Positions 1-64,000 of a stretch of 64,000 bases of DNA are shown one piece after another. The translations under genes were made by a program, and so were the position numbers. How positions within the stretch are numbered: the first letter of the stretch is position 1; each line of letters begins with the position of its first letter. The notes below the pieces were generated by a model, which was given only the letters and a program-made list of their open reading frames with translations, made no database searches and was not told the DNA's origin. The stretch lies in contig JAJDDQ010000039.1 in NCBI GenBank assembly GCA_029260215.1, positions 236,313 through 300,312 on the forward strand. Direction: 5' to 3'. This DNA comes from Phycisphaerae bacterium (GTDB lineage Bacteria > Planctomycetota > Phycisphaerae > UBA1845).

Positions 1-1098
1 GACCTGCTCAAACTCGAACGTCGTCAGAAAGACCTGCAAAACCAGGTCGACGGACGACGCGAATTCCTCGATGGAACACGCATGGACATACCGGGAAAAG
101 TCTCGGTCAATTTTGCCTCAAGCATCGGATTGGAAACCCCTAAAGCAAGCGCCGAAAGCCGTCGGCTCGCCTCGCAACTGAAAAAACTGAACGAAGAACT
201 CCGAGACCTGACTGTCACACGCGGCATGACCGAACGCCATCCCAAAATTGTGGAATTGACCAGCAAACGCCGCGTCGTCGCCGATGCGCTCGATCAGCAG
301 CAGTCACTCGACGCGGTGGCGACGTCCGTCAACGGTGTGTTCGGCCGCCAACCCGATGAGCTGCCGCTGCTGAACGACAGCCCAGCCGCCGCCGCAAAAG
401 CCAACGCCCGCATGGAGATGCGCATATTCGAGAAAATGTTCGTCGAAGGCGAAGTGCATATCAATGAAGTCCAAACCGCCATCGCCGAACTTGAAGCACT
501 TCAACACGACGCGCTCGTGCATCGCAAGGAATTCAGCCGGCAACGTGCGGAAGTCGATCGCGCTCGTGGCGAACTGGCGCTCTACCAGGGATACGCCGAT
601 CAGGTCGGGCGCGTCCTGGCGGCGGAGAACAGCCAGCGCGGCATCCTGTTCGGCAAGATCAAACCCGCGACCGGGAGTTCCGTACCAGCCTCGCCGCGCC
701 TGCCCACCGTCCTGGTACTCGCAGCCACCTCCGGGCTGACCATCAGCGTCATACTCGTACTCTTGAGCGAGCTGTTCGATCGCACCATCCGCACACGCAA
801 ACAGGTCGTTTCCGTGCTGGGCCTGCCGATTCTCGAGTCCATCGGCGAGATCGTCACCGCACGCGTTCGACGCAGACGATTCGCGAGACAGTTCATATTC
901 ACGCCCGCAGTCTCGTTCGTACTCGTCGCCGGCGTACTGGGCAGCGGCTCGCTCGCGTACCTCAACCTGCGCGACAGATTATTGTTCAACCGGGCTGTCG
1001 AGACGCCGAAAATAGTATTCGACAAGCTGACCGATACAGGCACATCTGACGAATCCGATTTGGATCAGACACTTCACGATGCGGAGCAAGAAACCTGA
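1..1098 (+). CDS. Wzz/GumC-like polysaccharide chain-length protein (5' partial)
   Basis: The frame is open from the first base, so the true start lies outside the window; an internal ATG at 82 is not the start. The visible 366 residues are a long, charged, coiled-coil-rich periplasmic stretch, a membrane segment after a proline-rich PASPRLPT sequence (about base 690-765), a cytoplasmic arginine-rich stretch (TRKQV, RVRRRRFARQF), and a second membrane segment near base 895-965. This is the C-terminal half of a Wzz/GumC-type protein that sets exopolysaccharide chain length in the inner membrane together with a tyrosine kinase. The stop overlaps the kinase start (TGATG), so the two are translationally coupled. 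Family is clear from layout and context; the exact subfamily is not. Confidence 0.8.
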   Translation, partial: DLLKLERRQKDLQNQVDGRREFLDGTRMDIPGKVSVNFASSIGLETPKASAESRRLASQLKKLNEELRDLTVTRGMTERHPKIVELTSKRRVVADALDQQQSLDAVATSVNGVFGRQPDELPLLNDSPAAAAKANARMEMRIFEKMFVEGEVHINEVQTAIAELEALQHDALVHRKEFSRQRAEVDRARGELALYQGYADQVGRVLAAENSQRGILFGKIKPATGSSVPASPRLPTVLVLAATSGLTISVILVLLSELFDRTIRTRKQVVSVLGLPILESIGEIVTARVRRRRFARQFIFTPAVSFVLVAGVLGSGSLAYLNLRDRLLFNRAVETPKIVFDKLTDTGTSDESDLDQTLHDAEQET

Positions 1099-1997
1099 TG
1101 GGAAAAATGGCTGACGCGCTCGAACGAGCCGAACAAAAACGCTCCGGACGAAATAAATCGGACATGTTCCTGCACCTGCCCGGTCGTCGCAGATGGTCGG
1201 AATGGTACGGATTCGCCAAGCCCAACACCACCGAACAACTGGAGGCAATCTCGCCGCCGCCCCCCCTCAACATCGTGAAGGGGCTGTCCGAGGAAATCGT
1301 CAGCTACTACGACCGATCTTCGATCGTCTGCGAGCAGTACCGAGGGCTGCGCACCAGACTGATGAGCGCCAACCCGACGCAGGAACACCGCATATTCGGC
1401 GTTTCCAGCGCTGTCCCCCGCGAGGGCAAGAGCGTTACAACCGCAAACCTCGGCTTCTGTTTCGCAGAAATACCCGATCTCAAAGTCCTCATCGTCGACG
1501 GCGATTTTCGACAGGCATCCCTCGCGAGACTCCTGAACATCGACCAGGAACCCGGGCTGGCAGACATGCTCTGCGGCCAAGCCACCTACGACGACGTTGT
1601 ACGCCCAACACCACTGCCCAATCTCTTCTTCGTGCCAGCGGGGAGAACGCGCGGGCGGTCGGCCACAGAACTGTTCAGCGGACGAACCGCCAAAGCAACC
1701 TTCGCCCGATTCCACCGCGAATTCGCGTATACTATCGTCGACACGCCCCCCGCAGCCACCGTCTCGGACGTCGGCATCATCGGGCAGATGACATCCGGGA
1801 TCATCTTCGTCGTGCGCGTCAGCAGAACACCCGAACCCATCGCCCGCCGCGCAATCAGGCACGTGCTCAACAACAACGTACCCATTCTCGGTGCCCTCGT
1901 CATCGGTGAAGACGAACCATCAGCCGGGTACGGAAAGCAATACGGCTACTATCCTTACGGCAAACGCGATTACGACGCGACACCCCCACAAGGATAG
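1098..1997 (+). CDS. CpsD/CapB-type bacterial tyrosine kinase (BY-kinase)
   Basis: A 299-residue cytoplasmic P-loop kinase of the Wzc/CapB family, expected to autophosphorylate on a C-terminal tyrosine cluster and cycle with the chain-length protein during polysaccharide export. Visible motifs: Walker A VPREGKS (about residue 105-111), Walker A' LIVDGDFR (about 131-138), Walker B YTIVDTPPA (about 211-219). The tail GYGKQYGYYPYGKRDYD is the tyrosine cluster. The start ATG overlaps the stop of the upstream gene by one base. Kinase and membrane activator are separate polypeptides, as in Gram-positive CapA/CapB and in exosortase-linked EPS loci, rather than fused as in E. coli Wzc. Confidence 0.87.
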   Translation: MGKMADALERAEQKRSGRNKSDMFLHLPGRRRWSEWYGFAKPNTTEQLEAISPPPPLNIVKGLSEEIVSYYDRSSIVCEQYRGLRTRLMSANPTQEHRIFGVSSAVPREGKSVTTANLGFCFAEIPDLKVLIVDGDFRQASLARLLNIDQEPGLADMLCGQATYDDVVRPTPLPNLFFVPAGRTRGRSATELFSGRTAKATFARFHREFAYTIVDTPPAATVSDVGIIGQMTSGIIFVVRVSRTPEPIARRAIRHVLNNNVPILGALVIGEDEPSAGYGKQYGYYPYGKRDYDATPPQG

Positions 1998-2000
1998 GCC

Positions 2001-3239
2001 GTGATTCGCGGTCGCAACATCATCTGCATCGCCAGCAACTGGGAGGTTGACCCCACCAGCAAGCACCACGTGATGCGCCATCTCGCCCAGCACAACAACG
2101 TGCTGTGGGTCAGCTATCACGGCATGCGCCGCCCCTCATTCTCAACCGCAGACGCGCGCGCCGTCACGTCGGCCATCAACCGCGTGCGACGGGGCGTTCA
2201 ACGCATCGACGACGGCTTTCACCACTTCACGCCCCTGGTAATTCCAGGCACCCACGGACGCGTCACCCGCTCATGGAACCGCCGATTGACCCGGCGACAG
2301 ATCCGATCCGCACGCGCCCGAGTCTGCAACGCCCATCGCCCCACGCAATTGTGGAGCTTCGCACCCGATGTCGAATTCCTGTGCGGCGCGTTCGACGAAG
2401 AGTGCGTCGTGTACTACTGCGTCGATGAATTCTCGGAATTCACAGGGGTCGACGCAGCCGCCATGCGTCGGGAAGAACAAAATCTCATCCAAAAAGCCGA
2501 CGTCGTCTTCACAACGTCCGATGCGCTGCACGACAAAAAATCACCGATGCATCCCAACACGCATCTCGCCCGACACGGCGTGGATGTGGATCACTTCGGA
2601 CGGGCACTGGACCCCAACATCGACAGGCCCGCGTCGCTCGCACCGTGGGCAGGCCCTACAATCGGGTTCTTCGGGCTGATCGCCGATTGGGTGGATTTGA
2701 AACTCGTTTTGGACGTGGCAGAGAAAATGCCCGACGTGCGCTTCGTCATGATCGGGGACGCCGTCGTCGATACCAGCCATCTGAAAAAAATGAAAAACGT
2801 CGTCCTGACCGGCCGCAGGCCTTACGCGGAACTGCCCAACTACTGCGCCGCGTTCGATGCAGCCGTACTGCCATTCAAGGAATCCGAACTGACGCGCTGC
2901 GTGAACCCGATCAAACTCCGTGAATACCTCGCCGCCGGCCTGCCCGTTGTCGCAACGCCGCTCGACGAAGCCAAACGCTACGAACCGGAAGTGTGCCTCG
3001 CACGCGGGAGCAACGCTTTCGCGCAGGCGTGCCGTTCAGCACTAAGCGGCAGCCGCAGAACAGATCAAATCCGACGTCACCAACTCGTCGCCAACGAATC
3101 GTGGGAGCAGGTCGTCGACCGGCTGGGCACGATCGTCACCGATACCGTCGCCCGCAAGAACGCACGCCCTTCCTACAGGAAAACGAGCGACACAAGCACG
3201 AAAATCGGAACCAGAATCGCGACGCTCCAAAGCATGTAG
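2001..3239 (+). CDS. Glycosyltransferase, GT-B fold, exopolysaccharide locus
   Basis: A 412-residue cytoplasmic glycosyltransferase, probably adding a sugar to an exopolysaccharide precursor. The GTG start lies only three bases after the kinase stop. The N-terminal half carries [12 protein letters not shown] and [10 protein letters not shown]; the C-terminal half carries [14 protein letters not shown], then [13 protein letters not shown], then the nucleotide-sugar-binding region [19 protein letters not shown] (about residues 303-321). This resembles the TuaH-like branch of GT4 enzymes; donor and acceptor cannot be told. The last 22 codons overlap the 3' end of the antiporter on the other strand and are basic and low in family character, so the gene probably extended after losing an earlier stop. 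Confidence 0.82.
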
Positions 3240-4657
3240 CCAAAGAAGCTGGGCATCTTGATGCCCGACTGCTCCGCGATGCTCTTGACCATAAAGTTAG
3301 GCCCGTTGCCGATGTAGGTCATCGCGCCCATGAACACCGCCCCCAGGCTGATGGCCTCCAGAATCATCGTTCCGATACCAGCCCCGCCGGCAAGGGCCAC
3401 CATATCGCCTGTTTCGGGCAGCACGCGTGCCGTCTCAAAGAACACCACATACGTTGGCGCATTGTCCAGGAAGCTGGACAGGCCGCCCGTCGCCCAGAAA
3501 AAGTGCCACGGCTTCGACAAACCCAGCTCCGCCCCGTTGTGATTCAGGATCGCGATCGGCACCTGCATGCAGATGAAGATACCGATGAACAGGGCAGCCA
3601 CCTCCAGAATCGCGTGGTAGTTAAACTTGTTCGCCTCACGCACACCGGACGGCGTCGTCTTCAGCGACAGCATCACAAACCCGAGCATCAGCAACTCGCG
3701 CATCAACGGGAACGGCGTGAACAAACCGAAAAAAGACTTGGAAGGATCGAGCAACGCGACGCACAATACCACGCCAAGCAGGTAAGCAAAGTTCATCCCG
3801 CCCGACATTCGCAGCGGCTGCAATTGCGTCTCGTCCCTGATCACGTCGCGTACGGCTTCCTTCTTGTAATAGTACGTGTCAAATGCGAAGTAGACCGCCA
3901 GAAGAGCCCCGGACGTCACCAGCCACGGAACGAACAGTTTCATCGTCCACAGAAACGGCACACCGCGCAGGTAGCCCAGAAACAGCGGCGGATCACCGAT
4001 CGGAAGCAGAAGGCCCCCGATATTGCTGACCAGGAATATGAAAAAAATCACCGTGTGCGTCGTGTGACGGCGCTCGCGATTGGTCTGAAGCAGTGGACGA
4101 ATCAGCAGCATGCTCGCACCGGTCGTCCCGATAAAACTGGCCAGCCCCGCCCCGACAGCCAAGAAAGCAGTATTCGTACTTGGGTGGGCTGCAAGATCCC
4201 CGCGCAGCGAAATCCCACCGCTAATCACATACAACGAAAACAGTAAAACGATAAACGGAACGTATTCCGCGAGCACCGCGTGTTCCAAAACCAGCGTCAC
4301 CGACGAAACGCCCTGCGAAACCGCATAATACACAAGCGTAATGCCGCCCAACAAAAGCGAGACCATCAGTCGATTCTGATTGCTCTCCCACCAATTAGCA
4401 GTCGAGGAAATCAGCGGCAAAACCGCAATCGCCCCCAGGATGGCCACAAAAGGAATACACGCCCAGATCGATGGAACAGCATGACCGCCATGCTCGCCAT
4501 CTCCGCCACCATCGTGATGACCGATGTAGGTCACATAAACAAGCCAGGCAAAAAGGATCGCACCGCCGCAAATCGCAGCCCATCCCATACTCGTCAGTTT
4601 CGTGGAATGATGGTCCTGAGAATCGGTAGCCAGGTTCATGCTCATCTGCGTACTCAT
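3173..4657 (-). CDS. nhaD: NhaD-type Na+/H+ antiporter family membrane protein
   Basis: A 494-residue inner-membrane transporter with about 12 hydrophobic segments. Characteristic stretches are [35 protein letters not shown] and [13 protein letters not shown], which match the IT superfamily (NhaD/ArsB/CitMHS) pattern of two inverted halves with conserved N-G-P and D-N-A-P motifs in broken helices. Sodium or proton exchange is inferred from the family; citrate or another anion is possible. A histidine/glycine-rich loop ([14 protein letters not shown]) follows the first helix. The start ATG at 4657 has a strong Shine-Dalgarno GGAGG eight bases upstream. The 3' end overlaps the convergent glycosyltransferase by 67 bases. 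Confidence 0.82.
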
Positions 4658-5133
4658 GCATCTGCCTCCAATGGCATCGCCGCGACAATAAGCACACGTC
4701 GTGCGACACCCCTGAAGGCGGGACCGTGGGCGCGACGATCGCCGGCAAGCACCGGCACACGAATGCGGCTCCAGTCCACATCGGCCAATCGCCGTTATGC
4801 CTGCTGAGAATCACGCATTCGCAAGTTATCGACCGCGCCCAAAACGGCATCCTAGCGCGGGCAGACCACAAAGTCACGTCCGCAGTACGCATCCCCGAAC
4901 GTCCGCAAAAACGAGAAAAGCATCACCAAACCTGCCAAGCCCCTGCCACCAGGCGAATCCCACCGCCCCAACACCCAACCACCGTCAAATCCCCCAGTGT
5001 TGGGCAAATGACACGTACCGAAACGCCGCCCGCATGCGTTTCAGACGTTTCCAGCGAGAATTCCGCGCGGCACGCAGATTGCCCATCCTCAAGACGCAGG
5101 CGTCGGGGGCCGGCGCCAAAATAAGGAATCCCC
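4658..5133. other. Intergenic region, divergent upstream regions
   Basis: 476 bases between the divergently read antiporter and Fis-type regulator genes. It holds the sigma-54-like promoter at 5067-5083 and, near 4691-4710, the sequence GTCGTGCGACACC, which resembles the right half of the palindromic repeat family seen at 7605, 7659 and 21481. Open frames through the rest show no recognisable protein features. Confidence 0.6.
5067..5083 (+). promoter_or_regulatory. Sigma-54 (-24/-12) promoter
   Basis: The sequence CGGCACGCAGATTGCC matches the sigma-54 consensus TGGCACGNNNNTTGCW at every fixed position except the first T. The GG at 5069-5070 and GC at 5081-5082 are separated by exactly ten bases. 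It points at the ATG at 5134, giving a predicted transcription start near 5094. Sigma-54 promoters require an AAA+ activator; one with a GAFTGA loop is encoded at 60296-61333. Confidence 0.65.
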
Positions 5134-5844
5134 ATGATTTCCCGAGTGGCAGTTTTGAATGGCGACCGCAGCGAACCGACAGCGGCCTGCCTTCCTTTCC
5201 CAACGAACGAAGATTTCGAAATGTCCGCCTTCGACGACGCGCGCGTCCTGCTCGACGCACTAAGGCGACAGACGTTCGACGCCGTCGTCATCCACGTCAG
5301 CCGATTGTGGAATGATCGAAGCATGATGGCGGAGCTACGCGAAATCGCGCCGGCCTTGCCTCGCCTGTTGGCGGTCCCGATCGGAGATGCGACCGCGTTC
5401 CAACAGGCGGAAACCCACGAACCGGACGACATCCTGACCTGCCCAACCCACCCAGCCGAGGTCATGTTCCGTCTCGCCCGAATCAGAAAAGCGAACCGGA
5501 CACCCGCAACCACCGAAGCACGCAATGGCTCCGCTCAGACCAATTCCAACGCGGAAGTACTCGAACTGCGCAAACGGCTGCGCGCTTGCGAACGAGAGCA
5601 CATCGTGAACGCGCTCTCCGAACACGCATTCAACAAGGAAGCGGCTGCCGAAGCGCTCGGCATCGGATTGTCCAGCCTGTACCGGAAAATCGGCGAGTTG
5701 GACATCGACGCGGTCGGGCGGAAACGGCCAGGATCCTCAAACAGAAAAATGAGTCGGAGCGCAGGAACGAATCGCCTTCACGCGGTCTCCGTGTGCCCCG
5801 TACCGGCGGAGCAGTTCAACGCCATGCGACGCGCCGCCCGGTAG
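5134..5844 (+). CDS. Degenerate receiver plus Fis-type HTH regulator
   Basis: A 236-residue putative transcription regulator. Residues 1-120 have a response-regulator receiver pattern, but the phosphoacceptor site reads FDAVVIHVS, with histidine where the family has aspartate, so normal phosphorylation looks impossible. Residues about 145-195 form a Fis-type helix-turn-helix (ERELIVNALS-like helix, then AAAEALGIGLSSLYRKIGEL). There is no AAA+ domain between them, so it cannot activate sigma-54 itself. AAGGA precedes the ATG and a strong sigma-54-like promoter lies about 50 bases upstream. The last 22 codons overlap the convergent glycogen synthase. Its targets are unknown; the neighbouring glucan genes are an untested guess. 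Confidence 0.72.
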   Translation: MISRVAVLNGDRSEPTAACLPFPTNEDFEMSAFDDARVLLDALRRQTFDAVVIHVSRLWNDRSMMAELREIAPALPRLLAVPIGDATAFQQAETHEPDDILTCPTHPAEVMFRLARIRKANRTPATTEARNGSAQTNSNAEVLELRKRLRACEREHIVNALSEHAFNKEAAAEALGIGLSSLYRKIGELDIDAVGRKRPGSSNRKMSRSAGTNRLHAVSVCPVPAEQFNAMRRAAR

Positions 5845-7607
5845 TAGGCAGCCATCTTGCTCCAGTCGAAAAACTCTGCGTGGGCCTCCACATTGTTACG
5901 CAACTGGATACGCTCACGCAGAGTCATACGCGTCATGCCCTGCATCCAGCCCGTCACCTGATAGACCGTCTGGTCGTACGATTCCTGACGACGCTTGGCT
6001 ACGTACAAACCGTTCGCGTCGTGCTCCGGAAAATGCTCCATCACATACAGCCCAAAGCCCGACAAATCACTCGTCACAGCCGGAATGCCGCGCACCACAC
6101 ATTCCATCGGCGTGTAACCCCAAGGCTCGTAATAGGACGGAAACACACCCAGGTTACAACCGCGCACAAACTGATCGTATTCCATGCCCAGCACCGGGCT
6201 TGTCGTCGAAATGAATTCCGGGTGAAAGACGATTTTCACCGGATCGTCCTCCCTGTTGATCAAATCCTGCTTGCGTAAATGACACAACACCTGATCGTTC
6301 AGATCGTCCTTCATATCGTGCGTGACGATCGTCGGCAGGATATCCTGCTTCCACGCGTGCATCATGCGCTGCAGCCGAACCCGAGCGTACTCATCCATCA
6401 GATCGTCCATGCCCGGCAAACGACCGTCCGTCACAGCCTGAAACAACCCCCCGCCCATCTGATCGCGAATCGACTCGCACGTAACGCGCAACTCGTTCAA
6501 CATCGCCTGACGATTCAGCGTCTCAACGTTCAACGCATGACACGGAGCGCGCACAATAATAAACGCCACAACCGTCGTGCCCGTCGCCTCCGCCTTCATC
6601 CGCCGGTTCAGCTCCGACAGCGCGTCGATGAAAACATCGATACCCTTGTTGCGATACTCGTAACGACCCGCCGTGAAAAAGTAGAGCGTGTTATCAAGGT
6701 CGAATTTGTAACTCGGGAAAAAATGCCCCATCACAAACTCGTGAATCCGATCCTTGCTCTGACGATGAGCATTTTGAAACTCGTGCGGAGCAGCCGCCCG
6801 ACGCACGTTCAAACCGTTCGGCAAAACGACTTCGGGTTTGCGTCCCAGGAAATGCTCCGACTCCAACGCCGTAATCTCCGACACCGTCGTAAAAGTGTCA
6901 GCCGCCTGCGCAGCCGCCCGCTCAAGCTGATATTTGTGCATCACGCCATGCTCGATCGCGACCGCCTCCGCATCGATCTCCGCCATATTCCCGTAAAGAT
7001 CGAAATTCGCAGCGCTGAGGCTTCGACCCACAATCGTCGCGTGCGTCGTGAAAACCGTTGGAACCTTGGATTCACGATGTCGAAGAATCGGAACAGCAGC
7101 CCCACCCTGCCACTCGTGAAACTGCGCGAGCACAGGCCTGTCACCCAGATGGCGACGGAACGACTCCAGCAGATCCGCCACAACATACCCAAACGCGATG
7201 ATGTGATTGGCTTCATCGTCCTCGTCCGGCGTGCTGATCCCCAATTCCTCCCACAAGCGATATTTCATATCGCGCAGTTGCGGAATCACCGAATCCAGGT
7301 CCAACAGAATCACACGCGGATGCCCGGTGATAATCCATCGCCCCGTATGCAGCACAACACCCCGGCTCCGCAATTCGTCCACCGGAGCTTCCAGAAAATC
7401 CTCATGAGGCCGAGGCTCGAACTCAATCTTGGCAGCCGACTCCCGATACGGGCCGATGACGCAATAATCGTCGCCCCAGCTCTCAACGCCGGCAGCGCAC
7501 TTCGTCCGCAAAACCGTGTAAATACCACCCGTCTGCGAGCACGCCTCCCAAGACGCCTCAAACAACATGGGCTTATGATTTGATTCGCTCAAAACAAAAC
7601 CTTCCAC
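5778..7607 (-). CDS. Eukaryotic-type glycogen synthase (GT3)
   Basis: A 609-residue synthase that elongates alpha-1,4-glucan, in eukaryotes from UDP-glucose. It is GT3, not the bacterial GlgA (GT5): the N-terminus reads MLFEASWEACSQTGGIYTVL, the middle holds FTAGRYEYRNKGIDVFIDAL, and the catalytic E-x7-E region reads PSYYEPWGYTPMECVVRG (about residue 485-502) followed by TSDLSGFG, almost as in yeast Gsy2. The arginine-rich glucose-6-phosphate regulatory helix of fungal and animal enzymes is not obvious, though RVRLQRMMHAWKQ occupies the equivalent position. Start is uncertain: GTG 7607, TTG 7592 (with GGAAGG upstream) or ATG 7568. The GTG abuts a palindromic repeat. It heads the glucan gene cluster. 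Confidence 0.9.
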   Translation of the reverse strand: MEGFVLSESNHKPMLFEASWEACSQTGGIYTVLRTKCAAGVESWGDDYCVIGPYRESAAKIEFEPRPHEDFLEAPVDELRSRGVVLHTGRWIITGHPRVILLDLDSVIPQLRDMKYRLWEELGISTPDEDDEANHIIAFGYVVADLLESFRRHLGDRPVLAQFHEWQGGAAVPILRHRESKVPTVFTTHATIVGRSLSAANFDLYGNMAEIDAEAVAIEHGVMHKYQLERAAAQAADTFTTVSEITALESEHFLGRKPEVVLPNGLNVRRAAAPHEFQNAHRQSKDRIHEFVMGHFFPSYKFDLDNTLYFFTAGRYEYRNKGIDVFIDALSELNRRMKAEATGTTVVAFIIVRAPCHALNVETLNRQAMLNELRVTCESIRDQMGGGLFQAVTDGRLPGMDDLMDEYARVRLQRMMHAWKQDILPTIVTHDMKDDLNDQVLCHLRKQDLINREDDPVKIVFHPEFISTTSPVLGMEYDQFVRGCNLGVFPSYYEPWGYTPMECVVRGIPAVTSDLSGFGLYVMEHFPEHDANGLYVAKRRQESYDQTVYQVTGWMQGMTRMTLRERIQLRNNVEAHAEFFDWSKMAAYYRAARRMALNCSAGTGHTETA

Positions 7608-7632
7608 CCGCTAAGTCGTGTCGCATGCGACA
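7605..7632. repeat. Palindromic repeat family B, divergent copy
   Basis: CACCCGCTAAG followed by the perfect palindrome TGTCGCATGCGACA (7619-7632). It is a diverged relative of the copies at 7659-7690 and 21481-21512, sharing the CACCCGCT/TAG lead and the TGTCGC-NN-GCGACA core. It sits at the start codon of the GT3 synthase on the opposite strand. Confidence 0.7.
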
Positions 7633-7658
7633 ATATTCCCAAACACTGTTCTCCCCCG

Positions 7659-7690
7659 CACCCGCTTAGCGGTGTCGCGTGCGACACCTC
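7659..7690. repeat. Palindromic repeat family B
   Basis: A 32-base element with lead CACCCGCTTAGC and the palindrome GGTGTCGCGTGCGACACC (8-base arms, 2-base centre). It matches the copy at 21481-21512 with one difference in 32. It lies in the 213-base gap between the divergent synthase and glycosyltransferase genes. Confidence 0.85.
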
Positions 7691-7820
7691 CCCCAGACAC
7701 GGTCCCAACCGCCAACGCCACCGGAACCAACACAACCCGCACCAACCCCAAAAACCGGATATACTCTAACCGCTGCGCTCGCTCATTTGAAAGCGCCAAC
7801 CAATCGCCAGAGAAACCAGT

Positions 7821-9023
7821 ATGCTCGCGACGCACCGCCCGAAACTAAAAATCGCACTCCTCTCCTGGGAATCCCGACACTCCATCGCCGTCGGCGGCCT
7901 CGCAGAGCACGTCACCGAACTCGCAAACGCACTCGCCCAACGCGGACACAGCCTCCACCTCTTCACACGCACCGCCGCAGGCCAATCCCCACACCAGAAG
8001 ATTGATCGCGTACATTACCACCGCTGCACACACGCGGCACACCACGATTTCGTCACCGAAATGGACCGGATGGCCAACGCATTCGCCGACCGCGTCCGAC
8101 GCGTCGAAAAAGAATCGCGACAGCCGTTCGACATCATTCACGGGCACGATTGGCTCATCGCCGCCGGCCTGCGCAACCTCTCACCGGACCACCCAGCCAT
8201 CGTCGCCACGATCCATTCCACAGAATTCGGCCGATGCGGAAACCAGCTGCACGACGGCATGTCCCGGCTGATTCGCGACCGCGAATGGGAAATCGCCTAC
8301 ATCGCCAGCCGCGTCATCACCGTCTCCAACGCCCTGAACCGGGAATTCCGAAAGCTTTACAACGTCCCCGCAGACAAAGTCGTCACCATCTACAACGGCG
8401 TTGATGTGCGTCGCTTCAACGTCTCAATCGACGAGTCAGCCGTGCGCACCCGCTGGGCCGTCGGCGCGGACGATCCGCTGATCCTCTTCGCCGGCAGGCT
8501 CACCTGGCAAAAAGGCCCGGACTGCCTGATCGAAGCAGCCCCCAGTGTCATCCGTCGGCACCGCCCCGCCAAGTTTCTTTTCGCAGGCGACGGCGACATG
8601 CGTGAATCCCTCAACGCCCGAATCACCGCACGAAACATGACCCAATCCATCCGAATGTGCGGAAGACTCAACGAACCCGACCTCGTCGCCCTCTTCCAAA
8701 CCACCGACGTCGTCTGCGTGCCAAGCCGAAACGAACCCTTCGGACTCGTCATCCTCGAAGCATGGAGCGCCCGAAAACCCGTTGTCGCAACACGCAGCGG
8801 CGGACCCGAAGAACTCGTCAGCGACGGCCAAACAGGCCTGACCGTCAAGTCAACCAGCCAGGGACTAAGCAGAGGCTTGAACGCCATACTCGACGACCGC
8901 GAAAACGGCTCACGCATGGGAATGCAAGGACGAAAAGAGGCTGAAACCCGTTTCACCTGGGACATCGCCGCCGCCGAAACCGAACGCGAATACACCCGCG
9001 CCATCACCACTCGCCGCGCATAG
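7821..9023 (+). CDS. Glycosyltransferase GT4, glycogen-locus associated
   Basis: A 400-residue cytoplasmic GT-B glycosyltransferase. The N-terminal domain starts IALLSWESRHSIAVGGLAEH, a glycine-rich acceptor-side loop as in glycogen/starch synthase-like enzymes, followed by FDIIHGHDWL. The C-terminal donor domain has LFAGRLTWQKGPD (about 220), VCVPSRNEPFGLVILEAW (E-x7-E type, about 298-315) and SGGPEELV. Lying inside a glucan locus, it may make or extend alpha-glucan or maltosyl primers (GlgA/GlgM-like), but substrate is inference. It is transcribed opposite to its neighbours. Upstream bases lack a clear Shine-Dalgarno. Confidence 0.82.
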   Translation: MLATHRPKLKIALLSWESRHSIAVGGLAEHVTELANALAQRGHSLHLFTRTAAGQSPHQKIDRVHYHRCTHAAHHDFVTEMDRMANAFADRVRRVEKESRQPFDIIHGHDWLIAAGLRNLSPDHPAIVATIHSTEFGRCGNQLHDGMSRLIRDREWEIAYIASRVITVSNALNREFRKLYNVPADKVVTIYNGVDVRRFNVSIDESAVRTRWAVGADDPLILFAGRLTWQKGPDCLIEAAPSVIRRHRPAKFLFAGDGDMRESLNARITARNMTQSIRMCGRLNEPDLVALFQTTDVVCVPSRNEPFGLVILEAWSARKPVVATRSGGPEELVSDGQTGLTVKSTSQGLSRGLNAILDDRENGSRMGMQGRKEAETRFTWDIAAAETEREYTRAITTRRA

Positions 9024-9043
9024 CGTGCGCTGCACGGTTTCAC

Positions 9044-11230
9044 TCACTGCTCTCCCCCAGCGCGATCCCCATGCCCCAAACCCACCCCCAGTTCCCCCAG
9101 CAACTCAACAACCCAACACCGACCAAGCACCTCCCCCACATCCGCACGCATCCGCCGCGTCCAACTCGCGTACCGATCCGGCGAAACCCCCGGAACGTTC
9201 ACCGGCTCAACCTCGCCCGCCAGATCATCCAGCGAAACACCCACCGCCGCACACGGCGTACGCAGCAAAAAACGATACACATCCGCACAAAGAACCTCGA
9301 ACGGCGAATGCTCACCCGCACCAAGCCCCGCCTCATTCAACGCTGCGATAAGCATCCGCTTCGCATGCTCGCGCTCCCCATGCGCCCCACCGACAGCCTC
9401 CTCCGATTCATACAAACCCAGCTCTTTGCGAATCTCAATATCACGATGCTGAAAAAAACCGGCAAGCGGAACATGGTCATGCGTCGCCGTCGTCACCAGT
9501 GCATTGCCCGCATAAGCCTCCGGCCGTCGAAAACGCCCTTCCCACTCGCGCTCGAAGTACAACACACGCGACGAAAGCACGCCCCGCTCCGCCAACCGCT
9601 CAGGCACATCCGGCGGAACCGTCCCCAAATCCTCGCCCACAATCACCGTCTCGCTCCGACGACTCTCCAACGCCAAAATCCCCAGAAGATCGTCTGCCGG
9701 CATACGCACATACGCACCCTCCGACGCAGGCCCATCCGTCGGCACCCAAAACTGACGAAACAACCCCAGCACATGATCGATCCGCAACATGCCGCAATGG
9801 GCCATGCTCGCACGAAGCAAATCCACCCAATAATCGTACCCCCGCTCCGCCAGCTTCAACGGATGCAACGGCGGAAAACCCCAGGTTTGACCCTGCTCCG
9901 CAGCCGGGTCCGGCGGAGCACCCAGCTCCACACCCGGCACGAACAACCCCGGATACGCACACGCATCCGCCCGACCGTCCTGAGCACCGACAGCCAGGTC
10001 CGCGTACAACCCGATCCCCATACCCGCCCCTCGCACCGACCGCTCCGCATCCGCCAACTGTCGATCCAACTCGAACTGCACAAATCGGAAAAAATTCAAT
10101 GCGCGAGCATGCGTAGCCTGAAACGCCGTCACCTGCGGCGCGCTCGGCTCCTCTCGAAGCAACCGCTCCAACCGCTCGATCACGACGTCATCCAAAACTA
10201 CGTCATCGCACGACTTCGCACGCATCTCCGCAACTACACAATAAGTCGCGAACCGCGTCAGCGCGCCCCCCTTCTCCGAAATATAGCGCCCAAACGCCGC
10301 CGCACGATCCGACCCGCCAGCCGAAACCGACTTCACGAACTGACCATGCAAAAGTCGCATCACCGCAGTCTTGAGACCCGCCACGGCTTCATAATCAATT
10401 GCATCACACCCGCGCAACCGACCCAGCGTCGCCTGAAAATCCGCCGACGCGATCATCTCGCGCGCCCGCGAACAGGCCGCCAACTCCGGCACAACCGACA
10501 CATCCACATAAACGATGTTGCGAAACAAGCGGCTCGAAGGCAGATACGGGCTGCTGCCCATCGGCGTGTTGTCCAGTGCATGCAGCGGATTCACACCCAC
10601 AAAATCCAAACCGCAAGAACCACAAGCCTCACCGACCGCAGCCAGACTTGAGAAATCACCCACGCCCCAATCGCCCGCCCGGCGCACGGAATAGAGATTC
10701 GTCCACACACCAACAGCCCGGGCACCCGGCAAAGAGTGACAGAACTCCGGCACCACAATCAGCCGCTGATTCGCCGTCGCACGTTCCGCACCGCACGCAA
10801 CCTCGACCGTCAGATCGTGATACCCCTCGCCCACCTCGACAGGCCAATCCCCCACCGAAACGACCCCGCCGCCCGGCACCTCGGATTCCCCTTCCCACGC
10901 AAACAACGCCCCGTCCTCCAGACGCAACGTCACCCGCCACGCAACACACTCCCCCGCCCCCCCGCGACATCGAACCGTGATACACCGCTCCCAAGCGCGA
11001 CAACCGCGCACAACCCGCACCGCATCCACCAGACGATCCGCCCCCGCCCGCTCAAGCGCAAGAAGCGATTCCCCAGCAGCCGATTCACTCGAAACATCAA
11101 ACCCCATCGCGCGCAGCACGCGCTCACGCACCGCGTCGGTCGCAAAATGCTCCACCCCGCCCACATCACGATAACCGGACAAAACCCCCACCCGGTCAGC
11201 CAACGCACGCAATTGCGGACGAACTTCCAT
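9044..11230 (-). CDS. malQ: 4-alpha-glucanotransferase (amylomaltase, GH77)
   Basis: A 728-residue GH77 enzyme that transfers alpha-1,4-glucan segments between malto-oligosaccharides and releases glucose. Catalytic motifs are present: LRIDHVLGL with the nucleophile aspartate (about residue 483), VGEDLGT with the acid/base glutamate (about 530), and TTATHDHVP (about 584). NPLHALDNTPMGSSPYLPSSR is the usual GH77 acceptor-loop region. The first 170 residues form the N-terminal beta domain of the longer, E. coli-like form. ATG 11230 is preferred over GTG 11233 because GGGGAG precedes it. It is read in the same direction as glgB and glgX, after a 214-base gap. Confidence 0.92.
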   Translation of the reverse strand: MEVRPQLRALADRVGVLSGYRDVGGVEHFATDAVRERVLRAMGFDVSSESAAGESLLALERAGADRLVDAVRVVRGCRAWERCITVRCRGGAGECVAWRVTLRLEDGALFAWEGESEVPGGGVVSVGDWPVEVGEGYHDLTVEVACGAERATANQRLIVVPEFCHSLPGARAVGVWTNLYSVRRAGDWGVGDFSSLAAVGEACGSCGLDFVGVNPLHALDNTPMGSSPYLPSSRLFRNIVYVDVSVVPELAACSRAREMIASADFQATLGRLRGCDAIDYEAVAGLKTAVMRLLHGQFVKSVSAGGSDRAAAFGRYISEKGGALTRFATYCVVAEMRAKSCDDVVLDDVVIERLERLLREEPSAPQVTAFQATHARALNFFRFVQFELDRQLADAERSVRGAGMGIGLYADLAVGAQDGRADACAYPGLFVPGVELGAPPDPAAEQGQTWGFPPLHPLKLAERGYDYWVDLLRASMAHCGMLRIDHVLGLFRQFWVPTDGPASEGAYVRMPADDLLGILALESRRSETVIVGEDLGTVPPDVPERLAERGVLSSRVLYFEREWEGRFRRPEAYAGNALVTTATHDHVPLAGFFQHRDIEIRKELGLYESEEAVGGAHGEREHAKRMLIAALNEAGLGAGEHSPFEVLCADVYRFLLRTPCAAVGVSLDDLAGEVEPVNVPGVSPDRYASWTRRMRADVGEVLGRCWVVELLGELGVGLGHGDRAGGEQ

Positions 11231-11270
11231 CACAACTCCCCATCAACCCCGCCCGAAGCGAAAAGACAAA

Positions 11271-11302
11271 CCAAGCCGAGGGCTTCAGCCCGCGCGGACG
11301 TC
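11271..11302. repeat. Palindromic repeat family C, intergenic copy
   Basis: CCAAGCCGAG then GGCTTCAGCC CGCGCGGACGTC. The hairpin GGGCT-TC-AGCCC corresponds to GGACT-TC-AGTCC in the copy inside rsmE (29839-29873) and GAACT-TC-AGTTC at 22338-22372, so stem positions covary. It lies between malQ and glgB. Confidence 0.7.
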
Positions 11303-11379
11303 AATCGCACCAACATCCGATCAGCCACAACCGAAAAAAAACACACCAACTATGTCGCCACACCTCAATCGTTGAGTTG

Positions 11380-11411
11380 GGTGGCACGGTCTGGCGTAGC
11401 CAGGCCGTGGA
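11380..11411. repeat. Palindromic element family F
   Basis: CACGGTCTGGC (11385-11395) and GCCAGGCCGTG (11399-11409) form an 11-base stem with one G-T pair around a 3-base loop. A second small hairpin, CTCAA-TCG-TTGAG, sits just upstream. It lies 34 bases beyond the glgB stop codon and could end glgB transcription, but there is no T-run on the glgB strand. Only one copy is seen in this window. Confidence 0.5.
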
Positions 11412-11444
11412 AAAATTTCAAAACAATGGTGATAGGATGCGATA

Positions 11445-13688
11445 CTATTCCACCGGCTCCAAAACCAAAGCAGCCAGCGGCGGCAACGTCAGAACCAGCG
11501 ACTGCCCAAACCCATGCCAAGGCTTCGCCTCCGCCCGCAGAGTCTCCGGCAACGGATGCCCGCTCCCCCCGTACGCAGGATGATCGCCGCTCAACAGATA
11601 CCGATACGCCCCCCCGCACGGCACACCGATGCGATACCCCGCACGCGGCACAGGCGTCATGTTCAGCACCACCACAATCGTTCGACCGTCCGCATCGCGA
11701 CGGTAGGCCAACACCGAATTCTCACTGTCCGAACACTCGATCCACGCGAAACCCTGCATGTCGGGATCGCCCCGCCAAAGCGGTGCATTCTCCAGATAGA
11801 TGCGCCCAAGGTCTTCCAGATAAAGTGCCAATCCCTGTCGCAGCGGATCGTCCGCCAGATGCCAATCCAGACTCGCATGATTGGACCACTCCGCATACGG
11901 CGCCAATTCCGCCCCCATAAACGACAACTGCTTACCGGGCCTCGTATATTGATACGTGTACAGCAGCCGCAGATTCGCAAACTTCTGCCACCCATCGCCC
12001 GGCATCTTGCCCAGCATCGAGCGTTTCCCGTGAACCACCTCATCATGCGACAAGGCGTTCACGAACCGCTCCGTATGCTCGTACAGCATCGAGAACGTCA
12101 ACGCATTCTGATGAAACCGCCGATGCACCGGCTCACGCGAAAAATACTCCAGCGTGTCATGCATCCACCCCATATTCCACTTGAACGTAAACCCCAATCC
12201 CCCCTCGTCGACAGGCTTGGTCACCCCGCCCCAGGAGGTCGATTCCTCCGCAATCGTCATCGCACCCGGGCACTCCCGCCCGATACAGTGATTCACCGAA
12301 CACAAAAAGTCCTTCGCATCGAGATTCTCATTCCCTCCGTGCTCATTCGGCAGCCACTCCCCCTCTTTGCGGCTGTAGTCCAGGTACAACATCGATGCCA
12401 CCGCATCCACACGAAGCCCATCGACGTGAAACTCCTGCAACCAATACAGTGCGTTGGCCACCAGAAAGTTGCGCACCTCCTTGCGCCCGAAATTAAATAT
12501 CAGCGTACCCCAATCAGGGTGCTCCCCCATGCGCGGGTCTTCGTGTTCATAAAGCGCCGTCCCGTCAAACCGCCGCAACGCAAAATCATCCTTGGGAAAA
12601 TGCGCCGGCACCCAGTCCAGAATCACGCCGATCCCCTGCCGATGACAATAATCCACGAAAAACCGAAAATCATCCGGCGAACCCCAGCGATGCGTCGGCG
12701 CAAAATACCCCGTCACCTGATAGCCCCACGAATCCTCGAACGGATGCTCCATCACCGGCAGCAACTCAACATGCGTGTACCCGAAACGCTTCACATGCGC
12801 CACCAGCTTCGGCGCAATCTCCCGGTAATTCATCGGACGGTTGTTCTCGTCCGGCACGCGCGCCCACGATCCCAGATGCACCTCGTAAATCGAAACCGGC
12901 GAACGCGTGTGATCGCGCTCAGCCCGCTCCACCAACCAATCCCCATCCCCCCACGTAAATTCCGTCTCCGTAACCCGAGACGCGTTGCCCGGCGGCCCCT
13001 CCATCGCCTGCGCAAACGGATCGGTCTTCAGACGCAGCGCACCGTCCTTGGCCTTAATCTCGTACTTGTAAAGCTGCCCCACGCACAAACCCGGCACGAA
13101 CAATTCAAACACACCACTGTTGCCCATCGCCCGCATCGGCAGCAGCCGCCCGTCCCATTGACAAAACTCCCCCACCACCGAAACACGCCGCGCATTGGGT
13201 GCCCACACCGCGAACGAAACGCCAGCCACCCCATCCACCACACGCACATGCGAACCCATGCACGTCCACAATTTCAGATGATTGCCTTCGTTAAACAGGT
13301 GACCATCCAGCTCACCCCACGTCGGAAGAAACCGATACGGATCGCCCCGCTCCCAAGTCGAACCATCCGCAAAATGAAACCGTAACCGGTAATCCAACGG
13401 CCGATCCCGATCCGCCAGATGCACCGCGAACAGCCCACCCGCCTCCACGCGCGTCATGGGACACGTTCGACCCTCCGCCAACACGCACTCCGCCGAGTCA
13501 GCCTCAGGGTGATACGCCCGCACGACGACTCCCCCACCCCCGCCCGCAACCGGATGCGCACCCAAAATCCGATGCGGTTCGTAATGATCGCCGTCGCGCA
13601 AACGAGCCGATTCCTCGGGCGAAACGCCCAAAACCACGCCCCGACCACCACCCGTCGCTTTCGATTTGCGAACCGTCTTGCGCTTCAT
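11445..13688 (-). CDS. glgB: 1,4-alpha-glucan branching enzyme (GH13/CBM48)
   Basis: A 747-residue enzyme that cleaves an alpha-1,4 chain and re-attaches it by an alpha-1,6 bond. The N1 module (HYEPHRILGAH) and CBM48 module (GVSFAVWAPNARRVSVVGEF) precede the GH13 barrel. Catalytic residues: LRVDAVASMLYLDYSR with the nucleophile D (about 424), TIAEEST with the general acid E (about 479) and ALSHDEVVHGK (about 548). The full five-module length matches the long bacterial form. ATG 13688 overlaps the glgX stop by four bases (ATGA), so the pair is translationally coupled; an upstream in-frame extension to 13736 would run back into glgX and is rejected. Confidence 0.95.
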   Translation of the reverse strand: MKRKTVRKSKATGGGRGVVLGVSPEESARLRDGDHYEPHRILGAHPVAGGGGGVVVRAYHPEADSAECVLAEGRTCPMTRVEAGGLFAVHLADRDRPLDYRLRFHFADGSTWERGDPYRFLPTWGELDGHLFNEGNHLKLWTCMGSHVRVVDGVAGVSFAVWAPNARRVSVVGEFCQWDGRLLPMRAMGNSGVFELFVPGLCVGQLYKYEIKAKDGALRLKTDPFAQAMEGPPGNASRVTETEFTWGDGDWLVERAERDHTRSPVSIYEVHLGSWARVPDENNRPMNYREIAPKLVAHVKRFGYTHVELLPVMEHPFEDSWGYQVTGYFAPTHRWGSPDDFRFFVDYCHRQGIGVILDWVPAHFPKDDFALRRFDGTALYEHEDPRMGEHPDWGTLIFNFGRKEVRNFLVANALYWLQEFHVDGLRVDAVASMLYLDYSRKEGEWLPNEHGGNENLDAKDFLCSVNHCIGRECPGAMTIAEESTSWGGVTKPVDEGGLGFTFKWNMGWMHDTLEYFSREPVHRRFHQNALTFSMLYEHTERFVNALSHDEVVHGKRSMLGKMPGDGWQKFANLRLLYTYQYTRPGKQLSFMGAELAPYAEWSNHASLDWHLADDPLRQGLALYLEDLGRIYLENAPLWRGDPDMQGFAWIECSDSENSVLAYRRDADGRTIVVVLNMTPVPRAGYRIGVPCGGAYRYLLSGDHPAYGGSGHPLPETLRAEAKPWHGFGQSLVLTLPPLAALVLEPVE

Positions 13689-15763
13689 AATGTATACGCC
13701 AGAATCTTCACCGAATGCGACGACACCGTCACACAATCCTTACCAAACTCCTCATCCCCATGCTCCGGTGAGGCTGTGTCCAGCTCCAACCGCCACGTCC
13801 CGTCACCTTCACAACGCGACAACCCAAACACCCGATCCTCACGCGAAGCGTTGAACGCGACAAACACGCTCGCACGCGCCGCGCAATCATGCAACTTCAT
13901 CGCAAACACCTGCCGCGTCCCATCGTTCCAATCCCCCTTCGTCATCTCCGCCCCATCCTCGCGTAACCACGTTACATCCTTCGCACCGCCGTCACAATCA
14001 ACCGCCCCCGTATAGAAAGCATCGCGCCGCCACACCGCCCACTTGCGTCGCAACGTCGACAGCCCGCGCACGAATTCCAAAAGCTCACGCTCGCGCGAAC
14101 CCGACGACCAATCCACCCAACTGATCTCGTTATCCTGACAGTAGGCGTTGTTGTTCCCCCGCTGCGTCCGCCCCAATTCATCGCCCGCCGACAACATCGG
14201 CACCCCGCGCGAACAGAACAAAGTCGCCAGCAAACACCGCGCCACCCGATCGCGCACACCGTTAATAAACCCGTCCTCCGTCTCCCCTTCGACACCCCAG
14301 TTCCGCGACAGGTTGTCATCCATCCCATCGCGATTCTCCTCCCCGTTGGCCTCATTGTGTTTCCGCTCGTAACTCACCACGTCACGCAACGAAAACCCGT
14401 CATGGCTCGCCAAATACTGAACCGACGCTCGGGCAGTCCGCCCGCTCCCCTCAAAAATATCACTGCTGCCCCCCAGCCGCCGGGCCAACTCGCCACAACC
14501 CACACCATCCCCCCGCCAAAACGCCCGAGCCGATCGGCCAAACGCATCGTTCCATTCCGACCACTCCGCCGGAAACGCCCCAACCTGATACCCGTCCAAA
14601 CCGATATCCCAAGGCTCCGCGATCAACTTCACCCCACCCAACACCGCGTCCCGTCGCACCGCCTCCAAAAATGGCGCCCCCGCATCAAACCCCTCGTCAC
14701 CCCGCGCCAACACGGTGGCCAAGTCAAATCGAAAACCATCAACGTGCATTTCCTCTACCCAATACCGCAAGCAGGACAACACCATCTCCCGCACAACCGG
14801 CGAGCGAAAATCCAACGCATTCCCGCAACCCGTCGGATTCTCATACATCCGCCGATCAGCACCACACAAACGATAGTACTCACCATTATCCAACCCCCGA
14901 AACGACAGCGTAGGCCCCAGGTGGTCCCCCTCGGCGGAGTGATTGAACACAACGTCCAGAATCACCTCGATGCCCGCCTCATGAAGCCCCCGAACCATCG
15001 CCTGAAACTCGACCACCTGCCGCCCGGGCACCGCCGCAAAACGCACATCCGGCGCGAAAAAACCCAGCGTGTTGTAACCCCAGTAGTTGCGCAACCCGCG
15101 AACCGAAAGATGACGCTCGCAAAACGAATGATGAATCGGCAGTAGCTCAACAGCCGTCACCCCCAACCTTCGCAAGTGATCCACAATCGGAGGACTGCAC
15201 AAACCGAGATACGTCCCGCGTAACTCAGCCGCCACCTCCGGATGACGCACCGTAAGCCCCTTCACATGACATTCATAAATCAGCGTATCTTCCCACGACG
15301 TCCCCAGCCGCCTTTCATCACCCCAGTCAAACGAGTGCTCGACAACCACCGACTTCGGCACAAACGCAGCGCTATCCCGCGCGTCGAAACTCAAGTCCGC
15401 CCGCCCATCACCCCAAACGAACCCGTGCAGCCCATCATCCCAACCGGGGTTGACCGTCAACGCCCGCGCCCACGGATCAACCAGCAGCTTGTTCGGATTA
15501 AAACGCAAACCAGCCGACGGCTCATAAGGACCGTGCGCCCGAAACCCATAACACGCACCAGCCGCCGCATCCGCCACACGGACCCGCCAAACTCCGCCCG
15601 CACCGCGCGACATGTCCACACGCCCCACCTCGCGCGTCGGGTCGCCCGGTCCGAATAGACAAAGCTCCACCCGGTCAGCCCCGGGCGAAAAAACCCCGAA
15701 GTCAACACCGCCGTCAACCACGACAGCCCCACAAAGCCCATCGTTACCGGGCGTCACACCCAT
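13685..15763 (-). CDS. glgX: Glycogen debranching enzyme, isoamylase type
   Basis: A 692-residue GH13 enzyme that hydrolyses alpha-1,6 branches, usually on short stubs left by glycogen phosphorylase. CBM48 (VDFGVFSPGADRVELCLF) is followed by the barrel with DVVFNHSAEGD, the nucleophile in GFRFDLATVLARG (about 345), LIAEPWDIG with the acid E (about 384), and ASHDGFSLRDVVSY (about 456). ATG 15763 (MGVTPGND) is preferred because family members start just before this point; the frame also stays open to 15832, adding 23 residues without family character. It is first in a glgX-glgB pair and its upstream region holds large palindromes shared with the divergent glgP. Confidence 0.93.
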   Translation of the reverse strand: MGVTPGNDGLCGAVVVDGGVDFGVFSPGADRVELCLFGPGDPTREVGRVDMSRGAGGVWRVRVADAAAGACYGFRAHGPYEPSAGLRFNPNKLLVDPWARALTVNPGWDDGLHGFVWGDGRADLSFDARDSAAFVPKSVVVEHSFDWGDERRLGTSWEDTLIYECHVKGLTVRHPEVAAELRGTYLGLCSPPIVDHLRRLGVTAVELLPIHHSFCERHLSVRGLRNYWGYNTLGFFAPDVRFAAVPGRQVVEFQAMVRGLHEAGIEVILDVVFNHSAEGDHLGPTLSFRGLDNGEYYRLCGADRRMYENPTGCGNALDFRSPVVREMVLSCLRYWVEEMHVDGFRFDLATVLARGDEGFDAGAPFLEAVRRDAVLGGVKLIAEPWDIGLDGYQVGAFPAEWSEWNDAFGRSARAFWRGDGVGCGELARRLGGSSDIFEGSGRTARASVQYLASHDGFSLRDVVSYERKHNEANGEENRDGMDDNLSRNWGVEGETEDGFINGVRDRVARCLLATLFCSRGVPMLSAGDELGRTQRGNNNAYCQDNEISWVDWSSGSRERELLEFVRGLSTLRRKWAVWRRDAFYTGAVDCDGGAKDVTWLREDGAEMTKGDWNDGTRQVFAMKLHDCAARASVFVAFNASREDRVFGLSRCEGDGTWRLELDTASPEHGDEEFGKDCVTVSSHSVKILAYTL

Positions 15764-16239
15764 CCGAAAAAATCTCCACCCACACAACCCAGACTCAATA
15801 ACCTTCAACGCCGCTTCGACCGACCTATACACAAGCGTCTCACGCTGTCATCGGCTTGCACAAGCCCGCCAGCCGACAGACACTTCGAAGCGCCGGATGA
15901 CTTATACCTGATTCACTGATTCGAAAGGACACGACGCAAGACCGCAAGTAACTCTTCAGCCAAGTGCAATGCGGAGCCATGATCTGCCCCTGCCTCGCGA
16001 CAAGGAACGATCTCTTCCCCCCCTTGCAAAGGGGGGATACAGGGGGGTCTGGACCGGAGTAACGCTTCGGTTCGCAAAAAGAACCTCCCCCAAGCCCCTC
16101 CTTTGCAAGGAGGGGAGAAAGAGGATGATCATTGCGTCTGCACCAAAAAACTTCATCCTCGCAGTGTTTCCAGTCATCCGACATTGCACACGGCTGAATT
16201 CTTACGATCGCAATCATCCGTCGAGACGATACCAAAGCC
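15764..16239. other. Intergenic region between divergent glgX and glgP
   Basis: About 475 bases. The main content is the inverted pair of family D palindromes at 16012-16123. Frames through the region translate to repeat-derived peptides (for example SPLLAKEGLGG) and are not considered genes. No sigma-54-like or strong sigma-70-like promoter was recognised. Confidence 0.6.
16012..16123. repeat. Palindromic repeat family D, inverted pair
   Basis: Left copy: CCCCCCTTGCAAAGGGGGG followed by ATACAGGGGGGT. Right copy, in opposite orientation: CCTCCCCCAAGCCCC then CTCCTTTGCAAGGAGGGG. Each has a TTGCAA centre with poly-C/poly-G arms, and the two copies can pair with each other across a roughly 35-base spacer to form a long hairpin. 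This repeat type (C-run, TTGCAAA, G-run) is, from general knowledge, widespread in several phyla. Confidence 0.85.
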
Positions 16240-17934
<1,695 letters not shown>

Positions 17935-17968
17935 CCCACGCTCAAAGAATACAAGTCTTCAGTGGCGT

Positions 17969-18060
17969 AGCACCGGTTTGCAACCGGTGTGCTCCAGTGT
18001 GGCACCGGTTTGCAACCGGTATGCTCCAGTGTGGCACCGGTTTCCAACCGGTGTGCTCAC
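17969..18060. repeat. Palindromic repeat family A, three tandem 32-bp units
   Basis: The 18-base core CACCGGTTTGCAACCGGT starts at 17971, 18003 and 18035 (third copy has TTTCC), giving an exact 32-base period with linker GTGCTCCAGTGTGG. The core folds as ACCGGTT-TGC-AACCGGT. It lies between the convergent glgP and the surface-protein gene and may help end transcription. The same unit in reverse orientation recurs at 30607-30795. Confidence 0.9.
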
Positions 18061-18121
18061 GACATCACCAACAATCGAAACCGCGACACTGAATCCGACC
18101 AACACGACAGGTAGCAACGCG

Positions 18122-20095
18122 TTAGCTTAAAACGCGCCTTCCAGCATACCCTCGCCGAAAAACAACAGTCCCAAAAATCAGCACAACCATCGTCATCACA
18201 ATCAATCCCCACTCAGACGCAGCCGGGATACCCGGCGGCAACGCGACGGTCAGCGGAATATCGATTGTCACAGCCGGATGCCCCGCACGGACAAGTTCAA
18301 ACGAAAGACTGCCACTGCCGACCGCCCCCGTGAAGTCGAACGTAGCCGCATCAACCGACATTGTCCCGCCCGTAAGAACGACACTCCCCGCTGAAAGCCC
18401 CGGAATGCTCGGCGTTTGCCAGTCCCAGTTTTGGCTGTCGCGAACGCGCAGCTCGATATCAACGTCGGCGTCAGCCAAGTTCAAATTCACAGCCTGCGCA
18501 TCGGCGGCGTCCGCGATCCACCGCTGATCCACCGTCAGCGCGGCAACAGAATAGGGCCGCCCCCCATCGGTCACGCGCATGTTCACCGTGTCGGAACCGC
18601 TCGGAAAACTTGCGTTTAGGAAATCAACCAACGCTCCGCTCGTATCGAATACCGAACGCGGCGTCCCACCGGCCAGTGGCACACTGCTGTCCGCAGGCTC
18701 GACTGCAATAATTTCATACGTACCAGCCGCAGCCGCCCCAATCGCCGGCTGTGCCAATGCGGAGTTCTGCTGATCGAAGAAGGTCATGCCCGCGCTCGGA
18801 AAGCGTCGCAGCGCAACATCCGTATCCAACCGCGACAGCGGACGCAACCCATCCTGAATCGTCATCACGAATGAGCCGTCATCATTCCACGTATCAATAC
18901 CCCCCACATGGATTGGACCGGCCACGACTTCAGCATTCGAGTCAAACGCCAGCGTAACCGCACCACCCCCGCTCACGGAGACAGTCCCATCAACCGCAAC
19001 GGAGTATCCCACAGCCGCCGCGCCGACAATGTTGCCTTCGCCGTCAAGGTGTCCCTCCACAATCGTGTAGCCGTCGCTTCCCCGTGTCCGAAAATTAACC
19101 GCAATCCTCGGTGTGCACTGAGGCCGAGCCCCATCTGTAATCGCCACATCCGCGACTTGATCCTGCGGATACCCTGTCGCACTGAACGCAGTAACCAAAC
19201 CCGAAGTATTGATCGACAACGTAGCACCACCGGTAACCACCGGAGCACCAAGCACAAAGCTGTCATCCGCCGGCGCGCCAGCAATAGCCGTGCCCGCCTT
19301 CGGCAAAATCTCGTTCTCGAACAGCGTCAGATCCGAAAGAACACGCAGCGAAATCGCCGAGGTAAAAGTGCAGGCGTTCTCCCACCCAGCGGAGGCCGAC
19401 GCGACCGATAGCTCAAAACTGCCATCCTGCGCAGCCCACACGCCACCATACGCCGCGACATAGCCGTCGATTTTCGCCGCACCCAAGTCGGGCACGACGT
19501 CAACACTGATCCCGAGCGGCAACCCGACAACATTCACCCCACCCCACGCATAGGCGAGCCCCCAGCCAGCGGGTGGCGGTAGATTGACTGACGTCGGTAC
19601 AATCTGAACCTCTGCGGGAACAGTCGGCGGCGTACTCGTCACGTATCCGTCAAACACGGTGAACGCAACGTCAGAGAGTTTTCGAAACGCGACGGCCACA
19701 GTGAAAGGCATAGGGCCGCCCGCATCGGCGATCATCAAATCCACCGTACCGATCGCTCCACCAGCAACGTCAGCCGGATTGACACTGTCCAGAACGAGGT
19801 AGGCTTGATTCGTGCCAAGCTCAGGTGCGGTCGTGTCCAGCGAAAACGCGGTCCCCAGCGAAAAACCCGAGCTGCCGGAAACACTCCCGCCCGATTGAAT
19901 AAAATCCAATTGCAACAACAACTCGTTGTTGTCCTGCACAGCCACCACAACATTGTCGCCGGCGTTGAGGACCGCCATATACATGTACCTCTTGGTTCCA
20001 ATGATGTCAGCCCCGAACACGCTGCATGCCGAAGCGCTCACCAAGACCGCGGAGGTCCACAGAAGGCGAACGGGTTTGGTATTGGTCGATTGCAT
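18122..20095 (-). CDS. Secreted surface protein with DGxRP repeats and IPTL-CTERM-like tail
   Basis: A 657-residue exported protein of unknown function. It has an N-terminal signal peptide (basic start, LLWTSAVLVSASACSVFGA) and a C-terminal sorting-type tail IPAASEWGLIVMTMVVLIFG followed by RRGYAGRR, matching the IPTL-CTERM layout: I-P-x-x-S-E-W-G, a membrane helix, then arginines. Between lie about four diverged repeats of roughly 110-130 residues, each with a core like VTDGGRPYSVA, ITDGARPQCTP, IQDGLRPLSRL or IADAGGPMPFT, probably beta sandwiches. ATG 20095 is chosen because a signal peptide follows directly; the frame is open to 20209. Tails of this type are expected to be recognised by a dedicated membrane protease, which is not in the window. 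Confidence 0.78.
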   Translation of the reverse strand: MQSTNTKPVRLLWTSAVLVSASACSVFGADIIGTKRYMYMAVLNAGDNVVVAVQDNNELLLQLDFIQSGGSVSGSSGFSLGTAFSLDTTAPELGTNQAYLVLDSVNPADVAGGAIGTVDLMIADAGGPMPFTVAVAFRKLSDVAFTVFDGYVTSTPPTVPAEVQIVPTSVNLPPPAGWGLAYAWGGVNVVGLPLGISVDVVPDLGAAKIDGYVAAYGGVWAAQDGSFELSVASASAGWENACTFTSAISLRVLSDLTLFENEILPKAGTAIAGAPADDSFVLGAPVVTGGATLSINTSGLVTAFSATGYPQDQVADVAITDGARPQCTPRIAVNFRTRGSDGYTIVEGHLDGEGNIVGAAAVGYSVAVDGTVSVSGGGAVTLAFDSNAEVVAGPIHVGGIDTWNDDGSFVMTIQDGLRPLSRLDTDVALRRFPSAGMTFFDQQNSALAQPAIGAAAAGTYEIIAVEPADSSVPLAGGTPRSVFDTSGALVDFLNASFPSGSDTVNMRVTDGGRPYSVAALTVDQRWIADAADAQAVNLNLADADVDIELRVRDSQNWDWQTPSIPGLSAGSVVLTGGTMSVDAATFDFTGAVGSGSLSFELVRAGHPAVTIDIPLTVALPPGIPAASEWGLIVMTMVVLIFGTVVFRRGYAGRRVLS

Positions 20096-20285
20096 AGTTC
20101 TACTCTCTATTTTTCCATCCCCGAGACGACGATTAGCCGAGATGTTCAGGGAATCCGGTGGCCGAACGAACAATCGCTCATGATAGCGGTTCAACCCCTC
20201 CCGATTCAAGAATTTGACGAGATTCTGATATTTTCATCAGGATTGTTCACCACGCTCGAACACATTCCCTACAACCCAATCCATT

Positions 20286-21404
20286 TCACGCACCATCCGC
20301 CCCCAAAACCTCGCCATACAATTCCCCATACCGATCCATACACTGCCCCAACGTACAGTGCGCACGAACATACCTTAACCCCGCCGCCCCCAGCGCAGCC
20401 GCACGCTCACGATCCGAAGCCAATTCGCCAATCGCACCCGCCAACCCCGCCACATCCCCCACACGCACAACCAACCCCGTCTCACCATCCACCACCACAT
20501 CCCGACACCCAGGCCCATCCGTTGTCACGACGGCCACACCAGCCGCCATCGCCTCCAACAGCGCGTTCGGCATCCCCTCCGCTCGCGACGGAAACACAAA
20601 CACATCCGCCGCCTTCAACAACCCCGCCACATCATCCCGCCGCCCAAGCAACAAAACACAATCCGCCAAACCAGCCTCCGCGATCATCTCGCGCACGCGC
20701 CCTTCATACGCCCCCGCACCAACCAGCGCAAGCTGAACCACCATCCGCTCCCGTACCCTCGCCACAGCCGAAATCAATTCATCCAAACCCTTGATCGGAT
20801 CGAGTCGCCCCACCCAAAGCAACAACGGAACATCGTCGCGCAACCCAAAAGACGCCCGATCAACCGCCGCCGACGAAGCGAATCGCTCGACATCGACACC
20901 CCCCGGCACACACACCAGTCGATCGCGTCCCACACCAGCCTCGGCGTGCAGATGATCCACCACCGACTGCGAATTACCCACCATCAATCGCCCCATCCGA
21001 TGCGTCCAGCCGCACACCCGCAGGTGCCACAAACGCTCCGTCTCAACCGTCTGAATCTCGCAGATCAACCGCGCCCCAGAAACCCCAGCCAACCGCACCG
21101 CCAGCCGCGACGCCAGGTTCGCGTGAAACAGAAATGAATGAACAATATCAGGCTGAATCGCCCGAAGATGTCGCCGCAGTCGCCACACAACGCGCGCATC
21201 CCACGGCCCGCCCGCTCCACACGAATACACGGGCAGTCCGCGTTCGCGCATGGTCACGCCCACCTCGCCCACCGTCGCCAGCGAAACGATATGAACGTCA
21301 AGACCACGATCGCGCATCGCCGTCGCCAACCGAAGAAGATGCAGCGGAACCCCGCCCGTATTCAGGTCCGTAATGACGTAGGCAATAGTAATTCGATCAA
21401 CCAT
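20286..21404 (-). CDS. Glycosyltransferase family 4
   Basis: A 372-residue GT-B enzyme of the GT4 type. N-terminal acceptor domain begins with IAYVITDLNTGGVPLHLLRL, the glycine loop of these enzymes; the donor domain has VPGGVDVERF, LLWVGRLDPIKGLDELI (about 195-211) and FVFPSRAEGMPNALLEAMAAG (E-x7-E type, about 275), then DVVVDGETGLVV. It likely acts on a cell-surface or extracellular polysaccharide. It stands alone between a surface-protein gene and a small membrane-protein gene, so substrate cannot be inferred from context. Confidence 0.85.
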   Translation of the reverse strand: MVDRITIAYVITDLNTGGVPLHLLRLATAMRDRGLDVHIVSLATVGEVGVTMRERGLPVYSCGAGGPWDARVVWRLRRHLRAIQPDIVHSFLFHANLASRLAVRLAGVSGARLICEIQTVETERLWHLRVCGWTHRMGRLMVGNSQSVVDHLHAEAGVGRDRLVCVPGGVDVERFASSAAVDRASFGLRDDVPLLLWVGRLDPIKGLDELISAVARVRERMVVQLALVGAGAYEGRVREMIAEAGLADCVLLLGRRDDVAGLLKAADVFVFPSRAEGMPNALLEAMAAGVAVVTTDGPGCRDVVVDGETGLVVRVGDVAGLAGAIGELASDRERAAALGAAGLRYVRAHCTLGQCMDRYGELYGEVLGADGA

Positions 21405-21456
21405 CCCGACTCACGGACGGTCCAATGAAGTGCGTCACACAATCCGCATCGAAAAT

Positions 21457-21486
21457 CACCCGCACCCGCACCCGCACCCGCACCCG
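21457..21486. repeat. (CACCCG)5 hexamer microsatellite
   Basis: Five perfect CACCCG units run directly into the family B palindrome, whose own first six bases are the fifth unit. Equivalent leads at 7605 and 7659 have a single unit, so the hexamer seems to have expanded from the repeat edge. Confidence 0.85.
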
Positions 21487-21512
21487 TTTAGCGGTGTCGC
21501 GTGCGACACCTC
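21481..21512. repeat. Palindromic repeat family B
   Basis: CACCCGTTTAGC plus the palindrome GGTGTCGCGTGCGACACC, one base different from the 7659-7690 copy about 13.8 kb away and in the same orientation. Confidence 0.88.
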
Positions 21513-21667
21513 TTCGCGAAAAGAGCGAGATCCCCGCAAAATACGCTGTCCAGCAGGATATATGTTAAAATCCGGGAATGATCGAAAAAACGAATCGGAC
21601 CGCCGCGAAGAACAACTGAATCAGAAACGAAATGATTTCCATACGAACGACCTCCGGTTTCGCAAGA

Positions 21668-22306
21668 TCAGCCCTGCCGCTTCGGCGACACGCCGTCCAC
21701 CGCAATATCATCGACCTCAGCGCTAAGAGAACCCCAGTCAACGCCGACGGTCACCTTGATGTTGGCAGGACCGTTCACGAACTTACCGGTCAAATTCAAA
21801 ACCCAGGAGTTGCCCGGTTGCGTTGAAAGCCAGTCCCTGCCGCGTTCGACATCCTGCAACGTGCCATGAGCTTCCGCCGTCGCCAACGCCCATTCCTGAA
21901 ACGCATCTTCAGAAACCACGACCTTAAACCGATCAGAAAGACCGTCGTACGTCTCAGACGCGCTGGACGCAATCGTGGACTGACTGGACTTCAGAAAACC
22001 AACAACATTCTCCTTCTTAACAACGTTCGCCATCAGCAGAAACGTGATAACAATGAGCGTCGTCAGAACCGAAACCATAACGCCGATGGGAATCGACGCG
22101 ATCGCAAAACCCCGCCCGCGCTTCCGGCCGCTCCACGTCACAACGATGCCAGCCACACCGAACAGGACACCCAGCGGCGCCAGCACCAAGAGGAACGACA
22201 ACACAAACGCCATAATGGCGAGCTTGCTGATAGGCGGCTTTGTCACATTCGCCAATGGTATGGTCGACACGGGCGATTCGCTTGATTCAATCATGGCCTC
22301 ATTCAT
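21668..22306 (-). CDS. DUF4190-like membrane protein, function unknown
   Basis: A 212-residue protein with a short cytoplasmic N-terminus, two hydrophobic helices (about residues 29-55 and 70-95: LAIMAFVLSFLLVLAPLGVL and IPIGVMVSVLTTLIVITFLL) joined by a basic loop WSGRKRGRGFAIAS, the arrangement typical of DUF4190 proteins. The remaining 115 residues form a soluble extracytoplasmic domain with DGLSDRFKVVVSEDAF and VTVGVDWGSL. I recognise no catalytic motif. It stands alone between two palindromic repeats (21481 and 22338). Confidence 0.65.
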   Translation of the reverse strand: MNEAMIESSESPVSTIPLANVTKPPISKLAIMAFVLSFLLVLAPLGVLFGVAGIVVTWSGRKRGRGFAIASIPIGVMVSVLTTLIVITFLLMANVVKKENVVGFLKSSQSTIASSASETYDGLSDRFKVVVSEDAFQEWALATAEAHGTLQDVERGRDWLSTQPGNSWVLNLTGKFVNGPANIKVTVGVDWGSLSAEVDDIAVDGVSPKRQG

Positions 22307-22337
22307 AACTGCGAATCAAAGCGATTTCAACCCACCC

Positions 22338-22372
22338 CCAAACGAGCCGCGAACTTCAGTTCGCGCGGACGC
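22338..22372. repeat. Palindromic repeat family C, intergenic copy
   Basis: CCAAACGAGCCGCG, stem AACTTCAGTT, CGCGCGGACGC. It differs from the copy inside rsmE at three of 35 positions; two of those are the paired stem bases G-C to A-T, a compensatory change that keeps the hairpin. Confidence 0.85.
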
Positions 22373-22429
22373 CGATACGTTAACCAACCCAAACCGTTAT
22401 CAGTGCGTCGAATGAACCCCAACGTCACA

Positions 22430-24439
22430 TCACGCCGCCGCCGGCGCGTAGGACGACGTCGCATCGCCCGCATCCGGCACGTGCGTATCCAGTTCCTCAC
22501 CAAACCGCACAAGACGAGCACTGTTGAAAATAACCACCGCGCTCGCCACCGTGTGCAACAAGGCAGCCGGGATCGCCGTCAGCGTGCCCGACACCGCCAA
22601 CGGCATCACCACCAGAATAAACACCACGCCGAATATCAGATTCTGAGCAATCACGCGCGTCGTCTGCCGTGACAACCGAATCAGAAACGGCAATCGGCTG
22701 AGATCGTTGTTCATCAACGCGATTGAGGCTGAGTTGATCGCGATGTCACTGCCGGCAGCCCCCATCGCAATACCCAGATTACCCGCAGCCAGCGCGGGCG
22801 CATCATTCACACCATCCCCAATCACGCACACACTGTGGCCCGCACGTTTAAGCTCATCAACAAGACGCAGCTTCTCTTCCGGCAACACCTCAGCCTGCAC
22901 CTCGGTGCAACCCATCTCGGCTGCGACACGCCGGGCCACCGACCATTTGTCGCCCGTCACCATCGTCAAAACCTTGATGCCCAGCTCGCGCAACGCATCA
23001 ATCGCAGCCCGCGCTTCCGGGCGCGTGCGATCCTCCAGACCGATCCAGCCGATGCACTTGCCGGCCCGCGTGACGTACAACATGCTCACGCCTTCAACTT
23101 CCTGAAATTCAGGATCGGACATCAGACTCATGTCCGCACCGCGCTGCTCAAGCCAGTTGGCCCGACCGACCAGAATCTCTTGACCGTCAACCTTCGTAAC
23201 AACACCACGGCCCGTCACTTCTTCGAACTCGCTGGGCTTGACCATCTCGACTTTGGCTTCACGCGCAATCGCGACCAGCGCTTTGGCCGTCGGATGCTTG
23301 CTCATCTGCTCCGCAGAAGCAGCCAGCCGCAACAACTCAGCCCCGTCAATATCCCGCGCCGGTTTCATCTGCGTGACGGACATCTCGCCGGTCGTTAGCG
23401 TTCCCGTTTTGTCGAACACGATGGCCGTCAGCGAACGGGCGTGTTCGAGATTCACCACGTTTTTTATCAAAATGCCCAAACGCGCCGCACAACTTAGGGA
23501 TGCCACCATCGCGGTCGGGGTAGCCAACAATAGCGCCAACGGGCAGCCAGCCACCAGCATCGCAATCGCGCGCGTCATGCCTTCGCTGCGATCCTCGGAA
23601 AAGAATACCACCATGCCGGCCAACATCAGGATCGTCGGCGTGTACCAGCCCGCGTACTTGTCGATCAAACGCATGAGCGGAATCTTGGTGCGCTCAGCCT
23701 CAAGAATGAGATCCTGCACGCGACCCAGCGTTGTGTCTTTGCCCACCTTGGTCACGCGAATGTCCAACGCACCGGTGAGATTGCTCGTCCCGCCGTAAAC
23801 GTCGTCGCCGATGGCTTTGTCCGCCGGCAACGATTCGCCGGTCACGGTGGCTTCGTTGATGGAACTCTCGCCCGACACAACCTCGCCGTCGGCGGGTACA
23901 TTGTCACCCGGGCGAACGCGCACCACGTCACCGGGTATGAGCTGCTGAACCTTGACCACTTCCTCCTCGCCGGTCGGCGCGATGCGATGCGCCTCCTGCG
24001 GCGTCAAACGAACCAACGACGCGATCGAAACACGCGCGCCCAAGGCGGTTCGCGTCTCGATCAGATTGGCGATGATCATGAAAAACGCGACCACGCCCGC
24101 CATCTGGTATTCCTCGAGCGCGATGGCAGCCAACACCGCCAGCGTGACGAGTTCGTCCATGTGACTTTCGCCGCGCGCCAGATGCTTCACCGCCTGCCAG
24201 GCCAGCGGCAGCGCCAACATCACCGCACCGATCAACGCAACCACATCGGAATGCGGGTTCCGCAAATTCCCCATGCTGTCGCGAATGGATCGCTCGAAAA
24301 AGAAATCCGTCAGGAACGACGCGAAGATCAACGTTCCGCCAACCAGCGTCGCGACCATCCAAACGCTCAAACGCCCGGTCCGAGCCTGTACCGATTCTGG
24401 GGATTCTATCGAACCCAACATCGCAGCCGCATCTGACAT
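22430..24439 (-). CDS. P1B-like heavy-metal-transporting P-type ATPase
   Basis: A 669-residue inner-membrane cation pump. Present: actuator TGES (about 196), phosphorylation site FDKTGTLTTGE (about 340), KHPTAKALV (the HP signature of P1B pumps, about 380), VTGDKWSVA and VIGDGVNDAPALAAG (about 541). The metal-site motif in the transmembrane region reads GCPLALLLATP (about 298), that is CPL in place of the usual CPC, SPC or CPH. There is no N-terminal HMA or histidine-rich metal-binding domain. ATG 24439 is chosen because CCGGAG lies just upstream; an in-frame TTG at 24475 lacks such support. Metal specificity is unknown. Confidence 0.88.
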   Translation of the reverse strand: MSDAAAMLGSIESPESVQARTGRLSVWMVATLVGGTLIFASFLTDFFFERSIRDSMGNLRNPHSDVVALIGAVMLALPLAWQAVKHLARGESHMDELVTLAVLAAIALEEYQMAGVVAFFMIIANLIETRTALGARVSIASLVRLTPQEAHRIAPTGEEEVVKVQQLIPGDVVRVRPGDNVPADGEVVSGESSINEATVTGESLPADKAIGDDVYGGTSNLTGALDIRVTKVGKDTTLGRVQDLILEAERTKIPLMRLIDKYAGWYTPTILMLAGMVVFFSEDRSEGMTRAIAMLVAGCPLALLLATPTAMVASLSCAARLGILIKNVVNLEHARSLTAIVFDKTGTLTTGEMSVTQMKPARDIDGAELLRLAASAEQMSKHPTAKALVAIAREAKVEMVKPSEFEEVTGRGVVTKVDGQEILVGRANWLEQRGADMSLMSDPEFQEVEGVSMLYVTRAGKCIGWIGLEDRTRPEARAAIDALRELGIKVLTMVTGDKWSVARRVAAEMGCTEVQAEVLPEEKLRLVDELKRAGHSVCVIGDGVNDAPALAAGNLGIAMGAAGSDIAINSASIALMNNDLSRLPFLIRLSRQTTRVIAQNLIFGVVFILVVMPLAVSGTLTAIPAALLHTVASAVVIFNSARLVRFGEELDTHVPDAGDATSSYAPAAA

Positions 24440-24623
24440 CAACACCGTCTCCGGAAAATCTTGTAGAAGTCGCAATCCGCCCCGCCCCTCCCGGGCGAAG
24501 CAGCCGATTCGAGCGCACGCCTCCCCGCGCCGCCGCTCGGACAGAGAATGGTACTACGCTCCAGCCAAACGTAAAGTTCGGCCAATCACCACCCCCCGCC
24601 TGCCTTGTGGCAGGTGATTATTG

Positions 24624-24648
24624 AAAAAGCCCGCCGTTTGGCGGGCTT
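24624..24648 (-). terminator. Rho-independent terminator
   Basis: On the minus strand AGCCCGCC-AAAC-GGCGGGCT is followed by a T-run (TTTTC). It lies 30 bases after the stop of the FG-GAP lipoprotein gene. Confidence 0.85.
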
Positions 24649-24678
24649 GGGGAGTCGTTTCAAGGCAACAGGCCCAAA

Positions 24679-27600
24679 TCAGCGGCCGATGTTGTTCCCG
24701 TAAATAATGTACACATCACCCTGATTCGGGCGACGACCGGTTGAAACCAGGGATCCGTCACCCTGCGGGAACTGCGGGTCCACGAGGTCGGCCATCGAAA
24801 CGCCGATGGCGATATCGCTGAATCCATCGTTGTTGATGTCGCCCACCAGCCCTACAAAATCGCTTGGGGCTTCGTCGGGGGCGCCGGCTTCGTAGGGCGT
24901 CATGAACACGATGCCGGGAATACGCTCGCCGATTTCGGAAAGCTCGATGGGGGCTTCCTGCTCTTCCAGATGCGGACCGCCGAAGACGAGATAGGTCACG
25001 CCCATGCGTTCGCGGCCGTTGACGTCAATCCTCATTTCGCCGGGTGCAGTGATAAGGATGTCTCCAAAACCGTCGCGATCGAAATCACCGGCTGAGCTGA
25101 CATCGTACCCCGCGCGATCGCCGGGGTTCGTGCCGTAGAATATGACGCCCGGAAGCTCGTCCGTGCCAAGCTGACTGATGGAGCGATCGCCGTCGCGGTT
25201 GAAGCCGCCGAAAACGACGCCGATGTATCCGTTATCGACCGGGCAGCAACTGGATCCGCCACCGAGAATCAGACAGTCAAGCACATCGCGATCGTCGCTG
25301 TCGATCTTGCGGTCGTTGTTGAAGTCGTAGGCCTTGCACGTGTCGTCCATGAACACTTCGTCGTTCTGGCTGTTGGTGCGACAGGTGTTGAAGAAGCTGG
25401 TGCTCAGGCCGATCGACGCGGTGGCAGCCTGACAATCGGGCGGCGGCAGGATGAAGTCGGTCGTCGGGGAGGAGAAGATCACGTCTTCAATGAGATCGCC
25501 GTTGACATCGATGACGGCTTCCTGATCGTAACCGATCCTGTCGCCCGATGTTTCACCTCGAATGCGGAGCATGGGGGCGCGGCGGATGGGATCGTCCGCC
25601 AGCTTCAGGTCGATGTTTCCGACCGGCGTGCGCAGAAGCAAAATGTAGAATGCGCCAGTTTCCTGGAGCGTTCCCGAGCGATCGTTGAGCGGCGCTCCGC
25701 AGGCCAGATCGGGTACGGAATCCAGATTAAAGTCACCTGCGCGACGCGCTCCGCCGAGCATGTCGGTGATGCTTTCGGCGAAGATTTCAACCACGTTGGC
25801 CGGTCCATCCTGCCCGCAACGGAATCGAGGTCTGCGCGGATCGCAACGTCCGGGCGTATTGCATCCACCTTCGGATTCATCACCCGGATGCGGAATCACG
25901 GAGCTTCCATCGTCCCCGGCTTTGTCTCGCCAAAAATCATCGTCGTAGTTAATTCCCGGAATGATGGTTATGCTGCCAGTGTAGAAGCGTGCTGCAATGT
26001 GTGTTGATGAGGAGCCGAAGTTGGCGCGCGTGTTTTCGATGTCCAACTCGTTGCGCGGCGATGAAATCACAAAATCATCCGAGCCGTCGAGCGTCAAGTC
26101 CTCAATATACGAGACGGTTTGACCAAACCAACCGTCCAGCGGCGGCTGCTCAAGCAGCAAGTGATCGTGAAAATCATACCAACCCGCCTGGAAGCGGGCA
26201 CCGGCGATGTGGTTATCTTCATCGGCTTCGCATTCTGGCAAAATCTGCCCATCAAGCGCAGAACGCAACCGCGATCGTTGCCCAATCAATTCAATCGCGA
26301 CGGTTGTACTCTCAAGACGATCCGGATTCACAAGCCCGGTGTTGTCCCGGTTGCGGCTGCTGAAAAACGTCACGAAGCCGTTGGCTTCGCTCTTGTCCTC
26401 GTTGGCACCTTCGTTCTGAAGCATGTCCTCGTCGGAGAAATTGTTGGGCAGTCCGTCCGGGTAGCAGCCGAATGGCCCGCCGCGCACTTGACGGCTGTAG
26501 TTCAATCTCAGTTGCGGGCGATTGCGCTCGATCGTGTCTTCGCTGGAACTGAAACGTACATTGTCGTCCGCTTCTTCGTCCTCGTCGTCGGCGGGGACGA
26601 AGATGAGGCGCACCTCGCCGCCGGGTAGATCGCCGATCAACAGGCGGTTCAAGAGACCTTCGATATCGACTGTGATCGTGTCGCCAACATCGTCAGCGTT
26701 GAATGCCTCCAATTCTTCTTCGACGTAATCGACACCGGCCTCATCACAACTCAAGCCCGCGACCGGGATGTTCCCGCCGAAACTGTTATACGTAACGGTG
26801 GATGCGTCGAAGTCGGTGCAAAGCTCGTGAATCGTGCCGCTCGCACCTGGATTCAGCACGTTGAATCGGACTGATCCATCGATGTTGGTAATGCGATCCG
26901 GCGTATCGCCGGGGAGGAACTGGTTGAGCAGGTCGGTAAATTTGATCAGGCCGAACAATTTGTCGTTGGGGGCACGATTAACGACCTCCAGATCGGCAGC
27001 GCGGAAGTTGATATCCGGCTGGGTGCTGGCGATCACGGTGTCCTCAACACCGAAAAACCCTTGAACCGGCTCGGCTTCGTTTTCAATTGAAATCTCAAGC
27101 CCGTCGCCCCCCTGCCGCATCGAGATGTCGATGCCGACGGTCTCATCGCCGTCCGGCGGATCGTCGTCCGGATCGTCGTCGCGCGCCTGGTACACACCGT
27201 CCACGTGGGACATGCCGATCAACAGATCGGGGCGACCATCTCCGTCCTGGTCGGGCACGGACGTTATGTCGGTGATGCCGTCGGTACGGGGATTGGTAAA
27301 CGACTTGATGGGGATGCCGCCGGGCGTTTGCACGGAGCATTCCTCGTTGAAACATCGTGTGGGCGGCGCCTCGAAAATGGTGCCGGAAATCGTGCGGGCT
27401 GTGCTGTTGACGTTGATCTCGCCGCCGAAGCGTACGTTGTCCATGCCGTAGATCATGTAGGCTTCGCCGATGTTGCCGAAGTTTCGCGGATTGCCGAACT
27501 TGGCCACGAGCATGAAGTCGTCGATGGTGTCGGAATCGAAATCCTGGATGCACACCATGCGCGTGCCCAGACGCGAACCGGGGTTGAACCCACGGAACAA

Positions 27601-28611
27601 TGCTCCGCTGACGGTTCTGCCCACGTGGCCTAAGTCTACGGAGCCGGTGGCGGCGCGCACTACGTTGATCGTGCCGGCAGCGTAGTGATGCACCGGTGCG
27701 TTCAGTCCGTCGGTGATGGTCGCGCGAATGCGATAGGGCTGCCCGTCGGGGCGAATCGGAATACTTTCGAGGTCAATTGTAATCGGGAACTCGACGGGAA
27801 GATTGTCGCCGGCGTTGATGTCCACAGGGTCGGCCAGCCGGATGATGGTGTCCGGCGTGGGTGAGACGACGTCGTCGTTCAAGGGATCGTCGTCGAGATC
27901 GAGCACGATGTAGAGGGTGGAGGTGCTGTCCGGATCGAAGGGATCGTCGACCAACGGTTGGCCATCCATCGGTGCGAGGTCCGGAACTCGCATGGTCGGC
28001 TGAGTCACGACGCGTAACACGTCGTCCTGCGACACGGAGAGGTTGAACGCGGGTTCGCGCACGAATACCTGCGGCGGCCTATTGGTGACGGAGGTCGTGC
28101 CAAGCTCCACGATCTGAATGACCACTTCGCCCAGACCGGCGGCGCGGTTGAAGGCGACAGCGGTGACGGCTCGATTAACGCCGTCGTTGATCGTTCCGCG
28201 CAGCGTGTAGGCACCCAGCGGGATAAACGCGGTTTGTGCGGTCAGTCGATCAAAGATGCCGTCCTGGTCCTCTTTGATTCCGGAGACGAGCGGGATGACG
28301 ATTTCGCTGCTGTCAACGTTCACCAGCGAGAACGCGATGTCCGCGTCGGAGTCGCGATCCGCGTCGCGCCATTCAATCTGTAGCCCTTGCCCCTGGCTGA
28401 TGGACAGGTTGGCGTCGGGGCGGACGATGGACAGCGTCGGCACCTCGCTGGGCGTCGGGGCGACGCCCTCGACGAACTGCGGTGTGCTGATCATGTCGCA
28501 GGCTGCCACGGACATTGCCAGCGTCACCGCCAAGACCGCGATCGGGCGGCGGAACCGGGGGTATGCCGGAAATCGGACCTGTTGGTTTGAAGGAATCATG
28601 TTCATGTTCAT
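24679..28611 (-). CDS. Large FG-GAP repeat lipoprotein with dockerin-like segment
   Basis: A 1310-residue exported lipoprotein: basic N-terminus, hydrophobic stretch PIAVLAVTLAMSVAAC and lipobox cysteine C38. It then has several beta-sandwich-like regions and at least seven calcium-type FG-GAP/VCBS repeats: DFDSDTIDDFMLVA, DQDGDGRPDLLIG, DGSDDFVIS, DFNLDSVPDLACG, DVNGDLIEDVIFS, DFDRDGFGDILIT and DINNDGFSDIAIG. Near residue 1097, DFNNDRKIDSDDRDVLD resembles one dockerin/EF-hand calcium loop. Such proteins form integrin-like propellers on the cell surface; the ligand is unknown. Three ATGs lie in the first five codons; GGAG precedes the first. It appears monocistronic, with a terminator after the stop. 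Confidence 0.82.
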   Translation of the reverse strand: MNMNMIPSNQQVRFPAYPRFRRPIAVLAVTLAMSVAACDMISTPQFVEGVAPTPSEVPTLSIVRPDANLSISQGQGLQIEWRDADRDSDADIAFSLVNVDSSEIVIPLVSGIKEDQDGIFDRLTAQTAFIPLGAYTLRGTINDGVNRAVTAVAFNRAAGLGEVVIQIVELGTTSVTNRPPQVFVREPAFNLSVSQDDVLRVVTQPTMRVPDLAPMDGQPLVDDPFDPDSTSTLYIVLDLDDDPLNDDVVSPTPDTIIRLADPVDINAGDNLPVEFPITIDLESIPIRPDGQPYRIRATITDGLNAPVHHYAAGTINVVRAATGSVDLGHVGRTVSGALFRGFNPGSRLGTRMVCIQDFDSDTIDDFMLVAKFGNPRNFGNIGEAYMIYGMDNVRFGGEINVNSTARTISGTIFEAPPTRCFNEECSVQTPGGIPIKSFTNPRTDGITDITSVPDQDGDGRPDLLIGMSHVDGVYQARDDDPDDDPPDGDETVGIDISMRQGGDGLEISIENEAEPVQGFFGVEDTVIASTQPDINFRAADLEVVNRAPNDKLFGLIKFTDLLNQFLPGDTPDRITNIDGSVRFNVLNPGASGTIHELCTDFDASTVTYNSFGGNIPVAGLSCDEAGVDYVEEELEAFNADDVGDTITVDIEGLLNRLLIGDLPGGEVRLIFVPADDEDEEADDNVRFSSSEDTIERNRPQLRLNYSRQVRGGPFGCYPDGLPNNFSDEDMLQNEGANEDKSEANGFVTFFSSRNRDNTGLVNPDRLESTTVAIELIGQRSRLRSALDGQILPECEADEDNHIAGARFQAGWYDFHDHLLLEQPPLDGWFGQTVSYIEDLTLDGSDDFVISSPRNELDIENTRANFGSSSTHIAARFYTGSITIIPGINYDDDFWRDKAGDDGSSVIPHPGDESEGGCNTPGRCDPRRPRFRCGQDGPANVVEIFAESITDMLGGARRAGDFNLDSVPDLACGAPLNDRSGTLQETGAFYILLLRTPVGNIDLKLADDPIRRAPMLRIRGETSGDRIGYDQEAVIDVNGDLIEDVIFSSPTTDFILPPPDCQAATASIGLSTSFFNTCRTNSQNDEVFMDDTCKAYDFNNDRKIDSDDRDVLDCLILGGGSSCCPVDNGYIGVVFGGFNRDGDRSISQLGTDELPGVIFYGTNPGDRAGYDVSSAGDFDRDGFGDILITAPGEMRIDVNGRERMGVTYLVFGGPHLEEQEAPIELSEIGERIPGIVFMTPYEAGAPDEAPSDFVGLVGDINNDGFSDIAIGVSMADLVDPQFPQGDGSLVSTGRRPNQGDVYIIYGNNIGR

Positions 28612-28963
28612 CTCGAGGAATTCTCCAGAATCCGGCCTCCGAGCCGGGATCGTCGATCGCCAAAGGTGAGGCGTCCGCGCGTACCGGCAGCCGAGGCCGA
28701 AACACCGCCGCTAACACACCATCATCATCCTAGCTGCGCGGCGAATGTCCGGTCAAGCGGCGTGTGGCCATCAGCCGGAAGTCGAATCGAGCGCAAAACG
28801 TGCTCCTGCTGTGAATTATGACGAAAGCTGGCCCGAAATCGACGACCTTCGCCCGTCCAAACTTGACCCGCACAATTGGGTCGCTAGGCTACCGCTTCTT
28901 ATTCGACGCGGGTCATGTTATCGACCGGCGAAGGCCGCTACAACCGAGCAAGGAGCATTTAAT
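28612..28963. other. Intergenic region between divergent FG-GAP gene and tpx
   Basis: 352 bases. The tpx frame stays open upstream to 28745 but that extension has no family character. A weak TTGACC (28863) / TAGGCT (28885) pair with 16-base spacing could be a tpx promoter. No palindromic repeat is seen here. Confidence 0.45.
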
Positions 28964-29467
28964 ATGGGCCGTACTTGTACACTCAAAGGGAACCCCCTCG
29001 ATCTGGATGGACCGCAGTTGAAAGCCGGCGACAAGGCGCCCAACGCCACGCTCAAGAAGTCGCTGGTGGATTCGGTTGACCTTTCGTCGTTTTCCGGCGC
29101 TGTGCGCGTGATTAGCGTGGTGCCTTCGCTGGACACGCCGATCTGTGCGGAGCAGACGCGTCGCTTCAACAAGGAGATGGCTGCCCTTCCCGATGTGCGG
29201 TTCATGACCATCAGTTGCGATCTGCCGGTGGCGATGTCTCGGTTTTGCGGGGCTGAGGGTATCGATACTGAAAAGATGCTGACGCTGAGCGATCACATCG
29301 ATACTGGCTTCGGCCGGGCGTACGGTACGCTGATTACGAAGCTGCGTATTGAATGCCGCGCGGTGTTCGTTGTGGGCAAGGACGATACGATTAAGCATGT
29401 CGAATACGTCTCCGAAGTGGCTGAGCACCCGAACTACGATGCGGTGCTGGCAGCGGCCAAGGGTTAA
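28964..29467 (+). CDS. tpx: Thiol peroxidase (atypical 2-Cys peroxiredoxin)
   Basis: A 167-residue thioredoxin-fold enzyme reducing hydrogen and lipid peroxides. The peroxidatic cysteine is C61 in PSLDTPIC and the resolving cysteine is C95 in MSRFC, the same positions as in E. coli Tpx; C85 is an additional cysteine. The C-terminus RAVFVVGKDDTIKHVEYV is typical. The ATG at 28964 has AGGAG upstream and gives the usual family length. It is likely cytoplasmic, since no signal peptide is seen. It is convergent with rsmE. Confidence 0.95.
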   Translation: MGRTCTLKGNPLDLDGPQLKAGDKAPNATLKKSLVDSVDLSSFSGAVRVISVVPSLDTPICAEQTRRFNKEMAALPDVRFMTISCDLPVAMSRFCGAEGIDTEKMLTLSDHIDTGFGRAYGTLITKLRIECRAVFVVGKDDTIKHVEYVSEVAEHPNYDAVLAAAKG

Positions 29468-29636
29468 GAAAGCGACTCCGCCTTCAGTAATATAACGTCG
29501 GTGCTGATTCGCGCGGTGCGCGCGCCCCTGGCTGAGCTTGTGAGCGGGGGTTGGGGTGTTGGTTTGCGCTTTTTGGTCGTCTACCTTGAGGACGTTTCCA
29601 AGCGTAACAAGAGACGCTCCGATTCCAGCGTTAAGC

Positions 29637-30428
29637 TCACCATTGAGCGAAAAGGGGTCTGACCCCTTTTTCGAGTTGTCCGACGATTGCGGTGGCGGTT
29701 GTTGCGGCGGTTTCTGTGCGCAGGGTGTGGCGGGCGAGGGTTACGGGGTTTGCGCCGGCTTGGATGGCGCTAGTGCGTTCTTCGTTTGTCAGGCCGCCTT
29801 CAGGGCCTATCCAGATGCAAATTGTCTTGGGCGTCTTTGCGTCCGCGCGGACTGAAGTCCGCGGCTCGTTGGGAATGTGGGGGGACGGTTCGGAACAGAT
29901 TGCCAGCAGGGTTTGGTTCTGCTCGGCTGTGTCGGCCAGGAGGCACATGTCGAACTGGTTTGCGGACTGGAGTGTTTCGTCGAATGAAACGGGGGCGTGT
30001 ACGCGCGGCAGCCAAGTGCGGGTGGATTGTCTGGCGGCTTCGATGACGGTGCGCGTCCACTTGTCCACGGCTGACGCGTCGGGTTTGGCGACGCTGCGCT
30101 GGTAGCGCGTGGGTTGAAAAGCCCAGAGGCCTAGCTCGGTACACTTTTCGAACAGGAAGGGTTGTCGCTGACGCCTGGGCATGGCGACGGCTAGCGTTAG
30201 GCGGACCGGTTGTTCGAAGGGTACGTGGGTGGTTTCACTGACCTCGACTTCGACGCTTCCTCGGCGGATGGTAACGATTCGAGCGGTGGCGATGTTGCCT
30301 TGGCCGTCGAAGAGTGCGACTTCGTCGTTAACAGCGGCGCGCATGACTTTGGCGAGGTGGTGTGATTCCTCCTTGGTCAGGGTCTGTCGGCCTGGGGCGA
30401 GGTTGGGTTGGTAGGCTCGGAGTGTCAT
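29637..30428 (-). CDS. rsmE: 16S rRNA m3U1498 methyltransferase with in-frame palindromic insertion
   Basis: A 263-residue SPOUT methyltransferase that N3-methylates U1498 of 16S rRNA. The N-terminal PUA-like domain (HHLAKVMRAAVNDEVALFDGQG) is followed by the SPOUT domain with AMPRRQRQPFLFEKCTELG, then IGPEGGLTNEE (about 204-214) and RHTLRTETAA. ATG 30428 is chosen; the frame stays open to 30791, but that part is translated repeat. Between strands of the SPOUT domain, residues about 186-197 read NEPRTSVRADAK, encoded by a family C palindrome (29839-29873) also found in intergenic DNA at 22338; most RsmE proteins are about 20 residues shorter. A second palindrome encodes the C-terminal KGVRPLF. 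Confidence 0.92.
   Translation of the reverse strand: MTLRAYQPNLAPGRQTLTKEESHHLAKVMRAAVNDEVALFDGQGNIATARIVTIRRGSVEVEVSETTHVPFEQPVRLTLAVAMPRRQRQPFLFEKCTELGLWAFQPTRYQRSVAKPDASAVDKWTRTVIEAARQSTRTWLPRVHAPVSFDETLQSANQFDMCLLADTAEQNQTLLAICSEPSPHIPNEPRTSVRADAKTPKTICIWIGPEGGLTNEERTSAIQAGANPVTLARHTLRTETAATTATAIVGQLEKGVRPLFAQW
29650..29670. repeat. Palindrome AAAAGGGGTC at the rsmE 3' end
   Basis: AAAAGGGGTC-T-GACCCCTTTT, a near-perfect 10-base inverted repeat inside the last codons of rsmE. Runs of A and T at both edges make it look like a bidirectional terminator between the convergent tpx and rsmE genes. Confidence 0.75.
29839..29873. repeat. Palindromic repeat family C inside the rsmE coding sequence
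   Basis: On the minus strand CCCAACGAGCCGCG, stem GACTTCAGTC, CGCGCGGACGC: 32 of 35 bases match the intergenic copy at 22338-22372. It is translated within rsmE as PNEPRTSVRADA and falls in a loop just before the SAM-binding IGPEGG motif. Confidence 0.88.
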
Positions 30429-30830
30429 GCGTTGATTATGGCCGTCGGCGGCTGCGTCACAACCGGCGGGCGACGGGGGTTGGAGATTGTCGGGCGGGGT
30501 GGCCGATATACGTTCGTGCTTTGAGTGGCTGATGAAGAAGGCTTGGCAGGTGGTTCGGTCTGCGTCTGCACCGGCCTGAGACCTGTTCTGTGAAGAGCGC
30601 CGTCGTCCGCACCGGTTACAAACCGGTGCCACACTGTCTGTTGTACCGGCTGGAGGACCGTTTTGTAGAAAACACCGTTGTCCACACCGGTTGCAAACCG
30701 GTGCCACACTGGACACTGTCAGTTGTGCCGGTTGAAGCCCGGTTCTGCACCGGGCACTGTCGTTTGCACCGGTTGGAAACCAGTGCCACACTGAAAGCCC
30801 ACAGTTTTCGACAGGGCTGCGGGATTATAC
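30429..30830. other. Intergenic region filled with family A repeats
   Basis: 402 bases between divergent rsmE and an acidic membrane-protein gene. Bases 30607-30795 are the family A hairpin array; 30429-30606 carries nothing I recognise. Both genes must have their promoters here, close to or inside the repeats. Confidence 0.6.
30607..30795. repeat. Palindromic repeat family A, array of about five degenerate units
   Basis: Hairpin cores start near 30611 (ACCGGTTACAAACCGGT), 30645 (degenerate), 30686 (ACCGGTTGCAAACCGGT), 30728 and 30768, spaced about 34-42 bases. Two cores are followed by GCCACACTG. Read in reverse, the 30686 unit and its flank match the 17995-18020 unit over about 27 bases without a difference. 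Confidence 0.88.
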
Positions 30831-31640
30831 ATGCCGGAAAGTGAACCCAATCCATCTCAACCGCCCAAGGATACGCCTGGGGATGCGGTTGATGAGAACG
30901 AGATTTCGCGGGTGCTGGATGAGGCTGGCGATCTGTCGCGTTCTCTGGGGAACGAAGTCGGCGAACCGGAGATCGTTCCGGGCAGCCTGGCTGATCTGGA
31001 GACGCTGAGCGAGACTTCCGACACGCCCAAGCTCGACGACGAACTCGACCGGGTTGAAAGTTTGTTGCGCGACGCTTCCGACGGCGAGGCTCCACCGCCC
31101 GAATCGGCTGCGGAACAGGTGAACATCACGCCGCGCAATGAAGCCGGTGAGCTTGTGGCTGCTCAGGTTCCGTTGGCTGACGCGGGGGATGAGGCTGCTT
31201 TGCCTCATGCGCCCGATGGGCCGGTGGAGGAGGCGGTTGCGACGGTGGAGGAGGCTGGCAAAGGCAACGAGGCTGAGGCTGAGCCTTCGGGCGAAGGCGA
31301 AGAGGAGACGGCGGCGGAGTCGTCCGAGGGTGGGGATCAGGCTGTTGAGGGGGTGGAGACGCCTGAGCCATCTGAGTCGTCTGAACCGCCCGCGACGGAA
31401 GAGCTTATCGAAACCAACGCGCCGGCGGTGTCGGTGTCGCGTGGTGCGCGCGTCAAGATGCATCTTAGGCCTATCGCGGAAGCGGTGGTGCATGGCGGGT
31501 TGCGGGCGTTGGATCTGATCGATCAGGTTTTTGCGTTTGTGAACTACGGTACGCGTGCGATGCTGGGGTGGGTTGCGTTGGTGATTGTGGTGGCTGCCGG
31601 TGCGATTTTTGCGTTTTCGGCGTCTCCGTGGTCGCCTTGA
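30831..31640 (+). CDS. Acidic membrane-anchored protein, function unknown
   Basis: A 269-residue protein not recognised as a known family. Residues 1-190 are strongly acidic and low in complexity, rich in E, A, P, S and D, with no signal peptide. A basic segment (SRGARVKMHLRPIAEAVVHGG) precedes an amphipathic stretch and a single C-terminal membrane helix (GWVALVIVVAAGAIFAFSA), giving a tail-anchored topology with the acidic region probably in the cytoplasm. DDELDRVESLLRDAS looks helical and could mediate a contact. The gene is transcribed from inside a repeat-filled region and stands alone. Confidence 0.65.
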   Translation: MPESEPNPSQPPKDTPGDAVDENEISRVLDEAGDLSRSLGNEVGEPEIVPGSLADLETLSETSDTPKLDDELDRVESLLRDASDGEAPPPESAAEQVNITPRNEAGELVAAQVPLADAGDEAALPHAPDGPVEEAVATVEEAGKGNEAEAEPSGEGEEETAAESSEGGDQAVEGVETPEPSESSEPPATEELIETNAPAVSVSRGARVKMHLRPIAEAVVHGGLRALDLIDQVFAFVNYGTRAMLGWVALVIVVAAGAIFAFSASPWSP

Positions 31641-31800
31641 GTGGTTGGGTGTGTTGAGCGTGGCCACACCTGATTCGACGCGTAATTCAGACCGTGGCGG
31701 CGAAAGAGGTATGGGCGTAATGCGCGATCAACGCACTCCACCGCTTCCTTACGGGCGCGGCTCTGATCGTCTGTTCACATCGAACGATACCAAGCAAAAT

Positions 31801-31854
31801 GCCAGATTGTTTCGGTCAGTCTGTGTCGCCAGATTGTTTCGGTCAGTCTGTGTC
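31801..31854. repeat. 27-bp perfect tandem duplication
   Basis: The 27-base unit beginning GCCAGATTGTTTCGGTCAGT occurs twice head to tail (31801-31827 and 31828-31854). The stop codon of the minus-strand membrane-protein gene lies inside the second copy, so one duplicated unit is just beyond the gene. Confidence 0.9.
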
Positions 31855-32244
31855 GGCGGATTCGTTAGTGGGTGTGACGAGTTGGCCGTAGACGTCTCCC
31901 AATTCGGGTCCGCAGAATTTTTTGGCGATGAACCAATACTGAAACGGTGTGTTGAAATAGGCTGACACCGCTCCTGTAATGCAGATGAGGAAGTGTACGA
32001 CGCCGAGGATGATGGCCGGCCCGGCGACATCGAGGATTTCGCCGAGGAAGATGGTTGAGACGAGTATGATGGTCACGACCAGCGACCAGTACATGTTGAC
32101 CTTTGCCCAATATCGGACGTAGGGGGACTTCCGCATGGCGGCGTTGCGGAGAACGACGAAGGCCGGGATGAACAGGAGCACGGCGGAGGCGGCCTGCACG
32201 ATGGCGGTGATTCGCTTCTCGGATTCGGACGGAGTATGGGTCAT
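31843..32244 (-). CDS. DUF4870-like small membrane protein
   Basis: A 133-residue protein with three to four membrane helices: AIVQAASAVLLFIPAFVVL, VNMYWSLVVTIILVSTIFLG and AGPAIILGVVHFLICITGAV. PYVRYWAKVNMYWSL resembles the R-x-H/W-A-x-Q/N signature of DUF4870 proteins. Function is unknown. ATG 32244 is used; an in-frame TTG at 32271 would add nine residues. The 3' end lies in a 27-base tandem duplication. It is divergent from the ECF sigma operon. Confidence 0.65.
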   Translation of the reverse strand: MTHTPSESEKRITAIVQAASAVLLFIPAFVVLRNAAMRKSPYVRYWAKVNMYWSLVVTIILVSTIFLGEILDVAGPAIILGVVHFLICITGAVSAYFNTPFQYWFIAKKFCGPELGDVYGQLVTPTNESADTD

Positions 32245-32469
32245 TTGCCTTACACGACCGTTATCGGACAATTCTGGACCGCACGATGTGTGAACGCCTC
32301 GCGACGCCCCTCGGTAGGATCATAGGCGGGTCGATCGGCTTCCCGCAAGCGGAAATCGTGGCTATTTGGCTCAATTGTTGGGTTTTGGAAGTCGCAATCG
32401 CAATAACGGGCTTGGGGGTGCGAATTCTGACAGGGTTGGGGGGTTGGTTTCGTCTGTTTGGTTGAGACG

Positions 32470-33039
32470 ATGACAATGACGCGAAGCGACATTTTTGATT
32501 CGGACCTGCCGGTGGTTGAGGCCATCGCGAACGGAGATCGTTTCGCGTTTCAGGAGCTTACGCGCCGGCATGGCGAGTGGGTTCGGGCAGTCATCTTCGG
32601 CGTTCTGGGTGATGCGGAACGAATCGATGACGTGGCTCAGCAGGTTTGGACCAACGTCTGGGAACGGATCGATCGCCTTCGGGATTTGAGTCGGTGGCGG
32701 CCTTGGTTGTACCGGATGGCGTACAACGCTGCGATCGACGCGGGCCGGGATGTGTCGCGACGGCGGAAGGCTGCTGAAGCGCTTTCGAATGGTCCGTGCG
32801 AACGGGTTGCCCCGCACGCACCGGGCGAGGAGCTGGATCGCGCCGAAAAGGTTGAGCAGGTGACGAATGCGGTGAAGGGATTGCCCGCTTTGTACCGCGA
32901 GCCTTTTGTGCTGCGTCATTTGCAGGGTTGGGGCTATCGGGAAATCTCGGAAGTGATGGGGATTCCGGTGGACACTGTGGAGACTCGATTGGTTCGAGCG
33001 CGTCGTATGTTACGCGAAAAACTGAACGGTCATATTTGA
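32470..33039 (+). CDS. ECF-family RNA polymerase sigma factor
   Basis: A 189-residue sigma-70-family regulator. Region 2 (about 20-95) includes NGDRFAFQELTRRHGEWV, DVAQQVWTNVWERID and WLYRMAYNAAIDAGRD; region 4 (about 130-185) includes LPALYREPFVLRHLQGWGY and the helix-turn-helix EISEVMGIPVDTVETRLVRAR. There is no region 3, as is usual for ECF factors. It directs RNA polymerase to a small regulon, probably linked to envelope stress. ATG 32470 is the likely start, with another at 32476. The stop is nine bases before the anti-sigma start, indicating one operon. Confidence 0.93.
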   Translation: MTMTRSDIFDSDLPVVEAIANGDRFAFQELTRRHGEWVRAVIFGVLGDAERIDDVAQQVWTNVWERIDRLRDLSRWRPWLYRMAYNAAIDAGRDVSRRRKAAEALSNGPCERVAPHAPGEELDRAEKVEQVTNAVKGLPALYREPFVLRHLQGWGYREISEVMGIPVDTVETRLVRARRMLREKLNGHI

Positions 33040-33047
33040 GTGCAGGA

Positions 33048-33623
33048 ATGATGTTGGACGAACGAATTGAATTGTTGATCAGCCGCGAACTCGACGGCGA
33101 GTTGAACGCGGACGAGCGGATGGAATTGGATAAAGCGATTCTTCGCGATCCCGAAGTCCGCGAGGTGCTCGATAAGTCGCGGCGGATTGATGAACTGGCT
33201 GGGGTTGGGCTGGGGGTTCAGATCACGGCGACGACGGAGCCGGTTGAATTACCTTCTCAACCGCTGCGTTCACATCATTCAAGTTCGTGGTGGCTGCCCG
33301 CATCGGTGGCGGCTGCGATTATGGTGGCGGCCTTTTTGGGTTTGTTCACACAAAAGGGTGGCGGTGATCGTTTGGCGGTGAATCCGTCGGGCGTGTCTCC
33401 GATTTTGCCCGACATTGTCAACCAACCGCTCAGCCCGCGAGAGAACGGGCCTATTCGTCAAGTCGGTTCGCGCGACGGCATGATGAACGGCCGGCGGGAT
33501 AGCGGCGTATTCACGATCCTCGGTGAGGACGGGAATCTTTACTTGATACAGATTGATCGCGTTCAGGCTGTCCAGAAGACGCCGACGAGCCGTCTGGTTC
33601 ATGCGTCTTACGGCGACCTGTAG
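33048..33623 (+). CDS. Putative membrane anti-sigma factor
   Basis: A 191-residue single-pass membrane protein directly after the ECF gene. Residues 1-50 (DERIELLISRELDGELNADER) are the short helical sigma-binding segment common in anti-sigma factors; there is no H-x3-C-x2-C zinc motif. One membrane helix (WWLPASVAAAIMVAAFLGLF, about 84-103) is followed by an 85-residue outer domain ending in FTILGEDGNLYLIQIDRV. It likely sequesters the upstream sigma factor at the inner membrane until an envelope signal arrives. Assignment rests on position and layout. Confidence 0.72.
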   Translation: MMLDERIELLISRELDGELNADERMELDKAILRDPEVREVLDKSRRIDELAGVGLGVQITATTEPVELPSQPLRSHHSSSWWLPASVAAAIMVAAFLGLFTQKGGGDRLAVNPSGVSPILPDIVNQPLSPRENGPIRQVGSRDGMMNGRRDSGVFTILGEDGNLYLIQIDRVQAVQKTPTSRLVHASYGDL

Positions 33624-33661
33624 CGAACGATGGACACGCACACGTAAATAGGAGTGTAATC

Positions 33662-35044
33662 ATGAAAGCGATTATTTGGAGCCTTCTGATCGGGGGGGCG
33701 TTTAGTTGGGGTTTACAGAATGTCGCACAGGCGGGCGAGACGCGATGCGTGACGGTTACTGCGACCTCAGAGGGCGGCGGGGAGAACGTTGTGGTTGTGG
33801 ATTCCGTCAACGGTCCGTCTGTGAAGGGGACGTTTGAGGTTATTGTGGCCACCGATCAGGACGGTGAGCCGACAATGGTGCGTCGTTTTGAAGGCAAGCC
33901 GGGTATGGCTTGGGTTGCCGACGGCAACCGCCAGGCCATCAGTTTGACTGCTTTGGCTGAAGACGACAGCGCCAATTCGGGTTGGCTGGGGGTTCAACTT
34001 GGAACCGTGGATACCAAGGATGCTTCGGGCACTGAGACGAACGGTGTTTCGATTTTGAATGTGGCGAAGGGCAGCGCGGCTGAGGCGGCTGGTTTTGAGC
34101 TTCACGATACGATCATTGAAGTTGATGATATTGCGGTTGATGAGCTGGCGGACTTTGTCGGGCAGGTTCGCGACTCGGTTCCGGGCGAGCGTATTAAGTT
34201 TACGGTTCTTCGCGACGGTGAGCGCCGGACGCTGGCGGCGACGTTGGGCAGCCGTGCGGACGCGGGTGAAATCGAGTGGTTGCATGATACGGGGTTCGAG
34301 TTCCGCATGCTGGACGGCGTGCAGGCTCAGGCGAAGATGCTTCAGCCCGGTGAGAACGGCGAATGGGCTTTCAGCACGATCGATATCGACTCGCTTCCGA
34401 AGCACATCGGCCGGCTGATGCCCGACCTGCACACTCGTTGCTCGACCTTTGCCTTCGCCGACGGTGACGAGACATTCTCAATCAAGGTTGTTAAGGATGG
34501 CGAGAGTATTTCGGTCGCGTCCACCGACGACGGGCAGATTAAGGTATCGCGTATCGATGAAGAAACAGGCGAAGAGACCGTTAGCACCTACGCGAACAAA
34601 GATGAGCTGGCTGAGGCGGATGAGGATGCGTTCGAGTTCTTCTCTGGTACCGGCAGTAATGTATTTGCGATGTCGCCGGGAGGTCATACCGGGCCGTTCA
34701 GCGTCGCCATGAAAATCGACGGTGGTGGTAACGAAAGCGTCTGGCTTGAGAAGATCGAAGAGGAATTCGAAGGTCAGTCGGGCGCGATGGCGAAAGCGAT
34801 CGAACAGCTCAAGAACATTCGCGTCGAGATCAATGCTGACGGTGCCGATGGCAATACGCTGTTGGAGTTTATCGGCAGCAAAGCCAAGCGCAGCATTCTT
34901 ATGAACCCGGACGGGACGATCGATGTGACGGTCCGAAAAGGTGAGAACGAGTTGGTGACGCGTTATGCGGACGAAGCTGATCTGGAAGCGCGCAACGCTG
35001 AGGCTTACGAGGTTTATCTGGACCTTCAAACCAGCGACGAATAG
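33662..35044 (+). CDS. Secreted PDZ-domain protein
   Basis: A 460-residue exported protein, third gene of the ECF operon (38-base gap, GGAG upstream of the ATG). Signal peptide MKAIIWSLLIGGAFSWGLQNVAQA. A PDZ domain covers about residues 105-195, with GWLGVQLG as the carboxylate-binding loop, GSAAEAAGFELHDTIIEVDD and GERIKFTVLRDGERRTL. The rest is a repetitive acidic domain with ISVASTDDGQIKV and LEFIGSKAKRSILMNPDGTI but no protease triad. It may sense or bind periplasmic protein C-termini, and could feed a signal to the anti-sigma factor; that link is inference from operon order. Confidence 0.8.
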   Translation: MKAIIWSLLIGGAFSWGLQNVAQAGETRCVTVTATSEGGGENVVVVDSVNGPSVKGTFEVIVATDQDGEPTMVRRFEGKPGMAWVADGNRQAISLTALAEDDSANSGWLGVQLGTVDTKDASGTETNGVSILNVAKGSAAEAAGFELHDTIIEVDDIAVDELADFVGQVRDSVPGERIKFTVLRDGERRTLAATLGSRADAGEIEWLHDTGFEFRMLDGVQAQAKMLQPGENGEWAFSTIDIDSLPKHIGRLMPDLHTRCSTFAFADGDETFSIKVVKDGESISVASTDDGQIKVSRIDEETGEETVSTYANKDELAEADEDAFEFFSGTGSNVFAMSPGGHTGPFSVAMKIDGGGNESVWLEKIEEEFEGQSGAMAKAIEQLKNIRVEINADGADGNTLLEFIGSKAKRSILMNPDGTIDVTVRKGENELVTRYADEADLEARNAEAYEVYLDLQTSDE

Positions 35045-35071
35045 CCTTCTTCACGCTTCACATTTCTGTAG

Positions 35072-35124
35072 AGCGACCACATGGCCGGGCGACGGGGATT
35101 GATCCCCTTCGCCCGGTCGCTTTG
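35072..35124 (+). terminator. Rho-independent terminator after the ECF operon
   Basis: CCGGGCG (35085-35091) pairs with CGCCCGG (35110-35116), with inner GGGGA/TCCCC and outer GCGAC/GTCGC pairs, followed by TTTGT. It lies about 30 bases after the PDZ gene. Confidence 0.8.
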
Positions 35125-35202
35125 TATTGAGCACTCCGGTCGCGTCAGCCCTGTCGCCCTCTGTTGCCTTGCTCGGATTCTGCCGATATCGGCCGTGGTA
35201 TC

Positions 35203-36240
35203 ATGCGCGCTATCATGGACTTAGCCGGCAATTGGGAAAGAACGTCGTCGTTGACGCGCAGGCCATTCGTCTATTCATACGAATATGTGTTGTGCGCGGC
35301 CGTGCTGCTCAGCTTAGCGCTTTGGGCGGTTACCGGCATACCGTTGTTGCCGATTCGCCCCTGGGCTGGTCCTTTTCTGCTGCACGCGGGGTCGATGGTT
35401 GCGACGGCTATACTTGTGTTGCTGGTCGGTCGCCTGGCTGTCTTGCAATTCAAGGGACGCATGACGCGTAAGCGTGCTCGGGCGGTCGTTCGTCGCCACA
35501 TCGGTGCGGAACGGTTGCTGTGCGTCGCACGGTACCTCATCAGCCTGGCTGTGATGATGACAGTTCAGAGTTCGCTCAAGCAGGCTATCCCACTGTTAAA
35601 CGCGCGAACCTACGACCCGATATTGAACGGAATCGAGACTTTTCTACACGGTGGGATCAGCCCGTCGTGGGTACTTTCAGCGCACAGTCGCCCGGCTGTC
35701 TGGTTGTTTTTTCTGGACACGTGCTACTACTTGTGGTTTCCGTTTCTGACGCTTGTGGCGGTCTATTTCATGACCCATGTGTACCGCGCACGACGTGACC
35801 GATATCTAACAGCGTTTCTTGCCATCTGGTTGGTCGGTGCTGTGATCGGGAGTGTTTGGCCCAGTCACGGTCCGTGTTACGTCGATGATTCGGCTTTTCC
35901 GAATTATGAGATGCCGTTTTGTGTGGTGACGCAGCAGTTCCTGCGTTCGAATTATGAGTCGATCGGAGAGATCGTTCTTTCCGGCGACGGGGGCATGACC
36001 TTCGGTTGCGGGTTGATGGCGATGCCAAGTCTGCACGTTACAGCTTGTGCGTTGTACGTGATCTTTTTGTGGCGTGAAAAGTGGTATCTGAGATTGGGGT
36101 CGGTGCTTTACCTGGCACTCATTTTTCTTGGCTCGTTGTACAGCGGCTGGCATTACGCGATCGACGGGTATGCGGGGGTGGCTATTGCGGTGGTGAGTGC
36201 GTGGCTGGCCCATCGTCTGCATCGGAAATGCACATCATGA
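35203..36240 (+). CDS. PAP2/Aur1-like membrane phosphatase or phosphotransferase
   Basis: A 345-residue inner-membrane protein with about six helices, of the PAP2 superfamily branch that includes inositol-phosphorylceramide synthases. Signature histidine motifs: AMPSLHVTACALYVIF (about 270) and YSGWHYAIDGYAGVAIAV (about 312), both facing the active site. The likely reaction is transfer or removal of a lipid-linked phosphate; substrate is unknown. The ATG at 35203 is used (another at 35215). It is first in a three-gene operon: the next gene starts inside its stop codon (ATGA). Confidence 0.8.
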   Translation: MRAIMDLAGNWERTSSLTRRPFVYSYEYVLCAAVLLSLALWAVTGIPLLPIRPWAGPFLLHAGSMVATAILVLLVGRLAVLQFKGRMTRKRARAVVRRHIGAERLLCVARYLISLAVMMTVQSSLKQAIPLLNARTYDPILNGIETFLHGGISPSWVLSAHSRPAVWLFFLDTCYYLWFPFLTLVAVYFMTHVYRARRDRYLTAFLAIWLVGAVIGSVWPSHGPCYVDDSAFPNYEMPFCVVTQQFLRSNYESIGEIVLSGDGGMTFGCGLMAMPSLHVTACALYVIFLWREKWYLRLGSVLYLALIFLGSLYSGWHYAIDGYAGVAIAVVSAWLAHRLHRKCTS

Positions 36241-37178
36241 CGGGTTCACTGCTCGAAAGAGATGTAGCCGATGCGTTGGCCGAGCGAATCGGTACGTGCC
36301 GAAGGGTGGATGGTGGTTGGGGATACCGCAGCAAATGCGAAAGTTTTGCGGAGCCGACGGCGCTTTGTGCCATCGCGATGTCGCTCTGCGGGCGGGCGGA
36401 GCCGGCGATGGCTGGGTGCCGATGGTTGGCGAAGCTACAGCGCGACGACGGTGGCGTGCCGATTTCGCCTGCCATGACGGAGCCGTGCTGGCCGACGGCG
36501 CTTGCAGTGTGGGCCTGGCAGGTGACGGACGCACGTGCATTCGACGCGAACATTGCGGTCGGTTGCGCGTATCTCTTGCGCACCGTGGGGAAACCGTTCC
36601 CAAAGGACCGTCGCATGTTCGGACACGACACGACGCTGCGTGGTTGGACGTGGACGTCCGAAACGCATTCCTGGGTCGAGCCGACTTCGTATTCCATTAT
36701 CGCGTTGAGCCGCGCCGGATTCGCGAATCATCCGCGCGTGCTGGAGGGCTTGCGCCTATTGCGTGATCGCGAATTATCAGGCGGCGGGTGGAACTACGGC
36801 AACACGCGTGTGTTTGACAGCATGCTGCGTTCGTTTCCCATGTGTACGGGCGTGGCGTTGACGGCGCTGGCGACGGCCGGAGTTGGCGACAGTCATTCTC
36901 CGACATGCGACAATCCGGTGCGTGAATTAGCTTCCGCAAGTTCGCCTCTTTCGTTGTCGTGGAGCGTTATTGGACTGCGAAGTTGGGGGCGACTGCCGGA
37001 CGCTGCGGAAGCTTCGTTAACTGTGCAGGCGGAGCGTGTGATTCGAGGCGCTCCGGCTCACTATGCTGCGATGATCCTCATTGCTTCCGCGACAGATCGG
37101 GCATTCAAGAAATTGGTGCAGACTTCCAATGAACCTGTGTCGCTGGACGCAGTCGGGAGGGCTTCGTTTGAACTCTGA
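36237..37178 (+). CDS. Prenyltransferase/squalene-cyclase-fold repeat protein
   Basis: A 313-residue alpha/alpha-toroid protein related to squalene-hopene cyclase and prenyltransferase beta subunits. QW-type repeats are visible: VDGGWGYRSKCESFAEPTA, LQRDDGGVPIS and LSGGGWNYGNTRVF, with WTSETHSWVEPTSYSIIAL between. It has no DXDD protonation motif and is about half the length of a full cyclase, so it is more likely a substrate-binding or modified enzyme than a hopene synthase. No signal peptide is seen. It overlaps the upstream gene by four bases and the downstream gene by eleven. Confidence 0.72.
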   Translation: MTGSLLERDVADALAERIGTCRRVDGGWGYRSKCESFAEPTALCAIAMSLCGRAEPAMAGCRWLAKLQRDDGGVPISPAMTEPCWPTALAVWAWQVTDARAFDANIAVGCAYLLRTVGKPFPKDRRMFGHDTTLRGWTWTSETHSWVEPTSYSIIALSRAGFANHPRVLEGLRLLRDRELSGGGWNYGNTRVFDSMLRSFPMCTGVALTALATAGVGDSHSPTCDNPVRELASASSPLSLSWSVIGLRSWGRLPDAAEASLTVQAERVIRGAPAHYAAMILIASATDRAFKKLVQTSNEPVSLDAVGRASFEL

Positions 37179-38202
37179 ATGTACCGGACGCAACAGGCGT
37201 GGCGGGCGTTTTCCGACACGTCGGGACGTTCTCGGAATCGCAGCCACAGCCGGAGCGGTCGGTATCCTCGGACGTACCTGGCCTGAGTCGGTACGCGCTG
37301 AAAACGGAATGAGGTCTTCGGCGTTCATTGGCAAAGCCGACCGATATGATCAGACGCTCAGGACGGTGATATTGGACGGTCTGCGTGAATTGGGAGTTAA
37401 GCCCGCCGAAGTGCGTGGCAAGCGCATTCTATTGAAGCCGAATCTCGTCGAGACGGCTGATGGTGCTCGCCATATCAATACGCATCCTTCGGTCGTTGTG
37501 GCTGCTGCTGAGGCGTTTCGATCTCTCGGGGCCGCGACGGTCATAGTGGCTGAAGGACAGGGTCACCGCCGGGACAGTTGGCTGGTGCTCGAGGAATCGG
37601 GCATGGGTCGGGCGATGGATGAAAACGGACTTGAGTTTGTGGATCTCAATCACGACGATTTTCGGGCCGTCGCGAATTCGGGGCATCGAAACGGGATGAG
37701 TCAGCTTCATCTTCCACTCACCGTGCTCGAGTCCGATTGGATCGTATCGGTCGCAAAGCTGAAGACGCATCACTGGACCGGTATGACATGCTGCATGAAG
37801 AATTTATTCGGAATCATGCCGGGAATCGTGTATGGATGGCCCAAAAACCCTCTTCACCAGGGCGGTATACATGAGTCGATCCTGGACATTAATCAGGTAG
37901 TGCAGCCTCAGTTGTGTATCGTTGACGCCATCGAATGCATGGAGGGTGACGGGCCGGTAATGGGCAGTCCGAAAAACCTCGGTGCGTTGGTTTTGGGACG
38001 GAACGCAACATCGGTGGATGCAACGTGTGCGCGGCTAATGTCCTTCGACCCCGCGCGGATCGGGTACCTGCTGGGGGCTTCGGGATTATTGGGACCAATC
38101 AGTTCGTCGCGAATTGAGCAGCGTGGAGCATCCATCGAGTCATTGCGTACGCGTTTTGAGCTGCTGGACGTGCGGCATTTGCGTTCGATAACGGTTTCGT
38201 GA
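37168..38202 (+). CDS. DUF362 protein with Tat signal
   Basis: A 344-residue protein of the DUF362 family, probably exported by the Tat pathway: TRRDVLGIAATAGAVGILG is a twin-arginine signal. Family features: GKRILLKPNLVE, INTHPSVVVAAAEAF, VAKLKTHHWTGMTCCMKNLF and DAIECMEGDGPVMGSPKNLG. DUF362 proteins are often annotated as redox or iron-sulfur related, but no ferredoxin-type cysteine cluster is present here, only a CC pair. Start TTG 37168 is chosen because GGAGG lies seven bases upstream; it overlaps the previous stop by eleven bases. It is the last gene of the PAP2, cyclase-fold, DUF362 operon. Confidence 0.8.
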   Translation: MNSECTGRNRRGGRFPTRRDVLGIAATAGAVGILGRTWPESVRAENGMRSSAFIGKADRYDQTLRTVILDGLRELGVKPAEVRGKRILLKPNLVETADGARHINTHPSVVVAAAEAFRSLGAATVIVAEGQGHRRDSWLVLEESGMGRAMDENGLEFVDLNHDDFRAVANSGHRNGMSQLHLPLTVLESDWIVSVAKLKTHHWTGMTCCMKNLFGIMPGIVYGWPKNPLHQGGIHESILDINQVVQPQLCIVDAIECMEGDGPVMGSPKNLGALVLGRNATSVDATCARLMSFDPARIGYLLGASGLLGPISSSRIEQRGASIESLRTRFELLDVRHLRSITVS

Positions 38203-38610
38203 TGCAGAGCGATGCGCGATTCGTCCAATAGTCCTTCGCTTCGTTTGCAATTGTCCAATTCTTTGCGCCGATAAGCAGGAATCTCTCTGAAACATCATTT
38301 GTTCGTTTGCTCGGCTCGAAATCATTTCATATGTTTCAAAGCGTCAGGTTTGAGTGATGCACGCAAGTGCCACGTTCAGACGCTCGGAGGGTTCGAGAGA
38401 GGGCATTCGCTGGTTTTGCGGCGAATGTATCGGCACCTACCACTGACACACATCATGGTCTGAATCGAGTGCAGGACGCGCTCGTTTGCGAAACGCAGCC
38501 TCGTCGGCTGCGGATCGAAATGGAGGCAGTGAGTCGTCAGGGAAGTCGTCTTGCTGAAATTGCCACGGGGAAGGATTTCCCGTGTGCCGGTGTTCGAAGG
38601 GAGCAAGTCT
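38203..38610. other. Upstream region of the Tad pilus locus
   Basis: 408 bases without a convincing gene. It contains a candidate promoter inside an inverted repeat (38288-38339), a hairpin CGCAGCC-TCGT-CGGCTGCG near 38501, and a hairpin CACGGG...CCCGTG just before the pilin ribosome-binding site. An open frame 38367-38654 shows no family character. Confidence 0.5.
38288..38339 (+). promoter_or_regulatory. Candidate promoter within an inverted repeat
   Basis: TGAAACAT (38289-38296) and ATGTTTCA (38331-38338) are perfect inverted 8-mers. Between and overlapping them, TTGCTC (38307) and TATGTT (38330) are separated by 17 bases and could be -35 and -10 elements reading towards flp. The right arm overlaps the -10, as an operator might. 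Confidence 0.3.
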
Positions 38611-38808
38611 ATGAATTCGTATTGGAACAGAGCCAAAGAGTTTCTCAAAAGTGAAGATGGGCCAACCGCAACGGAGTACGCGGTCATGCTCGCGTTGATT
38701 ATTGTCGCGGCGATCGGCTCGATTCAGCTGGTCGGCGACAAGGTATCGACGACGTTCACGGAAATCAGCGCAGGTTTGCCGAGCGGTGCCGTCGGCGGCG
38801 GCTCCTAG
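38611..38808 (+). CDS. flp: Flp/type IVb pilin
   Basis: A 65-residue prepilin, the main subunit of the Tad pilus. The short basic leader MNSYWNRAKEFLKSEDG ends at the G of the type IVb cleavage site, followed by PTATEYAVMLALIIVAAIG with the conserved glutamate-tyrosine pair, then a hydrophobic helix and the small tail GLPSGAVGGGS. The start ATG 38611 has GGGAG upstream; the frame extends further 5' but lacks sense. Processing is expected from the peptidase encoded at 38980. Confidence 0.92.
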   Translation: MNSYWNRAKEFLKSEDGPTATEYAVMLALIIVAAIGSIQLVGDKVSTTFTEISAGLPSGAVGGGS

Positions 38809-38979
38809 TCGCGTGTTAACCTTCGGCGATGGAGCGCCGTCGCACTGGATTGGCTGAAGGATTCAGCGGGTGGTCGTCGTCCTCCGGGGCGACGGCCTGC
38901 CCGCTCTTATGCACGGGGACATCGACAGACGGTGCCGGCGCGATCGGCGGTGCCAAGCTTTCAAAGACGAGGTGTATCG

Positions 38980-39534
38980 ATGATTTCGGGGTACTGGTTG
39001 CTGACGTGCAGTGTGTTGGTTCCGGGGCTTCTTTTGGCTTCGTGGATTGATTACGCACAGAAGCGCGTTCCGAATTGGTTGAACGCGGCGTTGATTCTGG
39101 CTGGTTTCGTCGCCCAGGCGATGTACTTCGGCTGGTCTGGCATCGGCGCTGGGGCATTGGGATTGCTGGTGGGTTTCGGCGTGCTGATTATCCCGTGGGC
39201 GATGCACGGGATGGGTGCGGGCGACGTCAAGTTGATGGCGGCGATTGGTGTTTGGTTCGGTCCGTGGATGACGTTCGTATCGTTTCTGTTGGGTGCGGTC
39301 ATCGGCGGCGTGATTGCGGTGGTCATGATTCTGGCCGCGAAGCGTGCGAGCATCGCACTCGCACATATGGGACTGATCATGGAGAAGGTACGGACGCGTG
39401 AGACAATGTTCAGTCAGTTCGCGTCGGCGAAGAGCTTGGGCGAGAACCCTCAGCTTCTTCCGTATGGCGTACCGCTGTCGATCGGATCAGTTATCGTTTT
39501 ATCAGGACAGGTCTTTGGCTGGTGGATGGTTTGA
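38980..39534 (+). CDS. cpaA: Prepilin peptidase CpaA/TadV
   Basis: A 184-residue A24-family aspartic peptidase with about five membrane helices that trims Flp and the pseudopilins. Catalytic aspartates are in SWIDYAQKRVPNWLN (after the first helix) and HGMGAGDVKLMAAIG (the GxGD motif). There is no N-methylase domain, as is normal for this short form. ATG 38980 is preceded by GAGGTG. The stop is one base before the next ATG, so the pilus genes here are tightly coupled. Confidence 0.9.
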   Translation: MISGYWLLTCSVLVPGLLLASWIDYAQKRVPNWLNAALILAGFVAQAMYFGWSGIGAGALGLLVGFGVLIIPWAMHGMGAGDVKLMAAIGVWFGPWMTFVSFLLGAVIGGVIAVVMILAAKRASIALAHMGLIMEKVRTRETMFSQFASAKSLGENPQLLPYGVPLSIGSVIVLSGQVFGWWMV

Positions 39535-39535
39535 A

Positions 39536-39988
39536 ATGAGACGATTAGTTGAATGTCGGCGAACGAGAAACGGATCGCGTCGGAGCGGAGCGGCTATCGT
39601 GGAATTCGCGGTGGTGCTTCCGCTGCTTGTGTTGATGTTGTTCGGAATCGTCGAGTTCGGCTGGCTGTTCATGATTCGTCAGACACTGGTGAATGCGGCG
39701 CGCGAGGGGTGTCGGGTGGCGATTCTGAAGACGGCGACTTCCGACGACGTTGCGGCGCGCGTCCGCGAGGTAATGCAACCTTTGGAATTCTCGGAGGGGA
39801 CGGATTGGAATTTCACGGCCTCGGGCATTGACGACGTCGTGCAATGGATCCGCGTGGAGTCGTCGTTTGAGGCGGTGGCGTTGACCGGGAGCCTTGTCGT
39901 TCCGGACGGTACGACGATCACGGGGGAGTGCTCCATGCGCAAGGAAGGCGCTGCAACGGAAGAAATCCAAGAAGGAGTGGGTGCGTAG
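39536..39988 (+). CDS. TadE-like pseudopilin
   Basis: A 150-residue membrane-anchored pseudopilin of the Tad apparatus. Basic N-terminus (RRTRNGSRRSG), then AAIVEFAVVLPLLVLMLFGI, the TadE helix with conserved glutamate, then VEFGWLFMIRQTLVNAAREG, the characteristic C-terminal half of the motif. The periplasmic part has no cysteine-rich domain. It starts one base after the cpaA stop. Whether it is TadE or TadF cannot be decided. Confidence 0.87.
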   Translation: MRRLVECRRTRNGSRRSGAAIVEFAVVLPLLVLMLFGIVEFGWLFMIRQTLVNAAREGCRVAILKTATSDDVAARVREVMQPLEFSEGTDWNFTASGIDDVVQWIRVESSFEAVALTGSLVVPDGTTITGECSMRKEGAATEEIQEGVGA

Positions 39989-40091
39989 AACCTGGCACGA
40001 TGAGGAACTCACCCGGAAAACGTTTTCGAGGCAACCAACACGACGGATCGCTCGGGGTTTGTTCAGGCGGGCCGCGTAAGAGGGAAACGAC

Positions 40092-41033
40092 ATGAAAAAA
40101 GTAGCAGTCATTCCATTGGCGTTGGGCGTCTTGATCGGCGGCGTGGCGATCAAGCTCGGCCTGGATACTTTGCAGGAGGCGAAGGCGAGCGGGAAGCAAG
40201 AGGTGGTGTCGGTCGTGGTGTCGGCGGCACAGATTGAGGCAACTACACAGATTCAGATGGAAATGCTGCGGGTCATCGAAACCCCGGTGACGCCGCTTTT
40301 GGGCCGTGACAGTTTTTCGAAGGTTGAAGACCTGATCGGGCGCATTCCTGCGGTCACGATTCCCAAGGACATGCCGATCCGCGACTCACTGTTGTCTCCG
40401 AAGGGAACGCGACCTGGTTTGGAAGTGCGCATTCCGAAGGGTTACCGGGCGGTTTCGGTGAAGGTCAACGAAGTTACGGGCGTGGCTTATCAGATTCGTC
40501 CGGGCGCGTTTGTGGACGTTATTGCGGTCATGAACGTAAACGGCGGACGTAAACGCGAGACCGTGAGCCGAATCATACTGCAGAGAATAGAGGTAGCCGC
40601 TGTTGGGCGTGCTCTGAACCTCTCGAACGAAGCGGGCGGCAAGAGCAAAGCAGCCAAGTCAATCACGCTCTTGGTAAAGGATTCGGAAGCTCCGAAACTT
40701 CACCTCGCGCAAACGCGTGGGCAAATCACGTTAGCGCTGCGTTCGGGCGACGATGTCGAAAAAGCTGACGAAGGGCATGCGACAGAGAGCGAATTGCTCC
40801 AGGGATTTGAGAACATTGCCAAGACGCCTAAGACAGACGAAGCCACAGGTGAGCCGAGCATGGTCCTGGTTGTCAACGGCAGAAAAGTCAGCCAGAAGCA
40901 GTTCGGTGTTGCTACCGACGATCATCGAAACGCCCACGGAAATGAAGCGGAGCAGGGCGATCCGCGGGAGCCGGGCTTCGGCGACGACGAAGATGACGAC
41001 GATCCCCTACGCACCGCGAATCGACCGGGGTAG
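40092..41033 (+). CDS. cpaB: Tad pilus assembly protein CpaB/RcpC
   Basis: A 313-residue periplasmic, single-helix protein (VAVIPLALGVLIGGVAIKLG). A SAF-like domain follows (PLLGRDSFSKVEDLIGRIPA, TIPKDMPIRDSLL), then the RcpC domain with GYRAVSVKVNEVTGVAYQIRPGAF and VDVIAVM. CpaB normally works with the outer-membrane secretin CpaC/RcpA, which is not next to it here. The C-terminus is long, charged and probably disordered (GDDEDDDDPL). GGGAAACG lies upstream of the ATG. Confidence 0.9.
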   Translation: MKKVAVIPLALGVLIGGVAIKLGLDTLQEAKASGKQEVVSVVVSAAQIEATTQIQMEMLRVIETPVTPLLGRDSFSKVEDLIGRIPAVTIPKDMPIRDSLLSPKGTRPGLEVRIPKGYRAVSVKVNEVTGVAYQIRPGAFVDVIAVMNVNGGRKRETVSRIILQRIEVAAVGRALNLSNEAGGKSKAAKSITLLVKDSEAPKLHLAQTRGQITLALRSGDDVEKADEGHATESELLQGFENIAKTPKTDEATGEPSMVLVVNGRKVSQKQFGVATDDHRNAHGNEAEQGDPREPGFGDDEDDDDPLRTANRPG

Positions 41034-41317
41034 CAGGACGAGTCACGGCCTGGGGAGGCCTATAGAACGTCTCGAAACTTCGCCTGTCAAGACGGGCGCG
41101 TAACGGACGAGGACGTGAGCGGGGCACGACCGTTTCCAGAAAAGCGACGCGATGACTATCTCTGGAAAATCGTCGCGAAACGAAATCAGTTGAAAACGGA
41201 TCGTGGTGACGTTGTTGTGTCATCCGTACGTGCAGAAGGCGAACAGGCGATGGATTCCAGCGTCTGCGCCGGGACTTGAAGCGGCCCGAAGAGACGGGCC
41301 TTGGAGGGGTGTGTCGC

Positions 41318-43222
41318 ATGGCCGATTATAGAGCAAGTGTCGAAAAAACTAGGCGCGGCAATTGTGGGAAACGTCCACTGATTCGAGTCGGCTGTCGACA
41401 GGCCGGGCGGCGAGGCGTCGTCGCGGTTCAGGTTCTGGTCATGATGACAGCGTTGCTGGGCATGGCTGCTTTGACGGTCGACGTCAGCTTTATGTGGAAC
41501 ATGCGTGCGGACCTCCAACGTACAGCCGACTCGGCTGCGTTGGCGGCAGCGGCGATGCTCGCAGAGGTTGACACGCCCGCGGATCGTGCTCGCGACGCCG
41601 CAGTGGAGTATGTGGGCCGCAACCAAGTCATGCACCAGACTGTGCCATTCCAGGTCGGTGAAGTCGAATTGGGTCGTGCGGAACTTGTCGACGGCCGCTA
41701 TGTCTTTCAGGGTGTGGCGGACGACGGGTTCCCGGACGCAGTGCGTCTGCGTGTCGAATCGACGCGCGGACTCTATTTCGCTCGCGTTTTGGGTTACGAC
41801 GAAAAGACACTGGCTGCGGAAGCAACCGCCCTGCTCGTGCCGCGTGACATTGCGATCGTGGCCGACCTGTCCGCGTCGCACAACGACGACAGTGAACTGG
41901 GCAGTTATCTCAACACGAACATCAATATTTGGGACGTGTGGGACGGCCTGCCGGGCGGATCGGACGATGTCAACAGCACTTGGCCTCCGGAAGATTTGGC
42001 GGGACTGCCGCTTGACGCGAACGGATTCCATCCTCTGACCGCAGGGCCAGCGTATGGCATTTTCCGCAAACTCCGCTTTGGTGATCTGACGCTCGATTCC
42101 AATGGCTACAGCCCGCAGGCGGACGAGGGATTCGTGTACTTGCCGCGATACGGAAATGGTGAAAGCGATTGGAACAGCCCATTCGTTCAGAACTACCTGT
42201 CTGGAATGGAATTTGAGAACAACGCAAAGTACAGCGCAACGGAACTGGCTGAAATCCAGGATACAGGCCACCACTCAAGCTCGTCGCGTTATCGACGACA
42301 GGTCGCGGTTGCGATGGGCCTGGCACGCTGGGATAGCGGAAAGGACGGCGGCGCGTGGGAAACCATTCCCGGTGCCTCGCAAGGTAACGGCGATGATCGC
42401 ATCGACTCGTCGGAACTGACTTGGCTGGAGCCGTACTTCGATGAGCCGGGCAGCCGGTGGTTGAGCTACATCTCCTGGGCGACGTCGTCTTATTCCCGGA
42501 TGGCGCGCACAGACAGTGAATTCCGGAATGCATTCGGCCCCAAAACATTCGTCAATTACCTTCTTGAGCAACGATGGTCCAACAGTCAGACTCCGGAACT
42601 GGCCGCCGTACCTGCTCAGCCGATGCAGGCGGTCAAGGACGCCGTCGAGATCATGGTCGATGTTGTGAGTGCGTTTGAGAATAACGATCAAATATCCCTG
42701 GATGTGTACGGCTATTCGGTCTTTCACCAGGTCGGTCTGACATCCAGTCCGAATCTCGATGCCGTTTCGACGGGGCTGAACGGGCTGACGAATATGCAGG
42801 CTGGTCATTATGACGGCTGGACCAACATGGGCGGCGGGCTTGAATACGGCATTGAGACGTTGACCAATGCGCCCGCTCGCTCCGCTTCGCACAAGATGAT
42901 CGTGTTGCTGACGGACGGCCAAGCGAATATCACGCCCAATGGCGAATATCCGCATGGTTCCTGGGCCGACCAGCAAGACATTTTGCTGCGTGCCCGAGAA
43001 TACGTGCTCGATCAGGCGCGGATTGCATCTGATCTTGGCATCCGCATTTTCGCGGTGAGTGTCGGTTCGTATGCGGACGCAGATCTGATGCAGCAAGTGG
43101 CTGACATCACCAATGGCGAGCATCTTCAGGCTACGTCGAACAACATTGCGACGTACCAGGCTCAGTTGGAAGAGATTTTTGTGCGCCTCGGCGGAAAGCG
43201 CCCGGTTGAACTGATCAACTAA
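41318..43222 (+). CDS. TadG-like protein with von Willebrand A domain
   Basis: A 634-residue membrane-anchored protein of the Tad locus. Residues about 25-75 carry the TadG N-terminal motif: RRGVVAVQVLVMMTALLG, then TVDVSFMWNMRADLQRTADS and AALAAAAM. From about residue 175 a large VWA domain follows, with the metal site DLSAS in AIVADLSASHND and LLTDGQANI further on, split by a roughly 230-residue insertion. VWA-TadG proteins are thought to be tip or adhesion components. GGAGGGG precedes ATG 41318. Upstream, 41034-41317 shows no gene. Confidence 0.85.
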   Translation: MADYRASVEKTRRGNCGKRPLIRVGCRQAGRRGVVAVQVLVMMTALLGMAALTVDVSFMWNMRADLQRTADSAALAAAAMLAEVDTPADRARDAAVEYVGRNQVMHQTVPFQVGEVELGRAELVDGRYVFQGVADDGFPDAVRLRVESTRGLYFARVLGYDEKTLAAEATALLVPRDIAIVADLSASHNDDSELGSYLNTNINIWDVWDGLPGGSDDVNSTWPPEDLAGLPLDANGFHPLTAGPAYGIFRKLRFGDLTLDSNGYSPQADEGFVYLPRYGNGESDWNSPFVQNYLSGMEFENNAKYSATELAEIQDTGHHSSSSRYRRQVAVAMGLARWDSGKDGGAWETIPGASQGNGDDRIDSSELTWLEPYFDEPGSRWLSYISWATSSYSRMARTDSEFRNAFGPKTFVNYLLEQRWSNSQTPELAAVPAQPMQAVKDAVEIMVDVVSAFENNDQISLDVYGYSVFHQVGLTSSPNLDAVSTGLNGLTNMQAGHYDGWTNMGGGLEYGIETLTNAPARSASHKMIVLLTDGQANITPNGEYPHGSWADQQDILLRAREYVLDQARIASDLGIRIFAVSVGSYADADLMQQVADITNGEHLQATSNNIATYQAQLEEIFVRLGGKRPVELIN

Positions 43223-43389
43223 GGGCGAGACCGCGCAAGGGGAGGCTGTAAGTATGGTTCGGGGAGTGGAGTCGTTTAGCGGATTGAACTAGGGTTTCGC
43301 GCCCGACGCCCGGATCGACGCAGACGCACTGAGCGTATGTGTCGGTCCGGGGCGTCTGCCGTTCAAGGCGCGGTGGAGGTTTGCACGCA

Positions 43390-44577
43390 ATGAGGGCCAC
43401 ACGGGTGATCGTCTTCAACATGGACGAGTCATTCAGCCCCGCTTTGCGCAAAATGCTGCATTCAATTCCGGACGTTCGCATTGTGGCGGAGGCGGACGAC
43501 CCGGCGATGCTCGGCACGGTTGCGTCGCAGTTTCAAGCCGATGTTCTGATGCTGCACCTTGATCCATCGCCCGCAGCGGTATTGGCTATCGCAGCGGACC
43601 TTGTACCCGCCCACCCCAATTTGGCCATCTTCGCATTGAGCGAATCCACCGACGGCCAACTGATTCTCTCAGCCATGCGTCGCGGATTCCGCGAGTTCAT
43701 GACCAAGCCGGTCGATCCAGAAATACTCTCCACAGCCTTCGAAAAAGTGGTCGCAACTGCCGGAGATCAAGAATCGTGCGGCAAGTTGATCACGATACTG
43801 GGGACGGCTGGTGGTGTCGGCGCAACGTCCATCGCGACGAACATGGCCGTCGAATTGAAATCGATGACATCGGGCGGGGTTTGCCTTGTCGATCTGGACT
43901 ACCGATTCGGACAGGTCGCGACGTTCCTGGACGTTTCACCAATCTATACCATTGCCGACCTGGCTCAGGCGACCGAAGAACTGGAACCACAAACTGTGGA
44001 GCGGGCATTGGTGGAGCATTCGTCCGGCGTCCGCGTACTGAGCAGGCCGACACATTTTACACAATCCGAAAATATCACGGCTGCGAGCTGCGTGAATGTG
44101 CTGACGACTTTGCAATCTATGCACGATTACGTCGTCGTGGACGGTCCGAATCGATACGATGTGGGCGCGTCGGCCATCCTGGACTTGGCGGATTGGACAC
44201 TGATCGTAGCCCAGCTTCTCGTGCCCAGCGTGCGCAATGCCCAGCGAATTCTTCAGGGTATGGATGAAGCGGGATTCGATCTCGAGCGAGCCAAGCTCAT
44301 CATCAACCGAATCAGTCGCGAATCCGGGCCACTCAATATAGATGACGTGGAAGCGACATTGAACAAGAATTCGTTCGCAACACTACCGGACGACTGGGCC
44401 ACGGTGTGCTCGTCGATCAACCTGGGCGAGGCATTGGCGACGCGAAGTCCGAAATCGAAGATTCGAACAGCAATTCGCGATCTGGCGACGCTCATTCATT
44501 CTCCGGACGGGGATGGATCAGAGAAGGAACAGGGCAAGAAGGGGAACTTGCTGAGCAAGATATTCAGCGACGCCTGA
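43390..44577 (+). CDS. tadZ: TadZ/CpaE-type localisation ATPase
   Basis: A 395-residue cytoplasmic protein that places the Tad machinery at the cell pole. N-terminal receiver-like domain (about 1-125), where the usual phosphoaspartate site reads VLMLHLDPS; then a ParA/MinD-type domain with deviant Walker A LGTAGGVGATSIATN (about 140-154), LVDLDYRFG and DYVVVDGPNRYD. Both lysines of the usual KGGVGK pattern are absent. GGAGG precedes ATG 43390; an in-frame start at 43339 is less likely. The C-terminus is basic (KEQGKKGNLLSKIF). Confidence 0.88.
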   Translation: MRATRVIVFNMDESFSPALRKMLHSIPDVRIVAEADDPAMLGTVASQFQADVLMLHLDPSPAAVLAIAADLVPAHPNLAIFALSESTDGQLILSAMRRGFREFMTKPVDPEILSTAFEKVVATAGDQESCGKLITILGTAGGVGATSIATNMAVELKSMTSGGVCLVDLDYRFGQVATFLDVSPIYTIADLAQATEELEPQTVERALVEHSSGVRVLSRPTHFTQSENITAASCVNVLTTLQSMHDYVVVDGPNRYDVGASAILDLADWTLIVAQLLVPSVRNAQRILQGMDEAGFDLERAKLIINRISRESGPLNIDDVEATLNKNSFATLPDDWATVCSSINLGEALATRSPKSKIRTAIRDLATLIHSPDGDGSEKEQGKKGNLLSKIFSDA

Positions 44578-44708
44578 CTGAGAAATCCACGGGCGTCAAT
44601 CGTATGGTGCAGGTGAGGGGACTCGCGCGACGCGGGGCATGGTGGACATGTCTGCACGGCGCGCATCCGCGCGAAAAACGGTGCGGAAGAGCAAAGGGGT
44701 AAGTCATT

Positions 44709-46130
44709 ATGTTCGGAGGCCGATCCGGTTCCAGCGCGCCCAAGGCGCCGCCCGCGCCGCGCAAAGCTCCACCCAAACCCGCGGGCACGCCACCGCGTCC
44801 GGGTGATCCGGCTGCGTCGCGCTCCGCGAAGCCGTCGCGTGCCAAGCAGGATGAATTCAACGCGCTCAAATCCAGACTCCACCGCAAGCTCGTCGAGCAG
44901 CTCGATCTGACGGCTATGGAGGGCGATGACGAAACGATTCGCGCTAATGTCGGTGAAATTGTTACGCGGCTAGCAGAGCAGGAAGACACACTGCTCAGCT
45001 ACAACGAAAAGAAACGCCTCGTCGCGGAGGTTCTGGACGAAACGTTCGGACTGGGGCCATTGGAAGTTCTGCTCGCCGATGAGGAAATCAGTGATATTCT
45101 CATCAACGGCTCACAACACATTTACGTGGAAAAAGGCGGACGACTGACACTGACGGACGTGCAGTTCCGGGATGATGCCCACCTGAGACACGCGATCGAC
45201 AAGATCGTCAGCTCGGTCGGCCGTCGCTGCGACGAAGTCTCCCCGATGGTTGACGCCCGCCTCAAAGACGGCAGTCGCGTGAACGCGGTCATTCCGCCTC
45301 TCGCGATTGACGGCCCGAGCATGTCCATTCGACGCTTCGGTGCCGATCCGATCACGTGGGACGACTACATTCGATTCAACAGTTGTACGGAAGAGATGCG
45401 CACGTTTATGGAAGCGTGCGTCGTCGGCGGCCTGAACATTTTGATCGTGGGGGGAACGGGATCGGGTAAAACAACGCTCCTGAACAACCTCTCGACGTTT
45501 ATTCCGCAAAACGAACGCATTGTCACGATCGAAGACGCCGCTGAGCTGCGCCTCCGGCAGCCGCACGTGGTTCGACTGGAATCGCGACCGGCCAACATCG
45601 AAGGAAATGGCATGATCGGCATCCGCGAATTGCTGATCAACAGCCTGCGCATGCGTCCGGATCGGATCGTGGTGGGCGAGTGTCGCGGTGCAGAAACACT
45701 AGACATGCTCCAGGCGATGAACACAGGCCACGATGGGTCACTGACGACGATTCACGCGAACAGCACGCGCGACGCGGTGCAACGCGTTGAGACGATGGTG
45801 ATGATGGCGGGTTACGACCTGCCGACACGCGCGATTCGCCAGCAGTTCGCCTCGGCAATTCACTTGATCGTACAAGCTCAGCGACTGACGGGTGGCGCGA
45901 GAAAAATTACGACTGTTACAGAGGTTCAGGGCATGGAGGGTGACGTCATCACCATGCAGGACATATTCAAGTTCGAGCCGTTGGGGACGAATGCAGAGTC
46001 GAAAGTCTACGGCCAATTCGTCGCGACGGGCTTGCGTCCGGGGTTCCTCGAACGATTGAAAGCACACGGCGCAGCTATCGATGAGCGCATTTTCGAACGT
46101 TGCGTCTTGCAAACGGACAAGTCGGACTAA
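44709..46130 (+). CDS. tadA: Tad secretion ATPase TadA/CpaF
   Basis: A 473-residue hexameric VirB11-like ATPase powering pilus assembly. A proline/alanine-rich N-terminus (about 1-40) leads into the CpaF domain: GPLEVLLADEEISDILINGS, then PMVDARLKDGSRVNAVIPP and Walker A VGGTGSGKTTLLNNLS (about 248-263), TIEDAAELRL, Walker B DRIVVGECRG and the histidine box TTIHANSTRD. AGGGG precedes the ATG. The next gene starts 46 bases after the stop. Confidence 0.95.
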   Translation: MFGGRSGSSAPKAPPAPRKAPPKPAGTPPRPGDPAASRSAKPSRAKQDEFNALKSRLHRKLVEQLDLTAMEGDDETIRANVGEIVTRLAEQEDTLLSYNEKKRLVAEVLDETFGLGPLEVLLADEEISDILINGSQHIYVEKGGRLTLTDVQFRDDAHLRHAIDKIVSSVGRRCDEVSPMVDARLKDGSRVNAVIPPLAIDGPSMSIRRFGADPITWDDYIRFNSCTEEMRTFMEACVVGGLNILIVGGTGSGKTTLLNNLSTFIPQNERIVTIEDAAELRLRQPHVVRLESRPANIEGNGMIGIRELLINSLRMRPDRIVVGECRGAETLDMLQAMNTGHDGSLTTIHANSTRDAVQRVETMVMMAGYDLPTRAIRQQFASAIHLIVQAQRLTGGARKITTVTEVQGMEGDVITMQDIFKFEPLGTNAESKVYGQFVATGLRPGFLERLKAHGAAIDERIFERCVLQTDKSD

Positions 46131-46176
46131 TAACGACGCGGCGATTGGAACGCCCAAGCCGCAAAGGGGACACAAG

Positions 46177-47178
46177 ATGTTAGCTCAACTTGTTGCAACT
46201 TCCGGAGCCTCGACGCTCGCGTTCACGGCGCTGCCGATGATCGGATCGATACTCCTGGCGTATGGCATTTATCAGGCGGTCGTGGAGTCCCGCTCGTCGG
46301 AACGGAAGCGACTGGCGGACCGACTCTCAGGACGAGGAACGACCAAGAAAGAGGTCACCAGCGAGTCCTTCCTGAAGCGAAACCCTGGCGAGGACATCAG
46401 CGGAATCCTGGCGCCTTTGGTTGCGAAGCTTTCGATCACGCCAAAAGTGCAAGCACTGCTCGATCAGGCGGCGGTACCGGTATCGGCGCCGAAAATGCTG
46501 TCCAACCAGGCGGCGATCGGCGTGGCGGTCGTCTTCGGCGCTTTTGCGTTGGGGCACAATCCAGTGGTGGGTATCGCGATCGCTGCGGGCGTCATGCTTC
46601 TGCCACTCGCCTATCTGCATCGCCGGCGTGGCAGCCGCATGAGAAGGCTGACCTACCAGTTGCCGGACGTATTCGAAATCATGAGCCAGGCGTTGCGGGC
46701 CGGTCACTCGCTGGCGAGCGCGCTGCAAGTCGTACACGAACAGTTGCCCGATCCGATCGGCACGGAGTTCGGCCGAGTCTTTCACGAGCAGAACCTCGGC
46801 ATCAAGATGGAGGACGCTCTGCTGGCTATGGCGAATCGCGTCGATTCGATGGACGTTCGCTTCTTCGTGACGGCTGTTCTGATTCAACGTCAGACTGGCG
46901 GTGACTTGGCCGAAGTGCTCGACAACATCGGCGAGGTAATTCGCGATCGGCTGGAATTGTTGGGCATGGTCAAAGCGCTGACGGCTGAGGGACGCATGTC
47001 GGGGTATGTGTTGTTCGCTCTGCCGACGGTGGTCTTCGTAGCCGTCATGCTGCTGAATCCGAAGTACGCGAACGAGCTGCTCGACGAGCCGTCGGGCAAG
47101 ATTCTGCTGATGATCGCGGTGGGCATGCAGCTTATGGGGTTGGCGTTGATTCGCTGGATCATCAACATCAAGGTTTAA
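46177..47178 (+). CDS. tadB: Tad inner-membrane protein TadB
   Basis: A 333-residue T2SF-type platform protein. Membrane helices are at the N-terminus (LAFTALPMIGSILLAYGIYQ), around residues 110-145 and at the C-terminus. The cytoplasmic T2SF domain contains LPDVFEIMSQALRAGHSLAS and QTGGDLAEVLDNIGEVIRDR, both hallmarks. ATG 46177 is preceded by AAAGGGGA. It pairs with TadC, ten bases downstream. Confidence 0.92.
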   Translation: MLAQLVATSGASTLAFTALPMIGSILLAYGIYQAVVESRSSERKRLADRLSGRGTTKKEVTSESFLKRNPGEDISGILAPLVAKLSITPKVQALLDQAAVPVSAPKMLSNQAAIGVAVVFGAFALGHNPVVGIAIAAGVMLLPLAYLHRRRGSRMRRLTYQLPDVFEIMSQALRAGHSLASALQVVHEQLPDPIGTEFGRVFHEQNLGIKMEDALLAMANRVDSMDVRFFVTAVLIQRQTGGDLAEVLDNIGEVIRDRLELLGMVKALTAEGRMSGYVLFALPTVVFVAVMLLNPKYANELLDEPSGKILLMIAVGMQLMGLALIRWIINIKV

Positions 47179-47188
47179 GGACACGGTT

Positions 47189-48133
47189 ATGACGTCTTCA
47201 CTAGGACTGTTGCTGATGGGTGCGGCTGCTGTGGTACTGGTCGCCTTCTCGATCAAGCCGCGCAAACAGGAAGAGCGCGACGTCCTCACCCGCCGGCTGA
47301 GCGGTAAGAGCGGCAAGGACGAAACAGGCGATATACGCGAAAAGGCACGACAGTCCGTCACGTCCAAGATGATGGAAAAGGTCGCACCGCTGGCCATGCG
47401 CCCGGTGATGCCCAAGAACGGTGCGGAAATGACGCAGTTGCGCATGAAGCTCGCAGCCGCAGGTTTTCGCGCGCCCAACGCGCCGAGCATATTCCTGGCG
47501 AGCAAGACCGTGGTCGGGATACTCTGCGCGGTCGGCGTGGCGATTTACACCATCTATCGCGGCGCGGAAATACACAATATTCTGGGCATGGCGATATTCG
47601 GGGCCGCTCTTGGATTCATGGCCCCCAACATGTGGTTGTCGTCAGGCATGAAGAAACGCGGCGGGAAAATCACCGAAGGTTTGCCGGACGCGCTCGATCT
47701 GATGGTCATCTCGGTCGAATCCGGATTAGCCCTCGACGGTGCGCTGCAGCGCGTCGGCGACGAGCTATGCAACGTGCATGTCGAATTAAGCGAGGAATTC
47801 CAGATCGCCACACGCGAATCGCAGATGGGAATCCCCCGTGCGGAAGCGCTCAGCAACCTGGCTGATCGCACACGCGTGCCCGAGGTCAAGTCCCTCGTAG
47901 CCGTCGTCAACCAAGCCGAAAAGTTCGGCACGAGCATCGCGCGAGCACTGCGTAACCAAGCCTCAGCACTGCGCGTCAAACGAAGGCAAGCGGCTGAAGA
48001 ACGCGCTCAGAAAGTCGCGGTCAAGCTGATGCTGCCGCTGATTCTGTTCATTTTCCCGGCGATCTTCGTCGTGCTCGTCGGACCAGCGGCCATGCGCATG
48101 TACAACATGACCAAGACCAGTTCATTGTTCTGA
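47189..48133 (+). CDS. tadC: Tad inner-membrane protein TadC
   Basis: A 314-residue T2SF-type platform protein partnering TadB. It has LPDALDLMVISVESGLALDG (T2SF hallmark), EFQIATRESQMGIPRAEALS, and the C-terminal helix VKLMLPLILFIFPAIFVVLVG. AAGGA precedes the ATG. Its last twelve bases overlap the convergent FtsB-like gene, and it ends the visible Tad locus. Confidence 0.92.
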   Translation: MTSSLGLLLMGAAAVVLVAFSIKPRKQEERDVLTRRLSGKSGKDETGDIREKARQSVTSKMMEKVAPLAMRPVMPKNGAEMTQLRMKLAAAGFRAPNAPSIFLASKTVVGILCAVGVAIYTIYRGAEIHNILGMAIFGAALGFMAPNMWLSSGMKKRGGKITEGLPDALDLMVISVESGLALDGALQRVGDELCNVHVELSEEFQIATRESQMGIPRAEALSNLADRTRVPEVKSLVAVVNQAEKFGTSIARALRNQASALRVKRRQAAEERAQKVAVKLMLPLILFIFPAIFVVLVGPAAMRMYNMTKTSSLF

Positions 48134-48643
48134 TGTGTGCATGGTCGAAGATGGCTTGGTATGCAAAAACACGGCGGCGGCGATTACCGCAGCCGACAGA
48201 ACCAAAAGCAGCGACCGCGTGCGACCGCCGGTGTAAAGGTCAACCCGATCCGAATAGGGAATCCATGCAAGGATTCGCGTGGCGGCGTGCGGCGGCGCTA
48301 TGGACTCAAGCGGCTGATCTGAACAAACCAGTCTTGCAAACGGGCCGACATCGACCGCAACAAGCGTCGCGTTCGGATCGGTAAACGCGAGATCACGCTG
48401 AGCAACACGGGCGACGGCCAAAGGATCCTCCCGCAAAGCGTCGAAATGGCGTCGCTGATCGGCGACCTCTTTCTCAAACGCTTCCACATCGCGTCTTTCA
48501 AGCTGTTCAGCCACACGCAACGCGGTGTAATCCCGCCAGACTGGCGCGAGCACACACAGCGCAAACACGACCGCCGCCGGCAAAATCAGCACCCAGAACA
48601 TAATGCCCGAGGGAGCGGGTCGAGATTGGTTTCGATCTTCCAT
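48122..48643 (-). CDS. FtsB/DivIC-like septum protein with an extra helix
   Basis: A 173-residue membrane protein directly after eno. Layout: short basic N-terminus, membrane helix (IMFWVLILPAAVVFALCVLA), coiled coil (about 40-70, AEQLERRDVEAFEKEVADQR), then EDPLAVARVAQRDLAFTDPN, which resembles the region after the coil in FtsB/DivIC proteins. Unlike FtsB, which is about 100 residues with one helix, it has a further 80 residues ending in a second helix (LLLVLSAAVIAAAVFLHT). The eno-ftsB gene order is common in proteobacteria and supports a division role; direct proof is lacking. GGAAG precedes the ATG. Confidence 0.65.
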   Translation of the reverse strand: MEDRNQSRPAPSGIMFWVLILPAAVVFALCVLAPVWRDYTALRVAEQLERRDVEAFEKEVADQRRHFDALREDPLAVARVAQRDLAFTDPNATLVAVDVGPFARLVCSDQPLESIAPPHAATRILAWIPYSDRVDLYTGGRTRSLLLVLSAAVIAAAVFLHTKPSSTMHTSEQ

Positions 48644-48673
48644 GACCGAGTCACTTCCGTGTAGACACGCGGG

Positions 48674-50321
<1,648 letters not shown>

Positions 50322-51362
50322 ATGACTGGCCGTACGCCAAGAACCTATAGTGCCATAAACGCTCAAGGAAAAGTCGCGGTGAACCTACAACGCAGCGAAC
50401 CACAACAAGACAGCTCGCACGCCGAGCACGAGCCGCTGCTTCAGGCCGAAGCCGTTCGTGTCGAGTTCGGCAAGCTCGTAGCCGTCAACGACATTTCCTT
50501 CGACCTAGGCCCCGGCGACATACTCGGACTCATAGGCCCCAACGGCGCGGGCAAGACAACACTGCTCCGCGCCCTGGCAGGAATTCAACCGACAACCTCC
50601 GGGTCAGCCAGGGTGATGGGCTTCGACGTATTCGAGGAGGAGTCGCAGTGTCGCATGCACATCGGCTTCGCACCGGACTTCCCCTCGTTGTACGACGATC
50701 TGACAATCGACCAGTTCCTCACATTCATCGCGCTCGCCTACGACGTACCGGACGGCATCGCCCGCGAGCGCATCGACTTATGGCTTGAGCAGTTGTGGCT
50801 GACCGAAAAGCAGCACGAAAAAATCGTCAATCTGTCGCGCGGTATGCGACAGCGCGTCACCGTGGCCCGCACCCTCGTGCCGAATCCGGTCGTCATCCTG
50901 CTGGACGAACCGTCCGGCGGCCTCGATCCCGCCGGGCGCGTGCAGTTCCGCCAAGTGCTGTCCAGCCTGCGCGATCAGGGCAAGGCGTTAATCGTGTCGT
51001 CGCACATCCTCGCGGACTTGGAAGACTACTGCACACACATCGCCATCATCGAACAGGGACGCATTTTGCGATTCGGACGCGTCGGCGATCTCCACGATCG
51101 CGCAGCCGGTCGTCTTCGATACCGTTTGCGATTGGCTGAACCGGTGGACAACTTCGCGACGACGTTGGAACGATTCAGCAGCGTGTCCGACATCGCCGCC
51201 GACGACGGTTGGTGGTCCTTCGAATTCGACGAGAGCGAACATCGCGCCGCCGAGTTGCTCAGCCAATTAATCGGAAGCGGCCTTGCTGTGGCTTCGTTTC
51301 ACGCTCATGGCCACACGCTCGAAGAAATTTATCTCAAGAGCGGCGTCAAACAGGTGGATTGA
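50322..51362 (+). CDS. ABC transporter ATP-binding protein
   Basis: A 346-residue ATPase subunit. Walker A GLIGPNGAGKTTLLRALAG, Q-loop region HIGFAPDFPSLYDDLTIDQF, signature LSRGMRQRVTVARTL, Walker B PVVILLDEPSGGLDP, and H-loop IVSSHILADLE. It resembles the DrrA/CcmA-like type with a C-terminal accessory domain (LRYRLRLAEPVDNF). Start is uncertain: ATG 50322, GTG 50379 (with AAGGA ten bases upstream) or TTG 50256; conserved sequence begins near 50440. The permease follows after two bases, so the pair is one exporter-type transporter; the cargo is unknown. Confidence 0.88.
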   Translation: MTGRTPRTYSAINAQGKVAVNLQRSEPQQDSSHAEHEPLLQAEAVRVEFGKLVAVNDISFDLGPGDILGLIGPNGAGKTTLLRALAGIQPTTSGSARVMGFDVFEEESQCRMHIGFAPDFPSLYDDLTIDQFLTFIALAYDVPDGIARERIDLWLEQLWLTEKQHEKIVNLSRGMRQRVTVARTLVPNPVVILLDEPSGGLDPAGRVQFRQVLSSLRDQGKALIVSSHILADLEDYCTHIAIIEQGRILRFGRVGDLHDRAAGRLRYRLRLAEPVDNFATTLERFSSVSDIAADDGWWSFEFDESEHRAAELLSQLIGSGLAVASFHAHGHTLEEIYLKSGVKQVD

Positions 51363-51364
51363 AT

Positions 51365-52810
51365 ATGCGTACCCTACCCCGCACACCGAACGCAATCTGG
51401 TGGGTCCAGTATCAACTTCTGGGCGGAGCCGGTCGCCTGATTCCATTCAATCTGGTCTACGCAGCCCTCCTCGCGACCGCCGCCATCGGCATGCGTCGGC
51501 TGCTGGCATCGTGGCCGACAACGACGTTTTGCGACCGGGCCATCACCCTGCTCACCGGCCTGCAAATTCTGTTAATCATCCCAGGTTGCGGCGGAGCGAT
51601 CTACCGAGCGCTGCTGCGCGATTCGACGGCCAAAATGGAGGAATCGCACCGGCTTTGCCCCATGTCGAGCGCCGCCATCGTGATCGGCTACATGGTAGGC
51701 CCCTGCTTGCAGATGCTCGCAATGTACACGGCGGGTGTGGTCATAGGCGTGTTCATCATTCAGTGGGGCACGATCGGCACGGAGACGTGGCTGCTGGGCA
51801 ACCTCTACATGCTGCTGATTTCGCCGATGGTGTGGGCCATTTGCGTCCTCGTCGGTGTAGGCCGAAAGAAGCCCATCAATCCCACGTCGATTCTGTTCAT
51901 CATGGCCATCTTCTCCGCGATACTCGCGTGGGTGCCCGCCCTCGGTCTCCTTTCCGGCCTGTACACCGGCTACCTCGGCGCGTTCCTGATGGCGGGTCAG
52001 GCGATGGCGGCAAGGGAGTTGTACGTCATCGGTGTACTGGTCACCGGCCTAATGACGGTAATCTGGGCACGGGCAGCCATGCGGAAATTCCGACGACCGG
52101 ACCTGCCCGCCTTCGGCCCCTATCGAGCACTGTACCTCCTGGTAATCTGGCTTGGCGCGTCGATCGCGGGCCTCCTGCTTGCACAGGAATCCACCACAAG
52201 CGGGATGGCCGGCCTCGCCGGAATCGACACGCCCTTCCGCCGAAAAGAATTCCTGTCGGTATGCCTGACCTCCGCGGGCATTGGCGGATTCCTTATCTCC
52301 CTGATGAGCCTGTGGGCAACCGCCTGGCATCGCTGCAAAGTCAAAGATGTCGCCAAACGCGCGCGATTGTCGTTTCGGATGATTCCCGTTTTGCCGTGGC
52401 TGTGCGCCGTCATCCTCGCTGCCGCCGTAGCGCCCTGGGTCAGTCATCTACCGCCCAAAGTCTTGCTCACCGCGCTGGCCGCCGTCGTCGCATCCCTGAT
52501 CGCCATCGAAGGACTCATGCTCACAATGGTAGCCCGCGGCATGTCACCGAAACGCTGGCTGATCCTCTTCATCGCCTGCTTCTGGGCCGCACCTCCGATG
52601 ATCGACATGTGGCTGGCGGAACTGCGCGCCGTCAATCACGCAGGTCCGGAGTACACAGCCCTGATGGGTTTCTCCCCGATCGGCTCGATCATTCGCATCT
52701 TCTTCTCCAGCCTCCGCTTCGACCTGCTCCCCGGTGCCGGTGTGCAAGCCGCGATAGCGTTGGTGCTGACGGTTTTCGGACGATGGTCACTACGCCACAC
52801 AAAGACATAA
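51365..52810 (+). CDS. ABC transporter permease, 12-helix type
   Basis: A 481-residue inner-membrane protein with about twelve hydrophobic segments, including LIPFNLVYAALLATAAIG, ICVLVGVGRKKPINPTSILF, LLVIWLGASIAGLLLA and AALVLTVFG-like ends. It starts two bases after the ATPase stop and is evidently its partner. It does not show a substrate-binding-protein contact motif. Possible roles include export of an antibiotic, lipid or protein component, or gliding/secretion-related ABC function; none is supported by motif. Confidence 0.82.
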   Translation: MRTLPRTPNAIWWVQYQLLGGAGRLIPFNLVYAALLATAAIGMRRLLASWPTTTFCDRAITLLTGLQILLIIPGCGGAIYRALLRDSTAKMEESHRLCPMSSAAIVIGYMVGPCLQMLAMYTAGVVIGVFIIQWGTIGTETWLLGNLYMLLISPMVWAICVLVGVGRKKPINPTSILFIMAIFSAILAWVPALGLLSGLYTGYLGAFLMAGQAMAARELYVIGVLVTGLMTVIWARAAMRKFRRPDLPAFGPYRALYLLVIWLGASIAGLLLAQESTTSGMAGLAGIDTPFRRKEFLSVCLTSAGIGGFLISLMSLWATAWHRCKVKDVAKRARLSFRMIPVLPWLCAVILAAAVAPWVSHLPPKVLLTALAAVVASLIAIEGLMLTMVARGMSPKRWLILFIACFWAAPPMIDMWLAELRAVNHAGPEYTALMGFSPIGSIIRIFFSSLRFDLLPGAGVQAAIALVLTVFGRWSLRHTKT

Positions 52811-52930
52811 CCATCTTCAAAACATAAGGTTAGAAACAAAACCACTTTTTCGCCAACCTACCTCGTCGGCAACGGTCAAATACTCCGAACGCCAAACGCG
52901 TTTTTGAAACGCCTTTTCGGAGGATTTGAG

Positions 52931-53422
52931 ATGACCGCGACAAAACGAAATCGTTGGACCACAACGCTCGCAGTGCTGGGCGGCATGATGTTCGTCGCCC
53001 CCAAAGCCGATGCGGGCGAATGGTCGGTGCGGCTGGGCGTCGGCCTGCCCGTGGTGTCGACGACACGATACGCACCGGTTCAGGAAGTGCGCACCCGGCG
53101 CGTGTGGGTCGAACCGATCTACGAACAGCGCACCGTTCGCGTCAGAGTGCCCGGAAGGACCATCAAGCGTCAGGTCCCCGTGTACGACCGTTTCGGCCGC
53201 GTGGCTCGGTACCGTGTCGTGCTCGAAAGAACCGCATCGCGCGTCGAATTGCGTACGGAACGTGTTCTCGTTCGCGAGGGCTACTACCAAACCGTCACGG
53301 AAGCCCTGCCAACACAAGTGACCACCGTGTCGTACTCCAGGCCGGGGCTTTCATTCAGCTTCGGGCGACATAAGAATCGGCTGCACCGGTCACGAGCGAT
53401 ACGTGTCGGCCACCGATATTGA
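52931..53422 (+). CDS. Small secreted basic protein, function unknown
   Basis: A 163-residue exported protein with signal peptide (KRNRWTTTLAVLGGMMFVAPKADAG). The mature part is rich in R, V and Y, with beta-strand-like alternation: RTRRVWVEPIYEQRTVRVRV, GRTIKRQVPVYDRFGRVARY and RVELRTERVLVREGYYQ. No cysteine, no known domain. ATG 52931 is chosen because GGAGGA lies nine bases upstream. A terminator at 53472-53505 follows. Confidence 0.72.
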   Translation: MTATKRNRWTTTLAVLGGMMFVAPKADAGEWSVRLGVGLPVVSTTRYAPVQEVRTRRVWVEPIYEQRTVRVRVPGRTIKRQVPVYDRFGRVARYRVVLERTASRVELRTERVLVREGYYQTVTEALPTQVTTVSYSRPGLSFSFGRHKNRLHRSRAIRVGHRY

Positions 53423-53471
53423 TTCACCGCGTACGATGCCGATAGACAACAAGAGGAACACAACACCGAGA

Positions 53472-53505
53472 CGATCGCGCCGACCTCAAGGTGCGATCGC
53501 CTTTT
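53472..53505 (+). terminator. Rho-independent terminator
   Basis: CGATCGCGCC (53472-53481) pairs with GGTGCGATCG (53490-53499) with one G-T pair, followed by CCTTTT. It separates the small basic protein gene from the downstream lipoprotein gene. Confidence 0.75.
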
Positions 53506-53524
53506 GTCAACACGGAGATTCGCC

Positions 53525-53863
53525 ATGCATTCCGGCTCGTTGAAATTCGCGTTGCCCGCGCTCGCAATTCTGTTCGTCGGGTGCGAGCGCGTGTCCGTCT
53601 CCTACCGCCATCGCCAAGCCCCACCCCGCCACGTCCACGAATGGGCTGAACGATATTGCGACGAATGCAACAGCCCTCTATGCACGTATTGCTCAGATTG
53701 TCGTACAACGAGACATGTCGTGCTGAAACACCAGCCGGGCAAGCACGTCCACGCTTGGACGGCGAAAATCTGCAAACATTGCAGAACAACGTGCCAGATT
53801 TGTTCAAACTGCGACGTCGTCCGCCACAAGAGGGTCCACAAGAGTCGCCGCCGGCGGCGGTGA
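53525..53863 (+). CDS. Cys/His-rich lipoprotein with duplicated metal-binding module
   Basis: A 112-residue lipoprotein. Signal peptide with lipobox FVGC (C20). The mature part has two tandem copies of one module: HVHEWAERYCDECNSPLCTY through C59, and HVHAWTAKICKHCRTTCQIC through C96. Each has an HVHxW lead and five cysteines (C45, C48, C53, C56, C59; C83, C86, C90, C93, C96), suggesting two zinc or other metal sites. The C-terminus is an arginine-rich tail. I do not recognise the family. ACGGAG precedes the ATG. A bidirectional terminator at 53897-53922 follows. Confidence 0.7.
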   Translation: MHSGSLKFALPALAILFVGCERVSVSYRHRQAPPRHVHEWAERYCDECNSPLCTYCSDCRTTRHVVLKHQPGKHVHAWTAKICKHCRTTCQICSNCDVVRHKRVHKSRRRRR

Positions 53864-53896
53864 GATCAATGCGCACCCCGCGACATATTCACAAAA

Positions 53897-53922
53897 AGAG
53901 AGGGCGCGTTTGCGCCCTCTCT
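53897..53922. terminator. Bidirectional terminator
   Basis: AGAGAGGGCGC-GTTT-GCGCCCTCTCT, an 11-base perfect stem, with A/T-rich flanks (AAAA before, TTGG after). It lies between the convergent lipoprotein and surface-protein genes. Confidence 0.85.
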
Positions 53923-53955
53923 TGGTTAATCAAAATATGACCCGTCGCCTGAGGG

Positions 53956-55605
53956 TCAGGCGGTCGCGTTGCGGCGACCGCGGCGAATCAGAATCGTCCC
54001 ACCGGCGAGCACGAGGACTGCCAGCATGATCTTGGCCCAAGCCGACATCGTCGGTACGGGAAGGAACGCGATCGCAACGAGACGCAACCCCCACTCACCG
54101 CTGAACGCAGGCCCGAAAACGAACGAACACTGTGCGTCCACCTGTCCTTGCGCAGCGTGCAGGACGATCGCCATCGGCGGAACAGTGATGTTCGTCTGCG
54201 GATTCGTAGCCTGATCCATGCCGTTGGTATCGATTTCAAACCGGCCAACGACCTTTTCGTTGAGCCCGAGCGCCGGACCGCCCGAGAACCGGTACAAGGC
54301 GTGCCCGTTGGTGTAACCGTCGCAAAGCTCAACCGTCCAGCCCGGCGGCGGTGTCATTGTTGAACAATTCTGCGCACCGTCTCCGGCTTCAACATCGATG
54401 TAGAACTCCGAAATCGCGATGGGGTCTTTACCAGGAACAATCGGGTTAACATTCCTGATCGACCACAGAAAATCTGCACACCCCGTCATTTCGTCGTAAG
54501 AAACGGTCGTAAATTCTAGCGACGGCGGGATTTGAAGCGTGGGCGGCGGACGGAAACCGTACAACGTCGAGAAAGTCACTTCGTACGACTGCCCCGCACC
54601 AAGTTGGGCAGCGACCTGAAGACCCATGAACGAGTCGCCACTGGTCTGCGGAGAAATGCCCGGCACGTTGTAGCCGACACCCGGCACGAAGTCCTTCCAA
54701 CAGTTGGGAACACCAAAGCCATCCCAAATCTGCAAGTCGGTTCCAAAAGCATGCGCGGGACAGGCACCGCCGGGGAAGTTGGGATTGCCCGGCGGAGTCG
54801 GCAGGTTTTGTTTTCCAACGTAGTAACTGAAGCCGCCCGGTACCGTCAGCGGATTTTTGGTCATGTCTTCACGCGTGCGAAGCACGAGTGCAGCCGTGGT
54901 CAAATCGCCGTCCTGAGCGTAAACCTGCGGGCGACCGAGCGCGGCGAAATCCGCACCGACAAGATCGTCCTGTGCGAAGTTCGAACCAGCCGGCGGCGTC
55001 CCCCAAGGCATATCCTCATCAATGTGCTTGGTCATGGTCAACCGAACATCGGCACCCGCATTAGTCACCGTGTAAGTCTGCTCGAGTTGGCCCAGCGCTT
55101 CACCGTTCTTACCCTGCGGCAATGCACTGACTGATTGCGTCAGCGTAAGGTTGAGCGTGAATCCGCCCGCTCCGGTGCATTGGAACGCACTCGACGTCGA
55201 GGTCGGCAGATTGTTCATGGAGTTTTCCGACGTAACCGAACACGTAAATGACGGGTTAGGATAGGTCGTATTGATGCCCGCATGGTCGCTCAACGCGACA
55301 CGATGCGTACCAATGCCGGTCCCGCTGTCGTCGATGAACAAGTAAAGGTTGGCAGAAAACGTGGCGTATTCTTCGCCGAATTCACCCTGAACCGGATCGG
55401 CGCTGGGATCGAAGAAATCGACCCACTGAGGCCCACCCTGAAAAGCGTCAGCAAACGACCCAAAATCATCCACGGTGACGGAAAGATGACCGTCGCCGAT
55501 CACACCGTTGTCCAACGTAACCTCGGCAGCGCTCAGCGGACCCACAATCGCCAGCACCAATACAACCACGCCCGCTCGAATCGGGCGCGTAAAACTAACC
55601 TTCAT
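53956..55605 (-). CDS. Secreted surface protein with sorting tail, paralogue 1
   Basis: A 549-residue exported protein of unknown function. Signal peptide MKVSFTRPIRAGVVVLVLAI...SAA; mature start EVTLDNGVIGDGHLSVTVDD. Residues about 390-500 form a domain shared with the paralogues at 56043 and 58619 (TGCADFLWSIRNVNP, PPPGWTVELCDGY, RFSGGPAL). The tail VPTMSAWAKIMLAVLVLAGG plus IRRGRR fits the IPTL-CTERM-like sorting layout. ATG 55605 has AAGGAGC upstream, and a strong sigma-54 promoter lies about 115 bases before it. It is about 70 per cent alike by eye to the next gene upstream, so the pair is a tandem duplication. Confidence 0.78.
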   Translation of the reverse strand: MKVSFTRPIRAGVVVLVLAIVGPLSAAEVTLDNGVIGDGHLSVTVDDFGSFADAFQGGPQWVDFFDPSADPVQGEFGEEYATFSANLYLFIDDSGTGIGTHRVALSDHAGINTTYPNPSFTCSVTSENSMNNLPTSTSSAFQCTGAGGFTLNLTLTQSVSALPQGKNGEALGQLEQTYTVTNAGADVRLTMTKHIDEDMPWGTPPAGSNFAQDDLVGADFAALGRPQVYAQDGDLTTAALVLRTREDMTKNPLTVPGGFSYYVGKQNLPTPPGNPNFPGGACPAHAFGTDLQIWDGFGVPNCWKDFVPGVGYNVPGISPQTSGDSFMGLQVAAQLGAGQSYEVTFSTLYGFRPPPTLQIPPSLEFTTVSYDEMTGCADFLWSIRNVNPIVPGKDPIAISEFYIDVEAGDGAQNCSTMTPPPGWTVELCDGYTNGHALYRFSGGPALGLNEKVVGRFEIDTNGMDQATNPQTNITVPPMAIVLHAAQGQVDAQCSFVFGPAFSGEWGLRLVAIAFLPVPTMSAWAKIMLAVLVLAGGTILIRRGRRNATA

Positions 55606-56042
55606 TTTTCGGCTCCTTCGAATTGCAAACAGAAAACACGCGCACGAATTCATCGCAAGTGCGATCGTCGGGATGTCGTACGCAAACGCCGTGGAGGCGC
55701 AACCACTGGCAAATAGCTGGCAATCCGCATGCCAACAAGAACCGACAGTCTCATACAATTCCTCAACCGAGATAATCGAGGGGAAAATGAGCGAGTCGCC
55801 GCAGAAACGAAGCACAGCTTGGTCCACGCTGAGCACAAATCGCCCCTGGGATTGTTCACATCTCGTGCGCATGGGCGTACGGATATCGTACGCATGTCGC
55901 CCCATGGCGCGCTGAAACACGCAAGCGGAATAATCCGTTCAAGCTGCACATCCCGCAAGTTCGAAACGGTTGGTGAACAAGAACGCCGGGAGCAGCCTCA
56001 AGCGACCACCCCCGGCGATATGCGACAAGTTGATTTTTCAGG
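55606..56042. other. Intergenic region upstream of paralogue 1
   Basis: 437 bases containing the sigma-54-like promoter at 55718-55735 reading towards the gene that ends at 53956. The remainder, including the end of paralogue 2, shows no gene or palindromic repeat. Confidence 0.6.
55718..55735 (-). promoter_or_regulatory. Sigma-54 (-24/-12) promoter of paralogue 1
   Basis: On the minus strand TTGGCATGCGGATTGCC differs from TTGGCACGNNNNTTGC by one base (C to T). GG and GC are separated by exactly ten bases. The predicted transcription start is near 55708, about 100 bases before the ATG. Confidence 0.7.
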
Positions 56043-57701
56043 CTAAGAAGCGACGCGCTTTCGCGAACGCAAAACGAGAACCGCACCACCGGTCAGGATG
56101 GCCAAGCCAAGCACGATCCTGGCCCACCAGGAAGCCGACGGAACCGGCAAATGGGCGATCGCGATCGTTCGCAAGCCCCAGTCGCCGCTGAACGCCGGAC
56201 CGAATGTGAAGCTGCAAGCTGCGTCGTCTTGACCTTGGGCTGCATGGATCACGACCGCCAAAGGCCCAACAGTGATGTTCGTGACCGGATCCGTTGTGGG
56301 ATCAGAACCATTGGTGTCGATCTTGAATCGGCCTGAGACCCGCGCATTGAGTGCCAGCGGTGCGCCGCCCGAGAACTTGTACAACGCATGCCCATTGGTG
56401 TACCCGTCGCAAAGCTCGACGGTCCAGCCGGGAGGCGGAGTCATGTCCGTGCAAATCTGACCACCGCTTCCGGCTTCGATGTCGAGATAGAATTCCGATA
56501 TCTCGATCGGGGTCTCACCAACGATAATGGGGTTGATATTCTGCAGCGTCCACAGGAAGTCGCCGCAACCGGTATCCTGGTCGTACTCAACGGTCTGTGC
56601 AGTCAACAACGGCGGAATCACAACAGTTGGCGGCGGACGGAACCCGTACAGCGTCGAGAAGGTGACTTCGTAGGTTTGCCCTGCGGCAATATCAGCTTCG
56701 GTTTGCAAACCGATGAACGAGTCTCCCGAAACCTGCGGCGAGATCCCCGGCACGTTGTAGCCGACACCCGGCACAAAATTCTTCCAGCAATTCGGTGCGC
56801 CGTAGTTGTCCCAGACTTCTGTGTCCGTGCCGAAATCCTGAGCCGGACACATCCCGCCGGGATAATTCGGGTTGCCCGGCGGCACGGTCAAACCCTGCTT
56901 GCCCGCGTAGTAGGAAAATCCACCGTCGATGGTCATCGGATTCTTCGTCATATCTTCACGCGTTCGGAGAACGAGCGCAGCCGTCGTCAACTCGCGATCC
57001 TGTGCGTAAACCTGCGGACGCCCAATGGCCGCGAAATCGGCACCCACGAGATCGTCCAGCCAGAAGCTCGCCCCACCGCCCCACGGCATGTCTTCGTCGA
57101 TGTGCTTGACGATCGTAAGCGTTGTGCTCGCGCCGGAGTTCGTGATCGAGTAGGTCTGCTCAAGCTGAGCTAGGGCCTCCCCGTTCTTGCCCGCCGGCAA
57201 GGCGCTCACCGACTGCGTTAGGCTGATGTTGAAGGAAATTCCACCAGCATCCGTGCATTGAAACGAACTCGCCGTTGAGAGTGGAAGGTTCGCGATGCTG
57301 TTTTCGGAAGTTATCGTGCATTCCATGGACGGGTTTGCGAAATTGCCAAGAATGCCCGCGTGCGTCGACAGCACGCCGCGAGAACTGCCCACGCCCGTGC
57401 CGCTCGTATCGATAAACAGCAACACCGTTGACATGAACGTCGCAAACTCCTCGCCAAGCTCTCCTTCGATCGGATCGGCCGACGGATCGAAGAAGTCAGG
57501 CCATTGCGGCCCGCCCGTGAATGCGTCCCCGAATGAACCGTAGTCGTCGACCGTAACCGAAAAATGACCGTCTCCCACAACGCCGTTGTCAAGCGTGACC
57601 TCCGCGCCAAGACAATTGGGCGCGAACGCAATTGCCAACGCGACGGCCAAGACAACGCTGCCGAAAGCGCGCCCAATGCCTGTAGTGCTCGCCTTGCTCA
57701 T
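56043..57701 (-). CDS. Secreted surface protein with sorting tail, paralogue 2
   Basis: A 552-residue exported protein closely related along its whole length to the 549-residue neighbour. Signal peptide VVLAVALAIAFAPNCLGA; mature start EVTLDNGVVGDGHFSVTVDD. Shared features include HIDEDMPWG, LVLRTREDMTKNPMTIDGGF, GVGYNVPGISPQVSGDSFIG and the C-terminal domain with TGCGDFLWTLQNINP and PPPGWTVELCDGY. Tail: VPSASWWARIVLGLAILTGG then VLRSRKR. ATG 57701 has AAGGAGGA upstream. No sigma-54 site is visible in the 111 bases before it, unlike paralogue 1. Function unknown; probably anchored or released at the surface after tail processing. Confidence 0.78.
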   Translation of the reverse strand: MSKASTTGIGRAFGSVVLAVALAIAFAPNCLGAEVTLDNGVVGDGHFSVTVDDYGSFGDAFTGGPQWPDFFDPSADPIEGELGEEFATFMSTVLLFIDTSGTGVGSSRGVLSTHAGILGNFANPSMECTITSENSIANLPLSTASSFQCTDAGGISFNISLTQSVSALPAGKNGEALAQLEQTYSITNSGASTTLTIVKHIDEDMPWGGGASFWLDDLVGADFAAIGRPQVYAQDRELTTAALVLRTREDMTKNPMTIDGGFSYYAGKQGLTVPPGNPNYPGGMCPAQDFGTDTEVWDNYGAPNCWKNFVPGVGYNVPGISPQVSGDSFIGLQTEADIAAGQTYEVTFSTLYGFRPPPTVVIPPLLTAQTVEYDQDTGCGDFLWTLQNINPIIVGETPIEISEFYLDIEAGSGGQICTDMTPPPGWTVELCDGYTNGHALYKFSGGAPLALNARVSGRFKIDTNGSDPTTDPVTNITVGPLAVVIHAAQGQDDAACSFTFGPAFSGDWGLRTIAIAHLPVPSASWWARIVLGLAILTGGAVLVLRSRKRVAS

Positions 57702-57812
57702 AATTCCATCCTCCTTCGCAGCCAAAACGAACGCACAACGAAGCCGCTACCCCGGGTCGGTGGGGATAGATTGGCGTACAACGCTTAACGCGACCGCTGG
57801 CTGCGGCTATGT

Positions 57813-58277
57813 CTAACGATCTCGCCCGGAACCACCGCGGGCGAGAATCAACAAATGGACGACCAACGCGACAATCGCGCCGGACGCCAACGTACCAAAC
57901 GTATCAAGCGTGCTGATAGGCCTGCCTGTGTAGTGCAACACCACAACCGCGACCACCAAACACATTTCAATTACCACGAGCGTTTTAAGGTAAAGACCCC
58001 AATCGACCAACGGTGACGGTGCCTGCCCCCCGCCTAGCGGGGAGGTCTCAAGAATCGCCTGAGCTTGCAGGAGCGGTCGCCGCCAAACCAGATAGGCAAC
58101 GCCCAACGCTCCTAGGAGCAGAAACGCGAAAATCTTTCCCCATATAGTCAGGCTGGGAATTTCGGACGCATCGGCCGGTAAAGCGAACGTACCACCAGCC
58201 AGCCGCCAAAGGATCGCTGCCACCACGATTGCGGCGACGAAAACGATGATTCCGATTCGCAACGAGCTTCGCAACAT
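57813..58277 (-). CDS. Small membrane protein with an internal sorting-tail-like segment
   Basis: A 154-residue protein with four predicted membrane helices and no recognised family. Helix 1 is IGIIVFVAAIVVAAILW. Residues 40-67 read IPSLTIWGKIFAFLLLGALG then VAYLVWRR, which matches the I-P-x-x-x-W-G, helix, double-arginine layout of the C-terminal sorting tails on the surface proteins encoded on both sides, but here it is internal. Helices 3 and 4 are TLVVIEMCLVVAVVVLHYTG and TFGTLASGAIVALVVHLLIL. ATG 58277 is used; the frame extends to 58310. It is read in the same direction as the surface proteins and may be co-transcribed with paralogue 2 (111-base gap). Confidence 0.65.
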   Translation of the reverse strand: MLRSSLRIGIIVFVAAIVVAAILWRLAGGTFALPADASEIPSLTIWGKIFAFLLLGALGVAYLVWRRPLLQAQAILETSPLGGGQAPSPLVDWGLYLKTLVVIEMCLVVAVVVLHYTGRPISTLDTFGTLASGAIVALVVHLLILARGGSGRDR

Positions 58278-58618
58278 GTTTAACTCACGACAACCCCACC
58301 ACGCCCCCAAGATAACCTCGCAACCGCCAATATGCCAGCAAAAACGTAAGATTCAAAGTCACATCGACTTTCAAACCGCACGCTGGCACCTCGAGATTAT
58401 CGGCATCACCAACCTTCCCCCAACCCTCTTGGAATTCCTCGTTCGATTAGCGGACGCAGCCCACCGTCGTAATCCCACGGACCTCCATTCGGTTCTCGGA
58501 CCCAACCTCAGACTCCTGTGCATGCAAGTCCGGAACACGATACGAACAGAAGCCCGAGTCACGCCTGACCCGGGCTCCCAGGGTGTTTCTCCGCGCTATC
58601 GCGGCCGAAATCGTTTGA
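58278..58618. other. Intergenic region downstream of paralogue 3
   Basis: 341 bases. An imperfect inverted repeat around AGCCCGAGTC...GACCCGGGCT (about 58550-58578) could end transcription of the surface-protein gene above. No gene, family repeat or sigma-54 site is recognised. Confidence 0.5.
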
Positions 58619-59947
58619 CTAGCAGGCGACCTTCCTCGAACGCAACACGAGGAACGCTCCACCCACCACAACGAGAAGGGTCAAAGCCAGCTTGCCTGAG
58701 GTCGAGAATGACGGAATCGGCTCGAGCGCGCACAAGCCAAAGTTCGAGGAACTCCATTCGCCCAGCCCGCCGATGGGTCCGACATTGCCGCCGGCACAGG
58801 AAGGCTCCAGCATGTCCTGGCTGCCCCATCCCAGGATGCCGAACGCTGCCACGGTGTTCTCCGCATCCAGGTTGGTCGGCACGGGACCATTGACGCTCAA
58901 ACGGATTTGGCCAAACGTCGTTGCCTGCTCCGCCAAACTGCCGCCGGTGAACCGGAAGATCGCCATATTGTCGTCTCCCCAATCGTCGCAGGACGACACG
59001 CTCCAACCGATCGGCGGTGTGATGTTGCTCAGATCCTCGCAGCCGCCCGGTGAATCGCCACGCGAAATCGCGACGTAGAATTCGGTCAAAGCACCGAAAC
59101 CGGGCGTATTGCGGTTACGCACATTGTAACGGAACTGGCAGCAACCCGTATCGACATCCGGAGCACCGATTCGCTCAAACATGACGGTCGGCGGAAGCTG
59201 GCCGCCGCCACCTGAAACGAAATCCTGACAAAGAGCGAGATCCCATTCGTTGATGTCATCCACCGTATAATCGTCCGGCAAGAGTGCCGCGAACGATGTC
59301 GCGTCACCCGGCGGGGCGGTCATCGCGCAGGCGAAACAATCGTTAAACGTGTAATTGCTCCAAACCTCGGTGTGGTAGATCAGCCCGCCCTCAATCGGAA
59401 TCGGAGTCGGGAACACGTAGCGTACCCTGAACAGGTCAAAACCGCCTGCGGCCGCGATGTCGTCACCAGTATCGACCCGGCTGTATCCAGCGTCAGCGGA
59501 TGTGATATCGAGAAACTCCGCCACCAAGTCGCCTGGGAAACCGTTCCCATCGTCAAGGTAGTAGCGAATGTTGATCAGGTCGTTCTCGACTGGCCCTGTG
59601 TTGAGGTCGCAATTCGCGAATCCGCCCACGTTCGAAAGCAGGAGCATCTCCCAATCCAGCGCGATAACATCGCCGTTCGTAATCGTGGTGAAACTCTCAG
59701 CCACCTTCAATGCGCCCGCGGAGGACGTTTCGTCCGCAAAGGAACAGATCGTTCCGCCATTTCCAGGATTGGGGGGATCGACTTGCTGGCACAGGGTGGG
59801 TGTTTCACCCTCAGGCATCTGCCCTGGGGTGTAGTTTTCCGCATAAAACGCGCGATCGGACTTCACAGGTGCATCCGCGGCGAAGGATTGCGAGACGGCC
59901 GCGATGCACGCGACTACTACGCCTAACTGCAAGCTACTCTTAAACAT
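58619..59947 (-). CDS. Secreted surface protein with sorting tail, paralogue 3
   Basis: A 442-residue exported protein. Signal peptide MFKSSLQLGVVVACIAAVSQ...FAA. The N-terminal 240 residues differ from paralogues 1 and 2 and contain VIALDWEMLLLSNVGG, DLINIRYYLDDGNGFPGDLV and YHTEVWSNYTFND, a pattern typical of secreted beta-sandwich proteins in environmental bacteria. Residues about 245-360 share the domain of paralogues 1 and 2 (DTGCCQFRYNVRNRN, PPIGWSVSSCDDWGDD, IFRFTGG). Tail: IPSFSTSGKLALTLLVVVGG then VLRSRK. ATG 59947 is chosen because a signal peptide follows; the frame extends to 60133. Confidence 0.77.
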   Translation of the reverse strand: MFKSSLQLGVVVACIAAVSQSFAADAPVKSDRAFYAENYTPGQMPEGETPTLCQQVDPPNPGNGGTICSFADETSSAGALKVAESFTTITNGDVIALDWEMLLLSNVGGFANCDLNTGPVENDLINIRYYLDDGNGFPGDLVAEFLDITSADAGYSRVDTGDDIAAAGGFDLFRVRYVFPTPIPIEGGLIYHTEVWSNYTFNDCFACAMTAPPGDATSFAALLPDDYTVDDINEWDLALCQDFVSGGGGQLPPTVMFERIGAPDVDTGCCQFRYNVRNRNTPGFGALTEFYVAISRGDSPGGCEDLSNITPPIGWSVSSCDDWGDDNMAIFRFTGGSLAEQATTFGQIRLSVNGPVPTNLDAENTVAAFGILGWGSQDMLEPSCAGGNVGPIGGLGEWSSSNFGLCALEPIPSFSTSGKLALTLLVVVGGAFLVLRSRKVAC

Positions 59948-60295
59948 TCGTAAATCAGCCTCCAAAAAACTTATCGCCCGGAAACGGATTCCGGACCTTA
60001 ATTCCAGCAAAAACGCCCGATCTTGCCGAGACCCCATTCGCGGACCCGGCACGGCGACACGCCAGCCCCTACTACACATTCGGTGCCGTAAACGGCCAAA
60101 TTGCGTATGGATCAACAAAATTACTTTACTCAAGCCATAATGTCAGTATTGACAAGTAGTTGCGAATCATGCCGGCGGACCCAAATCCATCAATTGAGAC
60201 GTCCGCCGCGTTCATGTTCCACGCCTGTGCGCTGCGATGTTCGCGGATTGGGCGCTGGCTGTGCAAGTCCTGTGCGCGGCGGTTCGACGGGCGGT
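59948..60295. other. Intergenic region upstream of paralogue 3
   Basis: 348 bases, AT-rich around 60105-60165. It lies between paralogue 3 and the 3' end of the sigma-54 activator gene. No clear -24/-12 element with ten-base spacing and good match was found. C/G asymmetry seems to change sign here. Confidence 0.5.
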
Positions 60296-61333
60296 TCAGT
60301 CCTGTCCGTGCATGCCGTATTTTTTCAACAGTGCGTAGAGTGTCGAGCGGGAAATGGCCAGCGATTGGGCGGTGCGGGTGATATTCCCGCCGCAGGATTC
60401 CAGGCGTTGAACGAGCACCTGCTGGGTCCAGCCGTCGAGCAGTTGCTGGTACGTAAGCTCGGCCGCGTTTTCCAGCGGTGGTTGAACAATTGAACCCGGC
60501 GCCGGTGATGTCGGGCCGACCGAGCCGGTTGCGGGGGCGGTTCGGTGTCGCAACTCCTCCGACAATTGGTAGGGCTGCACGACGGTTCCCGGTTCGACGA
60601 TGGCGACGATCTGCTCGATTTCCCCGCGAAGTTGCCTGACGTTACCGGGCCAATCGTAGCTGAGGAGTTCAGCCTCAGTCGCGGGCGCGAGCACGATGCC
60701 GGTTTTTGCGGAGGCGTCGCAAAACTGTTTAAGGTAGTGAACGATCAGAGGTTTGATATCGTCCCGACGGACACGCAGCGGCGGGATGCGGCAGGTGACG
60801 ATCTTGATGCGGTAATACAAGTCCTCGCGAAATTGCCCGGCCCGTACCAAATCGGTCAATTCGGCATTCGTGGCGGCCACAACGCGGGCATCGACCGGGC
60901 GTTCGTCCGAAGAACCTACGCGCGAGACGACCCGCTCCTGCAACACGCGCAAGACCTTCACCTGCATGGCTGGGCTCATCGCGCCGATTTCGTCGAGAAA
61001 CACCGTACCGCCCGTGGCTGCTTCAAACACGCCGGCATGGTCGGTCACCGCACCGGTAAAGGCCCCGCGTTTGTGTCCGAATAATTCAGAGGCGAGAAGG
61101 CTGTCGGTATAGGCGCCGCAATTGACCGCGACAAAAGGCCCGGACGCGCGTGGGCTTTGCCGGTGGATGGTGCGGGCGATCAGTTCCTTTCCCGTTCCGG
61201 TCTCACCCTGAATCAAGACGGTCGCTTCGGAACCGGCAGCGCGCGCAACGAGGTCGAGCACCTGGAGCATGGGGGTGCTTTGAGCGATTAGCTGCGGTTC
61301 ATCCGCGGAAGAAGCCCGTCGTTGGGTCTGCAT
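60296..61333 (-). CDS. Sigma-54-dependent activator without receiver domain
   Basis: A 345-residue bacterial enhancer-binding protein. AAA+ domain with Walker A GETGTGKE (43-50), the sigma-54-contacting loop GAFTGA (90-95), Walker B GGTVFLDEIGAMS, the arginine-containing RVGSSDERPVDARVVAATN and REDLYYRIKIV. The C-terminal Fis helix-turn-helix is NITRTAQSLAISRSTLYALL. There is no N-terminal sensory or receiver domain, as in PspF, so activity is probably controlled by a partner protein or by expression. The intact GAFTGA loop implies real sigma-54 activation. It lies beside surface-protein genes, one of which has a strong sigma-54 promoter, but the link is inferred. Confidence 0.92.
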   Translation of the reverse strand: MQTQRRASSADEPQLIAQSTPMLQVLDLVARAAGSEATVLIQGETGTGKELIARTIHRQSPRASGPFVAVNCGAYTDSLLASELFGHKRGAFTGAVTDHAGVFEAATGGTVFLDEIGAMSPAMQVKVLRVLQERVVSRVGSSDERPVDARVVAATNAELTDLVRAGQFREDLYYRIKIVTCRIPPLRVRRDDIKPLIVHYLKQFCDASAKTGIVLAPATEAELLSYDWPGNVRQLRGEIEQIVAIVEPGTVVQPYQLSEELRHRTAPATGSVGPTSPAPGSIVQPPLENAAELTYQQLLDGWTQQVLVQRLESCGGNITRTAQSLAISRSTLYALLKKYGMHGQD

Positions 61334-61453
61334 GTGTTCGTTTATAGGCCAACGATCGCACCGGGTCCATCAGCATACCAGCCGGTCCGCAAACATGGAC
61401 AACGGTTGAATCATATGCGGAAAATCGTGAATATCGGCGAAAAATCCCGGTTA

Positions 61454-62725
61454 TTACGGACTCTGAACGGCGACGGGCGGCGCGTGAACTGTGGTGCAAA
61501 GAACACCCGCTGGGAGCGGCTTTTGCAGAACCTTCGCCGCCTGCGCATGGGCGATGCGGGCGGGGTTGACGAGCCTCTGCCAGGCAGCACTGGTCTGGTT
61601 GGAATAGGTGGCGTGGATCGTGGTCGTCGGCCCAGGTGCGGTCACGCCGGCAGCTTTGAAGAGTGCCAGGATACTGACACGTTCCACCTCGACGGCGGCG
61701 ACTGGTTTGACGGCGAGAAAACGGTCTCGCGAGAACTTCACGTCGCGCGCGACACGCTGCGGCGGGATGCCCTCCCAACGCTCGCCGTCGTGCGTAACCA
61801 CCCAAATCAGCGTTGCAAATGGAGCGGTGGACGATCCGCCAAGGTTTACGTTGGCAAACGCCGGCCTGTCGGTCAGGTTGATCAATTCAGCCGTAAGGAC
61901 ATCGCCCGATCGACGCAGACGCAGCCCGGCGGCTGAGCGCGATTCGGTCAATTCCTTCGGGGCTGCCCTGGTAACCGTGATCGTTGCCGAATTGCTCTCC
62001 ACACGCCCGACACCGGCTTTGATCAGCTCGGGGTCATCCCATTGCGGCTGATAAATCAGTCGCAGGCGGTATGTGCCGGCGGCAAGCATTCGATAGCGAG
62101 CGAAGGCCCGGTTGATCGACCGGACGACGTATCGCCGGGAATCGCCGGGCGGCAGGAGGCTGACAACCGGCGTGTCGGCGCGGAGTAGAACGATCTTGCG
62201 CGTATCCGCGTCCTCGTTGATATCGTCCACGTAAAGCTCGACGCCGCGACCATCGGGCGCGGTGACTTCGAGAAAGTCGGACAGGTCCAGCACGGTTGCG
62301 ACTTCGCGGGCGACTCTCGGCAGTTGTTCGAGCCGTTTCGCGGTATCGAACGGCACGCGCATGGGCGACTTCGTCCGGTTGTGGACGACGACGGTCAGCG
62401 CAACGTCGTCCGACCAGGCTGCCTCCGCAGGCGAGACCTCCAACGCGACATCCGCCCCGACGAACAACAACTCATCGAACAGGTTCAGCAGGCAGCGGGC
62501 CCGCAACGCCGCTTCAAAATCATCACCCTTGGCGACGCGACGCAACGCCTTGGCGGCAGCAGGTCCCATAGCGAGCAAGCGATTGGTCGCTTCGTTTCGC
62601 TGCTGGAACGAACCTGATCCAAGGTGCCCGACCAGCGTGTCGATTTCGCGATCGGCCTTGACGTCGTCGGCATAAGCCGGTGACGGGAAAACGTTCCCAA
62701 CCGCCGCCATGAACAGCGAGAGCAC
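61454..62725 (-). CDS. Secreted HEAT-like repeat protein, function unknown
   Basis: About 423 residues. A signal-like hydrophobic start (LSLFMAAVGNVFPSPAYA) is followed by a helical segment EIDTLVGHLGSGSFQQRNEA and AMGPAAAKALRRVAKGDDFE, typical of HEAT/armadillo-like repeats in planctomycete secreted proteins, then beta-rich domains (VALTVVVHNRTKSPMRVPFD; YRLRLIYQPQWDDPE). The start is unclear: the frame is open to TTG 62863, but 62758-62842 is a translated family E palindrome. GTG 62725 is a cautious choice with no Shine-Dalgarno. Reads towards the sigma-54 activator, 120 bases away. Confidence 0.62.
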   Translation of the reverse strand: MLSLFMAAVGNVFPSPAYADDVKADREIDTLVGHLGSGSFQQRNEATNRLLAMGPAAAKALRRVAKGDDFEAALRARCLLNLFDELLFVGADVALEVSPAEAAWSDDVALTVVVHNRTKSPMRVPFDTAKRLEQLPRVAREVATVLDLSDFLEVTAPDGRGVELYVDDINEDADTRKIVLLRADTPVVSLLPPGDSRRYVVRSINRAFARYRMLAAGTYRLRLIYQPQWDDPELIKAGVGRVESNSATITVTRAAPKELTESRSAAGLRLRRSGDVLTAELINLTDRPAFANVNLGGSSTAPFATLIWVVTHDGERWEGIPPQRVARDVKFSRDRFLAVKPVAAVEVERVSILALFKAAGVTAPGPTTTIHATYSNQTSAAWQRLVNPARIAHAQAAKVLQKPLPAGVLCTTVHAPPVAVQSP

Positions 62726-62757
62726 GACCAGTACATTGACACGACTTGATTGACGGA

Positions 62758-62842
62758 CTGGGTGCCCCACGGCTTTAGCTGTGGGGAAGTCGAATCCAAA
62801 GACCTTTCGACTTTCCCACCTCTGAAGAGGTGGGGCACCCAC
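62758..62842. repeat. Palindromic repeat family E, inverted pair
   Basis: Left copy GGGTGCCCCACGGC...GTGGGGAAGTCGAA and right copy TTCGACTTTCCCACCTC...GAGGTGGGGCACCC are inverted copies of each other, each also a hairpin by itself (CCCCACGGC/GCTGTGGGG and CCCACCTC/GAGGTGGG). The pair can fold into one long stem. It overlaps the possible 5' end of the HEAT-like gene. Confidence 0.88.
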
Positions 62843-62894
62843 CCGTCGTTTCACGCTTGGCAAAGCACTAGCCCCAATCTGTCCGGGGACACTT

Positions 62895-63830
62895 TCAGGA
62901 CGGATCCTTCGTGGAATCGACGCCTACAAAACCGGCCACGCCCAGTGATCGCGTCACCGACGGGCGTTTTTCGGCGGCGGTGGACAGGAACGTGCGTACG
63001 GAATCGACAAGCTCGGCGTCGGTCAATCCCGAAGCGACCACAGGCCCGAACTCGACCAGAGGCGTTTCACCCAGAATGCGAAACTGGTCTTTGCTCAGTT
63101 TGACGGGAAAGAGTCGAGCGCCGGTTTCGTCCAAAGCGTCGAAATCGGACTTGAGGATAACGCCCACCGGCGTCGAGCCGAAGGCGATTTCCTTGGCAGA
63201 CTCGCCTGAATTCAGATGGTATTGCAATGCGTTGAGGGGCACGACCTCGCGTTTGATGCTGTCCATCGAGACGCCGGCCTCTCCGAGAGCAGCCGCTGCT
63301 CCGTAGTGCAGAATCGGATCGCCACGTGGGCCGAACGAGAAGCGACATCCCGCAATGCCGCTCATGTCTTTGATATCAGACTTGGCGCTGGCGACGATCA
63401 AGCCCACGTCTCCGAACGGCTTGGCTCGGGCGATGACACCGGTGCCCTTGCCGTCGGCTTCAAGTTCGGCGAACTGCTTATCGTTCAAAAGGGCGAATTG
63501 AATCCGGCCGGACTCAAGCTGGGCAACCAATTGGAAAAGCTTGAGGTGCGAGACCTGCACAGGCCTGTTAAGGTACCAGCCAAGCGACTGGCGGAAATCA
63601 ACCCACGGGGTCCGATCGCGCAAATCCCACCAGGCGCGCACGTCCCACATAGCGTGCCCCTCGGTCACGATGCCGATGCGGACCGGCTCCTGCGTGACCG
63701 GGAAAAGAGGCTCCAGCCCCAGCGGGTTCCAAAAGGTGTCCGAGAAATCGGGGGCGAGCTGATTCGACTTGCAGCCCAACCCGACGCACGAAACCACAAC
63801 AACAGCCAACATGGCGATGACGGGGCGCAT
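62895..63830 (-). CDS. PhnD-like substrate-binding lipoprotein
   Basis: A 311-residue lipoprotein with signal MRPVIAMLAVVVVSCVGLGC (lipobox cysteine C20). The mature part has the two-domain periplasmic-binding layout of PhnD/phosphite-phosphonate binding proteins: VRIGIVTEGHAMWDV, WVDFRQSLGWYLNRPVQVSH, IQFALLNDKQFAEL, CRFSFGPRGDPILHYGAAAA and GRFSTAAEKR-like C-terminal helices. No ABC permease or ATPase lies next to it in the window, so it may serve as a lone binding or sensory protein. AAAGGAG precedes the ATG. Confidence 0.8.
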   Translation of the reverse strand: MRPVIAMLAVVVVSCVGLGCKSNQLAPDFSDTFWNPLGLEPLFPVTQEPVRIGIVTEGHAMWDVRAWWDLRDRTPWVDFRQSLGWYLNRPVQVSHLKLFQLVAQLESGRIQFALLNDKQFAELEADGKGTGVIARAKPFGDVGLIVASAKSDIKDMSGIAGCRFSFGPRGDPILHYGAAAALGEAGVSMDSIKREVVPLNALQYHLNSGESAKEIAFGSTPVGVILKSDFDALDETGARLFPVKLSKDQFRILGETPLVEFGPVVASGLTDAELVDSVRTFLSTAAEKRPSVTRSLGVAGFVGVDSTKDPS

Positions 63831-63954
63831 AGACGCTCGCTCCTTTCACGTTCGCTCTACAGCACGAGAAAACGGCTAACGGGATTGTAATTGACTCCGA
63901 ACGCTCGCTCAAGCGTCACGCAGCGCCCCAGGGAAACAGCGCCGACCGAAGCGT

Positions 63955-64000
63955 CTACACCGTTTCGTCTTCCAGGGCGAAGGCGTCGGGATACGTCCGC
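63955..64000 (-). CDS. Possible C-terminal end of a gene cut by the window
   Basis: On the minus strand the last 15 codons read RTYPDAFALEDETV and then TAG at 63957-63955. This looks like an ordinary protein C-terminus, but the fragment is too short to identify. It would be read in the same direction as the PhnD-like gene, 124 bases upstream of it. Confidence 0.35.
   Translation of the reverse strand, partial: RTYPDAFALEDETV

Follow-up and report, generated by a model that had tools for sequence, protein, structure and literature searches.

The rsmE gene of a Phycisphaerae bacterium contains, within its reading frame, a short hairpin that recurs throughout the genome. With a probability of about 0.88, we read this block as a copy of a high-copy REP-like element of the order, which entered rsmE after this lineage had diverged from the relatives sampled, is read through as NEPRTSVRADA, and is tolerated. 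The element has a high copy number and genome-specific compensating stems, the block is absent from aligned orthologues, and in-frame copies recur in conserved genes. The best-known examples of translated palindromic repeats come from Rickettsia and a few further genomes. The phenomenon itself is known in bacteria; what is unusual here is its spread through conserved proteins. The features of the analyzed 64,000-nt stretch of DNA (the window) are listed in Table 1.

Table 1. Positions of rsmE, the hairpin copies, and a second palindrome in the window
Feature	Position	Strand	Remarks
rsmE	29637..30428	-	263 aa; PUA_4 and Methyltrans_RNA domains; one match in the source genome
27-base core of the CGAG hairpin repeat in rsmE	29842..29868	-	In-frame (N)EPRTSVRAD(A)
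Second copy of the core	22343..22369	+	Outside called genes; one inner stem pair A-T for G-C
Third copy, degenerate	11272..11298	+	Tag CAAG, inner stem GG/CC, one stem mismatch
Second palindrome, AAAGGGGTCTGACCCCTTT, unrelated to the CGAG hairpin	29651..29669		Codes for part of the RsmE C-terminus (KGVRPLF)

A hairpin repeat in the rsmE reading frame

The encoded protein matched PF20260 (PUA_4) at residues 17-63 (E 1.3e-13) and PF04452 (Methyltrans_RNA) at residues 72-249 (E 6.8e-40), and the latter match spans the block encoded by the repeat. We aligned RsmE with its counterparts from 29 relatives (30 proteins in total; an RsmE match was present in 52 genomes). The block was absent from all 29, in line with the original prediction, which had also stated that it makes RsmE longer before the SAM-binding IGPEGG motif. 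The stretch before IGPEGG indeed comprised 45 residues, compared to a modal length of 29 in the 29 relatives (overall range 25-48), but the element core codes for approximately 9 to 11 residues and not for exactly 12, as had been proposed. Four of the relatives had 35-48 residues at this place, all without the repeat block. A different insert of approximately 19 residues was seen near the same place in genome G011 (L039).

In the three displayed alignments with solved structures, the block was located in a gapped region (1vhk) or at an alignment break (5vm8, 5o95). The site is a length-variable stretch and probably a surface loop, and RsmE with the block is predicted to probably stay functional. 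No empty rsmE site was found at the nucleotide level among the listed relatives, whose RsmE proteins were at most 49% identical. The codon score 3' of the block was weak (-1 over 66 codons); thus, the reading frame in this part of rsmE is based on homology. A single tRNA gene, tRNA-Gly(TCC), was found in the window; it is located at 30730-30812 on the minus strand, approximately 300 bases upstream of the rsmE start.

Copies in the window and in the genome

Direct comparison of the 35-base stretch at 29839-29873 (minus strand) with the intergenic one at 22338-22372 (plus strand) confirmed the previously noticed identity at 32 of 35 positions. The differences are at positions 3, 15, and 24. As had been predicted, two of them are paired stem bases: positions 15 and 24 form one stem pair, which is G-C in one copy and A-T in the other. 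The corresponding GA/TC and AA/TT stems are synonymous in the frame used in rsmE. Both copies therefore read NEPRTSVRADA, as was verified by translation for rsmE and from its sequence for the 22338 copy. The view that the hairpin is conserved while its bases change holds for these two copies and for the whole family. It holds less well for the copy at 11271, which showed 27/35 identity at the best register, an A/G mismatch in the stem, and a weaker fold.

The repeat pattern had 3 matches in the window and 0 in 100 shuffles, and an Rfam scan of the window gave 0 matches at gathering scores. The fold energies of the rsmE, 22338, and 11271 copies were -14.7, -12.3, and -10.1 kcal/mol, with z values of -1.87, -1.40, and -0.37 relative to composition shuffles; 11, 18, and 70 of 200 shuffles, respectively, folded equally well. 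The window hairpins are not exceptional in energy for their composition, and the argument is based on copy number and covariation.

Further genomic copies had been set beforehand as a test, and more than 140 were found. In the source genome (4.97 Mb, 88 contigs), the 27-base core had 177 matches (103 + 74) vs. 0 in the control, and an 18-base piece with at most one mismatch had 141 (73 + 68) vs. 1 for the reversed control. With this core length and copy number, the element falls under the definition of a REP (an imperfect palindrome of 20-40 bp, high copy, mostly intergenic). One could argue that the block is a chance likeness of an ordinary variable RsmE loop or an assembly artifact, since the stretch before GPEGG varies between 25 and 48 residues among relatives and the insertion is known from one draft assembly. 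However, the rsmE copy matches the consensus of this 177-copy family exactly, and like events were found in ValRS, GH20, and FkbM-type genes and in other assemblies (see below). The counts against the controls and the absence of the block from 29 RsmE proteins contradict such an explanation, and we regard its probability as negligible.

Flanks were examined for 102 of the copies in the source genome, compared to the 177 core matches. Thirty-six copies form one loose cluster, and 19 of these were viewed with flanks. Most of the 19 were located inside a longer repeat of approximately 190 bases with ends like an inverted repeat and a right end of approximately GCAGATTGCTGACCTGTTAC (L001, L015, L018, L072, L093, and others, around position 1493 or 2493). 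L012, L026, and L096 share the right half of the longer repeat only. Possibly, this repeat is a MITE that carries the hairpin along.

Consensus and stem covariation

The consensus, CGAG-CC-GCGRAC (or GCGGGC)-TTCA-GTYCGC (or GCCCGC)-gc-GGA, was derived from the conserved positions in the 102 examined copies of the source genome together with 74 copies from genome G009, 45 from G007, and 109 from G027. It describes a REP-like hairpin with a two-base (gc) bulge. The CGAG tag was present in 94/102 copies of the source genome, 55/74 of G009, 34/45 of G007, and 98/109 of G027. ACG was found at the variable end in 83/102, 19/74, 29/45, and 21/109 copies, respectively.

The two inner stem pairs alternate between G-C and A-T. 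Among 215 distinct sequences, 95% of the pair cells were standard, vs. a mean of 89.6% and a maximum of 90.6% in shuffles, which ignore relatedness. The source genome contains mostly GA/TC (55/102) and AA/TT (34/102) stems, AA/TT dominates in G007 (43/45), and GG/CC dominates in G009 (61/74) and G027 (102/109). We read these differences by genome as amplification from genome-specific masters.

The covariation of the stem pairs across the family, together with the fold of the rsmE copy at -14.7 kcal/mol, could also suggest that intragenic copies are kept for a function at the RNA level, in which the hairpin would make ribosomes pause or protect the mRNA. However, amplification from genome-specific masters accounts for the covariation, and the fold is unexceptional for its composition (z -1.87; 11/200 shuffles as good). 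Moreover, known intragenic copies make up only a few percent of those examined in the source genome (at least 4/102), and the aligned orthologues lack the element. A selected RNA function is thus improbable.

Occurrence in related genomes

A 21-base version had at least one match in 33 of 60 genomes of the order (source genome included), with counts from 1 to 136; single matches in a genome may be due to chance, because reversed controls reach 3 in a genome. Six or more matches were detected in 18 of the 60 genomes. When 246 genomes of the phylum were sampled, the source genome was the sole match, and the 245 others, which include 16 of the same class from outside the order, gave none. With a 26-base version and at most two mismatches, 279 matches were detected in G027 and 126 in G007, a genome of the same family as the source genome.

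In an exact scan of named genomes using the R/Y-stem form, a pattern that would miss the GG/CC form, only the metagenome-assembled genome (MAG) Phycisphaerae bacterium PL23b_bin.28 matched, with 18 stretches. The spacing of three copies on one of its contigs equals that on contig C1087 of G007, indicating that G007 is very probably this MAG.

In-frame copies in other genes

At least four of the 102 examined copies in the source genome are intragenic. They are located in the genes for RsmE, ValRS, a GH20 enzyme, and an FkbM-type methyltransferase, and all four are read in the frame xEPRTSVRADx. Gene names were assigned from Pfam hits. The automatic coding thresholds called two of the four, and the copies in rsmE and the GH20 gene were added by homology; thus, the intragenic counts are lower bounds.

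In ValRS of the source genome, PF00133 spans residues 55-681, and the element is located at residue 250. The ValRS block was absent in 29 of 29 aligned relatives (alignment of 30 of the 36 genomes with ValRS), and the GH20 block was absent in 16 of 16 (alignment of 17 of the 30 fetched loci). The net gain in ValRS was approximately 8 residues relative to the best-matching relative, as counted by eye on the alignment. Thus, loop residues were partly replaced or lost, or the loop was variable beforehand. Other repeat-like inserts were seen in the same loop of relatives (L238, L241, L245), suggesting that tolerated inserts may have a hot spot here.

Intragenic copies were also detected in other genomes. 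In G009, 6 of 74 examined copies were in genes, encoding PurL-like, UvrA, ValRS (at a different site), CysRS, NuoL-like, and AlaRS proteins. Four of 17 copies in G015 and G032 (12 loci) had an intragenic call, with an alpha-2-macroglobulin-like protein (two copies), an ABC transporter, and a PurQ-like protein as hosts. In G027, 21 of 109 examined copies had such a call, and Pfam hits were obtained for part of them: UvrD, amine oxidase (two copies), ThiC, D-Ala ligase-like, protein kinase, Mur-ligase-like, IleRS-like, HypF (two copies), galactokinase-like, PMT-like, AcrB-like (two copies), a multihaem cytochrome, and a vWF protein. The one call among 45 copies in G007 is within a cluster of elements and was left uncounted. 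The element was spanned by one domain match in RsmE, both ValRS proteins, ThiC, the alpha-2-macroglobulin-like protein, the ABC transporter, the IleRS-like protein, and HypF. The Pfam hit was on one side of the element only in the FkbM-type, GH20, NuoL-like, amine oxidase, L347, kinase, PMT-like, and vWF proteins. This recurrence in further proteins and genera supports the original view of a mobile hairpin that is tolerated inside proteins.

Of the six frames of the element, five are open and the sixth contains TGA. Among 28 Pfam-backed entries (a Pfam hit in the same open frame, each gene counted once per frame used), 19 were in the frame xEPR(T/A)S(V/A)RA(D/E)x (p ~5e-8 under equal use of the five frames; 2e-4 with a prior of one third). 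The one copy of G007 and the loci without a Pfam hit (L212, L368, L375, L386, L396) were excluded from this statistic. In a strict set, in which a domain match spans the element or, by our reading of the table, lies on both sides of it, the main frame was used in 13 of 19 entries (p ~7e-6 for equal use; 2e-3 with the prior of one third). Other frames were used in UvrA, NuoL-like, AlaRS, alpha-2-macroglobulin-like (two frames), PurQ-like, galactokinase-like, and PMT-like proteins and in one AcrB copy. Thus, the main frame is preferred, not required.

Such a strong bias over unrelated proteins and genera might be expected if the peptide itself were selected, as a mobile linker or as a tag for degradation or interaction. 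However, the seven Pfam-backed genes named before AcrB are read only in other frames, the aligned orthologues lack the block, and an equal bias would be predicted if a hydrophilic peptide were simply tolerated. We therefore hold selection of the peptide to be very improbable and prefer the reading of a tolerated insert. Rather unlikely, in our view, is also that the element, as a selfish unit, has been shaped for readability: with five open frames, one of them hydrophilic, and synonymous common stems, it could colonize essential genes as a mobile peptide. If this were true, genomes like G027 would be heavily seeded with one repeated peptide.

The data describe a REP-like family that is read in frame in numerous conserved enzymes of uncultured Planctomycetota; it clearly prefers one frame, and its stem variants are genome-specific. 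The many natural insertions can be used to ask whether such repeats supply new protein segments and at which loops a protein can accommodate a foreign peptide.

Comparison with described repeat families

Intragenic REPs of the GTAG and CGTC classes have been described for several species; the hosts include uvrA, uvrD, and tRNA synthetase genes, and the intragenic REPs of R. conorii correspond to RPE-4/6 (Di Nocera et al. 2013, PMC3733652). According to the main text of this survey, they are high-copy hairpins of 20-40 bp with a conserved 4-base end tag, which are mostly intergenic and sometimes translated. The element analyzed here shares these properties and differs by its CGAG tag and the two-base GC bulge in the stem.

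As described there, the GTAG superfamily carries an unpaired GTAG (or GYAG, GYRG, GTRG, GTMG; GTGG in one family) at one end and is often located near RAYT genes (PMC3733652). Our element has CGAG instead (94/102 copies in the source genome) and was found at none of the four Y1 genes of the source genome and at 3 of 50 Y1 loci of relatives, more than 600 bp from the gene. The CGTC superfamily has a CGTC end, a stem that almost invariably opens with A-T pairs, and a mostly CCA-like tail (PMC3733652). Here, the outer stem pairs are C-G, and the CGTC-like end varies in the family. Assignment to the CGTC class on the basis of the rsmE copy, whose reverse strand starts with CGTC, was rejected because this end varies in relatives.

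The original prediction had recognized the pattern of Rickettsia palindromic elements. In its behavior, the element fits: like RPE-4 and RPE-6, which are palindromes present in frame in many unrelated, likely functional proteins (PMC3733652), it is an in-frame insertion that orthologues lack (RsmE, ValRS, GH20). In its class features, it does not. RPE-4/6 were assigned to the CGTC class, with its A-T stem start and CCA-like tail, and occur in another host phylum (PMC3733652), whereas the tag, first stem pairs, and tail of our element are different. It is thus set apart from RPE-4/6 by described class features and is not filed as an RPE.

The main text of PMC3733652 contains no word starting with CGAG, and no title or abstract start reporting this CGAG family was found in the open-licence literature, including under REP and Phycisphaer. 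The family looks new and fits neither of the two superfamilies as they are described in the survey.

Transposase genes and sister hairpins

The source genome has four Y1 transposase genes. The element was not found in the fetched ±1.5 kb of any of them, and these flanks were rejected as its source. We also scanned 50 Y1 loci of relatives, requiring at least four perfect inner stem pairs. Hairpins with a CTTCAG loop and other tags were located within approximately 300 bp of the gene in five loci (L144, L145, L151, L171, L173). According to a rough estimate, the three loci with the CGAG type are not far from the expectation based on copy density. In L145, L151, and L173, the hairpins start with GTAG, TTAG, or GTTG, followed by CC...GG. 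They resemble our element in the CTTCAG loop, the GCC...GG outer stem, and the similar size, but have a perfect stem without bulge, another tag, and a position near transposase genes.

The GTAG-type sister, given as TAGCCAGGGNCTTCAG or TAGCCAGGG, had 0 matches in the source genome; TAGCCAGGG had 124 in G020, a genome without the CGAG type. Dependence on a GTAG-type sister was therefore rejected for the source genome (177 CGAG vs. 0 sister matches). In G020, the 124 matches are to the sister REP TAGCCAGGGNCTTCAGNCCCTGG (at most two mismatches), and the Y1 gene in L145 is flanked by such copies on both sides.

Transposition of a single-stranded hairpin in trans by a HUH (Y1) tyrosine transposase has been proposed for REPs. 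Since other-tag hairpins are located near Y1 genes and the CGAG type is not, we infer by analogy that our element, for which no dedicated transposase was found, may be moved in this way. Although REP-like, the family has no obvious transposase; according to the main text of the 2013 survey, CGTC repeats likewise lack a dedicated one (PMC3733652).

Our model for rsmE is as follows. The copy would have arisen by transposition, perhaps of a single-stranded hairpin moved in trans by a HUH transposase, and would have landed before the SAM-binding GPEGG motif, in a stretch that varies in length and probably forms a loop. Read in frame, it would add a short charged, probably flexible peptide. Because of this site and frame, the copy would persist as a tolerated selfish insert and not as a selected feature of RsmE.

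The second palindrome in rsmE, AAAGGGGTCTGACCCCTTT (Table 1), is present at 5 places in the source genome (at most two mismatches). It fits the GGGGWSAS motif that was reported for inverted repeats flanking tyrosine transposases (PMC3733652). Inverted stretches resembling AAGGGGTCGGGAGTCGTTT border the Y1 gene in L061.
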